Assembly: GCA_021295965.1 (NCBI GenBank)
Contig: JAGWBI010000011.1
Span: 1-45,067 of the forward strand
Length of the DNA: 45,067 nt
Direction of reading: 5' to 3'
DNA from: Dehalococcoidia bacterium
GTDB taxonomy: Bacteria; Chloroflexota; Dehalococcoidia; Lucifugimonadales; UBA3495
Shown here: piece after piece, positions 1 through 45,067 of the stretch
How positions within the stretch are numbered: the stretch's first letter is position 1
Layout: each line of letters begins with the position of its first letter
Program-made: the position numbers and the translations under genes
The notes under the pieces: generated by a model
Databases searched by the model: none
What the model saw: the letters and a program-made list of their open reading frames with translations, nothing else
Told to the model about the DNA's origin: nothing

Positions 1-77
1 ATGAATACTACCTGGCCACCTCCGACCCACCCGATAAACTCTTCGCCATCCACCGCTATCAAACCGGGTACGCGTGA
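1..77 (+). CDS. C-terminal tail of an unidentified gene cut by the window edge
   Basis: The third frame is open from the window edge to a TGA at 75-77 and reads as 24 residues ending in HRYQTGYA. Its codon choice is like that of the neighbouring genes, and it fits a coding tail better than the 69-codon frame-1 ORF, whose composition is proline- and serine-rich like a shadow. Nothing in the tail identifies a family. The stretch from 78 to 197 holds no clear gene. Confidence 0.35.
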   Translation, partial: EYYLATSDPPDKLFAIHRYQTGYA

Positions 78-197
78 GGCTGGCGCTGCCGTTGCCCCTG
101 TCCCTGCCAAAGGTTACACTTGTCAACCGTTGCCCGCGATCCGGCTTATTTCCGATGGAAGCACAGCCAATGACAATATGCGGCAACGGATGGCGCA

Positions 198-1517
198 GTG
201 GCTAGATTAGATGAGCGAGTTGCCACAGCGCCCGCTGGGGGACAGTCCTCCGGCGGGCGCATTTATTATGGCTGGTGGATGGTCGCCGTAACCTCGGTGA
301 TGAGTTTCTTCGCCAGCGGCATTTTCTTTCGTGGGTTCGGAGTGCTGGTGCTGCCCATCCGCGACCAGTTGGGCATAACCCAGGCGCAGACCAACCTGGT
401 GTTTTCCATCGCCCGCGCCGAGGGCGGGCTCGAAGGGCCGGCGGCCGGCTGGCTCATCGACAAATTCGGCAACCGCAAGGTGCTGGTGCCCTCGCTGGTC
501 ATCGCGGTGGTCGGCTACATCGTCATGGCCTTCTGGATGCCCACGCTGTGGGCCTTTGCGCTGATCTACCTGGGGTTGGTGTCGCTGGGCAACAGCATGG
601 CCTTTCAGCACGCCTGCTTCGCCGGGTTGAACCAGTGGTTCCAGCGACGGCGGGCGTTGGCGATTTCGGTGCTGGCGGCGGTGGCGTCCCTGGGCGGGCT
701 GGCGTTGATACCGACGATGAACCTGCTGATTGACAGGACCAGCCTGCGGTGGGGACTGATCGCCTCCGGCGCGTTCTACGCCGTCATACTTCTGCCGGCG
801 TGCTACTGGTTCCGCAACCGACCGGAGGATATGGGACTGCTGCCCGACGGAGCGACGCGCCCGCCGCCGGCCCGTCCCGGCAGCGCGGCGGCGCGGCGCG
901 AGACCCGGGATTACACGGTGCGGGAGGCATTGCGAACACAGGCCTACTGGCTGCTCCTGGTGGGCGCCGGCCTCCGGCAGATGGCGACCCTGGGCATCCT
1001 GGTAAGTCTGTTTCCCATCCTGGTCGATGACAAGGGCATGAGCACGCAGATGGCCGCTAACCTGGTCGGAGCAATGTCGGCCATCAACTTCGTGTCGCGG
1101 TTGATCATGGGGTATCTGGGTGACCGCATATCGAAGAAAGCCATCATGTTCCTGAGCCTTACGGTGGAAGGACTGGGCTATCTGTTCCTTTGGCTGGGCG
1201 ACTGGCAAACGGCGGTCGGCATCACCCTGGTGCTGGGTTTCATCCTGTGCGAGGGGATGATGGACGGCGCCGGCGTTATCGTGTGGGCAGCGCTGGGTGA
1301 ATACTACGGACGCACCCGGTTCGCCACGCTGCGCGGGTACATCACCTTCGCCTACGCCTGGGCGCTGGTAGCGTCTCCGGTGTACGCAGGATGGGTCGGC
1401 GACCACTTTGGCAACTACGACTACGCGATCATCCCCGGCGCGATCTGCGCCTTCGCGGCGGGGACCTGCTTCCTGTTCATCAAGCAGCCGCCGGTACTGA
1501 CGGGAGAGGCCGATTAA
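198..1517 (+). CDS. MFS transporter, OFA / monocarboxylate-like
   Basis: A 439-residue major facilitator superfamily protein, probably a plasma-membrane carrier for small organic anions. The first helix is preceded by YYGWWMV near residue 23, a signature of the oxalate/formate antiporter (OFA) and monocarboxylate branch. About 12 hydrophobic segments follow, with the inter-helix 2-3 motif (GWLIDKFGNRKV) and a repeat of it in the second half (GYLGDRISKKA). A hydrophilic central loop, rich in Pro, Ala and Arg, lies around residues 215-240. The start is GTG at 198; no strong ribosome binding site is visible. The substrate cannot be read from the sequence. Next on the same strand are the toxin-like remnant and the aminotransferase, so there is no obvious metabolic partner. 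Confidence 0.88.
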   Translation: MARLDERVATAPAGGQSSGGRIYYGWWMVAVTSVMSFFASGIFFRGFGVLVLPIRDQLGITQAQTNLVFSIARAEGGLEGPAAGWLIDKFGNRKVLVPSLVIAVVGYIVMAFWMPTLWAFALIYLGLVSLGNSMAFQHACFAGLNQWFQRRRALAISVLAAVASLGGLALIPTMNLLIDRTSLRWGLIASGAFYAVILLPACYWFRNRPEDMGLLPDGATRPPPARPGSAAARRETRDYTVREALRTQAYWLLLVGAGLRQMATLGILVSLFPILVDDKGMSTQMAANLVGAMSAINFVSRLIMGYLGDRISKKAIMFLSLTVEGLGYLFLWLGDWQTAVGITLVLGFILCEGMMDGAGVIVWAALGEYYGRTRFATLRGYITFAYAWALVASPVYAGWVGDHFGNYDYAIIPGAICAFAAGTCFLFIKQPPVLTGEAD

Positions 1518-1591
1518 TCGCCGCCGTGCTGTGCTAGAATCGGCGTGTGCCGGTTTTGGGCAATCCATAGCTTGCGGGCGATGGAGCGCCG

Positions 1592-1881
1592 ATGAATTTC
1601 ACTTGGTCGGACGATAAGAATTACCTGATACGGCGGCAGCGGATGATAGCTTTTGAGGATAGCGCCATCGCAGTTGACCGAAACAATGTGATTGAAACAT
1701 TCCCAATCACAATCCGGAGCGATACCTTGGACAGCACTTGTTTCTAGTGATGGTGAGAGAATATCTTCATACTGTTCCTTTTTATCAAATTGACGATGAC
1801 ACGGTTCGGTTTGTGACAGCCTATCCGGACGGCGAACGAATGCGCCGGTATGGGTTAAGGAGGAGATATGATTCACATTGA
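1592..1881 (+). pseudogene. BrnT-like ribonuclease toxin with a one-base frameshift
   Basis: Frame 2 from ATG 1592 reads MNFTWSDDKN then IRRQRMIAFED, the usual start of a BrnT-family (COG2929) toxin. It runs off the family pattern after codon GAA at 1694-1696. Frame 1 from 1696 continues it with NIPNHNPERYLGQ, VPFYQIDDDTVRFVTAYP and an Arg-rich end stopping at 1881, matching the family's second half. One missing A in the AAA run at 1695-1697 explains the break; restoring it would give about 96 residues, a normal toxin length. BrnT proteins are known ribonucleases neutralised by a downstream antitoxin. The 3' end overlaps the next gene's start by 14 bases, as in intact operons. It may be a true inactivating mutation, a sequencing error or, less likely, programmed frameshifting. 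Confidence 0.68.
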
Positions 1882-2311
1882 CTATCCTTATATTGATGAC
1901 GAGGAGCGGGAAATCATCGAATCGCTCAATCGCGGCGAATGGTCTCCAGTAAGCGATGAGGAGTATATACGGATCGTAACCATGCTGAAGGAAGCCGCGC
2001 GGAATACCCTTGGCTTGCCGCCGGAGGAGAACCCGCAGATTCCGCCACGCCGCCGGCCATTGTCTCTAGTCGAGCTTATCGCGCAGCTGCCCTCGGACAC
2101 TACGGAAGCAATGCAGCATTTTGACGATGAAGAGCGAGATATTATCGAAGCGTATTTTCGGGGCGAGGCGGTAACGGCCAGCGAAGGCAGGCTATGCGAA
2201 ATAGTTGCTCGCCTGTTGATAGCAGCGGAGCAATCCCCGCCATCCGAAACGGCGCCCGTCCCGCGCAGTATGTCCTCAACGTCTGATACACCCGCAAAGG
2301 GGAGCATCAAA
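1868..2311 (+). other. Antitoxin-like coding segment without a stop, in frame with the aminotransferase
   Basis: Starting at an ATG with a strong AGGAGGAG site, this 148-codon segment opens with YIDDEEREIIES and RGEWSPVSDEE, then an EAARNTLG stretch. That is the N-terminal pattern of antitoxins partnered with BrnT-like toxins. The expected ribbon-helix-helix second half is absent. Instead a second, diverged copy of the same motif (FDDEERDIIEAYFRGE) appears at residues 85-100, followed by a low-complexity Ser/Pro linker. No stop codon separates it from the aminotransferase whose own start is ATG 2312. It overlaps the toxin remnant by 14 bases, supporting the antitoxin reading. DNA binding is doubtful because the RHH core is not seen. 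Confidence 0.6.
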
Positions 2312-3646
2312 ATGCCTACCATTCTGGAACAGTACATCGCCAACCACCCCGGCTCGGCAGAGCGTTATCGCGAGGCCGTGAGCATCTTCCCAGGGGGCGT
2401 GACCCACGACAACCGCTATGCCGAACCCTTTCCGCTGTACATCACCCACGGACAGGGCCCGCGCAAGTGGGACGTGGACGGGCACGAATACATCGACTAC
2501 GTTTCGGGCCACGGCGCTTTGATCCTGGGACACTCCCACCCGGCCATCGCCGACGCGGTGACGGAGCAGATCCGGAGGGGCACCCACCTGGGCGCGTGTA
2601 CCGACGAGGAACTGCGTTGGGCCCGGTCAATCATGGCGCTCATGCCGGCCATCGAGCGAGTGCGGTTCCACAGCAGCGGCACCGAGGCCACCCTGATGGC
2701 CATGCGCCTGGCCCGGGCCTACACCGGGCGCAATAAGGTCATCAAGCTGCAGGACCACTTCCACGGTTGGCATGACTACGCCATGGCCGGCTCCGACCGC
2801 CCCGCTCCTGGTATACCCGCCGAGTCCTGGGGCAGCATGATCATCGTGCCGGCCGGTGACCTGGACGCGGTGCAGCAGGCCATGGAAGGCGACAAAGACA
2901 TCGCCGCCATCATCCTGGAACCCACCGGGGCGCACTACGGGCAGTTGCCCTTCGACGTGCCCGTGTACCTGGCCGGACTGCGGCAGTTGTGCGACCAGTA
3001 CGGCGTGGCGCTGATATTCGACGAGGTGGTGACGGGGTTCCGCGCCTCTTCGGGCGGGGCCCAGGTTCTTTACGGCGTCACGCCGGACCTGACTACAATG
3101 GCCAAAATCGTGGCCGGCGCTCTGCCCGGCGGCGCGGTGGGCGGCAAGGCCGACATCGTGGACATGATCGCCCAGCGTGGCGACCCCAACTGGGACAACA
3201 CCGAGCGGGTCTATCACCCCGGCACCTTCAACGCCAACCCGTTGTCAGCTGTGGCCGGAGCGACCTGCCTGGAGATGATCGCCGCCGAGCCGATCAACGC
3301 CCACGCCGATGCCATGGCGGCCCGCCTAAAGGCCGGCCTGAACGAAGCGTTCACTCGCACGGAAGTGGGGGGCCACGCTTACGGCATCGCGTCGATGGTT
3401 CACTTCACGCTGGCCGAGGGCGATTTCGACCGGGAATTCGGGCCGGACGTGAACAGCCGAATCAAGGCGGCGGCGGCCACGCCGGCGGTGACCGGCATCA
3501 AGCGGGGCCTGCAGAATCACGGCATCGATATCATGGGACGAGACGCCTTCCTGGTGTCGGCGACACATACCGAGGCGGACATCGACGCCACGCTGGCGGC
3601 CTTTGAGGCCACGCTGGCAGAGGTTCGCGCGGAAGGGTTAGTGTAA
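1868..3646 (+). CDS. Class III aminotransferase (glutamate-1-semialdehyde aminomutase-like), with in-frame antitoxin-like N-terminal extension
   Basis: The open frame is 592 codons, but the enzyme itself begins at an internal ATG at 2312, which has its own AAGGGGAG site; from there it is 444 residues, normal for HemL-like class III aminotransferases. Counting from that start, it shows SSGTEAT for PLP phosphate binding near 121-127, DHFHGWHD at 148-155, the PLP-ring Asp in IFDEVVTGFR (D237), and the Schiff-base Lys in TMAKIVAG (K265). Such stand-alone homologues often act on substrates other than glutamate semialdehyde, and no tetrapyrrole gene is nearby, so the substrate is open. The strong AGGAGG start at 1868 means a fusion product is physically possible. 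Internal initiation at 2312 is more likely for the active enzyme. Confidence 0.88.
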   Translation: MIHIDYPYIDDEEREIIESLNRGEWSPVSDEEYIRIVTMLKEAARNTLGLPPEENPQIPPRRRPLSLVELIAQLPSDTTEAMQHFDDEERDIIEAYFRGEAVTASEGRLCEIVARLLIAAEQSPPSETAPVPRSMSSTSDTPAKGSIKMPTILEQYIANHPGSAERYREAVSIFPGGVTHDNRYAEPFPLYITHGQGPRKWDVDGHEYIDYVSGHGALILGHSHPAIADAVTEQIRRGTHLGACTDEELRWARSIMALMPAIERVRFHSSGTEATLMAMRLARAYTGRNKVIKLQDHFHGWHDYAMAGSDRPAPGIPAESWGSMIIVPAGDLDAVQQAMEGDKDIAAIILEPTGAHYGQLPFDVPVYLAGLRQLCDQYGVALIFDEVVTGFRASSGGAQVLYGVTPDLTTMAKIVAGALPGGAVGGKADIVDMIAQRGDPNWDNTERVYHPGTFNANPLSAVAGATCLEMIAAEPINAHADAMAARLKAGLNEAFTRTEVGGHAYGIASMVHFTLAEGDFDREFGPDVNSRIKAAAATPAVTGIKRGLQNHGIDIMGRDAFLVSATHTEADIDATLAAFEATLAEVRAEGLV

Positions 3647-3684
3647 CGCTGAGGATTGTTCGCAACCTACACGGGAGGTCAATC

Positions 3685-3855
3685 ATGAAGCCCCTAACAT
3701 TGATTGCCGCCATCTTTGTAGGGATCGCAGTTTTTGGCGCGACTTTTGGCGCGGTGCTGGAAGACGGCATTGACCGAGCTCTATTGGCGTCGAGCTTTGG
3801 CGCCATACTCGGTTTCGGCACCACGTTTTGGATAGTGCGGATATTCACGAATTGA
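3685..3855 (+). CDS. Small hydrophobic membrane protein, 56 aa
   Basis: A short frame from ATG 3685, preceded by GGGAGG at a good distance. It encodes two hydrophobic Gly/Ala-rich segments (residues about 4-25 and 33-53) joined by a short acidic/basic turn (EDGIDR). This is a small two-helix inner-membrane protein of unknown function. The following small membrane gene starts 4 bases downstream, so the two are probably co-transcribed. No family is recognised. Confidence 0.5.
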   Translation: MKPLTLIAAIFVGIAVFGATFGAVLEDGIDRALLASSFGAILGFGTTFWIVRIFTN

Positions 3856-3859
3856 GCAA

Positions 3860-4087
3860 ATGCGAAACTTGCAAATCGCGTGGCTGTCCCTGATGGTCAT
3901 TGGTGTGGGGTTAGTGTACGTTGATGTTCTCTACCGCGTACTGTTGGAAATACAGGGAATCCCGGCGCTGGCTGCGCTGGGGGCTGCTCTGATTCTGCTG
4001 GCATTGACTGCAATGTTGAACTGGCTTTTCAAGGAAGCTTGGGCAGAATGCAGCCATGCCACCTCGGATGAGCAAAACAACGACTAG
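3860..4087 (+). CDS. Small two-helix membrane protein, 75 aa
   Basis: Begins 4 bases after the preceding small membrane gene. Two hydrophobic segments are clear: residues about 6-28 and 34-56. They are followed by a polar, acidic tail ending DEQNND, probably cytoplasmic. No catalytic or family motif is recognised. The tight spacing suggests the two short proteins may work as a pair. The dienelactone hydrolase begins 35 bases downstream with its own ribosome binding site. Confidence 0.5.
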   Translation: MRNLQIAWLSLMVIGVGLVYVDVLYRVLLEIQGIPALAALGAALILLALTAMLNWLFKEAWAECSHATSDEQNND

Positions 4088-4122
4088 CTGGAATAAAACT
4101 CCCATCGACAAGGGGGATAATG

Positions 4123-4863
4123 ATGGCAAGCTTTTGGGAAAAGATCAGCGTCAACGGCAGTGAAATGGATATGTATGCCAGCGTGCCTTCCAGCAGCGCC
4201 GGCTTCAGCGCGCCTTATCCGGCCGTCCTGGTGGCCCAGCACGCCACGGGCGTTGACGCCTTCATCCAGGACATCTGCGACCGGTTGGCGGCTGAGGGTT
4301 ATGCCGCTGTAGCTCCGAGCCTGTACCACCGGCACAGTGAGGAGGCCATCGCCGCCTCCGCCGATGGTGGCCCCCGGCCCAGCCCTGGTGTGTTGCTCAG
4401 CGACCCTGACATCACCGCCGACATCAACGCCGCCGTGGATTGGCTGCTCAATCACGACGCCGTGCAGAGCGACCGCATCGGCGTGACGGGTTTTTGCATG
4501 GGAGGCCGCGTAGCCTGGCTGGCCGCCGCCATCAATTCCAACTTCAAAGCGGTGGTCCCCTACTACGGCGGAAACCTGATGACTACCTGGGGGGTGGGAG
4601 AGACTCCGCCGTTCGACATGGCGGACAATATCAACTGCCCCATGCTGTTCCACTTCGGAGAGATCGACGCCAATCCGTCCCAGGACGATATGCGAAAGCT
4701 GGACGCCGAGTTGGACCGTCTGGGCAAGGCGCACTGGTTCTACACTTATCCCGGCGCCGACCACGCCTTTATGAACCCGGCCGGCGGGCGCTATAACGAA
4801 GCGGCCGCGGTGGCATCCTGGCCTCGCACGTTGGAGTTTTTCGCGCAGTACCTGAAAGCGTAA
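4123..4863 (+). CDS. Dienelactone hydrolase family protein, copy 1
   Basis: An alpha/beta hydrolase of the DLH family, typically a cytoplasmic hydrolase of lactones or esters in degradation of aromatic or other ring compounds. The nucleophile is Cys125 in GFCMGG, with the acid Asp182 (GEIDANPS) and His214 (GADHAFM): the DLH Cys-Asp-His triad. The start at 4123 is chosen over the adjacent ATG at 4120 because it matches the paralogue's MASFWEK start and leaves 6 bases after AGGGGG. The next gene is a close tandem copy with the same N-terminus and the same triad, so this is a local duplication. The physiological substrate cannot be told from the sequence. Confidence 0.9.
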   Translation: MASFWEKISVNGSEMDMYASVPSSSAGFSAPYPAVLVAQHATGVDAFIQDICDRLAAEGYAAVAPSLYHRHSEEAIAASADGGPRPSPGVLLSDPDITADINAAVDWLLNHDAVQSDRIGVTGFCMGGRVAWLAAAINSNFKAVVPYYGGNLMTTWGVGETPPFDMADNINCPMLFHFGEIDANPSQDDMRKLDAELDRLGKAHWFYTYPGADHAFMNPAGGRYNEAAAVASWPRTLEFFAQYLKA

Positions 4864-4935
4864 TGGCATAGCAGGGGCGACGCATGCGCCGCCCCTGCGT
4901 CTATACTAATCCCACCAACTTCAGGAGGTATCGCA

Positions 4936-5658
4936 ATGGCCAGTTTCTGGGAAAAACTCACTGTTGACGGCAGCGAAATGGATATGTACGCCAGCGTGCC
5001 CAGCAGCAGCGCCGGCTTCACCGCACCCTATCCGGCGGTGGTGGTGGCGCAGCACGGCGGCGGCGTGGACGAGTTCATCCGCACCATCTGCGACCGGCTG
5101 GCCGCCGAGGGCTACGCCGCAGTCGCGCCCAACCTGTACCATCGCAACTCGGACGAGGTGATGAACGCCGACCCGCGTCCCCGGCCCTGGGATGTGCTCA
5201 GCGATCCCGACATCGTCGCCGACATCGGCGCCACGGTGGACTGGCTGCGAAACCACGACGCAGTCACCGACCGCATCGGGGTTACGGGCTTCTGCATGGG
5301 TGGGCGCGTGGCCTGGTTGGCCGCGGCGAGCAATCCGCACTTCTCAGCGGTGGCGCCGTACTATGGCGGCAACCTGCTGGTGACCTGGGGCGCGGGCGAA
5401 ACGCCGCCTTTTGAGCTGGTTGCCAACATCGATTGCCCCATGCTGTTCCACTTCGGCGAGGTTGACGAAAACCCGTCCCAGGACGATATGCGGAAGTTCG
5501 ACGAGGAGCTGAACCGACTGGGCAAGGAGCACCAGTTCTACGTGTACCGGGACGCTGACCATGCCTTTATGGACTTCACCGGCCCCCGCTACCAGAAGGA
5601 AGCCGCCGACCGCTCGTGGCCGCGCACCCTGGAATTCTTCGCCCAGCATCTGAAGTAG
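4936..5658 (+). CDS. Dienelactone hydrolase family protein, copy 2 (tandem paralogue)
   Basis: 240 residues, closely similar to the preceding gene along its whole length, including identical blocks such as VPSSSAGF and PMLFHFGE. The triad is Cys120 in GFCMGG, Asp177 (GEVDENPS) and His209 (DADHAFM). A five-residue deletion in the loop around residue 78 shortens it relative to copy 1. A strong AGGAGG lies 6 bases before the ATG. Differences concentrate in the loop around residues 70-90 and near the C-terminus, regions that could tune substrate choice. A palindromic repeat lies 10 bases after its stop and may serve as a terminator or mRNA-stabilising hairpin. Confidence 0.9.
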   Translation: MASFWEKLTVDGSEMDMYASVPSSSAGFTAPYPAVVVAQHGGGVDEFIRTICDRLAAEGYAAVAPNLYHRNSDEVMNADPRPRPWDVLSDPDIVADIGATVDWLRNHDAVTDRIGVTGFCMGGRVAWLAAASNPHFSAVAPYYGGNLLVTWGAGETPPFELVANIDCPMLFHFGEVDENPSQDDMRKFDEELNRLGKEHQFYVYRDADHAFMDFTGPRYQKEAADRSWPRTLEFFAQHLK

Positions 5659-5668
5659 CAACACTTGT

Positions 5669-5696
5669 GTAGGGGCGAATAATCATTCGCCCCTAC
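5669..5696. repeat. Palindromic element, TAGGGGCGAAT family, copy 1
   Basis: A perfect inverted repeat with 12-base arms (GTAGGGGCGAAT / ATTCGCCCCTAC) around AATC, 10 bases after the stop of the second dienelactone hydrolase. The same core recurs at 9885-9920 and 40196-40229. The arms could fold into a strong hairpin in RNA, but no U-run follows, so a role as a terminator is uncertain. Confidence 0.85.
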
Positions 5697-5728
5697 TACT
5701 GACTGTCAACCTGCGCACGATCGTTACC

Positions 5729-6058
5729 GTGCCGTACAATCAGACAAACGAAGATCTTCGGCTGCGTCTGGCATACGAAGAGCTGCCCAAAACGGAGTTG
5801 CACAGCGTATCCACTGTGGAAAGACACCCGGATGTTCGACCGGAATGGATTATGCAAATCATTGCCGGACCTTATGACCGATTTGAGGAATACCGCGAAG
5901 GAACACGGATGACCGTTTTGGTTGGACGTGTGCCTCAAGCTCGTCAGTGGATAAAACTGGTGTTTGTAGGCGATCCTGAGACAGGGCTGTTTCACACCGC
6001 TTATATGGATCGCAGATTGTCCGGAAGATACGGAGGAAGGCCATGGCGGAACGGGTAA
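5729..6058 (+). CDS. DUF4258-like putative toxin of a toxin-antitoxin-type pair
   Basis: About 109 residues from GTG 5729. After a variable N-terminus it reads ERHPDVRPEWIMQII, then a beta-rich segment (MTVLVGRVPQARQWIKLVFVG) and FHTAYMDRRL. This layout of a helix-HP-x-W-I segment, strands and a terminal TAY-x-D-R motif is that of small DUF4258/RelE-BrnT-like proteins usually encoded just before a DUF2283 protein. A DUF2283-like protein follows here, overlapping by 16 bases. Ribonuclease activity is inferred by analogy only. The start is uncertain because the upstream frame stays open and no good ribosome binding site precedes 5729. Confidence 0.6.
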   Translation: MPYNQTNEDLRLRLAYEELPKTELHSVSTVERHPDVRPEWIMQIIAGPYDRFEEYREGTRMTVLVGRVPQARQWIKLVFVGDPETGLFHTAYMDRRLSGRYGGRPWRNG

Positions 6059-6330
6059 AAGACGTTCAAAAAGCGTTCGAGCCGGAGCCGGTAGTGAAGT
6101 ATTTTCCCGAAACTCAATCGCTGTGGATTGACAGCGGGAATTCGCTAGGTGAGGGCGAAACAATCGCAAAAGGCGTCGTAGTATTCTACGGCAAAGAAGA
6201 TGATACAGTGGCCGAAGGGGTGCGTATCGAATTGGCCGAACACGTCCTTAAGCCATTTGTGGATGCCATCATTGCGAAGTACAGCGCGAGGCCGGATCAA
6301 ACGCAAGATACCGACACAAAGCAAATCTGA
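6043..6330 (+). CDS. DUF2283-like protein, putative antitoxin partner
   Basis: 95 residues. The core VVKYFPETQSLWIDSG, then IAKGVVVFYG and VRIELAEHVLKPFVDAI, follows the DUF2283 pattern (Y-x-P-E-x-D-x-L-Y-I, then G-V-V-x-x-Y, then a short helix). The ATG is preceded by GGAGGAAGG and sits inside the 3' end of the putative toxin gene, a translational-coupling arrangement typical of toxin-antitoxin operons. No DNA-binding motif is evident. Function is inferred from this pairing, not shown. Confidence 0.6.
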   Translation: MAERVKDVQKAFEPEPVVKYFPETQSLWIDSGNSLGEGETIAKGVVVFYGKEDDTVAEGVRIELAEHVLKPFVDAIIAKYSARPDQTQDTDTKQI

Positions 6331-6395
6331 CGCCGGAAGCCGCGTTTTCAGTTCGACCCCAGACGTCTCCACTCATTCAACTAAGGAGTATCCTA

Positions 6396-6920
6396 ATGCC
6401 CCGTGTAGCGCTCGATTTGGAACAGAAAGAGGATCTGGCCGTCATCAAGTCCGACGGTTGGCGGATCGCGCAAGGCCTGGAACCCGGGGAACCGAACCAA
6501 GGGTTGGTCGCCGAGATGCTGGGCAGCAACGCCCGTCTGCCCGACTATGACGACTCCGGCTGGGAAAGCGGCGCGGACTTCCAGAAGCGGTATTCCATTG
6601 GTTTCACCTTCGCCTGGTATCGCCTGCGGTTCACCATGCCCGAGACGGTGAAGGGCCAGGATGTATCGGCCTGCCGCGTCTGGTTTGAGACCAACGTGGA
6701 CAACTACGGCGAGGTGTACATCGACGGCAAGATCGACCGCAACATCGGCGCAGTCACGGGCAACAACACGCCCAAGCGCGTGCTGTTGGAAGAGCCGGGC
6801 GAGCCGGGTAAGGAACACGTCATCGCCGTGCTGGTCGCCAACGCTCCCCTGGGCGAACCGGTGGGAGCAATCTTTATGCGCCACGCCACCCTGGCCTTCG
6901 AGTCCCAGCCGCCGCGGTAG
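6396..6920 (+). CDS. Galactose-binding-like beta-sandwich protein (GH2 N-terminal type), no catalytic domain
   Basis: 174 residues preceded by AAGGAGT. The segment DYDDSGWESGADF, followed by FAWYRLRFTMPE, CRVWFETNVDNYGEVYIDGK and a closing strand, matches the N-terminal jelly-roll domain of glycoside hydrolase family 2 and related proteins. There is no TIM-barrel or other catalytic domain. No signal peptide is visible, so it is probably cytoplasmic. It may bind a carbohydrate or another small ligand, or be an adaptor. Its neighbour downstream is the MNT-HEPN protein, 24 bases away, suggesting co-transcription but not an obvious functional link. Confidence 0.65.
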   Translation: MPRVALDLEQKEDLAVIKSDGWRIAQGLEPGEPNQGLVAEMLGSNARLPDYDDSGWESGADFQKRYSIGFTFAWYRLRFTMPETVKGQDVSACRVWFETNVDNYGEVYIDGKIDRNIGAVTGNNTPKRVLLEEPGEPGKEHVIAVLVANAPLGEPVGAIFMRHATLAFESQPPR

Positions 6921-6944
6921 CCCGCCGCGCATTGGGGTGATGCC

Positions 6945-7742
6945 ATGACCGCAGCCACCTGCGACCTCCGCGCGCTCAGCGTGGCGAAAGCCGTGCATGA
7001 GCGCGAGCGGCCCCTGGCCACTATCCTGTTCGGTTCCCGGGCCCGGGGCGACTACGAAGAGCGCCGCTCTGACATTGACATCATGCTGGTGCAGGCCGAA
7101 GAGCCAGATGGCGAGTACCAAGGGTCAGTGGAGAGATGGGCGGAAGGCGTCGTCCAGGCTGCCTACGGGCGCTGGGTGCCGGTTCAACTGGTCTGGATCT
7201 CGGAGCAGGGGTTCAACGAAGGAAAACGGTACATCAACCACGTCGCAACCCAGGCTCTGTTCGACGGTATCATCATGACGCAAAACCCGGAGGAATACCA
7301 AAACCGCGACGCAGACGACGAGGAAGCGGAGTACGAGTACGACTGGACGCCCTACAATGAACGGATGCGCCATGCCGAAGCGCATTTAGAAGCATTTGTA
7401 TTGTGCGTAGAAAATGGGATGAACGATTTAATAATCGGGCAACAGGCGCAGAACACGCTGGAACACGCTATGAAAGCCCTACTGGAAGTCCATCGCGTCA
7501 GATACCAGCGCACCCACAACATAGGCAACCTGCTGGGCAATATCAGGCATATCGACCCTGAACTGCGCGATCTGGCTATCAGCATAGCCCCCGACATCTA
7601 CACCAAATACACAGGCGAGCAAGCGTATGAATTGTCCGAGCCTCTGCTCACTGACCAACCCGACTACCGGGAGCGAACCGTCGCCGACGCCCAGCACATC
7701 ATCAACCGCGCCCGCGAGGTGCGCCAACAGCAAGACGCTTAG
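6945..7742 (+). CDS. Nucleotidyltransferase (MNT)-HEPN fusion protein
   Basis: 265 residues with two parts. Residues about 23-85 form a minimal nucleotidyltransferase domain with FGSRARG (G30, S31) and SDIDIML (D43, D45). The usual third acidic residue is not evident in VPVQLVWI, so catalysis may be altered. After an acidic linker (about 118-135), residues about 140-260 form a helical HEPN domain with the R-x4-H ribonuclease-type motif R186-YQRT-H191 followed by NIG. In the known MntA/HepT systems these parts are separate toxin and antitoxin genes, the MNT protein modifying the HEPN RNase. Here both are on one chain, so either self-regulation or a nucleotidyltransferase with a substrate-binding HEPN domain (kanamycin-nucleotidyltransferase-like layout) is possible. 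Confidence 0.78.
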
Positions 7743-7804
7743 CTCTTGGGCGCAAATCGCTCCATCTATCGCCGCCACCTGCAACGACACCCTGGAGGCT
7801 CCAC

Positions 7805-9325
7805 ATGGCCACCCAATCCTTCGCCGGCACCGTCAACGCGCCGGACTTTCCTGACAACGTCGAATGGATCAACACCGACCGGCCCCTGAGCATGGCCGAC
7901 CTGCGCGGGAAGGTGGTGGTGCTGGACTTCTGGACCTATTGTTGAGTGAACTGCATGCACGTGTTTCCGCAGTTGCGGAAAATGGAAGAGAAGTATGCAG
8001 ACGAACTGGTGGTCATTGGCGTCCACTCGGCCAAGTTCCCCAACGAGAAGTACGCCGATAACGTGCTGATGGCGGCCCAGCGTTACGAGTTGGAACACCC
8101 CATCGTCAACGATGCCGAGTTTGAGGTTTGGCGGCAGTATGCCTGCCGCGCCTGGCCCACCCTGATGTTCGTTGACCCTGAGGGCAAGGTCATCGGCAAG
8201 CACGAGGGTGAGTTGCCTTACGAGGCCTTCGACGACCTGCTGGGCCGTATGATCGCCGAGTTCGATGGACAGGGCTTGATCGACCGTCGCAGCCTGGGCC
8301 TCAAACCGGAGGCGGCGGCGGAGTCCGCCCTGGCCTTTCCCGGCAAGGTGCTGGCCGACGGCCCGGGCAACCGGCTGTTCATCGCCGACACCAACCACAA
8401 CCGCATCGTCATAACCGATTTGGAAGGACAGGTCCAGGCCGTCGTCGGCTCCGGCGCTGAGGACTTCGCGGACGGCGACTACGCATCCGCCGCCTTCAAC
8501 CATCCCCAGGGCATGGAATTGTTGGGCGACATTCTCTATGTGGCGGACACCGAGAACCACGCCATACGTCGGGTCAACCTCTCCGCCGGTACGGTGGACA
8601 CCATCGCCGGCACCGGGGAGCAGGGCCACGACCGCCGGGCGCAGGGGCCGGGGCGTCAGATAGCCCTGAGCAGTCCCTGGGACCTGGCCCATCACGACGG
8701 CACGTTGTACATCGCCATGGCCGGCATCCACCAGCTTTGGCGGCTGTCGCTGGCCGACGGTACGGTCTGCCCCCACGCCGGCACCGGCGGTGAGAATATT
8801 GACAACGGCCCGCTGGCCACCGCAACGCTGGCCCAGCCCAGCGGCATCGTCGTGGGAACCGACCGGGGAGGCGACGCCACGCTGTACTTCGCCGACTCGG
8901 AGACCAGCAGCATCCGCAGCGCCGGCATCGACCCGGTGGCGGGGCGGGTGGCGACGCTGGTGGGCATCGACCTGTTCGCCTTCGGCGACCGGGACGGCGT
9001 GGAGCACCACGTGCGTCTGCAACACCCCATCGGCATCGAGTGGCACGAGGGCGAGCTGTTCATCGCCGACACCTACAACCACAAGATCAAGAAGGTCCTG
9101 CCGCTAACCCGCTCGGTGCAGACCGTCCTGGGTTCCGGCGCGGTGGGCCTGCACGACGGCGCGGGAAAGCTGGCGACGTTCAGCGAACCCAGCGGGCTGA
9201 GTTTCGCCGTTTTCGACAACGGGCGAGCGCCGCTGCTCTACATCGCCGACACCAACAGCCACGCCATCCGCGTTGCCGACCTCCAGGCCGACGAGGTTCG
9301 GACGCTGGAGCTGAGCGGGCTGTAA
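7805..9325 (+). CDS. Thioredoxin-fold / NHL-repeat protein, candidate selenoprotein (Sec47)
   Basis: Read from ATG 7805 (TGGAGG 6 bases upstream), the frame is interrupted only by TGA at 7943-7945 and is otherwise open to 9325, 506 residues. Residues 1-150 are a thioredoxin-like domain: DFWTYC, then the TGA codon, then [10 protein letters not shown], and a cis-Pro region [12 protein letters not shown]. Homologues of this NHLRC2-like architecture carry WTYCCINC, so TGA replaces the redox cysteine and gives U47-V-N-C50. Residues about 170-500 hold NHL beta-propeller repeats ([40 protein letters not shown]). A perfect hairpin at 7964-7981 could be the SECIS. No selA/B/C/D gene is in this window. 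Without Sec insertion, only 46 residues or an internal-start product lacking the active site could be made. Confidence 0.85.
7964..7981 (+). promoter_or_regulatory. Candidate bacterial SECIS hairpin
   Basis: TTTCCGC, loop AGTT, GCGGAAA: a perfect 7-base-pair stem starting 18 bases after the in-frame TGA at 7943-7945; the loop begins 25 bases after it. From memory, bacterial SECIS elements lie just downstream of the UGA with an apical loop roughly 16-37 bases away and a G within the first two loop bases; this hairpin fits both. It lies inside the coding sequence, as expected for bacteria. Confidence 0.62.
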
Positions 9326-9352
9326 TCTTCACGAAATCAACAGGTGACAAAT

Positions 9353-9832
9353 ATGGTAGTTTCCGAGGCATCCGACCCGACCGCCGAACCCATGGTCGAG
9401 ATGGCTGAACCCGACCCCGAATACGCAGTCCATTCCGAAGACAGCATCACCCTGCTTGCCAGCAAGATAATCCGCGACGTGCTGGTCACCCGCGGCGAAC
9501 CCATACGGCGAGCGCAGCTATGGCAGGCCGTAGAGCTATCGATGGGCGACCGGTCGCCCGACGTGGACGGCGTGTTGAAACGGGACTGGTTCAGCAACCA
9601 GGACACCGGGCCGGGCCGCTGGCGCCTGACCGACGTGGTTGAAACCGGCGCCTCCCCCTTCACCAACTCCGCCGGCGCGGTCAACCTGGCCGCAGTGGTC
9701 GAATATCTCCGGGTGTGTCGCCAAGGCGAGGCTCCCTACATCGGCGATGTCGGGGAGTTCATCAAGCTGTGCCGGCCTGATATCGAACTGGATGCCGGTT
9801 GGCTGCTGGAGAGCGGCCGGGCCATTGAGTAG
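9353..9832 (+). CDS. Uncharacterised acidic protein, possible winged-helix fold
   Basis: 159 residues from ATG 9353, with AGGTG 6 bases upstream (an in-frame GTG at 9344 would add three residues). The first 30 residues are acidic and probably disordered. Residues about 35-95 (SKIIRDVLVTRGEPIRRAQL, then GVLKRDWF and RWRLTD) look like a short winged-helix layout: two helices then a beta wing. The remainder is helical (AAVVEYLRVCRQ, IGDVGEFIKLC). No family is recognised. It follows the selenoprotein candidate by 27 bases and could be co-transcribed. It has no Fe-S cysteine motif, so it is not an AprB for the downstream gene. Confidence 0.6.
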   Translation: MVVSEASDPTAEPMVEMAEPDPEYAVHSEDSITLLASKIIRDVLVTRGEPIRRAQLWQAVELSMGDRSPDVDGVLKRDWFSNQDTGPGRWRLTDVVETGASPFTNSAGAVNLAAVVEYLRVCRQGEAPYIGDVGEFIKLCRPDIELDAGWLLESGRAIE

Positions 9833-9884
9833 ATTGGTTCATCTACCTGGCCATCGCGTCGGCGTCGCGTCTTCGTTTGTTGCC

Positions 9885-9920
9885 ATGGGTAGGGGCGAAT
9901 GATCATCCGCCCCTACCCAT
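9885..9920. repeat. Palindromic element, TAGGGGCGAAT family, copy 2
   Basis: Inverted repeat with 16-base arms (ATGGGTAGGGGCGAAT against ATCCGCCCCTACCCAT, one mismatch) around GATC. It lies 52 bases after a stop codon, between two same-strand genes. It shares its core with copies at 5669 and 40196 but has different outer arms, so flanking bases co-vary to keep the stem. Confidence 0.85.
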
Positions 9921-10006
9921 TGTGCGGCAACGCTGACCCCTTTCGAACATCCGCGATATAGCGCTGCCGCCGCTATGCCCGCCGTTCATCGACCCGGCTA
10001 GTCTGT

Positions 10007-10012
10007 TATACT
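10007..10012 (+). promoter_or_regulatory. Possible -10 element for the aprA-like gene
   Basis: TATACT lies 85 bases before the aprA-like start in the 265-base gap. The bases about 17 upstream (TTCATC, 9985-9990) are only a weak -35 match, so the promoter is tentative. Confidence 0.3.
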
Positions 10013-10097
10013 GCCTGTCGCCGTTATTTGCCGGCGGGTGGCGTGACGCCGGCGCAGTGAACCACGTGCTATAACCGCAGAGGAGAAAGTTCCCAAA

Positions 10098-11957
10098 ATG
10101 CCTGAACCCACAACCCGCATCGTTGAAAGCGACGTTCTGATCATCGGCGGTGGCATGGCCGGCTGCGGCGCGGCTATTGAAGCACGCTACTGGGGCGGTG
10201 ACGACCTGCGCATCGTTATGGTGGATAAAGCGGCCACCGACCGGAGCGGCGCCGTGGGCGAGGGCCTGTCGGCCATCAACATGTACATGGGGATGCGGCA
10301 CGGCTGGAACCAGCCCGAGGACTACGTTGAGTACGTCCGCAACGACATGATGGGCATTTCCCGGGAGGACCTGGTGTACGACGTGGCGCGCCACGTGGAC
10401 AGCAGCGTCCATATGTTTGAGGAGTGGGGTCTCCCCTTCTGGTACGACGATGAGGGGATATACGTCCGCGAGGGACGCTGGCAGGTGATGATCCACGGGG
10501 AGGCCTACAAGCCCATCGTGGCAGAGGCTACCAAGAAGGTACTCGGCCCGGATGACCACTTCGAGCGCGTGTTCATCTCCCACCTGTTCACCGACGCCGA
10601 CGACCCCAACCGGATCGCGGGCGCAGTCGGGTTCGGGGTGCGAGAGGATGTCATCTACGTATTCAAGGCCCGCTCGGTGATCAGCGCGGCCGGCGGCGCA
10701 ACCGCCCTGTTCCGTCCCCGCAGCGTGGGTGAGGGCATGGGCCGCACCTGGTACTCCATCTTTGATACCGGCTCGGTGTACGGCCTGGTCATTCCGGTGG
10801 GCGCGGAGATGACCCAGATGGAACACCGCTTCGTGCCCAGCCGTTTCAAGGACTCCTACGGGCCGGTGGGCGCGTGGTCCCAGCTGTTCCGTGCCGATTT
10901 GACCAACGCCGCCGGCGAAAACTACTTCATCAACCGCCTGCCCGAACTCAAAAAGTACGATCCCTACGGCTCGGCGTTCCCCACCCCCACGCCGCTCCGC
11001 AACCATCTGCTCTGGACGGAAATCCAGGCCGGCAACGGACCCATCCACCTGAAAACCCCCGAGGCCATCGACGCGCTGGCCGCCGGCGACGAACACCGCA
11101 AGCGGGAAATCATCGCCGAAGCCTGGGAGGACTTCCTGGACATGACCATCTCCCAGGCCATCCTGTGGGCGGCGCACAACATCGCCCCGGAGGAACGGCC
11201 CTCCGAGGTGGTGCTGGCCGAACCTTACATCATGGGCAGCCACAGCGGGGAGTCCGGCGCGTGGGTCAGCGGCCCCGAGGATGTGTCCCCGGACGGCTAT
11301 CACTGGGGCTACAACAAGATGACCACCGTGCGCGGCCTCTTCGCCGCTGGCGACGGCGTGGGCGCGTGTCCGCACAAGTTCTCATCCGGCTCTTTCACCG
11401 AAGGGCGGCTGGCGGGCAAGTCAGCCGTCATCTACGCTCTGGACAACACGACACCGCCCAGAACCGACGACCGGCAGATTGACCGGCTCAAGGAGCAGGT
11501 GTGGGCGCCCATGGTGACTTTCGAGTCCAACCAGTACGCCTCCAGCAATCCCGATGTGAACCCCAACTATCTACTGCCCCGCCAGGGCCTGTACCGGCTG
11601 CAAAAGCTGATGGACGAATACGTCGCCGGCGTGTCCGCCGGGTTCACCACCAACGAGGCCACCATGCTGCGGGGCCTGGAACTGCTGGGGATGCTGCGCG
11701 AGGACCTGGATAAGCTGGGCGCGCGCAACCGCCACGAGCTGCTCCGCTGCCATGAACTCATCCACCGCGCCTGGGTCGGCGAAGCCCACCTGCGCCATAT
11801 GCTGCACCGCAAGGAGACGCGCTGGCCGGGCTTCTACTACCGCTCCGACTACCCCGAAATGGACGAGGCAAATTGGAAGGTCTTCGTCAACTCCCGCTAC
11901 GACGCTGAGTCTGGTGAGTGGAGCGTGTTCACCCGCCCGTGCCCGCAGGTGTTCTGA
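10098..11957 (+). CDS. aprA: Adenylylsulfate reductase alpha subunit (AprA)-like flavoprotein, no AprB partner
   Basis: 619 residues, the usual AprA length. The FAD-binding IIGGGMAGCGAA is at 15-26, followed by DRSGAVGEGLSAINMYMG, NDMMGISREDLVYDVARHVDSS split across 82-103, GRTWYSIF, and EMTQMEHRFVPSRFKD. Residues matching the AprA substrate-site Arg (R249 in PSRFKD) and His (H382 in MGSHSG) are kept; HSGE replaces the common HSGC. AprA uses FAD to interconvert adenylylsulfate with sulfite and AMP, receiving or giving electrons through the ferredoxin-like AprB. No AprB, sat, qmo or dsr gene is in this window. It may use a distant partner or have another role. The start at 10098 follows AGAGGAGAAAG. 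Confidence 0.85.
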   Translation: MPEPTTRIVESDVLIIGGGMAGCGAAIEARYWGGDDLRIVMVDKAATDRSGAVGEGLSAINMYMGMRHGWNQPEDYVEYVRNDMMGISREDLVYDVARHVDSSVHMFEEWGLPFWYDDEGIYVREGRWQVMIHGEAYKPIVAEATKKVLGPDDHFERVFISHLFTDADDPNRIAGAVGFGVREDVIYVFKARSVISAAGGATALFRPRSVGEGMGRTWYSIFDTGSVYGLVIPVGAEMTQMEHRFVPSRFKDSYGPVGAWSQLFRADLTNAAGENYFINRLPELKKYDPYGSAFPTPTPLRNHLLWTEIQAGNGPIHLKTPEAIDALAAGDEHRKREIIAEAWEDFLDMTISQAILWAAHNIAPEERPSEVVLAEPYIMGSHSGESGAWVSGPEDVSPDGYHWGYNKMTTVRGLFAAGDGVGACPHKFSSGSFTEGRLAGKSAVIYALDNTTPPRTDDRQIDRLKEQVWAPMVTFESNQYASSNPDVNPNYLLPRQGLYRLQKLMDEYVAGVSAGFTTNEATMLRGLELLGMLREDLDKLGARNRHELLRCHELIHRAWVGEAHLRHMLHRKETRWPGFYYRSDYPEMDEANWKVFVNSRYDAESGEWSVFTRPCPQVF

Positions 11958-12016
11958 CCAACCGCTGACGGCATGGCCATCATTGCGACTGGGTTCGGAC
12001 CGGCGCGGAGGACGAC

Positions 12017-12610
12017 ATGATCGACGAAGGACCCAAGCCAGTAGAACTGCTGGCTACAGCCATCGGTCAGGTTCAAGCAGTGATGTCAGGAGTCACTCCG
12101 GCGCAACTCGACAACGCTACTCCATGCGCACAATGGGACGTCTGCGCCCTTATGAACCATATGCTGGGCGGGCTTGAAACAACCGCCGGGTGCATGGCGG
12201 GAAGCCCGCCGGACCGCAACCCAATGGAAGCCGACAGCAGCCTGACCGGCCAACGGGACATATCCGCGTTGACGGATGCGTACCGCAAGGAAGCGGAACG
12301 GCTGCTGCGACTGGCCCGCGAACCCGACGCCCTGGACCGCGTGGTCCCGTCGCCCTTTGGCGAAATGCCGGCGGCGCGATTTGTAGTCGGCACCGTGCTG
12401 GACCAAACCATCCACTGCTGGGATTTGGCCAAGGCCACCGGACAGGACATCGCTCTGCCCGCCGAACTGGTCGAGTACGCGATGCCGGTCCTGATGGGCG
12501 GGTTCGCGGAAGGCGGCCGCGCCATGGGCGTCGTCGGCCCTGAGGTCGCAGTGCCGGAAGGGGCCAGCGCGCAGGACAAGCTCCTCGGCTACATGGGACG
12601 CCAGCCGTAA
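12017..12610 (+). CDS. DinB/maleylpyruvate-isomerase-like metal-binding protein (TIGR03086 type)
   Basis: 197 residues preceded by CGGAGGACGAC. It has the four-helix-bundle pattern of the mycothiol-dependent maleylpyruvate isomerase N-terminal/DinB_2 family: ATPCAQWDVCALMNHM near residues 35-50 and DQTIHCWDLAKATGQ near 132-147, whose histidines would bind a divalent metal. Members of the TIGR03086 branch are mostly uncharacterised, thought to be thiol-S-transferase-like. The next gene begins 12 bases downstream, suggesting co-transcription. No substrate can be assigned. Confidence 0.75.
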   Translation: MIDEGPKPVELLATAIGQVQAVMSGVTPAQLDNATPCAQWDVCALMNHMLGGLETTAGCMAGSPPDRNPMEADSSLTGQRDISALTDAYRKEAERLLRLAREPDALDRVVPSPFGEMPAARFVVGTVLDQTIHCWDLAKATGQDIALPAELVEYAMPVLMGGFAEGGRAMGVVGPEVAVPEGASAQDKLLGYMGRQP

Positions 12611-12622
12611 CGAGGCTGCGCT

Positions 12623-12952
12623 ATGGCCTACGATGAGTTGTTGGCGGGCCGCGTGCGCGCCGGCCTTGCCGACCGTTCCAGTATTTCCGAGCGCAAGATG
12701 TTCGGCGGCTTGGCTTTTATCCTGGCCGGCAATATGTGCTGCTGCCTCACCGACCGGGGCTTGATGGTGCGGGTTGGTCCGGACGCCTATGAGGACGCGC
12801 TCGTGTTGCCCCACGCCGGGCCGATGAACATGACCGGCCGACCAATGCGAGGGTGGGTGCTGGTGGTATTGGAGGGACTGGCTGGGGATGATGGCCTAGC
12901 CGAGTGGGTGTGCCGGGGAGCGGATTTTGCCGCCACGCTGCCGGCGAAGTAG
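12623..12952 (+). CDS. TfoX N-terminal domain family protein
   Basis: 109 residues. ISERKMFGGLAFILAGNMCCCLTDRGLMVRVG followed by GRPMRGWVLV is the TfoX_N pattern (M-F-G-G in an alpha/beta domain). These short proteins occur widely in bacteria outside competence regulation, often without known function. The gene starts 12 bases after the DinB-like gene. There is no TfoX C-terminal domain. Confidence 0.82.
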   Translation: MAYDELLAGRVRAGLADRSSISERKMFGGLAFILAGNMCCCLTDRGLMVRVGPDAYEDALVLPHAGPMNMTGRPMRGWVLVVLEGLAGDDGLAEWVCRGADFAATLPAK

Positions 12953-13095
12953 GACGCGCCAGCGTCAGTCCCTGGGCATCGCTTCCGGTTTTTGGGCAGC
13001 CGACGCAGGATATGGTCTGCCAATCATCCCCTGCTCCATATCTGCTAAAATGCCCCGACCTGACCGACCCTGCTCCGATGCACTAGGGAGGCAAC

Positions 13096-14466
13096 ATGAC
13101 CACTACCATTTACGATGCCGAGCGCCGCGATATTTCCATTGCCGTGGGCGGCGACGCCATGATCACCCGGCGGATGCAGGCCTTCCAGGAACCGCGTTTC
13201 CTCAAGCTGGTGGACATCCTTCGGACCGCTGACGTGTCGCTGGTCAACCTGGAGATGCTGTTCCACGACTACGAGAGCAGTTGGCAGTGGAGCAGCGCGA
13301 CCTACACTCGCTCGGACCCCAAAAACCTGGATGAACTCAAGTGGATGGGCATCAATGCGGTGACCACCGCCAGCAACCACTCATTCGACTTTTCCGAGGG
13401 CGGTTTCCTGACCACCCTGGAGCACTGTCGGGAGTTCGACCTGGCCCAGGCCGGCGGCGGACGCAACCTGGACGAGGCTCGTTCTCCCGCCTACGTGGAC
13501 TCGGCACGGGGACGGGTGGCGGTGATGGGCGCCACCAGCACCTTCAGCGAGCAGTCCCGGGCCGGCGCCGGCCGCCCTGACTTCCCCGGGCGACCGGGGG
13601 TAAACGCCCTGCGCCACGACATCGCCCACCACGTGCAGCAGGAGGTGTTCGACGCGCTGCGCAAGGCCAACCTGGAGCTGGGCTACGAGGAGGAACACGC
13701 CTTCCATCGCGCCTTCGGCTTCCGGGGCGACGAAGACGCGACCGACCACAATACCGAGATAGATTTCCTGGACCACAAGTTCATCCTGGACGAGGAGTTC
13801 GCCGTCCGCACCGCGCTGAACGAAGACGACCGACTGGGCATCGGCAACTGGATCCGGGGAGCGCAGAAGCTGTCGGACTGGCAGGTCTATGGCGTCCACT
13901 GCCACGAGAGCGGACCCGATGGCGATTTCCACGGCCATTCCCGCCTGTCGCCGCCCAACTTCCTGGTGGACTTCGCCCGCTGGACCATCGACCAGGGCTG
14001 CGCCGCCTTCGTGGGCCACGGCCCCCACTTCCTGCGGGGCATCGAGATCTACAAGAACCGGCCCATTTTCTACAGCCTGGGCAACTTCATCTTCCAGAAC
14101 GAAAGTGTCCTGTGGCTGCCCCACGAGGCCTACCGGCGTTTCGGCCTGGACGCCAACAGCACCCCCGGCGATTACCTGGACACCCGCTCCGGCGGCGGCA
14201 CCCGCGCCTTTGCCGGCGACCCAGTGTTCTGGCAGAGCGTGGTGGCGGTGTGCAACTACGCCGGCGGCGACCTGAAAGAGATCATCCTGTATCCCATCGA
14301 CATGGGCTTTGGCCGTCCCATTCCTCAGCGGGGTCGCCCCGTGCTGGCTGACGAACCCATGGCCCGCGAGACCCTGCAATGGCTGCAGGACGTTTCCAGC
14401 CCCTTCGGAACCGAGATTTCCATCGAGGAACAGGAGGGTGACGTGGTGGGAGTGATACGGGTTTAG
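13096..14466 (+). CDS. CapA family metallophosphoesterase-like protein
   Basis: 456 residues behind AGGGAGG. The CapA/PgsA fold is shown by IAVGGDAMITRR near 15-26, VSLVNLEM near 48-55, TTASNHSFDFSEGGF near 93-107, VYGVHCHE near 263-270, and FVGHGPHFLRGIEIYKNRPIFYSLGNFIFQ spread over about 301-330. These hold the Asp, Asn and His ligands of the calcineurin-like metal site. Members are tied to poly-gamma-glutamate or capsule synthesis, but most homologues lack a tested function. There is no signal peptide or membrane anchor, so it is likely cytoplasmic here. A strong terminator follows. Confidence 0.85.
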   Translation: MTTTIYDAERRDISIAVGGDAMITRRMQAFQEPRFLKLVDILRTADVSLVNLEMLFHDYESSWQWSSATYTRSDPKNLDELKWMGINAVTTASNHSFDFSEGGFLTTLEHCREFDLAQAGGGRNLDEARSPAYVDSARGRVAVMGATSTFSEQSRAGAGRPDFPGRPGVNALRHDIAHHVQQEVFDALRKANLELGYEEEHAFHRAFGFRGDEDATDHNTEIDFLDHKFILDEEFAVRTALNEDDRLGIGNWIRGAQKLSDWQVYGVHCHESGPDGDFHGHSRLSPPNFLVDFARWTIDQGCAAFVGHGPHFLRGIEIYKNRPIFYSLGNFIFQNESVLWLPHEAYRRFGLDANSTPGDYLDTRSGGGTRAFAGDPVFWQSVVAVCNYAGGDLKEIILYPIDMGFGRPIPQRGRPVLADEPMARETLQWLQDVSSPFGTEISIEEQEGDVVGVIRV

Positions 14467-14488
14467 GGAGACGGGTTTGCAATGCAAG

Positions 14489-14520
14489 CGCCCGGGAAAC
14501 GATTCCCGGGCGTTTTGCTT
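14489..14520 (+). terminator. Rho-independent terminator after the CapA-like gene
   Basis: CGCCCGGGAA, loop ACGA, TTCCCGGGCG, then TTTTGCTT: a perfect 10-base-pair GC-rich stem with a T-run, 22 bases after the stop codon. It isolates the CapA-like gene from the amidohydrolase downstream. Confidence 0.85.
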
Positions 14521-14592
14521 GTCGTATCATCCTCCGATTCCTCGGCAGACCAACCACTCGACAACGCCCATTCCCACGGAGAACACACTGTT

Positions 14593-15438
14593 ATGCAAGC
14601 CATCGATATGCACATCCACGTCCCCCGGGAGCCGGGGCTGCCCGAGATCGAGATTGAGGCCGAGTTGCTGCGCTACTTCCGCGCCCCGCCACCGCCCAAG
14701 GACCCTGCGGAGATGGCCGACAAGTTCCGCGAGCTGGACCTTTTCGGCGTAATCTTCTCGGTGGATACCACCACCAACACGGGCGAAAAACCCGACAGCA
14801 ACGACTGGGTGTCCAGCATCGTCAACGCCCACCCGGACCAGTTCATGGGGTTCGCTTCCGTTGACCCCTGGCTGGGCAAGGCGGCGTGCTACGAATTGGA
14901 GCGGTCGGTGAAGGAGTTGGGCCTGAAGGGACTCAAGCTGCACCCGATACACCAGGCGTTTTTCCCCAACGACACGCGGTTCTATCCCCTGTACGAAGTG
15001 GCCGACGGATTGGGCATTCCCGTGCTGTTCCATTCCGGTTTTGCCGGCGCCGGTTCTGGTACGCCGGGCGGGAGCGGCCTCAAGCTCAAGTACAGCCAAC
15101 CGATACCCTGCTTCGACGACGTGGCCGCCGACTTCCCCAACATGACGGTCATCATGGCCCACCCTGCGTGGCCCTGGATTGACGAGCAGATTGCCGTGGC
15201 CCTCCACAAGTCCAACGTCTTCCTGGACCTGTCCGGCTGGATGCCCCGGTTCATCCCGGAGACGCTGATCCGGGAGACCAACACCCGCCTGCAGGACAAG
15301 GTGATGTTCGGCTCCGACTATCCTTTCATCCAGCCGGACAGCTGGCTGGCCGATTTCCAGAACCTCCAGATGCGCGACCACGTTATCCCGAAGGTTCTGC
15401 TGGAAAACGCGCGGCGGGCGTTGAACATCGCGGCCTGA
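14593..15438 (+). CDS. Amidohydrolase-related TIM-barrel protein (PF04909 type)
   Basis: 281 residues from ATG 14593, chosen because the family begins at the metal-binding IDMHIHV (D5, H7, H9). Any longer in-frame start runs back through the terminator. Further signatures are LKGLKLHP, LFHSGF, VIMAHPAW and VMFGSDYPF: the strand-end His and Asp residues of the amidohydrolase barrel. The family includes decarboxylases such as ACMSD and hydrolases that act on cyclic or aromatic acids. The next gene is a dienelactone hydrolase, which hints at a ring-compound degradation route. Substrate unknown. Confidence 0.88.
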   Translation: MQAIDMHIHVPREPGLPEIEIEAELLRYFRAPPPPKDPAEMADKFRELDLFGVIFSVDTTTNTGEKPDSNDWVSSIVNAHPDQFMGFASVDPWLGKAACYELERSVKELGLKGLKLHPIHQAFFPNDTRFYPLYEVADGLGIPVLFHSGFAGAGSGTPGGSGLKLKYSQPIPCFDDVAADFPNMTVIMAHPAWPWIDEQIAVALHKSNVFLDLSGWMPRFIPETLIRETNTRLQDKVMFGSDYPFIQPDSWLADFQNLQMRDHVIPKVLLENARRALNIAA

Positions 15439-15514
15439 CCAACCTCAACCCGCAGGGGATGGCGATGTTATGATGTCGCCATCCCGCCTTTTGTGGCGCT
15501 GTCGGAGGTTGATG

Positions 15515-16249
15515 ATGGTACTCGTTGGACAAGAATTGGAAACCGGGATGATTCAGTACACCAGCCGCGACGGGACGGCCATCAACGCCCTGTACAGCCG
15601 GCCGGTCGGCCCGGGACCCTACCCCGGCGTCATCGTCACCATGGAAGGCATGGGGCTGATGGACCACCACAAGGAAATCGCCGTGCGGTTTGCCGGGCAG
15701 GGCTACCTGGCCATCGCGCCCGACCTGTACACCCGGGAAGGCACGCCGGAGCCGGAAAATGTGCTGGCCACGCTGTTCGGCGCCCCCGATTCGCAAGCCA
15801 TGGACGACCTGGAAGGAGCCGCGTCGTTCCTCAAGTCCCAGGCCGATTCCAACGGCAAGGTGGGCATCATCGGCTTCTGCTCCGGCGGAAGGTACACCCT
15901 GATGATGGCCTGCCTGAGCAACAACATCGACGCGGCGGTGGACTCGGCCGGAGGCCACATCGTCCACGAACCCACCGAACTGCGCCCGGTGCAGCCCATG
16001 GACATGGTCCCCGATCTGTCCTGCCCGCTGCTGGCGTTATTCGGCGTGGAGGATGAGAACCCCACGGCGGAACAAGCAGAGCAGATGAAGGCCCTGCTGG
16101 ACCAGCACGGCAAGACCTACGAATGGTTGATGTACAACAACGCCGGCCACGCCTTCTTCGCGGATTACAGGCCAAGTTACCGGGCCGCGCCGGCCCAGGA
16201 TATGTGGCACCGGGTGCTCCTGTTCTACGATCGCCACCTCAGAAACTGA
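15515..16249 (+). CDS. Dienelactone hydrolase family protein, third copy
   Basis: 244 residues from ATG 15515; this start leaves 6 bases after CGGAGG, better than ATG 15512 or the far upstream 15470. The nucleophile is Cys122 in GFCSGG; FGVEDENPT supplies the Asp and NAGHAFF the His. It is much diverged from the tandem pair at 4123-5658, so it is not part of the recent duplication. It sits 76 bases after the amidohydrolase. Confidence 0.88.
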   Translation: MVLVGQELETGMIQYTSRDGTAINALYSRPVGPGPYPGVIVTMEGMGLMDHHKEIAVRFAGQGYLAIAPDLYTREGTPEPENVLATLFGAPDSQAMDDLEGAASFLKSQADSNGKVGIIGFCSGGRYTLMMACLSNNIDAAVDSAGGHIVHEPTELRPVQPMDMVPDLSCPLLALFGVEDENPTAEQAEQMKALLDQHGKTYEWLMYNNAGHAFFADYRPSYRAAPAQDMWHRVLLFYDRHLRN

Positions 16250-16260
16250 TTTCTCTTGAC

Positions 16261-16380
16261 CTGTCATTGCGAGTCCGCCTCTGGCGGATGGCAATCTCGC
16301 CGAGGTAGGAGAGGCGTTCAGGCATGGCCGGCCAGCACCGCTACGGGATTGCCGCGTCGCTTCGCGCCTCGCAATGACAG
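16261..16380. mobile_element. MITE-like element, 120 bp, CTGTCATTGCGAG termini
   Basis: Perfect 13-base terminal inverted repeats CTGTCATTGCGAG (16261-16273) and CTCGCAATGACAG (16368-16380). The inside contains GGCAATCTCGCC and GGGATTGCCGCGTCGC, typical of such elements, and no coding frame. A related copy is at 32159-32265. No target-site duplication is evident. It fills the gap between convergent genes. Confidence 0.8.
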
Positions 16381-16421
16381 CACGGGTACACCTAAGAACG
16401 GCGGGGAATTGGCGGCGTAGA

Positions 16422-17399
16422 TCACGTAATGTCCGGGCCGAAGATGAGGTCCTGGGGCGTGGGGTAGGCGGCGTAGAGCCGCTCCCGCGCCTCGGCGAAG
16501 GCTTCCATGGACCAGGGCGCGACGTCCCGCATCACCCGTCGCATCTCGGCCATCTTGCCGGCCAGTGGGTTGGCAATCTGAACCGTGCGGTCAGGATCCA
16601 GGGACGTCCCATCATAGATCAGGAACACGACGCGCTCCTGCGCGGCCAGTATCTCCAGCTCCTCAAAACCCCGCCCGTCGTCGGCATAGGGGTTGATCCA
16701 CGATTCGTACCAGGTGTCGCCCACCCGAGCCACCAGGGGCACCAGGTGAACGTCGCCGATTTTGAACAACCGGGTCTCCAGGGAAATGCTGGGGTTCGCT
16801 GACAAGCGTCGCACCGCCTCCGGCGCGTTCTGTACCAGGAAGCATACCTCCGGCGGCGATCCAGGCTCCTGTACGATGGTGGTAAGCATCCCGCCGCCGG
16901 AGGAGAACAGGATTTCCAGCGGGCTGTTCAGGTTCTGGTAGCGGGTGGCGAACCCTCGCATTTCCAGCCAGGTCCAGCTGATGCACTTTTCCAAATCGGC
17001 CAATTCGTAGGCGATGCGGTCGGCGTCGGGGCGGTCGCCCAGGGCGCCGGCGGCGACGGCGTGAATCCATCCGCCGATGCTGGTCATCAGGATGGCCGGC
17101 TCGTCCTCCGCGCCGGGAGGTCGGAGCGTCATTTCTAACAGTGGACCTTCTCCCGCCGACGTAATACCGAATGTGGCGCGTAGAAAGTCATCCGATTGCC
17201 CCGCCGGCGCCTCAGTCGCCTTGAACCAGTAACCTGTCGGCGGGATGCGTACTTCCTCGTCAGCGGCCAGCGCCTGTTCCAGCATCGGGGCAAGTATCTC
17301 TACAGTGCCACCGGCTACGTCGCTCTGCGAGATGTCCTCCTGATCGCCCGACTCCAATGTCAGGCGGCGCAGGGTTGTGGTCTTCGGGCGTTCCGGCAT
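16422..17399 (-). CDS. Uncharacterised protein, 325 aa
   Basis: On the minus strand from ATG at 17399, with GAGGG just upstream; an in-frame TTG at 17471 would add 24 residues and is less likely. It is soluble, without signal or membrane segments. The N-terminal half includes a stretch like WFKATEAPAGQSDDFLRATF. The C-terminal half has FLVQNAPEAVRRL, DTWYESWINPY and VFLIYDGTSL. No catalytic motif or known family is recognised. The MFS gene on the same strand ends upstream with 184 bases between, so the two may share a transcript. Confidence 0.7.
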   Translation of the reverse strand: MPERPKTTTLRRLTLESGDQEDISQSDVAGGTVEILAPMLEQALAADEEVRIPPTGYWFKATEAPAGQSDDFLRATFGITSAGEGPLLEMTLRPPGAEDEPAILMTSIGGWIHAVAAGALGDRPDADRIAYELADLEKCISWTWLEMRGFATRYQNLNSPLEILFSSGGGMLTTIVQEPGSPPEVCFLVQNAPEAVRRLSANPSISLETRLFKIGDVHLVPLVARVGDTWYESWINPYADDGRGFEELEILAAQERVVFLIYDGTSLDPDRTVQIANPLAGKMAEMRRVMRDVAPWSMEAFAEARERLYAAYPTPQDLIFGPDIT

Positions 17400-17492
17400 A
17401 TTGCCCTCGATTTGGGTAGCTTTGTCAGAATCAGCAACTGTCTTGATGGTCAAGGGGTTAGGCGGCGGCAATAGGGTTTTGCCAGGGATTCT

Positions 17493-17580
17493 TGGATTTC
17501 CAGGATTGTAGCCGTTACGCCATCAAAGTACCTAATCCTGTCAATCCTCTAATCTGGAAAATCCTGATTCTGACGATTAC
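17493..17580. repeat. AT-rich AATCCT-type intergenic repeat
   Basis: The gap between the two minus-strand genes contains repeated AATCCT/AATCTGG units (for example AATCCTGTCAATCCT, GGAAAATCCTGATTCTGA) with lower GC than the flanks. It resembles dispersed intergenic repeats common in environmental genomes. No gene or hairpin was identified. Confidence 0.4.
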
Positions 17581-17583
17581 CTT

Positions 17584-18819
17584 TCACTCCAGGCGCCGTA
17601 TGCGCGGCAGGCCCAGCCCGGTGACCACGTTGATCGCGGTCAACGCCGCTCCGTTGATGAGCAATGCGCCCGGCGCGCCCACCACGCCGGCCAGCGCGCC
17701 CACTCCCACGTGGCCCACCGGCGCGAAGCCCACGGCCAACACCCAGGTTCCCATTGCGCGGCCCCGTTCCTCATCGGGAACGTAGTCCTGCATCATGGCC
17801 TTGTAGAGCGTATCAACGGCCATGGCGGAGGCGTTGACGAACAGCAGCACCGCCAGGAAGGTGTAGATGTTGACCGAAAGAGAGAACATCATCATCCCCA
17901 AGCCGAAACCGATGGCCGTGGCAAACATCAGCAGGCCCTTTTTGCGGGTGGTGCCCAACCCGGCCAGCAGCCACAGGCCGAGCAAGCCGCCGGCCTGTCG
18001 GCCGGCGGTCATCACGCCCAATCCCGTCGCACCGACGTGCAGCACGTCCTTGGCGAATACCGGGAGCAGCGTCATGTGGGTGAACCCCAACACCTCGGTG
18101 GTGGCCGTCAGGAACATGAGGACCAGTATCAGGCGCTGGTTGCGGATCAGTCTGGCGTAGCCGGCCAGGTTCTGCAGCACCGATTCCGCCGATGCGCGAA
18201 CCGAGCGGCCCGGGTTGCCAATGGTCAGGGTGGCTGCTGCGGAGCCCGCGTAACACACCGCCGACGCGACGAACTGCCAGCCTGGCCCGGTAAGGTCGAT
18301 CAGGGCTCCCGAGGCCAGAGATCCAACGATGCCGCCGCCCTGCATCGCCATCGCCCCCAGGGCCATCCCATTGAGAGCGTAACCTGATCCCACTATGTCG
18401 TAGGTGAAAGTCTGTCGGACGGTAATTGTGAAAGCCAGCGCGCTGCCCAGGGCGAATACCAGGGCGATGATGACCCACACGTTGGCCAATCCGGCCAGCA
18501 GCAACACCGCCATCAACAAGGCGCAACCCGATGCTCCCAGCGTACCCACCCGCAGCAGGGAACGCCGGCCCCAACGGTCCGCTATGGCGCCGGACAGCAT
18601 CCCCAGCACGAAGAAGGGCAGCATCCGGGCGGCGGCCCCCAGGCCCACCATGAACTCGGAGCCGGTCAGCTCGTAAATCAGCCAACCCACCGATACCTGT
18701 TCCATCCCCGTAGCCAGGGAATAGAGCAGTGTCGATCCCCACAGCAGGCGAAAATCGCCGATGCGCAGGGAAACCGCCCAGTTTCCAGCAATGTTCACGA
18801 TGCCGGATGATACACCCAT
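17584..18819 (-). CDS. MFS exporter (EntS / MFS_3-like)
   Basis: 411 residues from the ATG at 18819 (MGVSSGIVNIAGNW); the open frame extends to 18930, but that extension is polar and unlike the family. About 12 hydrophobic segments. LRIGDFRLLWGSTLLYSLATGMEQVSVGWL and SGAIADRWGRRSLLR are the first-helix and loop 2-3 signatures of the MFS_3/EntS branch, which exports siderophores or drugs. The end of the second half has VPDEERGRAMG. The substrate is not deducible. It is divergent from the RHH gene at 18929, with a 109-base shared region between them. Confidence 0.87.
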   Translation of the reverse strand: MGVSSGIVNIAGNWAVSLRIGDFRLLWGSTLLYSLATGMEQVSVGWLIYELTGSEFMVGLGAAARMLPFFVLGMLSGAIADRWGRRSLLRVGTLGASGCALLMAVLLLAGLANVWVIIALVFALGSALAFTITVRQTFTYDIVGSGYALNGMALGAMAMQGGGIVGSLASGALIDLTGPGWQFVASAVCYAGSAAATLTIGNPGRSVRASAESVLQNLAGYARLIRNQRLILVLMFLTATTEVLGFTHMTLLPVFAKDVLHVGATGLGVMTAGRQAGGLLGLWLLAGLGTTRKKGLLMFATAIGFGLGMMMFSLSVNIYTFLAVLLFVNASAMAVDTLYKAMMQDYVPDEERGRAMGTWVLAVGFAPVGHVGVGALAGVVGAPGALLINGAALTAINVVTGLGLPRIRRLE

Positions 18820-18928
18820 TGCAACAAGTAACCATCTTTGCGGGGAATCCGCTCTCGCCCGCTTCGGTATAACGAACGCCCAGAATGTTGTAGATTTGGC
18901 TGATGGACACGCTGAGAGAAGAGAACTC

Positions 18929-19183
18929 ATGAAGACAATGAGCGTGGACGACAGCCTCTATTCAGCTCTTGAAGCAGCGTCTGACCGCAGCGGCAGGTCA
19001 ATCCAGGAGTTGGTGAACGAGGCTATTGTGTCCTGGCTGGCGGAAGCGGCGATGGATGAAGCGGAACACGCCGCGATTGAAGATGTTCGCGTCGAAGCAG
19101 CCGAACCGGGTGGAGTCGAGTTCGAATCATTCTTCGACGACCTTTTGGGGGGAGCGAAGCTGATTGCCGCCGTATCAGGTTGA
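18929..19183 (+). CDS. Orphan ribbon-helix-helix (CopG-like) protein
   Basis: 84 residues from ATG 18929, with GAGAGAAGAG upstream. MKTMSVDDSLYSALEAASDRSGRS gives a strand and first helix, and IQELVNEAIVSWLAEAA the second helix of an RHH DNA-binding domain. The acidic tail (VEFESFFDDLL) resembles antitoxin C-termini. No toxin gene follows: the next 188 bases hold only a repeat. It may be an antitoxin that lost its partner, or a regulator of the divergent MFS exporter. Confidence 0.65.
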   Translation: MKTMSVDDSLYSALEAASDRSGRSIQELVNEAIVSWLAEAAMDEAEHAAIEDVRVEAAEPGGVEFESFFDDLLGGAKLIAAVSG

Positions 19184-19224
19184 GGCGTTTCCATAACCAA
19201 ATCGTTCTGCAATAGCAGGCGATT

Positions 19225-19253
19225 CTGGATTCCCGCTTTCGCGGGAATGACGG
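19225..19253. repeat. REP-like ATTCCCGC hairpin repeat
   Basis: CTGG, then ATTCCCGC, TTTC, GCGGGAAT, then GACGG: an 8-base-pair-stem palindrome with conserved flanks. It is the same unit as the four copies at 44535-44754. Confidence 0.8.
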
Positions 19254-19371
19254 GTTGGGGTGGGAACGACGGCGATGGTGCGATTGGCCTGGGCGCGCTG
19301 AAAAATGACCGGGGATTTCATTCCAAGATGGTATTATTGGCCCACGCCCAACCGACCCCGGAGGGATTGTT

Positions 19372-20388
19372 ATGCCTTTTGGAAATGAAGATTGGCTGGC
19401 CCTGACCCAGGAAGAACCGATTGAACCCGAAATTCCTCTCTGCGACCCGCACCACCATTTTTGGGACGGGCGGTTGCAGAGCATCCCCTACCAGCGATAC
19501 CTGATCCACGAGTTGATGGCCGACCTGGACTCCGGCCATAACGTTCGCTCCACGGTGTTTGTGGAAGCCCGGTCGATGTACCGGGCCGACGGGCCGGAGG
19601 AGATGCGCCCCGTCGGCGAGGTGGAGTTCGTGCAGGGCCTGGCGGCCGCCAGCGCCAGCGGCACCTACGGCGAGGCCCGGGCCGCCGCCGCCATCGTCGG
19701 CCACGCCGACCTGAAGCTGGGCGACGACGTAGCCCGGGTGCTGGAGGCATTGCAGGCGGCCAGCCCCAACCGCTTCAAGGGCATCCGTCACAACGTCACC
19801 TGGAGTCCCGACCCCTCGATTGAGGACCGGGAAACCCAGGGGATAATGTCCAACGAAACCTTCCGAACCGGCGCCCGCGTGCTGGCCGGCCTGGGATTGT
19901 CGCTGGACGTGATGCTGTCCTTCCCGCAGCTGAACGAGCTGGCTGAGTTCGCCCGTGCGGTGCCGGAGGTCTCCATCATCCTCAACCACCTGGGTGGGGT
20001 GAGCCGGACGGGGACCTACGCCGGCAAGGACGATGAGATCATACCGGCGTGGCGGGAGGGCATCCGCGCCGTGGCCGAATGTCCCAACGTAACCTGCAAG
20101 CTGGGCGGCATGGGTATGCCCCGCTGGGGGTTCGGCTGGCCCGCCCGCGCCGTTCCCATCGGCTCCGAAGAGTTGGCCGATGCAATGGCGCCGTGGATGA
20201 ACTACGCCATTGAGCAGTTCGGGCCGGAACGCTGTATGTTCGAGAGCAATTTCCCGCCGGACAAGGTCTCCTTCTCGTACAACGTCATGTACAACGCCTT
20301 CAAGCGCCTGTCCCAGGGTTACAGCGCAGCCGAGCGTGCCGAGCTCTTTCACGACGCGGCGGCTCGGGCGTATCGCATCGAGACTTAA
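19372..20388 (+). CDS. Amidohydrolase-2 family TIM-barrel protein
   Basis: 338 residues preceded by GGAGG. CDPHHHFWDGR near residues 24-34 is the hallmark first-strand metal motif of the lactone-hydrolase-like (COG3618) amidohydrolases; RFKGIRHNV, IILNHLGG and CMFESNFPPDK are the later strand-end motifs. The known members include gluconolactonase- or 2-pyrone-4,6-dicarboxylate lactonase-like enzymes, so a lactone substrate is plausible. The GMC oxidoreductase follows after a 61-base repeat-containing gap and is probably co-transcribed, which would suit an oxidise-then-hydrolyse pathway. Confidence 0.88.
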   Translation: MPFGNEDWLALTQEEPIEPEIPLCDPHHHFWDGRLQSIPYQRYLIHELMADLDSGHNVRSTVFVEARSMYRADGPEEMRPVGEVEFVQGLAAASASGTYGEARAAAAIVGHADLKLGDDVARVLEALQAASPNRFKGIRHNVTWSPDPSIEDRETQGIMSNETFRTGARVLAGLGLSLDVMLSFPQLNELAEFARAVPEVSIILNHLGGVSRTGTYAGKDDEIIPAWREGIRAVAECPNVTCKLGGMGMPRWGFGWPARAVPIGSEELADAMAPWMNYAIEQFGPERCMFESNFPPDKVSFSYNVMYNAFKRLSQGYSAAERAELFHDAAARAYRIET

Positions 20389-20401
20389 CCGGATGTCAAA
20401 A

Positions 20402-20441
20402 CCCCCTCTCCCCACCAGGGGAGAGGGCTGGGGTGAGGGGG
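20402..20441. repeat. CCCTCTCCCC...GGGGAGAGGG intergenic repeat
   Basis: A perfect 10-base-pair hairpin (CCCTCTCCCC, ACCA, GGGGAGAGGG at 20404-20427) followed by CTGGGGTGAGGGGG. This is a widespread bacterial intergenic repeat type. Its 3' AGGGGG (20436-20441) lies 8 bases before the GMC oxidoreductase ATG and could act as that gene's ribosome binding site. Confidence 0.7.
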
Positions 20442-20449
20442 AAACTCCC

Positions 20450-21994
20450 ATGAAGTACGACGTCATCATAGTGGGCGCCGGTTCGGCCGGCTGCGTGCTG
20501 GCCAACCGGCTGTCGGAAGACCCCGGCCGTTCCGTGCTGCTGCTGGAGGCCGGGCCGGACTACCCGGACCCTGAACTGTTGCCGGCTGAGTTGAAGCACG
20601 ATATGAACCAGGCCGCATCGGAAGAGGGCGCGGCGCACAACTGGTCCTTCGTGGGTCAGTCCACTCCGCAGCAGCCGCGTCCGCTGCACGTGGCCCGGGG
20701 CAAGGTCACCGGGGGCAGTAGCGCCATCAACCATCAGATCGTGCTGCGCGGTATGCCCGAGGACTTCGATGATTGGGCCGCCGCCGGCAACGACGAGTGG
20801 GCCTATCAGAAAACCCTGCCCTACTTCCGCCGACTGGAAAATGACGCCGACAACCGGGACGACTTTCACGGCAACGACGGCCCCATCCCGGTATGGCGGC
20901 ATGCGCGCGAGACCTGGCTGCCGTTGCAGGCGGCTTTCTACCAGGCGTGCCGCGACGCCGGGTTCCCCGACGACCCGGACATGAACCATCCTGACGCCAC
21001 CGGGGTCGGACGGATGCCCCTGAACAACCCCGGCGGCGTGCGGATGAGCACCGCCATCACTTATCTGGACGCCTGCCGCCACCGGTTGAACCTGACCATC
21101 CGGGCCAACGTCGTCGCCCGTTGCATCCGGTTCGACGATGGTTCGACAGGCTCACCACGAGCGACTGGCGTGGAGGTTGAGAGCAACGGCGAGTCCTTCG
21201 TCGTCGAGGGGGAGGAAATCATACTGGCGGCCGGCGCCATTGCGTCGCCACAGTTGCTCCTGCTGTCCGGTATAGGCCCTGCCGAGGAGTTGCGCCCGCT
21301 GGGCATCGATCCGGTCCACGACCTGACCGGCGTGGGTCGCGGCATGAAGAACCACCCGTCGGTCTCCATCGTGTTCCGCTCGCAGCCGGAGCACCACCTG
21401 TCCCCCGATGCGCCCCGCAACCAGGTGGGGCTGCGGTTCACTGCCAACGGCTCATCCCAGCGCAACGACATCCAGGTGCAGCCCACCACGTCCTACCCGG
21501 AAAGCCGGGACGCGCCCGACATTCGCATTGGCTGCCGGCTGGAATATCCCTATAGCGAGGGCCTGCTGACCTTGGACTCCGCCGACGTATCGGATCAACC
21601 CAATCTGGATTTCCGGTCACTCACCGATCCCAGGGACCTTCCCCGGTTCCGCGACGCCGTCCGCCGCACCGTGCAGATATTCGAGCATCCCGCCTTTGCC
21701 GGCCTGCTGGCGGAACGCCTGTCGCCCACCGACGCCGATCTCGCCAGTGACGACGCCCTGGACGCCTGGCTGCAGCAGAACGCCGGCATCGCCGGCCACG
21801 CCTCCGTAACCTGCAAGATGGGCCCCGCATCCGACCCGAAGGCGGTGGTGGACCAATACTGCAACGTTCACGGCCTGGAAGGTCTGCGGGTAATCGACGC
21901 TTCGGTGATGCCCGACATCGTCAGGGCCAACACCAACGCGACGATCATCATGATGGCCGAGCGGGCCGCCGACTTCGTACGTGAAGGGCGATAG
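20450..21994 (+). CDS. GMC family FAD-dependent oxidoreductase (choline/alcohol dehydrogenase-like)
   Basis: 514 residues from ATG 20450, which puts the FAD motif DVIIVGAGSAGCVLANRL directly at the N-terminus, as in the family. Next are the second GMC signature around GKVTGGSSAINHQIVLRG, ILAAGAIASPQLLLLSGIGP (PROSITE GMC signature 2 style), and the C-terminal active-site region GHASVTCKMG (His) and ANTNATIIMMAERAAD. Substrates in the family are primary alcohols such as choline, sugars or polyethylene glycols; the one here is unknown. A 24-base dispersed repeat at 21140-21163 is embedded in frame, adding about eight residues (GSTGSPRA). Confidence 0.92.
   Translation: MKYDVIIVGAGSAGCVLANRLSEDPGRSVLLLEAGPDYPDPELLPAELKHDMNQAASEEGAAHNWSFVGQSTPQQPRPLHVARGKVTGGSSAINHQIVLRGMPEDFDDWAAAGNDEWAYQKTLPYFRRLENDADNRDDFHGNDGPIPVWRHARETWLPLQAAFYQACRDAGFPDDPDMNHPDATGVGRMPLNNPGGVRMSTAITYLDACRHRLNLTIRANVVARCIRFDDGSTGSPRATGVEVESNGESFVVEGEEIILAAGAIASPQLLLLSGIGPAEELRPLGIDPVHDLTGVGRGMKNHPSVSIVFRSQPEHHLSPDAPRNQVGLRFTANGSSQRNDIQVQPTTSYPESRDAPDIRIGCRLEYPYSEGLLTLDSADVSDQPNLDFRSLTDPRDLPRFRDAVRRTVQIFEHPAFAGLLAERLSPTDADLASDDALDAWLQQNAGIAGHASVTCKMGPASDPKAVVDQYCNVHGLEGLRVIDASVMPDIVRANTNATIIMMAERAADFVREGR
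21140..21163 (+). repeat. GTTCGACAGGCTCACC repeat inside the GMC gene
   Basis: This 24-base unit begins GGTTCGACAGGCTCACC and ends GAGCG. It matches, with two differences, the reverse complement of the repeat arm at 44821-44844. It sits within coding sequence in frame, in a loop before TGVEVES. Confidence 0.65.
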
Positions 21995-22117
21995 TGGCGG
22001 ATCCAACGGATTGGTTTTGAGCCGGTAACCTTTTCCCCCTTGCCGCTCCGTCCACTACCGATATACGATGAGCCCAACGTCAAACGACCTGTTGAACCCG
22101 ACAACGAGGTGTCCACC

Positions 22118-22726
22118 ATGGCCGTGACCAACGATGCGGAACTGCGAACCGTTTATCCGTCGCCAGCGCCCCGGGCAGCGCAGAAGGTGCTGGCCCACTT
22201 GGACATTCATTGTCGAAACTTCATCGCCCTGTCCCCGTTCTGCGTGTTGAGTTCCAGCGACGGCAACGGCCAGGCCGACGCTTCGCCGCGGGGCGACCCG
22301 CCGGGGTTCGTCAAGGTGCTGGACGACCGCACGTTGCTGCTCCCGGATCGCCCGGGCAACAACCAGGTGGACTCGTTGCAGAATATCGTGGAAAACCCCG
22401 GCGTGGGCCTGCTGTTTTTCATCCCGGGCATGAACGAAACCCTGCGCGTGAAGGGTAGGGCCGAGATCACCACCGACCCCGACCTCCTTGAGCCGTTGAC
22501 CGTGGGCGGCCGGCCTCCGCTGTCGGGTTTGAAAGTCACCGTAGAGGAAGCGTTTTTGCACTGCGGCCGCGCTCTGATCAGGGGACGGCTCTGGGACGCC
22601 GACGCGCAGATCGAACGGTCATCTTACCCGAGCTACGGCCAGGTCCTCGCGGACCAGATCGCCGGCGCCGACGCCCGGGAGATCGACGACGATGAGTTGG
22701 AAGCCAATCGCCAGCGGCTCTACTGA
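22118..22726 (+). CDS. Pyridoxamine 5'-phosphate oxidase-related FMN-binding protein
   Basis: 202 residues from ATG 22118. The split-barrel FMN-binding fold is shown by FIALSPFCVLSSSDGNGQADASPRGDPPGFVKVLD (spread over about 35-70), LPDRPGNNQVDSLQNI, and VGLLFFIPGMNETLRVKGRA. This matches the MSMEG_1061-type PPOX branch, flavin- or F420-dependent reductases and oxidases of mostly unknown substrate. The C-terminal part keeps EEAFLHCGRALIRGRLW. It follows the GMC oxidoreductase by 123 bases. A hairpin lies 35 bases after the stop. Confidence 0.85.
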   Translation: MAVTNDAELRTVYPSPAPRAAQKVLAHLDIHCRNFIALSPFCVLSSSDGNGQADASPRGDPPGFVKVLDDRTLLLPDRPGNNQVDSLQNIVENPGVGLLFFIPGMNETLRVKGRAEITTDPDLLEPLTVGGRPPLSGLKVTVEEAFLHCGRALIRGRLWDADAQIERSSYPSYGQVLADQIAGADAREIDDDELEANRQRLY

Positions 22727-22761
22727 CGCGATGGCTATCAACTCGCTTGACCGGCTGACAT

Positions 22762-22788
22762 GCCGTTATGCCGGCGCCGCATAACGGC
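22762..22788 (+). terminator. Hairpin after the PPOX-like gene, possible terminator
   Basis: GCCGTTATGC, loop CGGCGCC, GCATAACGGC: a perfect 10-base-pair stem 35 bases after the stop. No T-run follows, so intrinsic termination is uncertain; it may protect the mRNA 3' end. Confidence 0.45.
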
Positions 22789-22871
22789 CAGATCCGTCAT
22801 TCCCCGCACCACCGACACCCCGGCTGCATCCCAAAAGGGACTTCCGGCACGTGTGAGGACCGGATGCCCGG

Positions 22872-22901
22872 TTGACACTCCCGCAGGCCTGTTCATATAC
22901 T
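22872..22901 (+). promoter_or_regulatory. Sigma-70-type promoter for the yvcK-glmS-uppP operon
   Basis: TTGACA (22872-22877) and TATACT (22896-22901) with an 18-base spacer, 70 bases before the yvcK-like start. It is the closest match to consensus noted in the window. Confidence 0.65.
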
Positions 22902-22971
22902 GCTTCGGGTTTGCCCACGCAAGTTTGCGCGTAAGCCTTTTTCGACCAATTCAGTAACCTCCGGCTGGTCT

Positions 22972-24060
22972 ATGAGCAGAAAGAATATCGTTGTGGTCGG
23001 CGGCGGCACCGGCAACCATACCACCCTGACGGGTTTGCGTTCTTGCGATTGCAACCTTACCGCCGTCGTCGCAATGACCGACAGCGGGGGCAGCAGCGGA
23101 CGCCTGCGCGACGAATTGGGCCACCTGCCGCCCGGAGACCTGCGACGCTGCCTGATGGCGCTGGCTGAAGATTCGACGGAGTCGAACCTGATGCGCCGAC
23201 TCTTCGACTACCGCTTTTCCGCCGGCGAGGGTCTGAACGGGCACAGCTTCGGCAACCTCCTGTTGGCCGCGTTGACCGAAGTCACTGGGGATACCATTAC
23301 CGCTATTGACGAGGCGGCCCGCATCCTGGGCATAAGCGGCACGGTGCTGCCGGTAACTCTCACCAGGTCAACGCTTTGCGCCCGTTTAGTTGACGGCTCT
23401 GAATTGGTTGGAGAAGCGGCCATCGACCTGCGGGCCGACAACCTGGACGTCGCCATCGACTACATCCATCTCGATCCCAAGGCATACGTCTATCCGCCGG
23501 TGCTGGACGCTATCGCTTCCGCCGACGCCATCATCCTTGGCCCCGGGGACATCTACACCAGCGTTCTGCCCAACCTGCTGGTGGAGGACGTGGCGCAGGC
23601 CATTAACGAATCGGACGCGGTGAAAATCCACGTCTGCAACCTGATGACCAAGCCCAATGAGAGCGGTGGGTTCCATACCTCGGATTTTCTGGCGTTGCTC
23701 ACGGACTACCTGGGAACGCGGCAACCGCTGGACTTCCTGCTGGTGAACAACACTCCCATACCGGCGCGGCTGCTGGACCGCTACGCGGCGGAGGGGCAGT
23801 ATCCCGTGGAATTGGATGTGGCGGAGTCGCTGACCATGGCGGGACGCATCGTGGAGCGGCCCCTGCTGGCTCCAGGGGTTTTCATCCGGCACAACCCGGC
23901 GGCGCTGGCCTCCGGCATCATGGAAATCGTCATGGCCAACGAGGGTTCTCGGCATGATGCCGGAATCGTGCCTACGGTTTTCGACTGCGACGATTTCACC
24001 CTGCCCGTTCTTTCCGGCGCCACCTTGACGGTGGACAGCGCGGATACCGACGGCGACTAG
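22972..24060 (+). CDS. YvcK/CofD-like protein (gluconeogenesis factor family)
   Basis: 362 residues. VVVGGGTGNHTTLTGL near 8-23, VVAMTDSGGSSGRLRDELG near 32-50, PPGDLRRCLMAL near 53-64, GHSFGNLLLAALTE near 90-103, and ILGPGDIYTSVLPNLLV near 188-204 mark the YvcK/CofD fold. YvcK proteins bind UDP-sugars and are needed for cell-wall growth and morphology on gluconeogenic substrates in Gram-positive bacteria; CofD is the F420 branch. The lack of F420 genes and the adjacency to glmS and uppP favour YvcK. The GHSFGN motif is fully conserved. The gene has its own strong promoter and starts the apparent operon, with glmS 17 bases downstream. Confidence 0.88.
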   Translation: MSRKNIVVVGGGTGNHTTLTGLRSCDCNLTAVVAMTDSGGSSGRLRDELGHLPPGDLRRCLMALAEDSTESNLMRRLFDYRFSAGEGLNGHSFGNLLLAALTEVTGDTITAIDEAARILGISGTVLPVTLTRSTLCARLVDGSELVGEAAIDLRADNLDVAIDYIHLDPKAYVYPPVLDAIASADAIILGPGDIYTSVLPNLLVEDVAQAINESDAVKIHVCNLMTKPNESGGFHTSDFLALLTDYLGTRQPLDFLLVNNTPIPARLLDRYAAEGQYPVELDVAESLTMAGRIVERPLLAPGVFIRHNPAALASGIMEIVMANEGSRHDAGIVPTVFDCDDFTLPVLSGATLTVDSADTDGD

Positions 24061-24077
24061 ATTCTGGGATAGCCCGA

Positions 24078-25949
24078 ATGTGCGGGATTGTCGGTTATGT
24101 GGGTGACCGGCCGGCTTGGCCCATCGTGCTGGAGGGCCTGCGCCGCCTGGAGTACCGGGGCTACGACAGCGCCGGCGTCGCGGTGCTGGAACCCGAGGGC
24201 GGCTTGCAGGTGCGAAAAACGGTGGGACGAGTCCTGGGACTGCTCCACGACGCCTCCTGCCCCGATCCGGTGGGTTCGGCGGGACTGGGGCACACCCGCT
24301 GGGCAACGCACGGGCGGCCTTCGGAAGCCAATGCCCACCCCCATACGGACTGCACGGGCCGCATCGCGGTGGCCCACAATGGCATCGTGGAGAATTACCT
24401 GTCGCTGAAGCGGGAATTGCAGCAGCAGGGCCACGTGTTCAAGTCGGAGACGGACACCGAGGTAATCTCGCACCTGATCGAAGATGGCATGAGCAGCGGG
24501 TTGAGCCTGCCCCGGGCCGTTTTGCGCATGGGCGAACGGGTTCAGGGACCCCAGGCGGTGGTCGCCGTGCTGGAAGGGGACGACAGCCTTTGCGCCCTGC
24601 GGCTGGGCCACGCCGGTGGGGTCGCCGTGGCGCACCACGAGGGACAGGGCATCGTGTCCAGTGATTTGCCGGCGCTGCTGCCCCTGATTGGTCAAAGTTC
24701 GTACGGGCGAGCCGGGCATTTGCCGGTGAGTTTCCTGGAGGACGGCGAAGTCGCTGTGGTGACCCGGCAGGGGATCACGTTCCTCGACCGAAACGGGAAG
24801 TCGGTGGACAAACCGCTGCGCTCGGTTTCGCTGGACGACGTACTGGTGGACCGTGCCGGGTATCGTCACTTCATGCTCAAGGAGATTATGGAGCAGCCGC
24901 AGGCGGTGGTCTCCTCCCTGCGGGACCGAGTGGACTTCGACGCCGGGAGAGTCACTTTGCCCGAGCTGGCGATGGACGATGCGGAGTTGGCGAAAGTGCG
25001 GCGGGTGGTGTTAATCGGCTGCGGCACCAGCCTCAACGCGGCGCAGGTGGGTCGGCACCTGGTGGAACGGCTGGCCGGAATCCCCGCCGAGGCGGAGTCG
25101 GCCTCGGAGTTCCGCTACCGCGATCCCTTCCTTGACGACGGCACGCTGGTGGTGGCCGTGGGCCAGTCGGGGGAGACGGCGGATACAGTCGCGGCGATGG
25201 AGGAAGCGCGACGGAGCGACGCCAGCCTGGTGACCATCTGCAACGCACCCGACAGCCAGGCAACCCGGCTGGCGGACCACGCGCTGCTGATGCGCTGCGG
25301 CGTGGAGGTTGGCGTAGCCAGCACCAAGACCTTTTTGGCCTCGCTCACTATACTGAACCTGCTGGCGATGCGGCTGGGCGCGGCGCGAGGTTACGCCGAT
25401 GCTGGAACGCAACGAGCATGGACGGAGGGACTGGCGCGGCTGCCCGGTCACATTGGGGAGATGCTGGGCCGAGCCGGCGATGTGGAAGGAGTGGCGCGGC
25501 GATACTACGACCGCCGGAACTTCCTGTACCTCGCCCGGGGCATCAACGCGCCTATCGCCACGGAAGGAGCGTTGAAGCTGAAGGAAATCAGCTACATTCA
25601 CGCCGAGGCTTACCCGGCCGGCGAGATGAAACACGGTCCCATTGCCCTGATAGACCATGCGATGCCCACACTTGCCATCGCCCCCCGGGACGCGCTGTAC
25701 GACAAGATGGTCAACAACGTTCAGGAAGTGAAGGCGCGGGACGGCGACGTGCTGGCGGTGCTCACCAACGGCGACGACCGCCTGTCCACTCTGGTGGACG
25801 ACGCCGTTTTCATCCCCGACGCGCCAGCGCACTTGACGCCCCTGCTGGCTACGGTGCCGCTGCAATTGCTGGCCTACAACATCGCGGTGCGGCGCGGCTG
25901 CGACGTGGACCAACCCCGAAACCTGGCCAAATCGGTCACCGTGGAATAG
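24078..25949 (+). CDS. glmS: Glutamine-fructose-6-phosphate aminotransferase (isomerizing)
   Basis: 623 residues. It makes glucosamine-6-phosphate from fructose-6-phosphate and glutamine, the entry to UDP-GlcNAc. The N-terminal glutaminase begins MCGIVGYVG, with Cys2 the nucleophile once Met is removed, then RRLEYRGYDSAGVA and HTRWATHGRPSEANAHPH. The SIS isomerase half has IGCGTSLNAAQVG, VAVGQSGETADT, ASTKTFLA and EGALKLKEISYIHAEAYPAGE, ending with NLAKSVTVE, the canonical C-terminus. No glmS riboswitch-like leader is visible; the 17-base gap behind yvcK leaves no room. Confidence 0.97.
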   Translation: MCGIVGYVGDRPAWPIVLEGLRRLEYRGYDSAGVAVLEPEGGLQVRKTVGRVLGLLHDASCPDPVGSAGLGHTRWATHGRPSEANAHPHTDCTGRIAVAHNGIVENYLSLKRELQQQGHVFKSETDTEVISHLIEDGMSSGLSLPRAVLRMGERVQGPQAVVAVLEGDDSLCALRLGHAGGVAVAHHEGQGIVSSDLPALLPLIGQSSYGRAGHLPVSFLEDGEVAVVTRQGITFLDRNGKSVDKPLRSVSLDDVLVDRAGYRHFMLKEIMEQPQAVVSSLRDRVDFDAGRVTLPELAMDDAELAKVRRVVLIGCGTSLNAAQVGRHLVERLAGIPAEAESASEFRYRDPFLDDGTLVVAVGQSGETADTVAAMEEARRSDASLVTICNAPDSQATRLADHALLMRCGVEVGVASTKTFLASLTILNLLAMRLGAARGYADAGTQRAWTEGLARLPGHIGEMLGRAGDVEGVARRYYDRRNFLYLARGINAPIATEGALKLKEISYIHAEAYPAGEMKHGPIALIDHAMPTLAIAPRDALYDKMVNNVQEVKARDGDVLAVLTNGDDRLSTLVDDAVFIPDAPAHLTPLLATVPLQLLAYNIAVRRGCDVDQPRNLAKSVTVE

Positions 25950-25961
25950 CCCGCCGTCCAC

Positions 25962-26783
25962 ATGTTTCTGACGGCCCTGCTGTTCGCCTTGGTGCAGGGC
26001 ATTACGGAGTTTTTGCCGGTTTCCAGTAGCGGCCAGTTGAGTCTGCTGGCGCTGGTTCTGGGTGATGTCCGCAAACCGTTCTTAATAATTTCGTCCCTGC
26101 ACGCAGTGACCGCTACCGCTGCCATCGTGTACTACCGCCGTGAATACCGTCAGGCGGTCAGCGGGATCTGGAAACCGGGCGGCGGGCGGCATTTCGTATG
26201 GCGTTACGCCGGAGCGCAGGCCATCACTTTGGCGGTGGCGGCGCTGTTGTGGGTGTTGATGTGGTTGCTGTGGCCAACCGTGGCGGCCTACTTGCGCTAC
26301 GATTGGGCGCTCGGCGGAATGATGCTGGTCAATGCCGCGATACTGCTGGCGGCGCCCCGCAGAGATGACATACCTTACCATGGAATCCTGCCGACACTGA
26401 CCTGGCGGACGGCGGCCTGGGTGGGACTGGCCCAGGGAATTTCGGTGTTGCCTGGCCTCTCGCGGTCGGGCCTCACGGTGGCGGCGGGCCTGCGAGCCGG
26501 GTTGCCGCCGGCCCATGCGTCTTCCTTCTGTTTTCTCCTCGCCCCGCCGTTGATGCTGGTGTTCGCATCGGTTTTTTTGGTCGGGACCTGGCCGGAGGCG
26601 TCGGCCTGGTTTTCGTCCTGGCAATCCGGGGTGGCGACGCTGGTCGTAATCCTGGTGACGTTTCTGGTCGCGTTGGGTTCATTGTACTGGACCGTTACGT
26701 GGGTCCGCGCCGGGCGCTTGTGGTGGTTTGCGCCCTGGAGCGGTTTGGTGGGATCGGTTACCCTCGCAACGGCGATCTGGTGA
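25962..26783 (+). CDS. uppP: Undecaprenyl-diphosphatase UppP/BacA
   Basis: 273 residues, polytopic. Both signature stretches are present: ALVQGITEFLPVSSSGQL near residues 9-26 and GLAQGISVLPGLSRSGLTVAAGL near 150-172, carrying the catalytic Glu and the Arg and Ser residues. The enzyme recycles C55-PP to C55-P at the membrane for peptidoglycan or other surface polysaccharide synthesis, and confers bacitracin resistance. It starts 12 bases after glmS, so the two are co-transcribed. Together with yvcK and glmS this indicates envelope polysaccharide production. Confidence 0.95.
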   Translation: MFLTALLFALVQGITEFLPVSSSGQLSLLALVLGDVRKPFLIISSLHAVTATAAIVYYRREYRQAVSGIWKPGGGRHFVWRYAGAQAITLAVAALLWVLMWLLWPTVAAYLRYDWALGGMMLVNAAILLAAPRRDDIPYHGILPTLTWRTAAWVGLAQGISVLPGLSRSGLTVAAGLRAGLPPAHASSFCFLLAPPLMLVFASVFLVGTWPEASAWFSSWQSGVATLVVILVTFLVALGSLYWTVTWVRAGRLWWFAPWSGLVGSVTLATAIW

Positions 26784-26908
26784 GTGCGGATCACGCGACA
26801 TACCGGTTCAAAAGCGCAGCAGATTGCCGTGTACATAATTGATGCTTGACACTATTATGTTTCCCGGCGATTGACTCGCTGATCCGTGCTGTTGGAGGCT
26901 GTGCGAGA

Positions 26909-28201
26909 TTGATTGAGACGATTGAATATCCTGAAACCGATGCAAGCCGTTACCTGGACCTGATGCCTCCCGATGCCGCCCATTGCCTTACCGAGTTGGC
27001 AGCCCAGTTCGGCGACATCCGTGTCATCCATATGAACAGCACGGCTAACGGCGGCGGGGTAGCCGAGATACTGCACTCTCTGGTGCCTTTGAGCAACGCG
27101 TTGGGGATCCGTACCCAGCGGGCCGTAATCAATCCGAAAGATCCAAGGTTTTTCGACGTAACCAAGCGCATTCACAATATGCTGCAGGGGGCGGAGGGAA
27201 GCCTGTCAGAAGAGGAACTGGCCGTATATTACGGATGCCTGGACGACGTGGCGGAGGAGATCGAGCGCATCGGTCTTTCCGCCGACGTGTGGTTCCTTCA
27301 CGATCCGCAGCTGCTGCCGTTGGGCCGTTTGCTGGATCATTGCAGCGGCGCAACGCGCATTTGGACGGTGCATATCGATCTTACCCAGCCCAACGCCTGG
27401 CTGATGGACGAACTGTTACCTCTGACTGCAGCATACGATGCGCTGATCTGTTCGATGGATACCTACGTACCCGGACGGCTGCCGCCCGGACCGGCGGTCC
27501 ACATTGCCCCGCCGGCCATTGACCCGTTGACCACCAAAAACTCGGTGATGCCGGGGGAACGATCCGCGGAAATCGCCAGCTTACTGGGCATAGACACCTG
27601 CCGGCCATTGGTGACGCAGGTGTCCCGGTTCGACGTGTGGAAGGACCCATGGGGCGTCATCGACGCCTACCGGCTGGCGTGCAAATCCCATCCCGGGCTG
27701 CAGCTGGCGCTCCTGGGACTGAGCCAGGCCAATGATGACCCGGAGGGCGCGCAAGTGGTGGAATCAGTGCGCGACTATGCCGGAGACGATAGCAACATCC
27801 ACCTGTTCTTCTCGCCTGATGACCTGCCCGCCAGCAATGATGAGATCGTCAACGCCCTGCAAACCCATTCCGACGTGCTGGTGCAGAAGTCCACGCGGGA
27901 GGGGTTTGGGTTGACGGTTTCGGAGGGAATGTGGAAGGGCAAGGCGATAATCGGCGGCAACGTGGGGGGAATACGATTGCAGATAGAGGATGGACAGTCC
28001 GGTTATCTAGTCAACTCGTCGGTGGAAGCCGGCGAGCGCATTGCCCAACTCCTTTCGGACCCCGACCTCCGAGCCACCATCGGAAAGAACGCCAGGCAAA
28101 GGGTGAGGGAGCGTTTCCTGATGCCCCGGTTGATGTATGACTACATGCGGGCGGCGCAGCAGGCCCGCAAATTCGGAGCGGCAGCTAACGGCGTTCAATA
28201 A
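26909..28201 (+). CDS. Trehalose-synthase-type glycosyltransferase (GT4, TreT-like)
   Basis: About 430 residues from TTG 26909, chosen because GGAGG lies 10 bases upstream and homologues start near the IETIEYP...YLDLM segment; an alternative TTG at 26846 would add 21 residues. VIHMNSTANGGGVAEILHSLVPL is diagnostic of TreT/trehalose phosphorylase-synthase proteins. The GT-B second half has VSRFDVWKDPWGVIDAY, VQKSTREGFGLTVSEGMWKGKAIIGGNVGGIRLQI (split across positions 330-370) and the closing helix. Known members join NDP-glucose with glucose to form trehalose, or phosphorolyse trehalose. It lies 125 bases after uppP, probably in the same carbohydrate cluster. Confidence 0.87.
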   Translation: MIETIEYPETDASRYLDLMPPDAAHCLTELAAQFGDIRVIHMNSTANGGGVAEILHSLVPLSNALGIRTQRAVINPKDPRFFDVTKRIHNMLQGAEGSLSEEELAVYYGCLDDVAEEIERIGLSADVWFLHDPQLLPLGRLLDHCSGATRIWTVHIDLTQPNAWLMDELLPLTAAYDALICSMDTYVPGRLPPGPAVHIAPPAIDPLTTKNSVMPGERSAEIASLLGIDTCRPLVTQVSRFDVWKDPWGVIDAYRLACKSHPGLQLALLGLSQANDDPEGAQVVESVRDYAGDDSNIHLFFSPDDLPASNDEIVNALQTHSDVLVQKSTREGFGLTVSEGMWKGKAIIGGNVGGIRLQIEDGQSGYLVNSSVEAGERIAQLLSDPDLRATIGKNARQRVRERFLMPRLMYDYMRAAQQARKFGAAANGVQ

Positions 28202-28306
28202 TTCCTTGTTGTTGCGACTTGGCCAGTCTGACCCGGAGATCTGCCGTCTCCGGAACCATACGTGCCGGCGTCCCGGACGGCTCACATGGTATAGTAAAGA
28301 CCGTCA

Positions 28307-28753
28307 ATGCGAAGATTGAGGGCGATCCTGTCGTGGCCGTTTCGTGCCTACTATCGATTTTTGCGTTCCGGCGGGGGACTGGCCACCCACGTCAAAATAC
28401 TGCCTTTTGGTTCCGGCTTCACTACCTACCTGGTCGCCAAGTTCATCGGTCACGGTGAGTGGCTATTCTGGCGAGACTGGGACGCGATGGCGCAAGCGGC
28501 AAGCCTGGGACTGATTGGCTACTCATTCGGCATGGCGACTTTGGAGGTGGTTAGCATGGTAGGGATTCTGGCGACCGAGTACATCATCGGGAGGCATAAG
28601 AGGATACGGGAGAGAGGCCGGGAAGAAGGCCGGGAAGAGGAGCGTAAAGAGTGGCAAGAATGGTATAACCGCCAGATCGCCAACGGCGTGGCGATGCCGG
28701 AACCGCCCCCGATGGCAAACGGTACCCACCCGGAAGACGCTGACGCCGGTTAA
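28307..28753 (+). CDS. Membrane protein with charged coiled-coil tail, 148 aa, unknown
   Basis: From ATG 28307. Residues about 25-48 and 65-92 are hydrophobic (ILPFGSGFTTYLVAKFI and GLIGYSFGMATLEVVSMVGILATEYIIG). Residues 93-122 are highly charged, with alternating RE, KR and EE likely forming a coiled coil on one membrane side. A Pro-rich, acidic end closes the protein. TATAGT at 28290-28295 resembles a -10 element but sits only 12 bases before the start and has no good -35. No family is recognised. Confidence 0.6.
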   Translation: MRRLRAILSWPFRAYYRFLRSGGGLATHVKILPFGSGFTTYLVAKFIGHGEWLFWRDWDAMAQAASLGLIGYSFGMATLEVVSMVGILATEYIIGRHKRIRERGREEGREEERKEWQEWYNRQIANGVAMPEPPPMANGTHPEDADAG

Positions 28754-28789
28754 GGGTTGACATGCCCGTATGCGAGGGCTGATTGAATT

Positions 28790-29893
28790 ATGGCGCGCAC
28801 CACTATATTGGTCATGATTGACGGGCTGGATCCGGAGTATCTGGATTCCTGCCCCGCGCCCAACCTGCGCCGGTTCGCCGAGGAGGGGTTCCGCGTGACG
28901 GGCGGCGGCATGATGCCCAGCGTGACCAACGTGAACAACACCTCCATGGTCACCGGCCACTATCCGGACCAGCACGGCATCGTGTCCAACTACTGGCTGG
29001 ACCGGGAAGCCGGCATCGAGCAGTACGTGGAATCGGGCGAGTTTATCTGCGCCGACACCATCTTCTCGCAATGCCGGCGGCAGGGCGGACGATCCCTCCT
29101 GGCCGCCTCCAAGGACAAGCTGCGCCGGCTGTTGGGAACGGATACCGACCTGGCCTTTTCCTCGGAGCAGCCGACACCCGAGGCCGTTGCCGCTGCTGGC
29201 GACCCGCCGCACATCTACTCGCTGGAAGTGAATGGCTGGACCATCGACAGCGCGCGGGCGGCATTGCGGGCCGAGCATTATGATCTCGCGTTCATCGCCA
29301 CCACCGACTATGCCATGCACGCCTATGGGCCGGACCATCCCGAATCGGCGCGGCACGTTGCCATTCTCGACGAAGCCCTGGGACGGCTGGCCGCCGACAT
29401 CCCCGACGTGCAACTGCTAATCACGGCAGACCACGGGATGTCGGACAAACGGCGGATGCTGCATCTGCCGGCGATACTGGCCGGTCACGGCATCGGCGCC
29501 CAGGCCGTGCCCATAATCAAGGACCTGTACGTGGTGCATCATTCCAACCTGGGCGGTTGCATCTACGTCCATCTGGACGACCCGGCGGCGATGGACGACG
29601 CGTTGGCCGCGTTGCGCGAAGCGGACGGTGTGGAGGAAGCGCTGCCTCGGGAGGAAGCCTCGGCGCGGTTCCAGCTCATGGGCGAGCGCATCGGAGATAT
29701 CCTGGTTACGGGGACGGCGGACGCGGTGTTCGGCGACCCGGCGGAGGTCACGCTGCCGCCCGGCCTGCGCTCGCACGGCTCGATGCACGAGCGACGGGTG
29801 CCCATTATCGGCTACGGCGGCGACTTCGGCGGCTTTGAATTCAGGGAGAACCGGGACTTGGGCCGTTACGTGAGCCAGCGAGTTTTGGGCTGA
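28790..29893 (+). CDS. Type I phosphodiesterase / phosphonoacetate hydrolase-like enzyme
   Basis: 367 residues of the alkaline phosphatase superfamily. ILVMIDGLDPEYL near 6-18 supplies the first metal Asp. TNVNNTSMVTGHYPDQHGIVSNYW near 46-69 holds the Thr nucleophile and fits the phosphonoacetate hydrolase (PhnA) pattern better than generic nucleotide pyrophosphatases. ATTDYAMHAYGPDHPES supplies Asp and His, and ITADHGMSDKR the last Asp-His pair. Phosphonoacetate hydrolase splits phosphonoacetate to acetate and phosphate. Assignment to that substrate is tentative; no other phosphonate gene is nearby. Homoserine kinase follows 28 bases later. Confidence 0.8.
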   Translation: MARTTILVMIDGLDPEYLDSCPAPNLRRFAEEGFRVTGGGMMPSVTNVNNTSMVTGHYPDQHGIVSNYWLDREAGIEQYVESGEFICADTIFSQCRRQGGRSLLAASKDKLRRLLGTDTDLAFSSEQPTPEAVAAAGDPPHIYSLEVNGWTIDSARAALRAEHYDLAFIATTDYAMHAYGPDHPESARHVAILDEALGRLAADIPDVQLLITADHGMSDKRRMLHLPAILAGHGIGAQAVPIIKDLYVVHHSNLGGCIYVHLDDPAAMDDALAALREADGVEEALPREEASARFQLMGERIGDILVTGTADAVFGDPAEVTLPPGLRSHGSMHERRVPIIGYGGDFGGFEFRENRDLGRYVSQRVLG

Positions 29894-29921
29894 TGCCGAA
29901 AGTTACGACACGGAGCATACG

Positions 29922-30845
29922 TTGGCAACAGTAGAAGTACGTGCCCCGGCGACGACGGCCAACATGGGCCCCGGCTACGACTGCCTGGGGATGGCGCTGG
30001 ACCTCTGGAACCGCCTCACGGTTACGACGCTGGCCGAAGGCGCTGCGCCGTCGGTCAGCGTGTCAGGCGAGGGCGAGGGCGAGCTGGAAGCGGACACCGG
30101 CAACCTCACCTACCGGGCCATGGAGTTCCTGTTCGCCGAGGCGGACGCGCCGATGCTGCCGTTGGCTTTGCAGTGCGAAAACGCCATACCTTTGGCCCGG
30201 GGGCTGGGCAGCAGCGCGTCGGCCATCGCCGGCGGCCTGGTGGCGGCCAACACCCTGCTGGATAGCCCCTTTTCGCAGAGCGACCTGCTGGAAATGGCGG
30301 CGACCATTGAAGGACACCCGGACAACGTGGCGGCGGCGGTGCACGGCGGCCTGCAGTTGGTGGTGATGGAAGACAGCCAGTTGTACACCGCGCCGATCCG
30401 CGTGCCGCCCGACCTGCAGGCGGTGCTGTTCATACCGGAGCGGCGCATCGCCACCGTGGACGCCCGTCGCGTGCTGCCCGGCGAGGTGTCCATCGCCGAC
30501 GCGGTGTACAACATGAGCCGGGCCGCCCTGCTGGTGGCGGGTATGCAGTCCAACCACCCCGAATATCTCGGCATTGCCACCCAGGACCGGTTGCACCAGC
30601 CCTATCGCCAGACCATCTTCCCCGCGATGAAAGTGATCTTCGCGGCGGCTCGCGACGCCGGCGCGTTGGGCGTGTTCCTGTCCGGCAGCGGCAGCACCAT
30701 CCTGGCCCTCGCGCAGGATCGCGCCATGACCGTGGCCTACGAGATGTTCGACGCGGCCCGCCTCGCCGGAGTGGAGGGCCGTGTGGAAGTTGCTCAACCT
30801 ACCGATCAGGGCGCTCACGTGGTGTCCGCAAATCTCGACGACTGA
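29922..30845 (+). CDS. thrB: Homoserine kinase
   Basis: 307 residues of the GHMP kinase family, from TTG 29922 (CGGAG 6 bases upstream). VRAPATTANMGPGYDCLGMALDL is the N-terminal GHMP/ThrB pattern. PLARGLGSSASAIAGGLVAAN is the ATP-binding motif, EGHPDNVAAAVHGGLQLVV the family block, and FLSGSGSTILAL the C-terminal motif. It phosphorylates L-homoserine on the threonine branch. The downstream neighbour, 22 bases away, is aspartate kinase, the entry step of the same pathway, supporting the assignment. Confidence 0.95.
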   Translation: MATVEVRAPATTANMGPGYDCLGMALDLWNRLTVTTLAEGAAPSVSVSGEGEGELEADTGNLTYRAMEFLFAEADAPMLPLALQCENAIPLARGLGSSASAIAGGLVAANTLLDSPFSQSDLLEMAATIEGHPDNVAAAVHGGLQLVVMEDSQLYTAPIRVPPDLQAVLFIPERRIATVDARRVLPGEVSIADAVYNMSRAALLVAGMQSNHPEYLGIATQDRLHQPYRQTIFPAMKVIFAAARDAGALGVFLSGSGSTILALAQDRAMTVAYEMFDAARLAGVEGRVEVAQPTDQGAHVVSANLDD

Positions 30846-30867
30846 TTGACGTTTTCAAAACCGGATT

Positions 30868-32097
30868 ATGGCCCTCTACGTGCACAAATACGGCGGCAGC
30901 TCGGTCGCCGACGCCGACAAAATAGTAAACGTGGCCCGGCGCATCGCCGCCGTGCATGACGCCGGCAACCAGATCGTGACGGTGGTCTCGGCCATGGGCG
31001 ACACCACCGACGAACTGATCGACCTGGCCCAAACGGTGTCCAGCGAGCCGGATCCCCGGGAGTTGGATTTGCTGCTCTCCACCGGGGAGTTGGTGTCCAT
31101 TACGCTGCTGTCCATGGCGCTGCGCAACCTTGGGTACGATGCCATCAGCCTGAGCGGGCCCCAAGCCGGCATACGCACCGACCGCACCTACGGACGGGCG
31201 CGCATCAGCCAGGTTGACCCGGAGCGGGTGCGGCGGGAACTTGACCAGGGCCGGCTGGTAATCGTCGCCGGTTTCCAGGGATCGACGCCGGATGAGGACA
31301 TCACCACCCTGGGACGCGGCGGTTCCGACACCACGGCGGTGGCGCTGGCCGCGGCCCTGGAGGCAGACCGCTGCGACATATACACCGACGTCGAGGGCAT
31401 CTACACGGCGGACCCGCGGGTGGCGCCCAAAGCGGCCAAGCTGGCCCACGTCGGCTACGAGGAGATGCTGGAACTGGCCGCCGCCGGCGCGAAGATGCAC
31501 CCGCGCTCCATCGAGCTGGGCTCGGTTTATAATGTGCCGATATACGTGGCCTCCAGTTTCACGGACGCATCGGGAACGTTGATTCACCAAACGTCGGATG
31601 ACGGAGAAATGGAAGATCGCATCAAAGTAACCGGAATCGCTTACCAGACCAACGTGGCCAAGGTCACCGTGTGCGGGGTTGAGGACAAACCCGGCGTGGC
31701 GGCGGCCCTGTTCGAGCCGCTGGCGGCGGCCGGCATCAGCGTGGATACCATCGTCCAGAACACCAGCGCCGACCGCACCACCACGGACATCAGCTTCACC
31801 GTCACCACCGCCGACCTGTCCCGTGCGCTGCGGGAGGTGTCGCAGCTGAAGTCATCCTTCGGGGCCGGGCAGGTCATGAGCGACGAAACGCTGGCCTCGG
31901 TGAGCGTGGTGGGATCGGGTATGCAGAACACACCCGGTTACGCCTCTCGGATGTTCCGCATTTTGGCGGACGGCGGCATCAATATTGACATGATCACCAC
32001 CTCGGAAATTCGCATTTCGTGCATCATCAACCGGGACAAGGCGCATGAAGCAGTTCGCCTGCTGCACGAAGGCTTTGAGTTGGACGAGGCCGGCTGA
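30868..32097 (+). CDS. lysC: Aspartate kinase (monofunctional, with ACT domains)
   Basis: 409 residues. YVHKYGGSSVADADKI opens the kinase. GFQGSTPDEDITTLGRGGSDTTAVALA and DRCDIYTDVEGIYTADPR form the aspartate and ATP site. Two ACT domains follow, near residues 265-335 (VTVCGVEDKPGVAAALFEPLAAAGISVD) and 345-405 (SVVGSGMQNTPGYASRMFRILADGGINIDMI), indicating feedback control by lysine and/or threonine. It makes aspartyl-phosphate for Lys, Thr and Met synthesis. In an apparent operon with thrB. No internal start giving a separate beta subunit was examined. Confidence 0.97.
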   Translation: MALYVHKYGGSSVADADKIVNVARRIAAVHDAGNQIVTVVSAMGDTTDELIDLAQTVSSEPDPRELDLLLSTGELVSITLLSMALRNLGYDAISLSGPQAGIRTDRTYGRARISQVDPERVRRELDQGRLVIVAGFQGSTPDEDITTLGRGGSDTTAVALAAALEADRCDIYTDVEGIYTADPRVAPKAAKLAHVGYEEMLELAAAGAKMHPRSIELGSVYNVPIYVASSFTDASGTLIHQTSDDGEMEDRIKVTGIAYQTNVAKVTVCGVEDKPGVAAALFEPLAAAGISVDTIVQNTSADRTTTDISFTVTTADLSRALREVSQLKSSFGAGQVMSDETLASVSVVGSGMQNTPGYASRMFRILADGGINIDMITTSEIRISCIINRDKAHEAVRLLHEGFELDEAG

Positions 32098-32158
32098 CCC
32101 TGATTAGTCAAGAAATCCGGTGGTCATGAAATCCGGGGCTCTCACGCGTACCCGTTTG

Positions 32159-32265
32159 GTCATTGCGAGGAGCGTAACTCGATCTTTGATAAATCCGGCA
32201 ATCTCGCCGAATGAGCGACGGTTGCTATCCGCCGCAGGCGGACCACACGCTGCGCTCGCAATGAC
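32159..32265. mobile_element. MITE-like element, 107 bp, GTCATTGCGAG termini
   Basis: Terminal inverted repeats GTCATTGCGAG (32159-32169) and CTCGCAATGAC (32255-32265) are perfect over 11 bases. The interior has GGCAATCTCGCC, as in the copy at 16261-16380, and no coding frame. It lies between lysC and the glycosyltransferase gene. Confidence 0.78.
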
Positions 32266-32310
32266 AGGTTGTAGAAAGAGGGTACGCCTGAGATCCGGGG
32301 CCGGTGGGTA

Positions 32311-33042
32311 ATGTCTTCCTGCTATCTCTCCGTCGTCATCCCGGCATATAACGAGGAGCGCCGACTGCCCACCACGCTGGCGGCTGTCGGGGAATATCTC
32401 CGCCACCAGGACTACGCCTGGGAAATCGTCGTCGCCGACGACGGCAGCGAGGACAGCACCGCCGGATTGGTCCAGGATGCGGCGCAGACAGAGGACAACA
32501 TCCGGCTAATCTCGCTACCCCACCGGGGTAAGGGATCGGCGGTGAAACACGGTATGCTGGCCGCTGCGGGGGAGTTCCGGTTCCTGTGCGACGCTGATCT
32601 CTCCATGCCCATTGAACACCTGGCGAGATTGCTGCCCGGCGGCGCGCCACAGGCCGATATAGTGATCGGGTCTCGGGAAGCGGCCGGCTCACGCCGGATC
32701 GGCGAACCATTCCGGCGCTGGTTGATGGGACGGGTTTTCAACGGTATGACCCAATTGCTTGCAACGCCAGGCATTGCCGATACGCAATGCGGTTTCAAGG
32801 TGTTCAGTGCGGAAGCGGCGCAACCGCTGTTCGGTCAGCAGACCCTGGACGGGTTCGCCTTTGACGCTGAGATTCTGTTTCTGGCCCGCCGCAGGGGTTT
32901 CACCATCGCCGAAGTTGGGATAGATTGGCACTACCGGGCGGAGAGCAAGGTGCGTCCTTTCCGCGACGGCTGGCGTACCCTGCGCGATCTGCTCATCATT
33001 CGCTGGCGGTGGCTCACAGGACGCTACCGGCAAGCCGGCTAA
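32311..33042 (+). CDS. Family 2 glycosyltransferase (dolichyl-phosphate-glucose synthase-like)
   Basis: 243 residues. LSVVIPAYNEERRLPTTL near 6-23 and EIVVADDGSEDST near 38-50 are the GT2 nucleotide-sugar site. CDADLSMPIEHL is the DxD region. IVIGSREAAGSR, GIADTQCGFKVFSAEAAQPLF and FAFDAEILFLARRRGF match the ALG5/DPG-synthase-type subgroup that transfers a sugar to a polyprenyl phosphate. No transmembrane segment is apparent, although the C-terminal WR-rich helix may touch the membrane. A use for C55-P would fit the uppP-containing cluster upstream. The stop is 26 bases before the CoA-transferase start. Confidence 0.88.
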   Translation: MSSCYLSVVIPAYNEERRLPTTLAAVGEYLRHQDYAWEIVVADDGSEDSTAGLVQDAAQTEDNIRLISLPHRGKGSAVKHGMLAAAGEFRFLCDADLSMPIEHLARLLPGGAPQADIVIGSREAAGSRRIGEPFRRWLMGRVFNGMTQLLATPGIADTQCGFKVFSAEAAQPLFGQQTLDGFAFDAEILFLARRRGFTIAEVGIDWHYRAESKVRPFRDGWRTLRDLLIIRWRWLTGRYRQAG

Positions 33043-33068
33043 CCGGCCCGACAAGGAGCGTTGCAAAA

Positions 33069-34481
33069 GTGTCTGACCAAATCCTCAACACCCTGTTGTC
33101 AATTCCGGGCGTGGACGCAGAGCGGGCCGCCGCCATCGAGTTTTCCGGCGGGATCGACCCCATCCTGCCCACGCCTTTTCGTATCGGCGAGACCGCTGCC
33201 GCCAGCCTCGGCGCGGTGGGCCTGGCCGTCGCCGACCTCTGGGAAATGCGCGCCGGGCGGCGGCAGGACATTGCCGTTGACGCCCGGCAGGCTACGGCCT
33301 CCCTGCGCAGCAGCCGGTACATGACACTGAACGACGCGCCGGCGGCCGGCGAACGGCCTTCGGTGATGGGCGTATATCCGGCCAAGAATGGACGCTGGAA
33401 CTACCTGCACTGTAATTTTCCCAACCACCGGGAGGCAGCGCTGGGCGTGCTGGGCGTGGAGGAAGACCGGGAGGCGGTGCGCCGTGCCGTGGCCCAGTGG
33501 GACGCGCAGGAGCTGGAGGAAGCGATCATAGCGGCGAAAGGCGCCGGCGGCATGGTGCGGTCAATGGCGGAATGGGCGCAGCATCCCCAGTCGGCCGCCG
33601 TTGCTTCGCTGCCGTTGCTGGAGATCGAAAAGATCGGCGACGGCCCGCCGCAGCCCTTGCCCGATGGTTCGCGTCCGCTGTCGGGGGTCCGCGTGCTGGA
33701 TTTGACCCGGGTGCTGGCCGGACCGACCTGCGCCCGCACGCTGGCCGAACACGGAGCGGACGTGCTGAAGATCACCGCCAGCCACCTGCCCAGCAGCGGT
33801 TCCCAGGAACTGGACACGGGACACGGCAAGTTGTCCGCCTACCTGGACCTGCGGGAGCCGGCCGACGTGGATACCCTGAAAGGGCTGGTCAGCGAGGCGG
33901 ACGTTTTCTCCCAGGGTTATCGCCCCGGCACCCTGGCCAGCCGGGGGCTTTCACCGGAAGACCTGGCGCGGCTGCGGCCCGGCATCGTGTACGTGTCCTT
34001 GTCCGCCTTTGGACGAGTGGGGCCATGGGCCGAGCGGCGCGGGTTCGATACGGTGGTGCAGACGGTGAGCGGCATAACCCATCGCCAGGGCGAGCTGTTC
34101 CCGGGGGCAGAGCCGGGGCCGCAGTTCTATCCGGTTTCGGCCATCGACTACCTGACCGGATACCTGATGGCCTATGGCGCGTTGACGGCCCTGGGCCGCC
34201 GCGCCCGTGAAGGCGGCAGCTGGCTGGTCCGCATCTCCCTGGCCCAGACCGGCAAGTGGCTGGTGGACCGGGGGCAGGTTCCCGAGAGCGAGCTCAGTGA
34301 TGTACCGACCGATTTCACGTCCGAGGAGATCGCCCGTTGGCGCATCTCCAGCGAGGTCACCGCGGGGCAATTGAAGCACCTGGGGCCGACGCTGCAACTC
34401 TCGGAAACGCAACCTCACTGGGCCAGGCCCACGGTGCCATTGGGATACCACGACCCGGTATGGACGGCGCGGCCGGCATAG
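33069..34481 (+). CDS. CaiB/BaiF family (class III) CoA-transferase
   Basis: 470 residues from GTG 33069, with AAGGAG upstream; the longer open frame from 32925 overlaps the glycosyltransferase and is rejected. The C-terminal 250 residues carry the family pattern: PLSGVRVLDLTRVLAGPTCARTLAEHGADVLKI, LSAYLDLREP, DVFSQGYRPGTLASRGL and YVSLSAFGRVGPWAERRGFDTVVQTVSGI, in which the Asp of GFDTVVQ is expected to form the acyl-enzyme. The family moves CoA between carboxylic acids. Residues 1-200 are an extra N-terminal region that looks like a second, degenerate family III fold. Substrate unknown. Confidence 0.87.
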   Translation: MSDQILNTLLSIPGVDAERAAAIEFSGGIDPILPTPFRIGETAAASLGAVGLAVADLWEMRAGRRQDIAVDARQATASLRSSRYMTLNDAPAAGERPSVMGVYPAKNGRWNYLHCNFPNHREAALGVLGVEEDREAVRRAVAQWDAQELEEAIIAAKGAGGMVRSMAEWAQHPQSAAVASLPLLEIEKIGDGPPQPLPDGSRPLSGVRVLDLTRVLAGPTCARTLAEHGADVLKITASHLPSSGSQELDTGHGKLSAYLDLREPADVDTLKGLVSEADVFSQGYRPGTLASRGLSPEDLARLRPGIVYVSLSAFGRVGPWAERRGFDTVVQTVSGITHRQGELFPGAEPGPQFYPVSAIDYLTGYLMAYGALTALGRRAREGGSWLVRISLAQTGKWLVDRGQVPESELSDVPTDFTSEEIARWRISSEVTAGQLKHLGPTLQLSETQPHWARPTVPLGYHDPVWTARPA

Positions 34482-34538
34482 AAGCAGCCACGGCTCGGTT
34501 CGGTTGCCGCGCGCCACCGGTCCGGGCGGTCGGAAACG

Positions 34539-35036
34539 TTACGTGTACTGAGGCAATTGACCCCACCGGGACATGGGATTGATTGGCACGTTGTCCGATA
34601 GCATAACTTGAGCATAAGCGCTGTCCAGCGTCACTCGCCGGTCTCTGGTGGTGAGCAGAGCCACCTCGGCTGTGTCGGGATTTCGACGGAGGGCAGCGGA
34701 TATGGAGCGGCGGGCGCCAATCAAACCATAGCGGTCCAACTGCAATTCGCTGTAGATATCGTCAATGTGCAATTGGTGATCCGGGGCGCGTATCAGGGCG
34801 TCCAGGAGGCGCTGGGCGTCCTGTGACACGTTGCCCCTGGTGTCACGCGCGGAGGCTTCGGTCCAGGTATGTTCGCGGTCCGGAACGGCCGGCGGTGGTT
34901 GCTCTTCGACGGCGTCACCAACCGGCTCATCGCCGGCGCTCGGTTTGCCTGCCGCTCGGTGCCCACTTGCCAGAGCGCGGATTACCGCTATGACCTCCTG
35001 ACTTTCGCCGGAGATGGTGAGGTTAACAGTGGCCAT
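34539..35036 (-). CDS. Uncharacterised protein, possible DNA-binding domain
   Basis: 165 residues on the minus strand, with CAGGAAAC ahead of the ATG at 35036. It begins with a short beta segment (MATVNLTISGES) and a helix, then a Pro/Glu-rich linker (about 32-65). Residues about 70-145 (DAQRLLDALIRAP, IDDIYSELQLDRYGLIGARRSISAALRRN, RRVTLDSAYAQVM, split across that span) look like a winged-helix-type domain. No known family is recognised. It converges with the CoA-transferase and has an AT-rich upstream region. Confidence 0.6.
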   Translation of the reverse strand: MATVNLTISGESQEVIAVIRALASGHRAAGKPSAGDEPVGDAVEEQPPPAVPDREHTWTEASARDTRGNVSQDAQRLLDALIRAPDHQLHIDDIYSELQLDRYGLIGARRSISAALRRNPDTAEVALLTTRDRRVTLDSAYAQVMLSDNVPINPMSRWGQLPQYT

Positions 35037-35418
35037 TGTGTTGTTTCCTGTTTGGGGGGTTGGAAGTACAGGTTTCCAAAGGTTATTTATACTCTTGAGA
35101 GTTAAATTGCAATGTTAATATCAAAATTAGCACCCGCTGTTTTCAGATTTCGCGACAAGTATCAAAACCGGGTTCGCGTGCGGTATTGACGAATGGGGTT
35201 TAATTTGTCCTGAAGAAAGTTGGCGGTTTGCGGTGTCGCAGTAGCGCAAGGTTGTCGTTGCCGACCAATGCGCCTGCTGCAATAATGACGACGTTACAAG
35301 CAGTAGATGGTAGCCGGGCAGGCATGACTCGGCAGAGAATTTCGGCCGGAATACAACAGGATCAAGTTTTGGCGCCCGCGCTCGGTATGTCCGTTTTTGC
35401 CATGATGAGGTGAGATGA
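35037..35418. other. AT-richer intergenic region between divergent genes
   Basis: This 382-base gap has clearly lower GC than its surroundings in its left third. It contains the probable promoter of the minus-strand gene at 34539-35036, and must hold the promoter of the permease. I see no tRNA, no terminator and no convincing ORF; the 106-codon minus-strand frame here has non-coding-like composition. Confidence 0.5.
35086..35112 (-). promoter_or_regulatory. Probable promoter of the minus-strand unknown gene
   Basis: On the minus strand: TTGCAA (35112-35107), a 15-base spacer, and TATAAA (35091-35086), 50 bases before the ATG at 35036. The spacer is shorter than ideal. It contains the small inverted repeat CTCT-TG-AGAG (plus strand 35092-35101), a possible operator. 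Confidence 0.4.
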
Positions 35419-37152
35419 TTGGCTGCAACATACGTAAACGATAACATCCGCTACGAACCGGACGAGCATCCGCCCGGCCTGCTGACCATCGGCGCCGGCG
35501 TTCAGGCCGCAATGGTTATCATTGGCGGCATCGTCCTGGCTGTGGTACTGGTCTTCCGTATCGCCGAGCAACCGGAGACCTACCTGGCGTGGGGCGTGTT
35601 CGCGGCAATGTTGGTCAGTGGAGTAACCACCATCCTCCAGGCGGTACGCGTTTGGAGGGTCGGGACCGGCCACATACTGATAATGGGCACGTCCGGGGCG
35701 TTCATCGCCGTCTGCGTGGCCGCGTTGGTGGAGGGAGGGCCGGCGGTGATGGCGAGCCTGGTCATCGTGTCGTCGCTGTTCCAGTTCGCGCTGGCCGCGC
35801 GGCTTTCGATGCTGCGCCGGATTTTTACGCCGGTGGTATCGGGGACGGTGATCATGCTGATCGCCGCCACCATAATGCCCATCGTATTCGATATGCTGTC
35901 GCAGGTCCCGGAGGGCACTCCGTCGGCTGCGCCGCCGCTGGTGGCGTTAGTGACGATAGTCTCTGTGGTGGTGTTCGTGCTCCGCGCGCCCCCGGCGTGG
36001 CGATTGTGGTCGCCGGTCATCGGCATAGTGGTGGGTTGCGCGGTGTCGGCTCCCTTTGGGATGTATGACGTGCAGTATGTGAAGGATGCCGCGTGGGCGG
36101 GCATTCCGGTGGGAGGATGGCCGGGGATTGACGTGACGCCTGGAGTTGAGTTCTTGGCGTTGTTGCCGGCTTTCATCGTGGTGACGTTTGTGGGAGCCAT
36201 CGAAACCATCGGCGACGGGGTGGCGATCCAGCGGGTATCCCGGCGCCGGCCGCAGGCAACTGACTACCGGGTGGTGCAGGGGGCGTTATCCGCCGACGGC
36301 GTCGGCAACTTCCTCTCCGGCCTCGCCGGCACGGTTCCCAACACCACCTACTCCACCAGTATTTCCCTGGCCGAGGTGACCGGCATCGCGGCCCGACGGG
36401 TTGGCATCGTCGTGGGCGCAATCTTCGTGGCGTTGGCGTTTTTTCCGAAAATTACGGCGCTGCTGATCGCTATTCCATCACCCGTAGCCGCGGCCTACGT
36501 GGGCGTGTTGATTGCGCTGCTCTTTGTGCAGGGGATGCGGATCATCATCCAGGACGGCCTTGACCACCGGAAGGCTACAGTGGCCGGGATTTCGTTCTGG
36601 GTCGGAGTCGGGTTCCAGAACGGGGTAATTTTCCCGAATCTCCTGGGCGGTGGCTTCGTGGGCGTCTTGCTCGGCAACGGCATGACCTCCGGCGCCATCG
36701 TGGCGGTTCTGATGATGGCGTTCATGGAGCTGACCAAGCCACGCCGGCGCCGATTGCGCACGGCACTGGACGACGACGCGCCGGCGCGGGTGGACGAGTT
36801 CCTGCGCGGATTTGCCACCCGGTTGAGATGGGACGGGCCGGCGGCGGACCGACTGGCGGCGGCCGGAGAAGAAACCCTGGCGATACTGATGCAAGAGGAC
36901 GAAGACGCCGAAACGCAGCGTCGTCTGACGGTGAGCGCGCGGCGGGAAGGGAACGTGGCGGAGCTGGAGTTCGTCGCGGCGCTGGAAAGCGATAACGTAG
37001 AAGACCGGCTGGCCTATCTCAGCGCGTTGCCCACAGTGCCCGACGAGGGAGAAGTTTCCTTCCGCCTGCTGCACCACTACGCCTCGCAGGTACGCCACCA
37101 GCAGTACCACGGCCTCGACGTGATAACAGTGCAGGTAGCCGGGGCGACGTAG
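35419..37152 (+). CDS. Xanthine/uracil permease family (NCS2/SLC23) with soluble C-terminal extension
   Basis: 577 residues from TTG 35419 (GAGGTG 6 bases upstream). Residues 20-440 form the polytopic NCS2 transporter: GHILIMGTSGAFIAV and FVGAIETIGDGVAIQRVS (the substrate-site region with Glu and Asp), then GNFLSGLAGTVPNTTYSTSISLAEVTG with the family's N-T-x-x-S signature. Residues about 455-577 are an extra cytoplasmic domain: FLRGFATRLRWDGPAADRLAAAGEETLAILM, a charged linker, then strand and helix stretches ending YHGLDVITVQVAG. This tail resembles an anti-sigma/GHKL-type ATP-binding fold (the EETL helix in place of the N-box), a tentative reading. Substrate probably a nucleobase or related compound. 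Confidence 0.87.
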   Translation: MAATYVNDNIRYEPDEHPPGLLTIGAGVQAAMVIIGGIVLAVVLVFRIAEQPETYLAWGVFAAMLVSGVTTILQAVRVWRVGTGHILIMGTSGAFIAVCVAALVEGGPAVMASLVIVSSLFQFALAARLSMLRRIFTPVVSGTVIMLIAATIMPIVFDMLSQVPEGTPSAAPPLVALVTIVSVVVFVLRAPPAWRLWSPVIGIVVGCAVSAPFGMYDVQYVKDAAWAGIPVGGWPGIDVTPGVEFLALLPAFIVVTFVGAIETIGDGVAIQRVSRRRPQATDYRVVQGALSADGVGNFLSGLAGTVPNTTYSTSISLAEVTGIAARRVGIVVGAIFVALAFFPKITALLIAIPSPVAAAYVGVLIALLFVQGMRIIIQDGLDHRKATVAGISFWVGVGFQNGVIFPNLLGGGFVGVLLGNGMTSGAIVAVLMMAFMELTKPRRRRLRTALDDDAPARVDEFLRGFATRLRWDGPAADRLAAAGEETLAILMQEDEDAETQRRLTVSARREGNVAELEFVAALESDNVEDRLAYLSALPTVPDEGEVSFRLLHHYASQVRHQQYHGLDVITVQVAGAT

Positions 37153-37243
37153 CGACGGCCTTCGCGGCTGGAACGTAAGCGGCGGGACTTCCCAACTTCT
37201 GACGATCCACGGGAGACGGCGCGCACGGACCGGGCGACCAGGC

Positions 37244-37277
37244 TTGCAGATTCCACAGCTATGTGTAAAATGTACAT
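37244..37277 (+). promoter_or_regulatory. Promoter and candidate PadR operator for the PHA cluster
   Basis: TTGCAG (37244-37249), 16-base spacer, TAAAAT (37266-37271). Six bases later is the ATG at 37278, with no Shine-Dalgarno, so the transcript probably starts at or next to the start codon (leaderless). ATGT (37261-37264), nine bases, ACAT (37274-37277) spans the -10 and resembles the ATGT/ACAT operators of PadR regulators, suggesting autorepression. Confidence 0.55.
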
Positions 37278-37706
37278 ATGGTTGATACCGAACAACCCGC
37301 CAACCGCCGGTTGCCGAAGAACTTCCTCACCCCCTGGGTGCTGTTGGTGCTGAAACAGTGGAGCCTGCACGGCTACCTGATAATGCAGCAGCTGAATAGC
37401 ATGGGGTTCGCCGAGGTGGACCATCCAACGCTATACCGTGAATTGCGCCGGCTGGAGAAGGATGGCCACGTGGAGTCGGAATGGCAGACCGACGGCAGCG
37501 GGCCGGCCAAGCGCGTGTATCGTATCACCGAAGCCGGGGAGCAGTTGCTGATGGGGTGGACGGAAGTGGTCTCCGGTTACCAGCGCATGATCGCCGGTTT
37601 CTTCGACCTGTACGCCCAGGCATTCGGCATGGCCCCACCTACGACGGGGGGCGCCCCAACGGCTGAGCCGGATGCCGATGGTAACAACGACGCAACAGAA
37701 TCGTAA
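37278..37706 (+). CDS. PadR family regulator (PhaQ-like), probable PHA-responsive repressor
   Basis: 142 residues. FLTPWVLLVLKQWSLHGYLIMQQLN and HPTLYRELRRLEKDGHVESEW form the PadR winged helix, followed by GPAKRVYRITEAGEQLL. It has the short C-terminal helix of PadR subfamily members, then a disordered Pro/Asp tail. In Bacillus megaterium the PadR-type PhaQ represses the PHA operon and senses the polymer. Here the gene sits directly before phasin, PhaC and PhaE, giving the same order. The family membership is clear; the PhaQ role is inferred from context. Confidence 0.8.
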   Translation: MVDTEQPANRRLPKNFLTPWVLLVLKQWSLHGYLIMQQLNSMGFAEVDHPTLYRELRRLEKDGHVESEWQTDGSGPAKRVYRITEAGEQLLMGWTEVVSGYQRMIAGFFDLYAQAFGMAPPTTGGAPTAEPDADGNNDATES

Positions 37707-37709
37707 ACA

Positions 37710-37733
37710 AAAGGCCGTATCCTAAAGGCCGTA
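37710..37733 (+). repeat. Short direct repeat upstream of the phasin gene
   Basis: AAAGGCCGTA occurs at 37710-37719 and again at 37724-37733, a 14-base period, in the short gap between the regulator and phasin genes. It could be an operator or an incidental duplication. The AGGAGG of the phasin gene follows. Confidence 0.4.
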
Positions 37734-37754
37734 AACCACCAGGAGGCTCGCAAC

Positions 37755-38258
37755 GTGCCAACCACCGTAACCGAATCCGCCCAGGAACTGGTCAAGACCT
37801 ACAACGAGATGATGTCCCGGAGTTTCGCCGCAGCCCAGGCCGGCTGGGAACAGACCGCCGCTGCAACGAAAACCGTGGCAGAAGCCGCGCAGACCGAGCA
37901 GGACGCCGCCGGCAAGGTCTGGGAACGGACCATCGCCCACTCCAGGGACCGGGCGGAAAAGATGTCTGAACTGGCTCGGTCATATTCCGCCGCGCCCGCC
38001 TCCGGCATGAACGCGGAAACCAAGGAAATCGTCGATGGCATAGTTTCCGCCGACCAGGAGTTCTTCAAGTCCTGCGCCGAGTACACCCTGGCCGCGGAGC
38101 AGCGTCGGGCCCGTCTCGCCGCCGAGATGATACGGGCCAATGCTGATCTCGCCGCCTCCGGGCAGGAAGTGGTCAAAAGCGCGTTTGATTACGGTCGCGC
38201 GCTGATGGACTGGTCTTTCGCGGTGACCCGCGGCTCCGCGCCCACCGCTCCGTTCTGA
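37755..38258 (+). CDS. phaP: Phasin-like PHA granule-associated protein
   Basis: 167 residues from GTG 37755 with AGGAGG upstream. The protein is almost all amphipathic helix, Ala- and Glu/Lys-rich, without Cys catalytic motifs or membrane segments: QELVKTYNEMMSRSFAAAQAGWEQTAAATK and EYTLAAEQRRARLAAEMI are typical. Phasins coat polyhydroxyalkanoate granules and limit their size. Sequence identity alone is weak evidence; its place between the PadR regulator and PHA synthase makes the assignment likely. PhaC starts 40 bases downstream. Confidence 0.72.
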   Translation: MPTTVTESAQELVKTYNEMMSRSFAAAQAGWEQTAAATKTVAEAAQTEQDAAGKVWERTIAHSRDRAEKMSELARSYSAAPASGMNAETKEIVDGIVSADQEFFKSCAEYTLAAEQRRARLAAEMIRANADLAASGQEVVKSAFDYGRALMDWSFAVTRGSAPTAPF

Positions 38259-38298
38259 CCCACCCCCGCCCGCAATCGCAGCCCAAAGGAGAGTTCCC

Positions 38299-39375
38299 GT
38301 GGTCAATGCCACCGAGCAAGGCTCCCAATTTCAGCAGGAAGTCCAGCAGCAATGGCAACGCTTCCAGGCCCTGATGGACGCCTTCGTCGTCAACCCGGCC
38401 GACCCGCCCGCCGAGGTGACGCCCTACGAGGTCATCTGGAAGCGGGGCAACACCCGATTGCTGCGCTACGGTTCCCGCGATAGGGAAACCAAGAGCCTGC
38501 CCTATCTAATCGTGCCGTGGCTGGGCATTAGCCGGACGTATGTCCTCGACCTGTTGCCGGGCAACAGCATGATCGAGTACCTGGTAAACCAGGGCCATGA
38601 CGTGTACCTGCTGGACTGGGGCGTCGTTGGCGAAGAGGACCGGGAACTGGGTTTTGAGGAAGGGGTCTTCAAGATCATCCCACGGGCCATCGAGCGGGCG
38701 CTGGAAGCCTCCGGCGCGACGGAGATCACGCTGAACGGCATCTGCCTGGGCGGCACCCTCAGCGCGGCGTACCTGGCGCTGCATCCCGACGCGCCGGTGC
38801 GCAACTTCGTGGCGGTGGTGACGCCGATCAACTTCGAGGAAGGCGGAATGTTCCGCACCTGGCTGGACGAACGATATTTCCCGGCTGACCTGATCGTCGA
38901 TCACTTCGGCAGCCTGCCATCCGTCCTGATGAACACCGGGTTCAAGATGCTGCGCCCGACGCTGGAAGCCCAGGCCATGGCGGGACTGTGGTCCAACGCA
39001 ACCCGCCCCGGTTACGTGGAGAGCTACAAGGCCATGAGCCGCTGGGCCAACGACTTCGTAGCCATGCCGGGCCGTTTCTTCCGCCAATTGTCCAAGAACC
39101 TGTACGGCAAGAACGAAATGATACGCGGCGAGTTCGCCATCAATGGCCGGACGGTCAACCTGTCGCACATCCGCCAGCCGCTGCTGGTGGCGGCGGCAAG
39201 CCAGGACTACATCGTGCCGTCGCCGGCGGCGCGGAGCCTCATGGATGTGGTTTCCAGCGAGGACAAGGAGTTCGTGGAACTGCCCGGCGGCCACATTTCC
39301 GTCTTCTCCGGCCGGCAGGCCCATCAGACCCTTTGGCCGAAGATCGACGAGTGGGTCTCGGCCCGGTCGAACTAA
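38299..39375 (+). CDS. phaC: Class III polyhydroxyalkanoate synthase, PhaC subunit
   Basis: 358 residues, the size of class III (not class I) PhaC. It polymerises (R)-3-hydroxyacyl-CoA at the granule surface. The lipase-like box is GICLGG with Cys149, the acid Asp303 (ASQDYIVPS) and His332 (GGHISVFSG). These positions match the Allochromatium vinosum class III enzyme almost residue for residue, from memory. VYLLDWG and the N-terminal PYEVIWKRGNTRLLRY are further family features. GTG start with AAAGGAG upstream. The required PhaE partner follows 43 bases later. Confidence 0.93.
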   Translation: MVNATEQGSQFQQEVQQQWQRFQALMDAFVVNPADPPAEVTPYEVIWKRGNTRLLRYGSRDRETKSLPYLIVPWLGISRTYVLDLLPGNSMIEYLVNQGHDVYLLDWGVVGEEDRELGFEEGVFKIIPRAIERALEASGATEITLNGICLGGTLSAAYLALHPDAPVRNFVAVVTPINFEEGGMFRTWLDERYFPADLIVDHFGSLPSVLMNTGFKMLRPTLEAQAMAGLWSNATRPGYVESYKAMSRWANDFVAMPGRFFRQLSKNLYGKNEMIRGEFAINGRTVNLSHIRQPLLVAAASQDYIVPSPAARSLMDVVSSEDKEFVELPGGHISVFSGRQAHQTLWPKIDEWVSARSN

Positions 39376-39418
39376 CGCCCTTGTGCGTGACGCACCAACC
39401 CTAAGGGAGCGCCCAGCA

Positions 39419-40138
39419 ATGACTACCGCAGACAATGGAGCCGGCGGCGCCGGCAACAGCGCGGCCGCCTTTTTTGAAGCGTGGCAGGATATGTTCCGGA
39501 AACAGACCGAAGCCTGGACCCAGGCGACATCGAACCTGGGCGGCTTCGCGCCGCCGAATCCGGGCGCAACGCCCTTTGGAGCGTTTCCGTTCGGCTCCTT
39601 CCCCTTCGGCTTTCCGCCGGGCGGAGGAACGCCCGGTTCCAACCCCTTCAGCGCTCCATTCAATCCGGCCGACTTCATGCAGCAGTGGCAACGGATGTTC
39701 GAGACCTGGCAGGCCCAGTGGAATACCGGGCAGGATGCCGGGACCGGCGCGATTTCAATAGAAGAAGCCCAACGGCAGTGGTCGCGCTACCTGGAGTCCA
39801 TGGCCACCACCTTCGCGGAGACGATGAGCAGCGAAGAATTCTCCAAGGCGCTGGGCAAGTATATGGAGCAGTCCCTGGCGTGGCAGGAGCGCGTGGCGAA
39901 ACAGGTCAACCCGCAGATCAACGCGATGCTGCGGTCGTACAACCTGCCTTCGCGCAGCCAGATGGACCGGCTGTTCGCCCGCGTCATCGGAATCGAGGAA
40001 AAGCTGGACGACCTGGAGGACGAACTCCGCAAGTTCCGCGCCGAGATGCGGGAAGTGCGCCGCACGCAAAGCAGCCGAAGCCGGTCGGCTCGCGCAACGG
40101 CAAACGCCGCGGCCGAGGACGCGAACGAATCGGCCTGA
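39419..40138 (+). CDS. phaE: PHA synthase subunit PhaE
   Basis: 239 residues from ATG 39419 with AAGGGAG upstream. After a short helix comes a Phe/Gly/Pro-rich low-complexity stretch (about residues 42-78, repeating PFG units). A helical body follows, then LPSRSQMDRLFARVIGIEEKLDDLEDELRKFRAE across about 179-212, the diagnostic C-terminal coiled-coil of class III PhaE. The last 25 residues are Arg/Ala-rich and disordered. PhaE activates PhaC in the heteromeric enzyme. The PFG-rich insert is longer than I recall from typical PhaE and may help granule surface binding. Confidence 0.88.
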   Translation: MTTADNGAGGAGNSAAAFFEAWQDMFRKQTEAWTQATSNLGGFAPPNPGATPFGAFPFGSFPFGFPPGGGTPGSNPFSAPFNPADFMQQWQRMFETWQAQWNTGQDAGTGAISIEEAQRQWSRYLESMATTFAETMSSEEFSKALGKYMEQSLAWQERVAKQVNPQINAMLRSYNLPSRSQMDRLFARVIGIEEKLDDLEDELRKFRAEMREVRRTQSSRSRSARATANAAAEDANESA

Positions 40139-40195
40139 TTATACGAACTGGGGACACCCGCGCCGGCGTAATGGCGCTGCAATTGAGTTGATTTT

Positions 40196-40229
40196 CCTGT
40201 AGGGGCGAATAATCATTCGCCCCTACAGG
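40196..40229. repeat. Palindromic element, TAGGGGCGAAT family, copy 3
   Basis: A perfect 15-base-pair inverted repeat (CCTGTAGGGGCGAAT / ATTCGCCCCTACAGG) around AATC, 57 bases after the phaE stop. The 26-base core is identical to the copy at 5669-5696. Confidence 0.87.
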
Positions 40230-40356
40230 CATTTCGATGGCATTGGCTCAACCGCACCGCCAGGTACGGTACGCTTCCCTTCATCGCCGCAACCCTTACC
40301 GCGTCGTATGAAGGGTGCTATAGTGGCGACCAATCCCCCTTGCCGATGGTGGTGAC

Positions 40357-41047
40357 ATGTCCACGCAGCCCGGTTCCGACGAGCAGTCAGCCAACGAACG
40401 CATTGGTATGCGTATTGAGCAGGTCCTGGTCGGTCCGCCCCACGAGGGTGACGCCGGCGAGGGGCTGCTGATACGCACCACTCGGGGCGACATTCCAGCC
40501 ATCCTGCACGCCGCGCCGGATACGACCCGGGCGGTGATTTGGGTGTGCGGGGCCCGGGGCGGGTTCGGCGGCCCGGGCAGCGGCCTGTATGCCGAGCTGG
40601 CCCAGGAGTTCATCGGGCAGGGCATCACGTCGCTCCGTATGGACTATCGCCATCCCAATCAGATCCACGAATGCGCGCTGGACCTGGTGGCCGGCGCGGG
40701 CTTTCTGAGCGCCGTCGGATACGGGCCGGCCGTGGTGGTGGGACATTCCTTTGGTGGAGCGGTGGTCATCGCCGCCGGTTCGGTCAGCGACCACATCGGC
40801 GCGGTGGTTTCCCTGTCGCCACAGACCTACGGCGCGCAGGGGGCCGGCCTGCTGTCGCCCAAACCGCTGCTGGTGGTGCATGGCAAGGCTGACACGCGCC
40901 TGCCCTTCTCCTGTGCCGTCGCCATTCACGACTGGGCCAAAGAGCCGCGCGAACTGGTGCTCTACGAAGGAGTGTAGGGAGGAACTGGCCGACCTGCTGC
41001 GGCGCTGGATACCGGACCGGCTGCCGGTCGTCGCCCCTACCGAGTAA
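40357..41047 (+). pseudogene. Alpha/beta hydrolase with frameshift at the catalytic-His region
   Basis: From ATG 40357 the frame reads 206 residues to TAG at 40975. VWVCGARGG-like and GYGPAVVVGHSFGGAVV hold the nucleophile Ser131, and LLVVHGKADTRLPF the Asp179. It ends LVLYEGV just where the family's His motif (usually G-x-x-H-x-x) should follow. The expected C-terminal helix (REELADLLRRWIPDRLPVVAPTE) is present in the +1 frame, ending at TAA 41047. A deletion of a few codons plus frameshift, or a sequencing error, appears to have removed the catalytic His. The product as read would lack it and is probably inactive. Confidence 0.6.
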
Positions 41048-41099
41048 ATGGCATTCACCGTCGGCGATTTCGTGAGACTGTTATGATTTAGACACCACT

Positions 41100-41330
41100 A
41101 TGGTGAACGCAATCAAGTCACTATGGCGTTGGTTGACTGATGACAACTGGCAGCGGCGTCATTTTGTCCTTTCGCCCTTTGGCATAGCTGCAACAACCCT
41201 GCTGGTGACGCACTTGGACGATGCGGCAAACCGACCGCCTATCGCGCACTTCGACGAGATGGCGGCTCTGGTGAGCATCAGCGCAGTCATGTACGGCATG
41301 GTTGCGGTGCTTGTAGAATCATTAGGATAG
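41100..41330 (+). CDS. Small membrane protein, 76 aa, unknown
   Basis: From ATG 41100. An N-terminal Trp/Arg-rich amphipathic region (SLWRWLTDDNWQRRHF) is followed by two weakly hydrophobic segments (FGIAATTLLVTHL and MAALVSISAVMYGMVAVLVESLG). No ribosome binding site is clear. The next small ORF begins 8 bases after its stop, with an SD-like AGGATAGGA overlapping the stop. No homology recognised. Confidence 0.42.
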   Translation: MVNAIKSLWRWLTDDNWQRRHFVLSPFGIAATTLLVTHLDDAANRPPIAHFDEMAALVSISAVMYGMVAVLVESLG

Positions 41331-41338
41331 GAAAAGCG

Positions 41339-41500
41339 ATGCGGGCGGTCAAGGCGGAGCACGAGGCTGAGTTCATCGAGAAAATGCGTACTGACCCGGA
41401 GTATCGCGCCGAGGTTCTGGCCGGCGTAGAGCCAGACGGACGGAGCCGGCGACGTCGTCGGCGACGCCTTGCCAACTCGGTTAACGGCGACGCGAGATAA
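41339..41500 (+). CDS. Small basic protein, 53 aa, unknown
   Basis: From ATG 41339 with AGGATAGGA 6 bases upstream. It has a charged helix (MRAVKAEHEAEFIEKMRTDPEYRAEVLAG), then seven consecutive Arg residues after a Ser (SRRRRRRR). The Arg run could bind nucleic acid or anionic membrane. It is probably translated together with the membrane protein before it. No family recognised. Confidence 0.45.
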   Translation: MRAVKAEHEAEFIEKMRTDPEYRAEVLAGVEPDGRSRRRRRRRLANSVNGDAR

Positions 41501-41539
41501 CTGACTAGCATCGGCACAGCATATGATCGAGTTGCCTCC

Positions 41540-42346
41540 ATGAACTTCATAGATCGCATCGGCTACGACGGCGGGGCGACCCGCCTGGAAGATTCCCTGG
41601 CCTTTGCCGGCGAACACGGGTTCCACTACCTGGATTTCTCCGCCGACACTGGCCCGAACCGCGTGGACAACTGGCCCGATGATCGACTGCGGGCGGTGCG
41701 GACGCTGATGGATCGGCATGAGATCGCCGTTACCGTTCACACCGCCTCGTCCGTCAACGTGGCCGAGTTCGCCCCCCACGTCGGCGAGGCCGTGGACGCC
41801 TACCTGCAGGGCAACATTGACCTGGCCCGGCGCATCACCGCTCACGGCGTGGTGATCCACGGCGGGATGCACTTCAGTTCCGCCATCCCGGAGCGCATGG
41901 ATGCCGCCAGGCAGCGGCTGTTGCGGGCCACCGACTACGCCGAAAACAGCGGGGTGTCCCTGTTCTTTGAAAACCTGAACTGGGAACCGGATAACGCCGA
42001 GGTGCATTACTTGGGGCATACGGTGGAAGAGTGCCGCTACTTTTTCGACGCAATCTCGTCGGAACGGTTCGGCTGGGCCTTCACGGTCAATCATGCCAAC
42101 CTGGTGTCGGAGGGCGTGGGAGGCTTCATGGACGCCTTCGGGGTGGACCGCATCGGAGAGGTGCGCCTGGCCGACAACACCGGCGAGGTTGAGGTGCATA
42201 TGCTCCCCGGGCAGGGCAACATAGACTTCCCGGCCGTTTTCCGCCGGCTGGAGAGCGAGGGCTACGACGGGTACTACACCATGGCCTTCGGCTCTCTCGA
42301 CGACAAGCTGGCCGCTCGCGAACTGTTCCGGGGATACGGCATTTAG
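41540..42346 (+). CDS. Xylose isomerase-like TIM-barrel (sugar phosphate isomerase/epimerase family)
   Basis: 268 residues. FAGEHGFHYLDFSAD near 24-38, VTVHTA near 74-79, AHGVVIHGGMH near 103-113, SLFFENLNWEP near 139-149, and VNHANLVSE near 178-186 place Glu, His and Asp residues at barrel strand ends, as in AP-endonuclease-2-like isomerases; IDFPAVFRRLESEGYDGYYTMAF closes the fold. The family includes hydroxypyruvate isomerase and sugar epimerases. The substrate is not determined. The DAO oxidase follows 24 bases later, likely co-transcribed. Confidence 0.85.
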   Translation: MNFIDRIGYDGGATRLEDSLAFAGEHGFHYLDFSADTGPNRVDNWPDDRLRAVRTLMDRHEIAVTVHTASSVNVAEFAPHVGEAVDAYLQGNIDLARRITAHGVVIHGGMHFSSAIPERMDAARQRLLRATDYAENSGVSLFFENLNWEPDNAEVHYLGHTVEECRYFFDAISSERFGWAFTVNHANLVSEGVGGFMDAFGVDRIGEVRLADNTGEVEVHMLPGQGNIDFPAVFRRLESEGYDGYYTMAFGSLDDKLAARELFRGYGI

Positions 42347-42370
42347 GCTGAGGAACGGAGTCTGATCTCG

Positions 42371-43489
42371 ATGGCTGGAGCTGTCCAGCCGGCCGATGTA
42401 GTGATTGTCGGTGGCGGCATCATTGGCTGTTCCGTTGCCCTGGAGTTGGCCGAGCGGGGCGTCCGACCGCTGGTGGTGGAGCGCGATTCGGTGGGCAGTC
42501 ACGCCTCCGGTTTCGCTTTCGGTGAGCTTTTGCCTTGGTGGGGTCGTGGCATACCTGGCCCGCTTTACGAGTTTGGGCAACGCTGTCTGGCTATTCAGCT
42601 CGATTTGCAGCCCAGCCTCAAAGACCGGACCGGTATCGATACCGGCTTCCGACTGACTGATGCCTTATCGGTGGTGGTTACCCAGGAGGACCATGACACC
42701 TTGCTCCGGCGCTATCGGTGGCTGGCAGAGCGGGGCGCGCCGGTGGAGTGGCTGGATGGCCCGGCGCTTCGCGCTATCGAGCCACGGTTGGCGCCCGGCC
42801 TGGCAGAAGGGTTGCACGTGGGACACGTGGGGGTGCTGGAAGCCTACCGTTACCTGCTGGCGGTGGCCCAGGCGGCGGAACGGCAGGGCGCGGTCATTCG
42901 CCACGGCAGCGTGGCCGGCGTCTGTCTGGATGGCGACCGCGCCGTTGCCGTTCGCGTCGGCGACGAAATAGTCCCCTGTGGCGCGGTGGTCATAGCGGCG
43001 GGGCCGTGGTCGGGGGATGCCGCAGACTGGTTAAGTATCCCGGTTCCGGTGCGTCCGCTCAAGGGCCAGATTGTTCGGCTGCAGATGGATGGATCGCCCC
43101 TGTCCACATACGTCGGGTGGCGGGACTACTACGCCATCACCAAGGCCGACGGCCTGCTGTGGACGGGCAGCACGGAGGAGGACGCCGGCTTTGACGACAC
43201 CCCCACGGCGACGGGGCGCGACGAGATATTGCTAGGGTTATCACGGGTCATGCCGGAGGTCGCCGGGGCCGGCATCGAGGGACACACCGCCTGCCTGCGG
43301 CCGCTGGCGGCGGACGGTCTCCCCATCGTCGGACGCGCCCCCAATCAGGCCAACGTGTATATTGCCACCGGAACTGGGCGCAGCGGTTTGCTGCTGGCGC
43401 CGGGCATCGGGCGGGCGATTGCGGACCTGATCGTTGACGGGAGCGCTGACTGGGACATCGCCCCGTTCACGCCGGCGCGATTCCGTTAG
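42371..43489 (+). CDS. FAD-dependent DAO family oxidoreductase (glycine oxidase / D-amino acid dehydrogenase-like)
   Basis: 372 residues. DVVIVGGGIIGCSVALELAERG near 9-30 is the FAD Rossmann motif. VGVLEAYRYLLAVAQAAERQGA is the family's HVDP-like region. VIAAGPWSG and RPLKGQIVRLQ follow, and the C-terminal RPLAADGLPIVGRAP and IATGTGRSGLLLAPGIGRAIADLI are DAO signatures. The enzyme oxidises an amine or alpha-amino acid such as glycine, sarcosine or proline; which one is open. The last 23 bases overlap the convergent ketopantoate reductase gene. Confidence 0.9.
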   Translation: MAGAVQPADVVIVGGGIIGCSVALELAERGVRPLVVERDSVGSHASGFAFGELLPWWGRGIPGPLYEFGQRCLAIQLDLQPSLKDRTGIDTGFRLTDALSVVVTQEDHDTLLRRYRWLAERGAPVEWLDGPALRAIEPRLAPGLAEGLHVGHVGVLEAYRYLLAVAQAAERQGAVIRHGSVAGVCLDGDRAVAVRVGDEIVPCGAVVIAAGPWSGDAADWLSIPVPVRPLKGQIVRLQMDGSPLSTYVGWRDYYAITKADGLLWTGSTEEDAGFDDTPTATGRDEILLGLSRVMPEVAGAGIEGHTACLRPLAADGLPIVGRAPNQANVYIATGTGRSGLLLAPGIGRAIADLIVDGSADWDIAPFTPARFR

Positions 43490-44399
43490 CGTAGGGCTTC
43501 AACGCAGCGTAGATCACATCGTTGATGGGCGTGGCGACGCCGGCCGCCACGCCGGCCCGAACCACCGCGCCGTTCAGGGCCTCCAGTTCCATGGGGCGGC
43601 CGGCCATCAGGTCGGCGTGCATGGACGCGCTCATCGCTCCCTTGGCCGATTCCATGTAGTCCAGGGTGTCGGCGACGATGTTGGGGGCCAGATTCACGCC
43701 GGACCCCCGGCCGGCCCGTTCGATCTCCGCCATGCAGCCCACGATGATCTTGTGCCACTCGGGGCGGGGGAGCAGGTCACGCAGGTACTCCCGGGCCAGG
43801 GACGTGGTTCCCGCCATCGTCGTGATGAACAGGAACTTGGTCCACAGCGTCACGGCGATGTCGTCGGATGCCTCGGCATTGACGCCGGCGTCGCGAAAAG
43901 CGGCGCAGACCTCAGACGCCCGCGCGCCGTGAGACACGTCGCTGCCGCGAACGCCGCCGGTTACGATGCGCACGATGTCCCCGGCCTGGCTCACGACGCC
44001 CGGCCCCAACCGACCGGCCTCGATGTAGGCCGCGCCGGGCAGCACGATGGCGTCGGGGAACGCTTCCAGCAAAGACGTATAGGAATCGATCCCATTCTGC
44101 AAGCACAACACCGCCGTATCCGGCCCGACCATGGGCGCCAGCGCGGGAACGGCCGCCGCGTTGTGGTAGGTCTTGGTGGTCAACAGGACCAGGTCCACCG
44201 GCCCGACTTCCGCCGGCCGGTCGGTGGCGGAGCAGCGGACGTTGAACGTGCCCTGCTGGGTTTGCATGGTCAGCCCGTCACGGCGGATGACGTCAAGGTG
44301 CTCGCCCCGCGCAATCAGGGTGACGTCGTGGCCGCCCCGGGCCAGCATACCGCCGAAATACCCGCCGATGCTGCCGGCGCCCATAACTGCTGCTTTCAT
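43467..44399 (-). CDS. Ketopantoate reductase family protein (ApbA/PanE)
   Basis: 310 residues on the minus strand. MKAAVMGAGSIGGYFGGMLARGGHDVTLIARG gives the NADPH Rossmann fold. LVLLTTKTYHN holds the conserved Lys (T-K-T/K-x), LCLQNGIDSY the QNG motif. The C-terminal domain has AVTLWTKFLFITTMAGTTSLAR with the active-site Lys, and TPINDVIYAALKPY. PanE makes pantoate for CoA synthesis, but many paralogues act on other 2-oxo acids, so panE is not asserted. The 3' end overlaps the convergent DAO gene; the start is followed upstream by repeats. Confidence 0.9.
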   Translation of the reverse strand: MKAAVMGAGSIGGYFGGMLARGGHDVTLIARGEHLDVIRRDGLTMQTQQGTFNVRCSATDRPAEVGPVDLVLLTTKTYHNAAAVPALAPMVGPDTAVLCLQNGIDSYTSLLEAFPDAIVLPGAAYIEAGRLGPGVVSQAGDIVRIVTGGVRGSDVSHGARASEVCAAFRDAGVNAEASDDIAVTLWTKFLFITTMAGTTSLAREYLRDLLPRPEWHKIIVGCMAEIERAGRGSGVNLAPNIVADTLDYMESAKGAMSASMHADLMAGRPMELEALNGAVVRAGVAAGVATPINDVIYAALKPYANGIAPA

Positions 44400-44534
44400 G
44401 GCCGTGTCTCCCCGAATAAGGCATCCAAATCGTCGGTTGTGCAGTATGCCACAGTTTTGGCTCTGCCCACAGCGCAGTTGCTAAAGGGCACCGGGCCTTT
44501 CCAAAGTCACGAATAGCGGTCTTCCGCCCCAAAC

Positions 44535-44754
44535 CGTCATCCCCGCGAAAGCGGGAATCCAGAAGGCCGTTGTGCTCAGGATGTCCTGGATTCCGGCTTT
44601 CGCCGGAATGACGGATTAACCAGGGCAGTCGCATTTCAAATAATCTCATCCGTCCCTCCGGTGAAAGCCGGAGTCCAGTAACCCAAAAGTCAGTACATCT
44701 GCAACGAAACAACCGATTGTGGCTACTGGATTCCCGCGAAAGCGGGAATGACGG
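44535..44754. repeat. Cluster of four REP-like ATTCCGGC/ATTCCCGC hairpin repeats
   Basis: Four 28-29-base units at 44535-44562, 44586-44614, 44651-44678 and 44726-44754, alternating in orientation (CGTCAT...CCAG, CTGG...GACGG, and so on). Each has a 7-8-base-pair stem around GAAA or TTTC; some carry compensatory changes (GCGGG/CCCGC to GCCGG/CCGGC). A fifth unit is at 19225-19253. Such arrays are non-coding REP/BIME-like elements. Confidence 0.82.
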
Positions 44755-44781
44755 ATATGTGGATCCCCAATGCGATTGCCC

Positions 44782-44822
44782 CGGCTAAAGGGTACAGGAC
44801 TTGCGCAAAGCCCCTTTAGCCG
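44782..44822. repeat. CGGCTAAAGGG inverted repeat
   Basis: CGGCTAAAGGG (44782-44792) and CCCTTTAGCCG (44812-44822), perfect over 11 bases, with a 19-base loop. A related CGGTAAAGGG is seen near 44924. Possibly another dispersed element. Confidence 0.6.
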
Positions 44823-44890
44823 CTCATGGTGAGCGTGTCGAACCATGATTCCGGCAACGGTGGCGTCCTTCGACAAGCTCAGGATGAGCG
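44821..44890. repeat. Imperfect inverted repeat of the TTCGACA-GCTCA family
   Basis: CGCTCATGGTGAGCGTGTCG begins the left arm (44821-44845) and TTCGACAAGCTCAGGATGAG the right (44869-44890). They pair over about 22 bases with a few mismatches. The left arm is nearly the reverse complement of the repeat embedded in the GMC gene at 21140-21163. Confidence 0.65.
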
Positions 44891-45067
44891 GAAACCAAGA
44901 GGCTGATTACTTTGCACAGCCCCGGTAAAGGGTAGATTTCAGGTATTTCTCCTTTGGTTGGTTGGTCGGTGGTTGAGTGGTTTGGTGGTTTCGGGTTCGG
45001 GGGTTCAGGTTGTCGGCGCTACGGCCAGAGAGCGTGGTCTGCGAATTGATGTCCTAAGATTGCGCGT

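Follow-up and report, generated by a model that had tools for sequence, protein, structure and literature searches.

A probable selenocysteine codon at the redox-cysteine position of a bacterial thioredoxin-like/NHL-propeller protein of the NHLRC2/SOQ1 family

Members of the NHLRC2/SOQ1 family take part in the control of chloroplast quenching and are essential in mouse development. Human NHLRC2 (PDB 6gc1) and Arabidopsis SOQ1 (7djj/7djk) share a thioredoxin-like domain, an NHL propeller and a CC(I/V)NC motif; SOQ1 has additional HAD and transmembrane parts, and NHLRC2 a C-terminal domain (PMC6107167). The same paper describes NHLRC2 as essential in mammals with an unknown function and SOQ1 as a regulator of photoprotective quenching in plants, places the CCINC motif of NHLRC2 in the cleft between the two domains, and reports human NHLRC2 to be inactive in an insulin-reduction assay. 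Bacterial selenocysteine (Sec) thioredoxins (Trx, Trx-like 1, Prx-like and the redoxin family) combine a UxxC motif and a thioredoxin fold with a bacterial SECIS element (bSECIS) expected just downstream of the UGA. In the inventory of PMC13188914 they are described by Trx-, Prx- or Redoxin-type domains alone, with no NHL propeller named. The protein described here, encoded in a 45,067-nt stretch of a Dehalococcoidia genome (hereafter the window), shares its architecture and motif with NHLRC2 and SOQ1 but most probably carries Sec where these have Cys (human Cys90), and its UxxC, thioredoxin fold and downstream bSECIS are those of the bacterial Sec thioredoxins.

The gene occupies a 506-residue frame closed by a TAA stop. 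As the preliminary description had stated, its sole interruption is a TGA at residue 47, which coincides with the first Cys of the thioredoxin CxxC. The thioredoxin core and NHL repeats claimed there were borne out by Pfam, in which NHL, Thioredoxin_8, AhpC-TSA, Redoxin and Thioredoxin all scored above cut-off in a protein search (the TGA was entered as C in the query for the search programs). Inspection by eye revealed no obvious signal peptide in the 506-residue protein. The features of the locus are as follows.

7805–9325, plus strand: coding sequence of the putative Sec-containing thioredoxin-like/NHL-propeller protein, 506 residues, TAA stop (frame reading, Pfam)
7794–7798, plus strand: GGAGG, Shine-Dalgarno-like, with the ATG 6 nt further on (sequence read directly)
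7943–7945, plus strand: TGA, probable Sec codon, residue 47, the U of C46-U47-V-N-C50 (TGA/TGC/TGT-only column)
7964–7981, plus strand: bSECIS hairpin TTTCCGC-AGTT-GCGGAAA, loop 25 nt after the UGA (folding, covariation, synonymous conservation)
7835–8260, plus strand: thioredoxin-like domain, approximately residues 11–152 (Pfam, model, sequence match to solved structures)
8324–9322, plus strand: NHL beta-propeller, six four-stranded blades in the model, approximately residues 174–506 (Pfam, model, Foldseek)
6396–6920, plus strand: conserved upstream neighbor, 174 aa, probably a stand-alone GH2-type sugar-binding domain (locus comparison, sub-threshold Pfam match, model)

Sequence matches to solved structures were strongest for SOQ1 (7djj, E 1.3e-128, residues 11–505) and NHLRC2 (6gc1, E 5.5e-115, residues 10–501). 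An AlphaFold2 model built from a 24-row alignment (mean pLDDT 94.2, pTM 0.92) has a propeller of six four-stranded blades, and its best solved matches in Foldseek were again SOQ1 (TMq 0.92) and NHLRC2 (TMq 0.90–0.91); the predicted fold is therefore that of NHLRC2/SOQ1. The CC(I/V)NC motif of these proteins appears as CUVNC, with U47 aligned on the middle Cys of CCINC. By the numbering of that motif as residues 89–93 in PMC6107167, the aligned position is human Cys90, the first Cys of CxxC. The closest bacterial solved sequence to the thioredoxin domain is the C-terminal thioredoxin domain of DipZ from Mycobacterium tuberculosis (2hyx, E 1e-23), a Cys form that has SCINC in place of CUVNC and whose match is confined to this domain. 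The preliminary description had pictured a large Sec-containing redox protein without known partners; the Sec part of that picture was upheld, whereas the protein is no orphan, as it belongs with NHLRC2 and SOQ1.

A bacterial selenoprotein is expected to show an in-frame UGA aligned with a Cys of its homologues, a conserved bSECIS downstream of the UGA, coding constraint on both sides of it, and the genes for tRNA-Sec, SelA, SelB and SelD in the same genome. The codon at residue 47 was read in 121 distinct homologues, of which 77 have TGA, 28 TGC and 16 TGT; no other codon, and hence no other stop, occupies this column, which is restricted to Cys or TGA as the preliminary description had anticipated for a selenoprotein. 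The set was assembled from 110 loci (L021–L130), of which 18 were removed as matching another locus over nucleotides 301–900 of the aligned coding sequence, leaving 92, and from 29 added loci (L131–L159), giving 121 rows that are all different proteins. Among 60 relatives, an orthologue of full or nearly full length is present in 38, with exactly one TGA in each (including that of G023, which ends at residue 426), and the remaining 22 have just partial or more distant matches among the matches listed. The same TGA is present in 13 of 13 same-genus genomes, which excludes an error in a single assembly as its source. Of 301 genomes drawn from across the phylum, 55 (our own included) match at E ≤ 1e-90; 43 of these carry one TGA and 12 no stop, one of the latter (G321) not spanning residue 47. 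The codon itself could be read in 29 of the 54 matches from other genomes, and the other 25 were read by stop count alone. By name, the sources of the TGA form are SAR202 and other Chloroflexota, Rokubacteria, Methylomirabilota/NC10 and one Nitrospirae-labelled MAG, which is nearly identical to an NC10 one and may be misassigned. A plasmid search returned 238 records, all below 60% identity, with query coverage of at least 80% in two. Residue 50 is Cys in all 121 homologues, while residue 46 is Cys in 76 of the 77 Sec forms and 29 of the 44 Cys forms, the other 15 Cys forms having Gly.

The hairpin at 7964–7981 starts 18 nt past the TGA and has a G at position 2 of its loop, so that the perfect 7-bp stem of the preliminary description was recovered as stated. 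It also lies inside the published bSECIS limits (loop of 3–9 nt, stem of 4–16 bp, spacing of 16–37 nt, MFE ≤ −7.5), which were applied through our own implementation of the published values. Folding of the 58 nt that begin with the TGA gives −18.5 kcal/mol (z −3.42; as good a value in 2 of 200 shuffles), and the bare stem evaluates to −8.7. Taken alone, the hairpin is weak evidence, since equally strong stems are common: a bSECIS-like stem of this strength occurs at 2,544 of 44,997 plus-strand positions and after 47 of the 616 plus-strand TGAs of the window. An Rfam search of 7700–8300 at E ≤ 10 gave no match at the hairpin and two chance-level matches on the minus strand. Thus, the hairpin of the earlier argument is real but not rare, and it is its conservation, not its presence in one sequence, that puts it above chance; synonymous recodings of the gene point the same way, 135 of 20,000 reaching −8.7 and 1,267 of 20,000 reaching −7.5.

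In 74 of the 77 TGA homologues the hairpin stands at an identical offset from the TGA; the pair table left out three TGA genes (L121, L128 and L129) whose hairpins are different. Twelve distinct versions occur among these 74, in which 515 of 518 cells are paired and 21 are compensatory, both sides differing from the common pair (15 at the outermost pair, T-A to C-G, four at pair 3 and two at pair 4); some of these cells are shared by related sequences, and the 21 therefore do not stand for as many separate events. When the partner was slid by 1–3 positions in six controls, only 33–71% of cells paired, with 0–5 double changes. The loop is AGTT in 72 of the 74, GGTT in one and ATTT in one. The bSECIS limits, at −7.5 or better, are reached by 46 of 50 TGA versus 0 of 42 Cys genes in the first set and by 27 of 27 versus 0 of 2 in the second (73 of 77 versus 0 of 44 together), a contrast of which lower G+C in some Cys genes may explain part. 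Exceptions among the TGA genes are a stem mismatch at pair 3 in L069 and L074 and at pair 1 in L137, and L129, whose best stem scores only −5.9. Codons 51–58 of 50 Sec genes show a synonymous identity of 0.84 (mean 0.51), rank 1 of 499 windows, whereas the same codons of 42 Cys genes are ordinary (0.42, mean 0.38). The residues encoded there are QLR in most Sec forms versus DLK in most Cys forms; at the hairpin codons the amino acids bend to the need of the RNA. The ATTT loop, which lacks the G, belongs to the TGA gene L046, whose near twin L045 has AGTT; either nature has here put the loop G to the test or the assembly is wrong.

The machinery that the preliminary description had named for a search is complete in the genome itself (3.23 Mb in 86 contigs, 86.6% complete, 5.9% contamination): a tRNA-Sec (69 bits; anticodon tca by ARAGORN), SelB (356 bits), SelA (546 bits) and SelD (379 bits) all score over cut-off. 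Three further genomes (G003, G007 and G010) each carry the TGA gene and a 66.4-bit tRNA-Sec on one contig, a pairing that binning error or contamination cannot explain because both lie on the same single contig. A threshold of 59 bits was set by us for tRNA-Sec within empty gaps of the scores (59.7 to 54.9 and 59.4 to 52.3 bits), because matches over the Rfam cut-off include other tRNAs. By this threshold, a clear tRNA-Sec is absent from 7 of 50 TGA-form genomes (4 of 38 relatives and 3 of 12 others); selA is over cut-off in three of the seven but not in G020 (66% complete), G029 (71% complete), G068 (partial selA, 65.6 bits) and G107. As a discriminator of the Sec form, co-occurrence with tRNA-Sec failed, both among the 60 relatives (34 of 38 with the TGA gene versus 19 of 22 without) and in a second set of 50 genomes, from which the Cys-form loci L108, L113, L124 and L125 were left out (9 of 12 TGA-form versus 29 of 38 Cys-form). 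Machinery presence does not separate the forms, because 29 of 38 Cys-form genomes also have tRNA-Sec.

The SelD gene of the same genome (L017, C8:23659–24582) has one in-frame TGA, at its UAAK site (CAGUAAK); the genome therefore has at least one more, classical, selenoprotein candidate.

These lines of evidence have to be weighed against accounts in which no Sec is made. Loss of an ancestral Cys codon by nonsense mutation, or its misreading in sequencing, would need a single substitution, TGC and TGT both being one step from TGA, yet the same TGA recurs in 13 of 13 same-genus genomes and in all 38 orthologues among the 60 relatives. The sequence beyond it shows no decay, which the preliminary description had named as a refuting sign, but is under purifying selection: dN/dS over 13 same-genus pairs is 0.06–0.14 after the TGA and 0.08–0.22 before it, so that the coding sequence is constrained on either side. 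Neither TAA nor TAG occurs within the aligned portion of 50 TGA genes. We regard mutation or error as exceedingly improbable. Scarcely more credible is a pair of separate products, in which a peptide of 46 residues ends at the TGA and translation starts anew at GTG 7946, although this GTG directly 3′ of the TGA does open a 459-aa ORF. Of the 77 TGA genes, just 10 have GTG as the codon after the TGA and the other 67 have ATC, ATT or GTC, so that re-initiation cannot serve as a general account; the break would moreover split the CxxC from its preceding strand, and it leaves the Cys of the homologues and the conserved hairpin unexplained.

At the protein level, no difference would be apparent if the single UGA were read without Sec, whether as a sense codon of the lineage or by a near-cognate tRNA (Trp or Cys). 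However, TGA is a normal stop here, ending 3 of the 12 window ORFs examined and serving as the final stop in 24 of the 73 Sec genes whose end was seen (77 inspected). Residue 47 alternates with Cys codons only, dedicated Sec machinery is present and a covarying SECIS is kept, and we consider such read-through very unlikely. UGA-Sec decoding competes with termination, from which it follows that the TGA of a selenoprotein could also act as a selenium-controlled switch, yielding a short peptide and no protein when selenium is lacking. Selection on the first 46 codons fits this account, but is equally accounted for by the full-length protein, and there is no evidence of function for the short product; we consider an added switch role unlikely. 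The in-frame TGA at 7943–7945 is, from comparative sequence evidence, most probably a selenocysteine codon, and we are highly confident that this NHLRC2/SOQ1-family protein is made as a selenoprotein, with Sec inserted at residue 47 through SelB and the hairpin. The selenoprotein candidate of the preliminary description is thereby supported by machinery, the TGA/Cys column, a covarying hairpin and downstream constraint.

Chloroflexota and Rokubacteria have Sec forms, as does Methylomirabilota, there with hairpins unrelated to the common one; the hairpins of L121/L128 and of L129 are different. In a quick tree of 92 proteins, the Sec label needs two changes, and a single origin of Sec was rejected by an AU test on the 92 rows (p 0.0064, log-likelihood loss 49.57). 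A quick tree of all 121 rows requires four label changes, three of which starred branches make unavoidable; this tree carries long-branch warnings, and its root forks are weak. Codons 41–66 were excluded from the trees. Together with the different hairpins, the trees favor at least two origins of Sec, with the reservation that they contain long branches. Within the same phylum, the Cys forms L131 and L154 both retain the H/QLR stretch with no scoring hairpin. L154 is sister to the Sec form L156 with starred support and looks like a Sec-to-Cys reversion followed by hairpin decay; the placement of L131, on a long branch, is less secure. On balance, and with modest confidence, we favor a broader reading in which the NHLRC2/SOQ1 type is a so far unreported selenoprotein family that acquired Sec in place of the middle Cys of CCINC on two or more occasions, with a separate SECIS for each (in Chloroflexota plus Rokubacteria and in Methylomirabilota), and in which this Cys (human Cys90) is the nucleophile family-wide, NHLRC2 and SOQ1 being redox enzymes.

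A working scheme for the protein can be put forward. SelB with Sec-tRNA(UCA) would bind the hairpin 3′ of the UGA during translation, and Sec would be inserted at the position of the nucleophilic first Cys of CxxC. Within the cleft that separates the NHL propeller from the thioredoxin domain, U47 would then probably attack an oxidised group such as a disulfide or peroxide, C50 would resolve the selenenyl-sulfide, and the propeller would bind the substrate. Because C50 is invariant and residue 46 is Gly in about a third of the Cys forms, C46 looks dispensable and U47/C50 are likely the redox pair. The negative insulin assay of human NHLRC2 (PMC6107167) argues against ordinary thioredoxin activity and suggests a specific substrate rather than a general activity.

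The genes around the Sec gene were compared across a named-relative set, the best 80 of 583 confirmed relatives. A relative of the 174-aa protein lies upstream of the gene in at least 23 of the 80 loci, all TGA forms, and 49–122 nt from it in 15 of these; the figure is a lower bound because flanks reach at most 4 kb and some contigs are shorter. Its model (pLDDT 74) resembles the sugar-binding domains of GH2 enzymes and a sub-threshold Pfam match agrees, so the product is probably a stand-alone domain of this type. A functional tie to the Sec gene might be supposed; the conserved neighbors examined as partners in the named loci showed no functional link. One locus (L063) has two tandem copies of the 174-aa gene. 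Between this neighbor and the Sec gene, the window has a HEPN plus nucleotidyltransferase gene (6945–7742), which is patchy, since relatives occur in only 4 of the 80 loci. Tandem dienelactone hydrolase genes (4120–4863 and 4936–5658) have relatives in 20 of the loci, a class III aminotransferase (1868–3646) in 14, and a 162-aa protein without a Pfam match directly downstream (9344–9832) in 10. In seven bacterial genomes considered in the NHLRC2 paper, no conserved neighbors were described (PMC6107167).

Full-text searches of published papers (preprints lay outside their scope) returned, by title and start of abstract, none on an NHL, NHLRC2 or SOQ1 selenoprotein, including work on selenoproteins of SAR202, Rokubacteria and Chloroflexi; the single paper pairing NHLRC2 with selenocysteine concerns, by its passages, another enzyme. 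No NHL protein is named in Table 1 of a 2026 review (PMC13188914), which by its own account covers 119 prokaryotic selenoprotein families or subfamilies, and the term NHL is absent from the review's main text. A term search likewise found NHL zero times in the main texts, supplements aside, of PMC2398784, PMC1088965, PMC5029168 and PMC12013277. The classes 'Trx-like 1', 'Prx-like 3', 'Redoxin family protein' and 'Thiol-disulfide isomerase-like' could hide the NHL selenoprotein or fragments of it. On the searches made, it is a probable new selenoprotein family inside a known protein family, not a new kind of system.

Gene callers that take TGA as a stop would be expected to annotate such genes as a 46-residue stub and a truncated protein. 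For the family, a Cys-to-Sec swap at one site, paid for by upkeep of a SECIS, is independent evidence for redox or nucleophilic chemistry at that site. The finding offers a target for mutagenesis, a bacterial enzyme for assays and, for comparison, natural Sec/Cys sisters such as L156 and L154, and it points to the exact residue on which the poorly understood NHLRC2/SOQ1 family depends.
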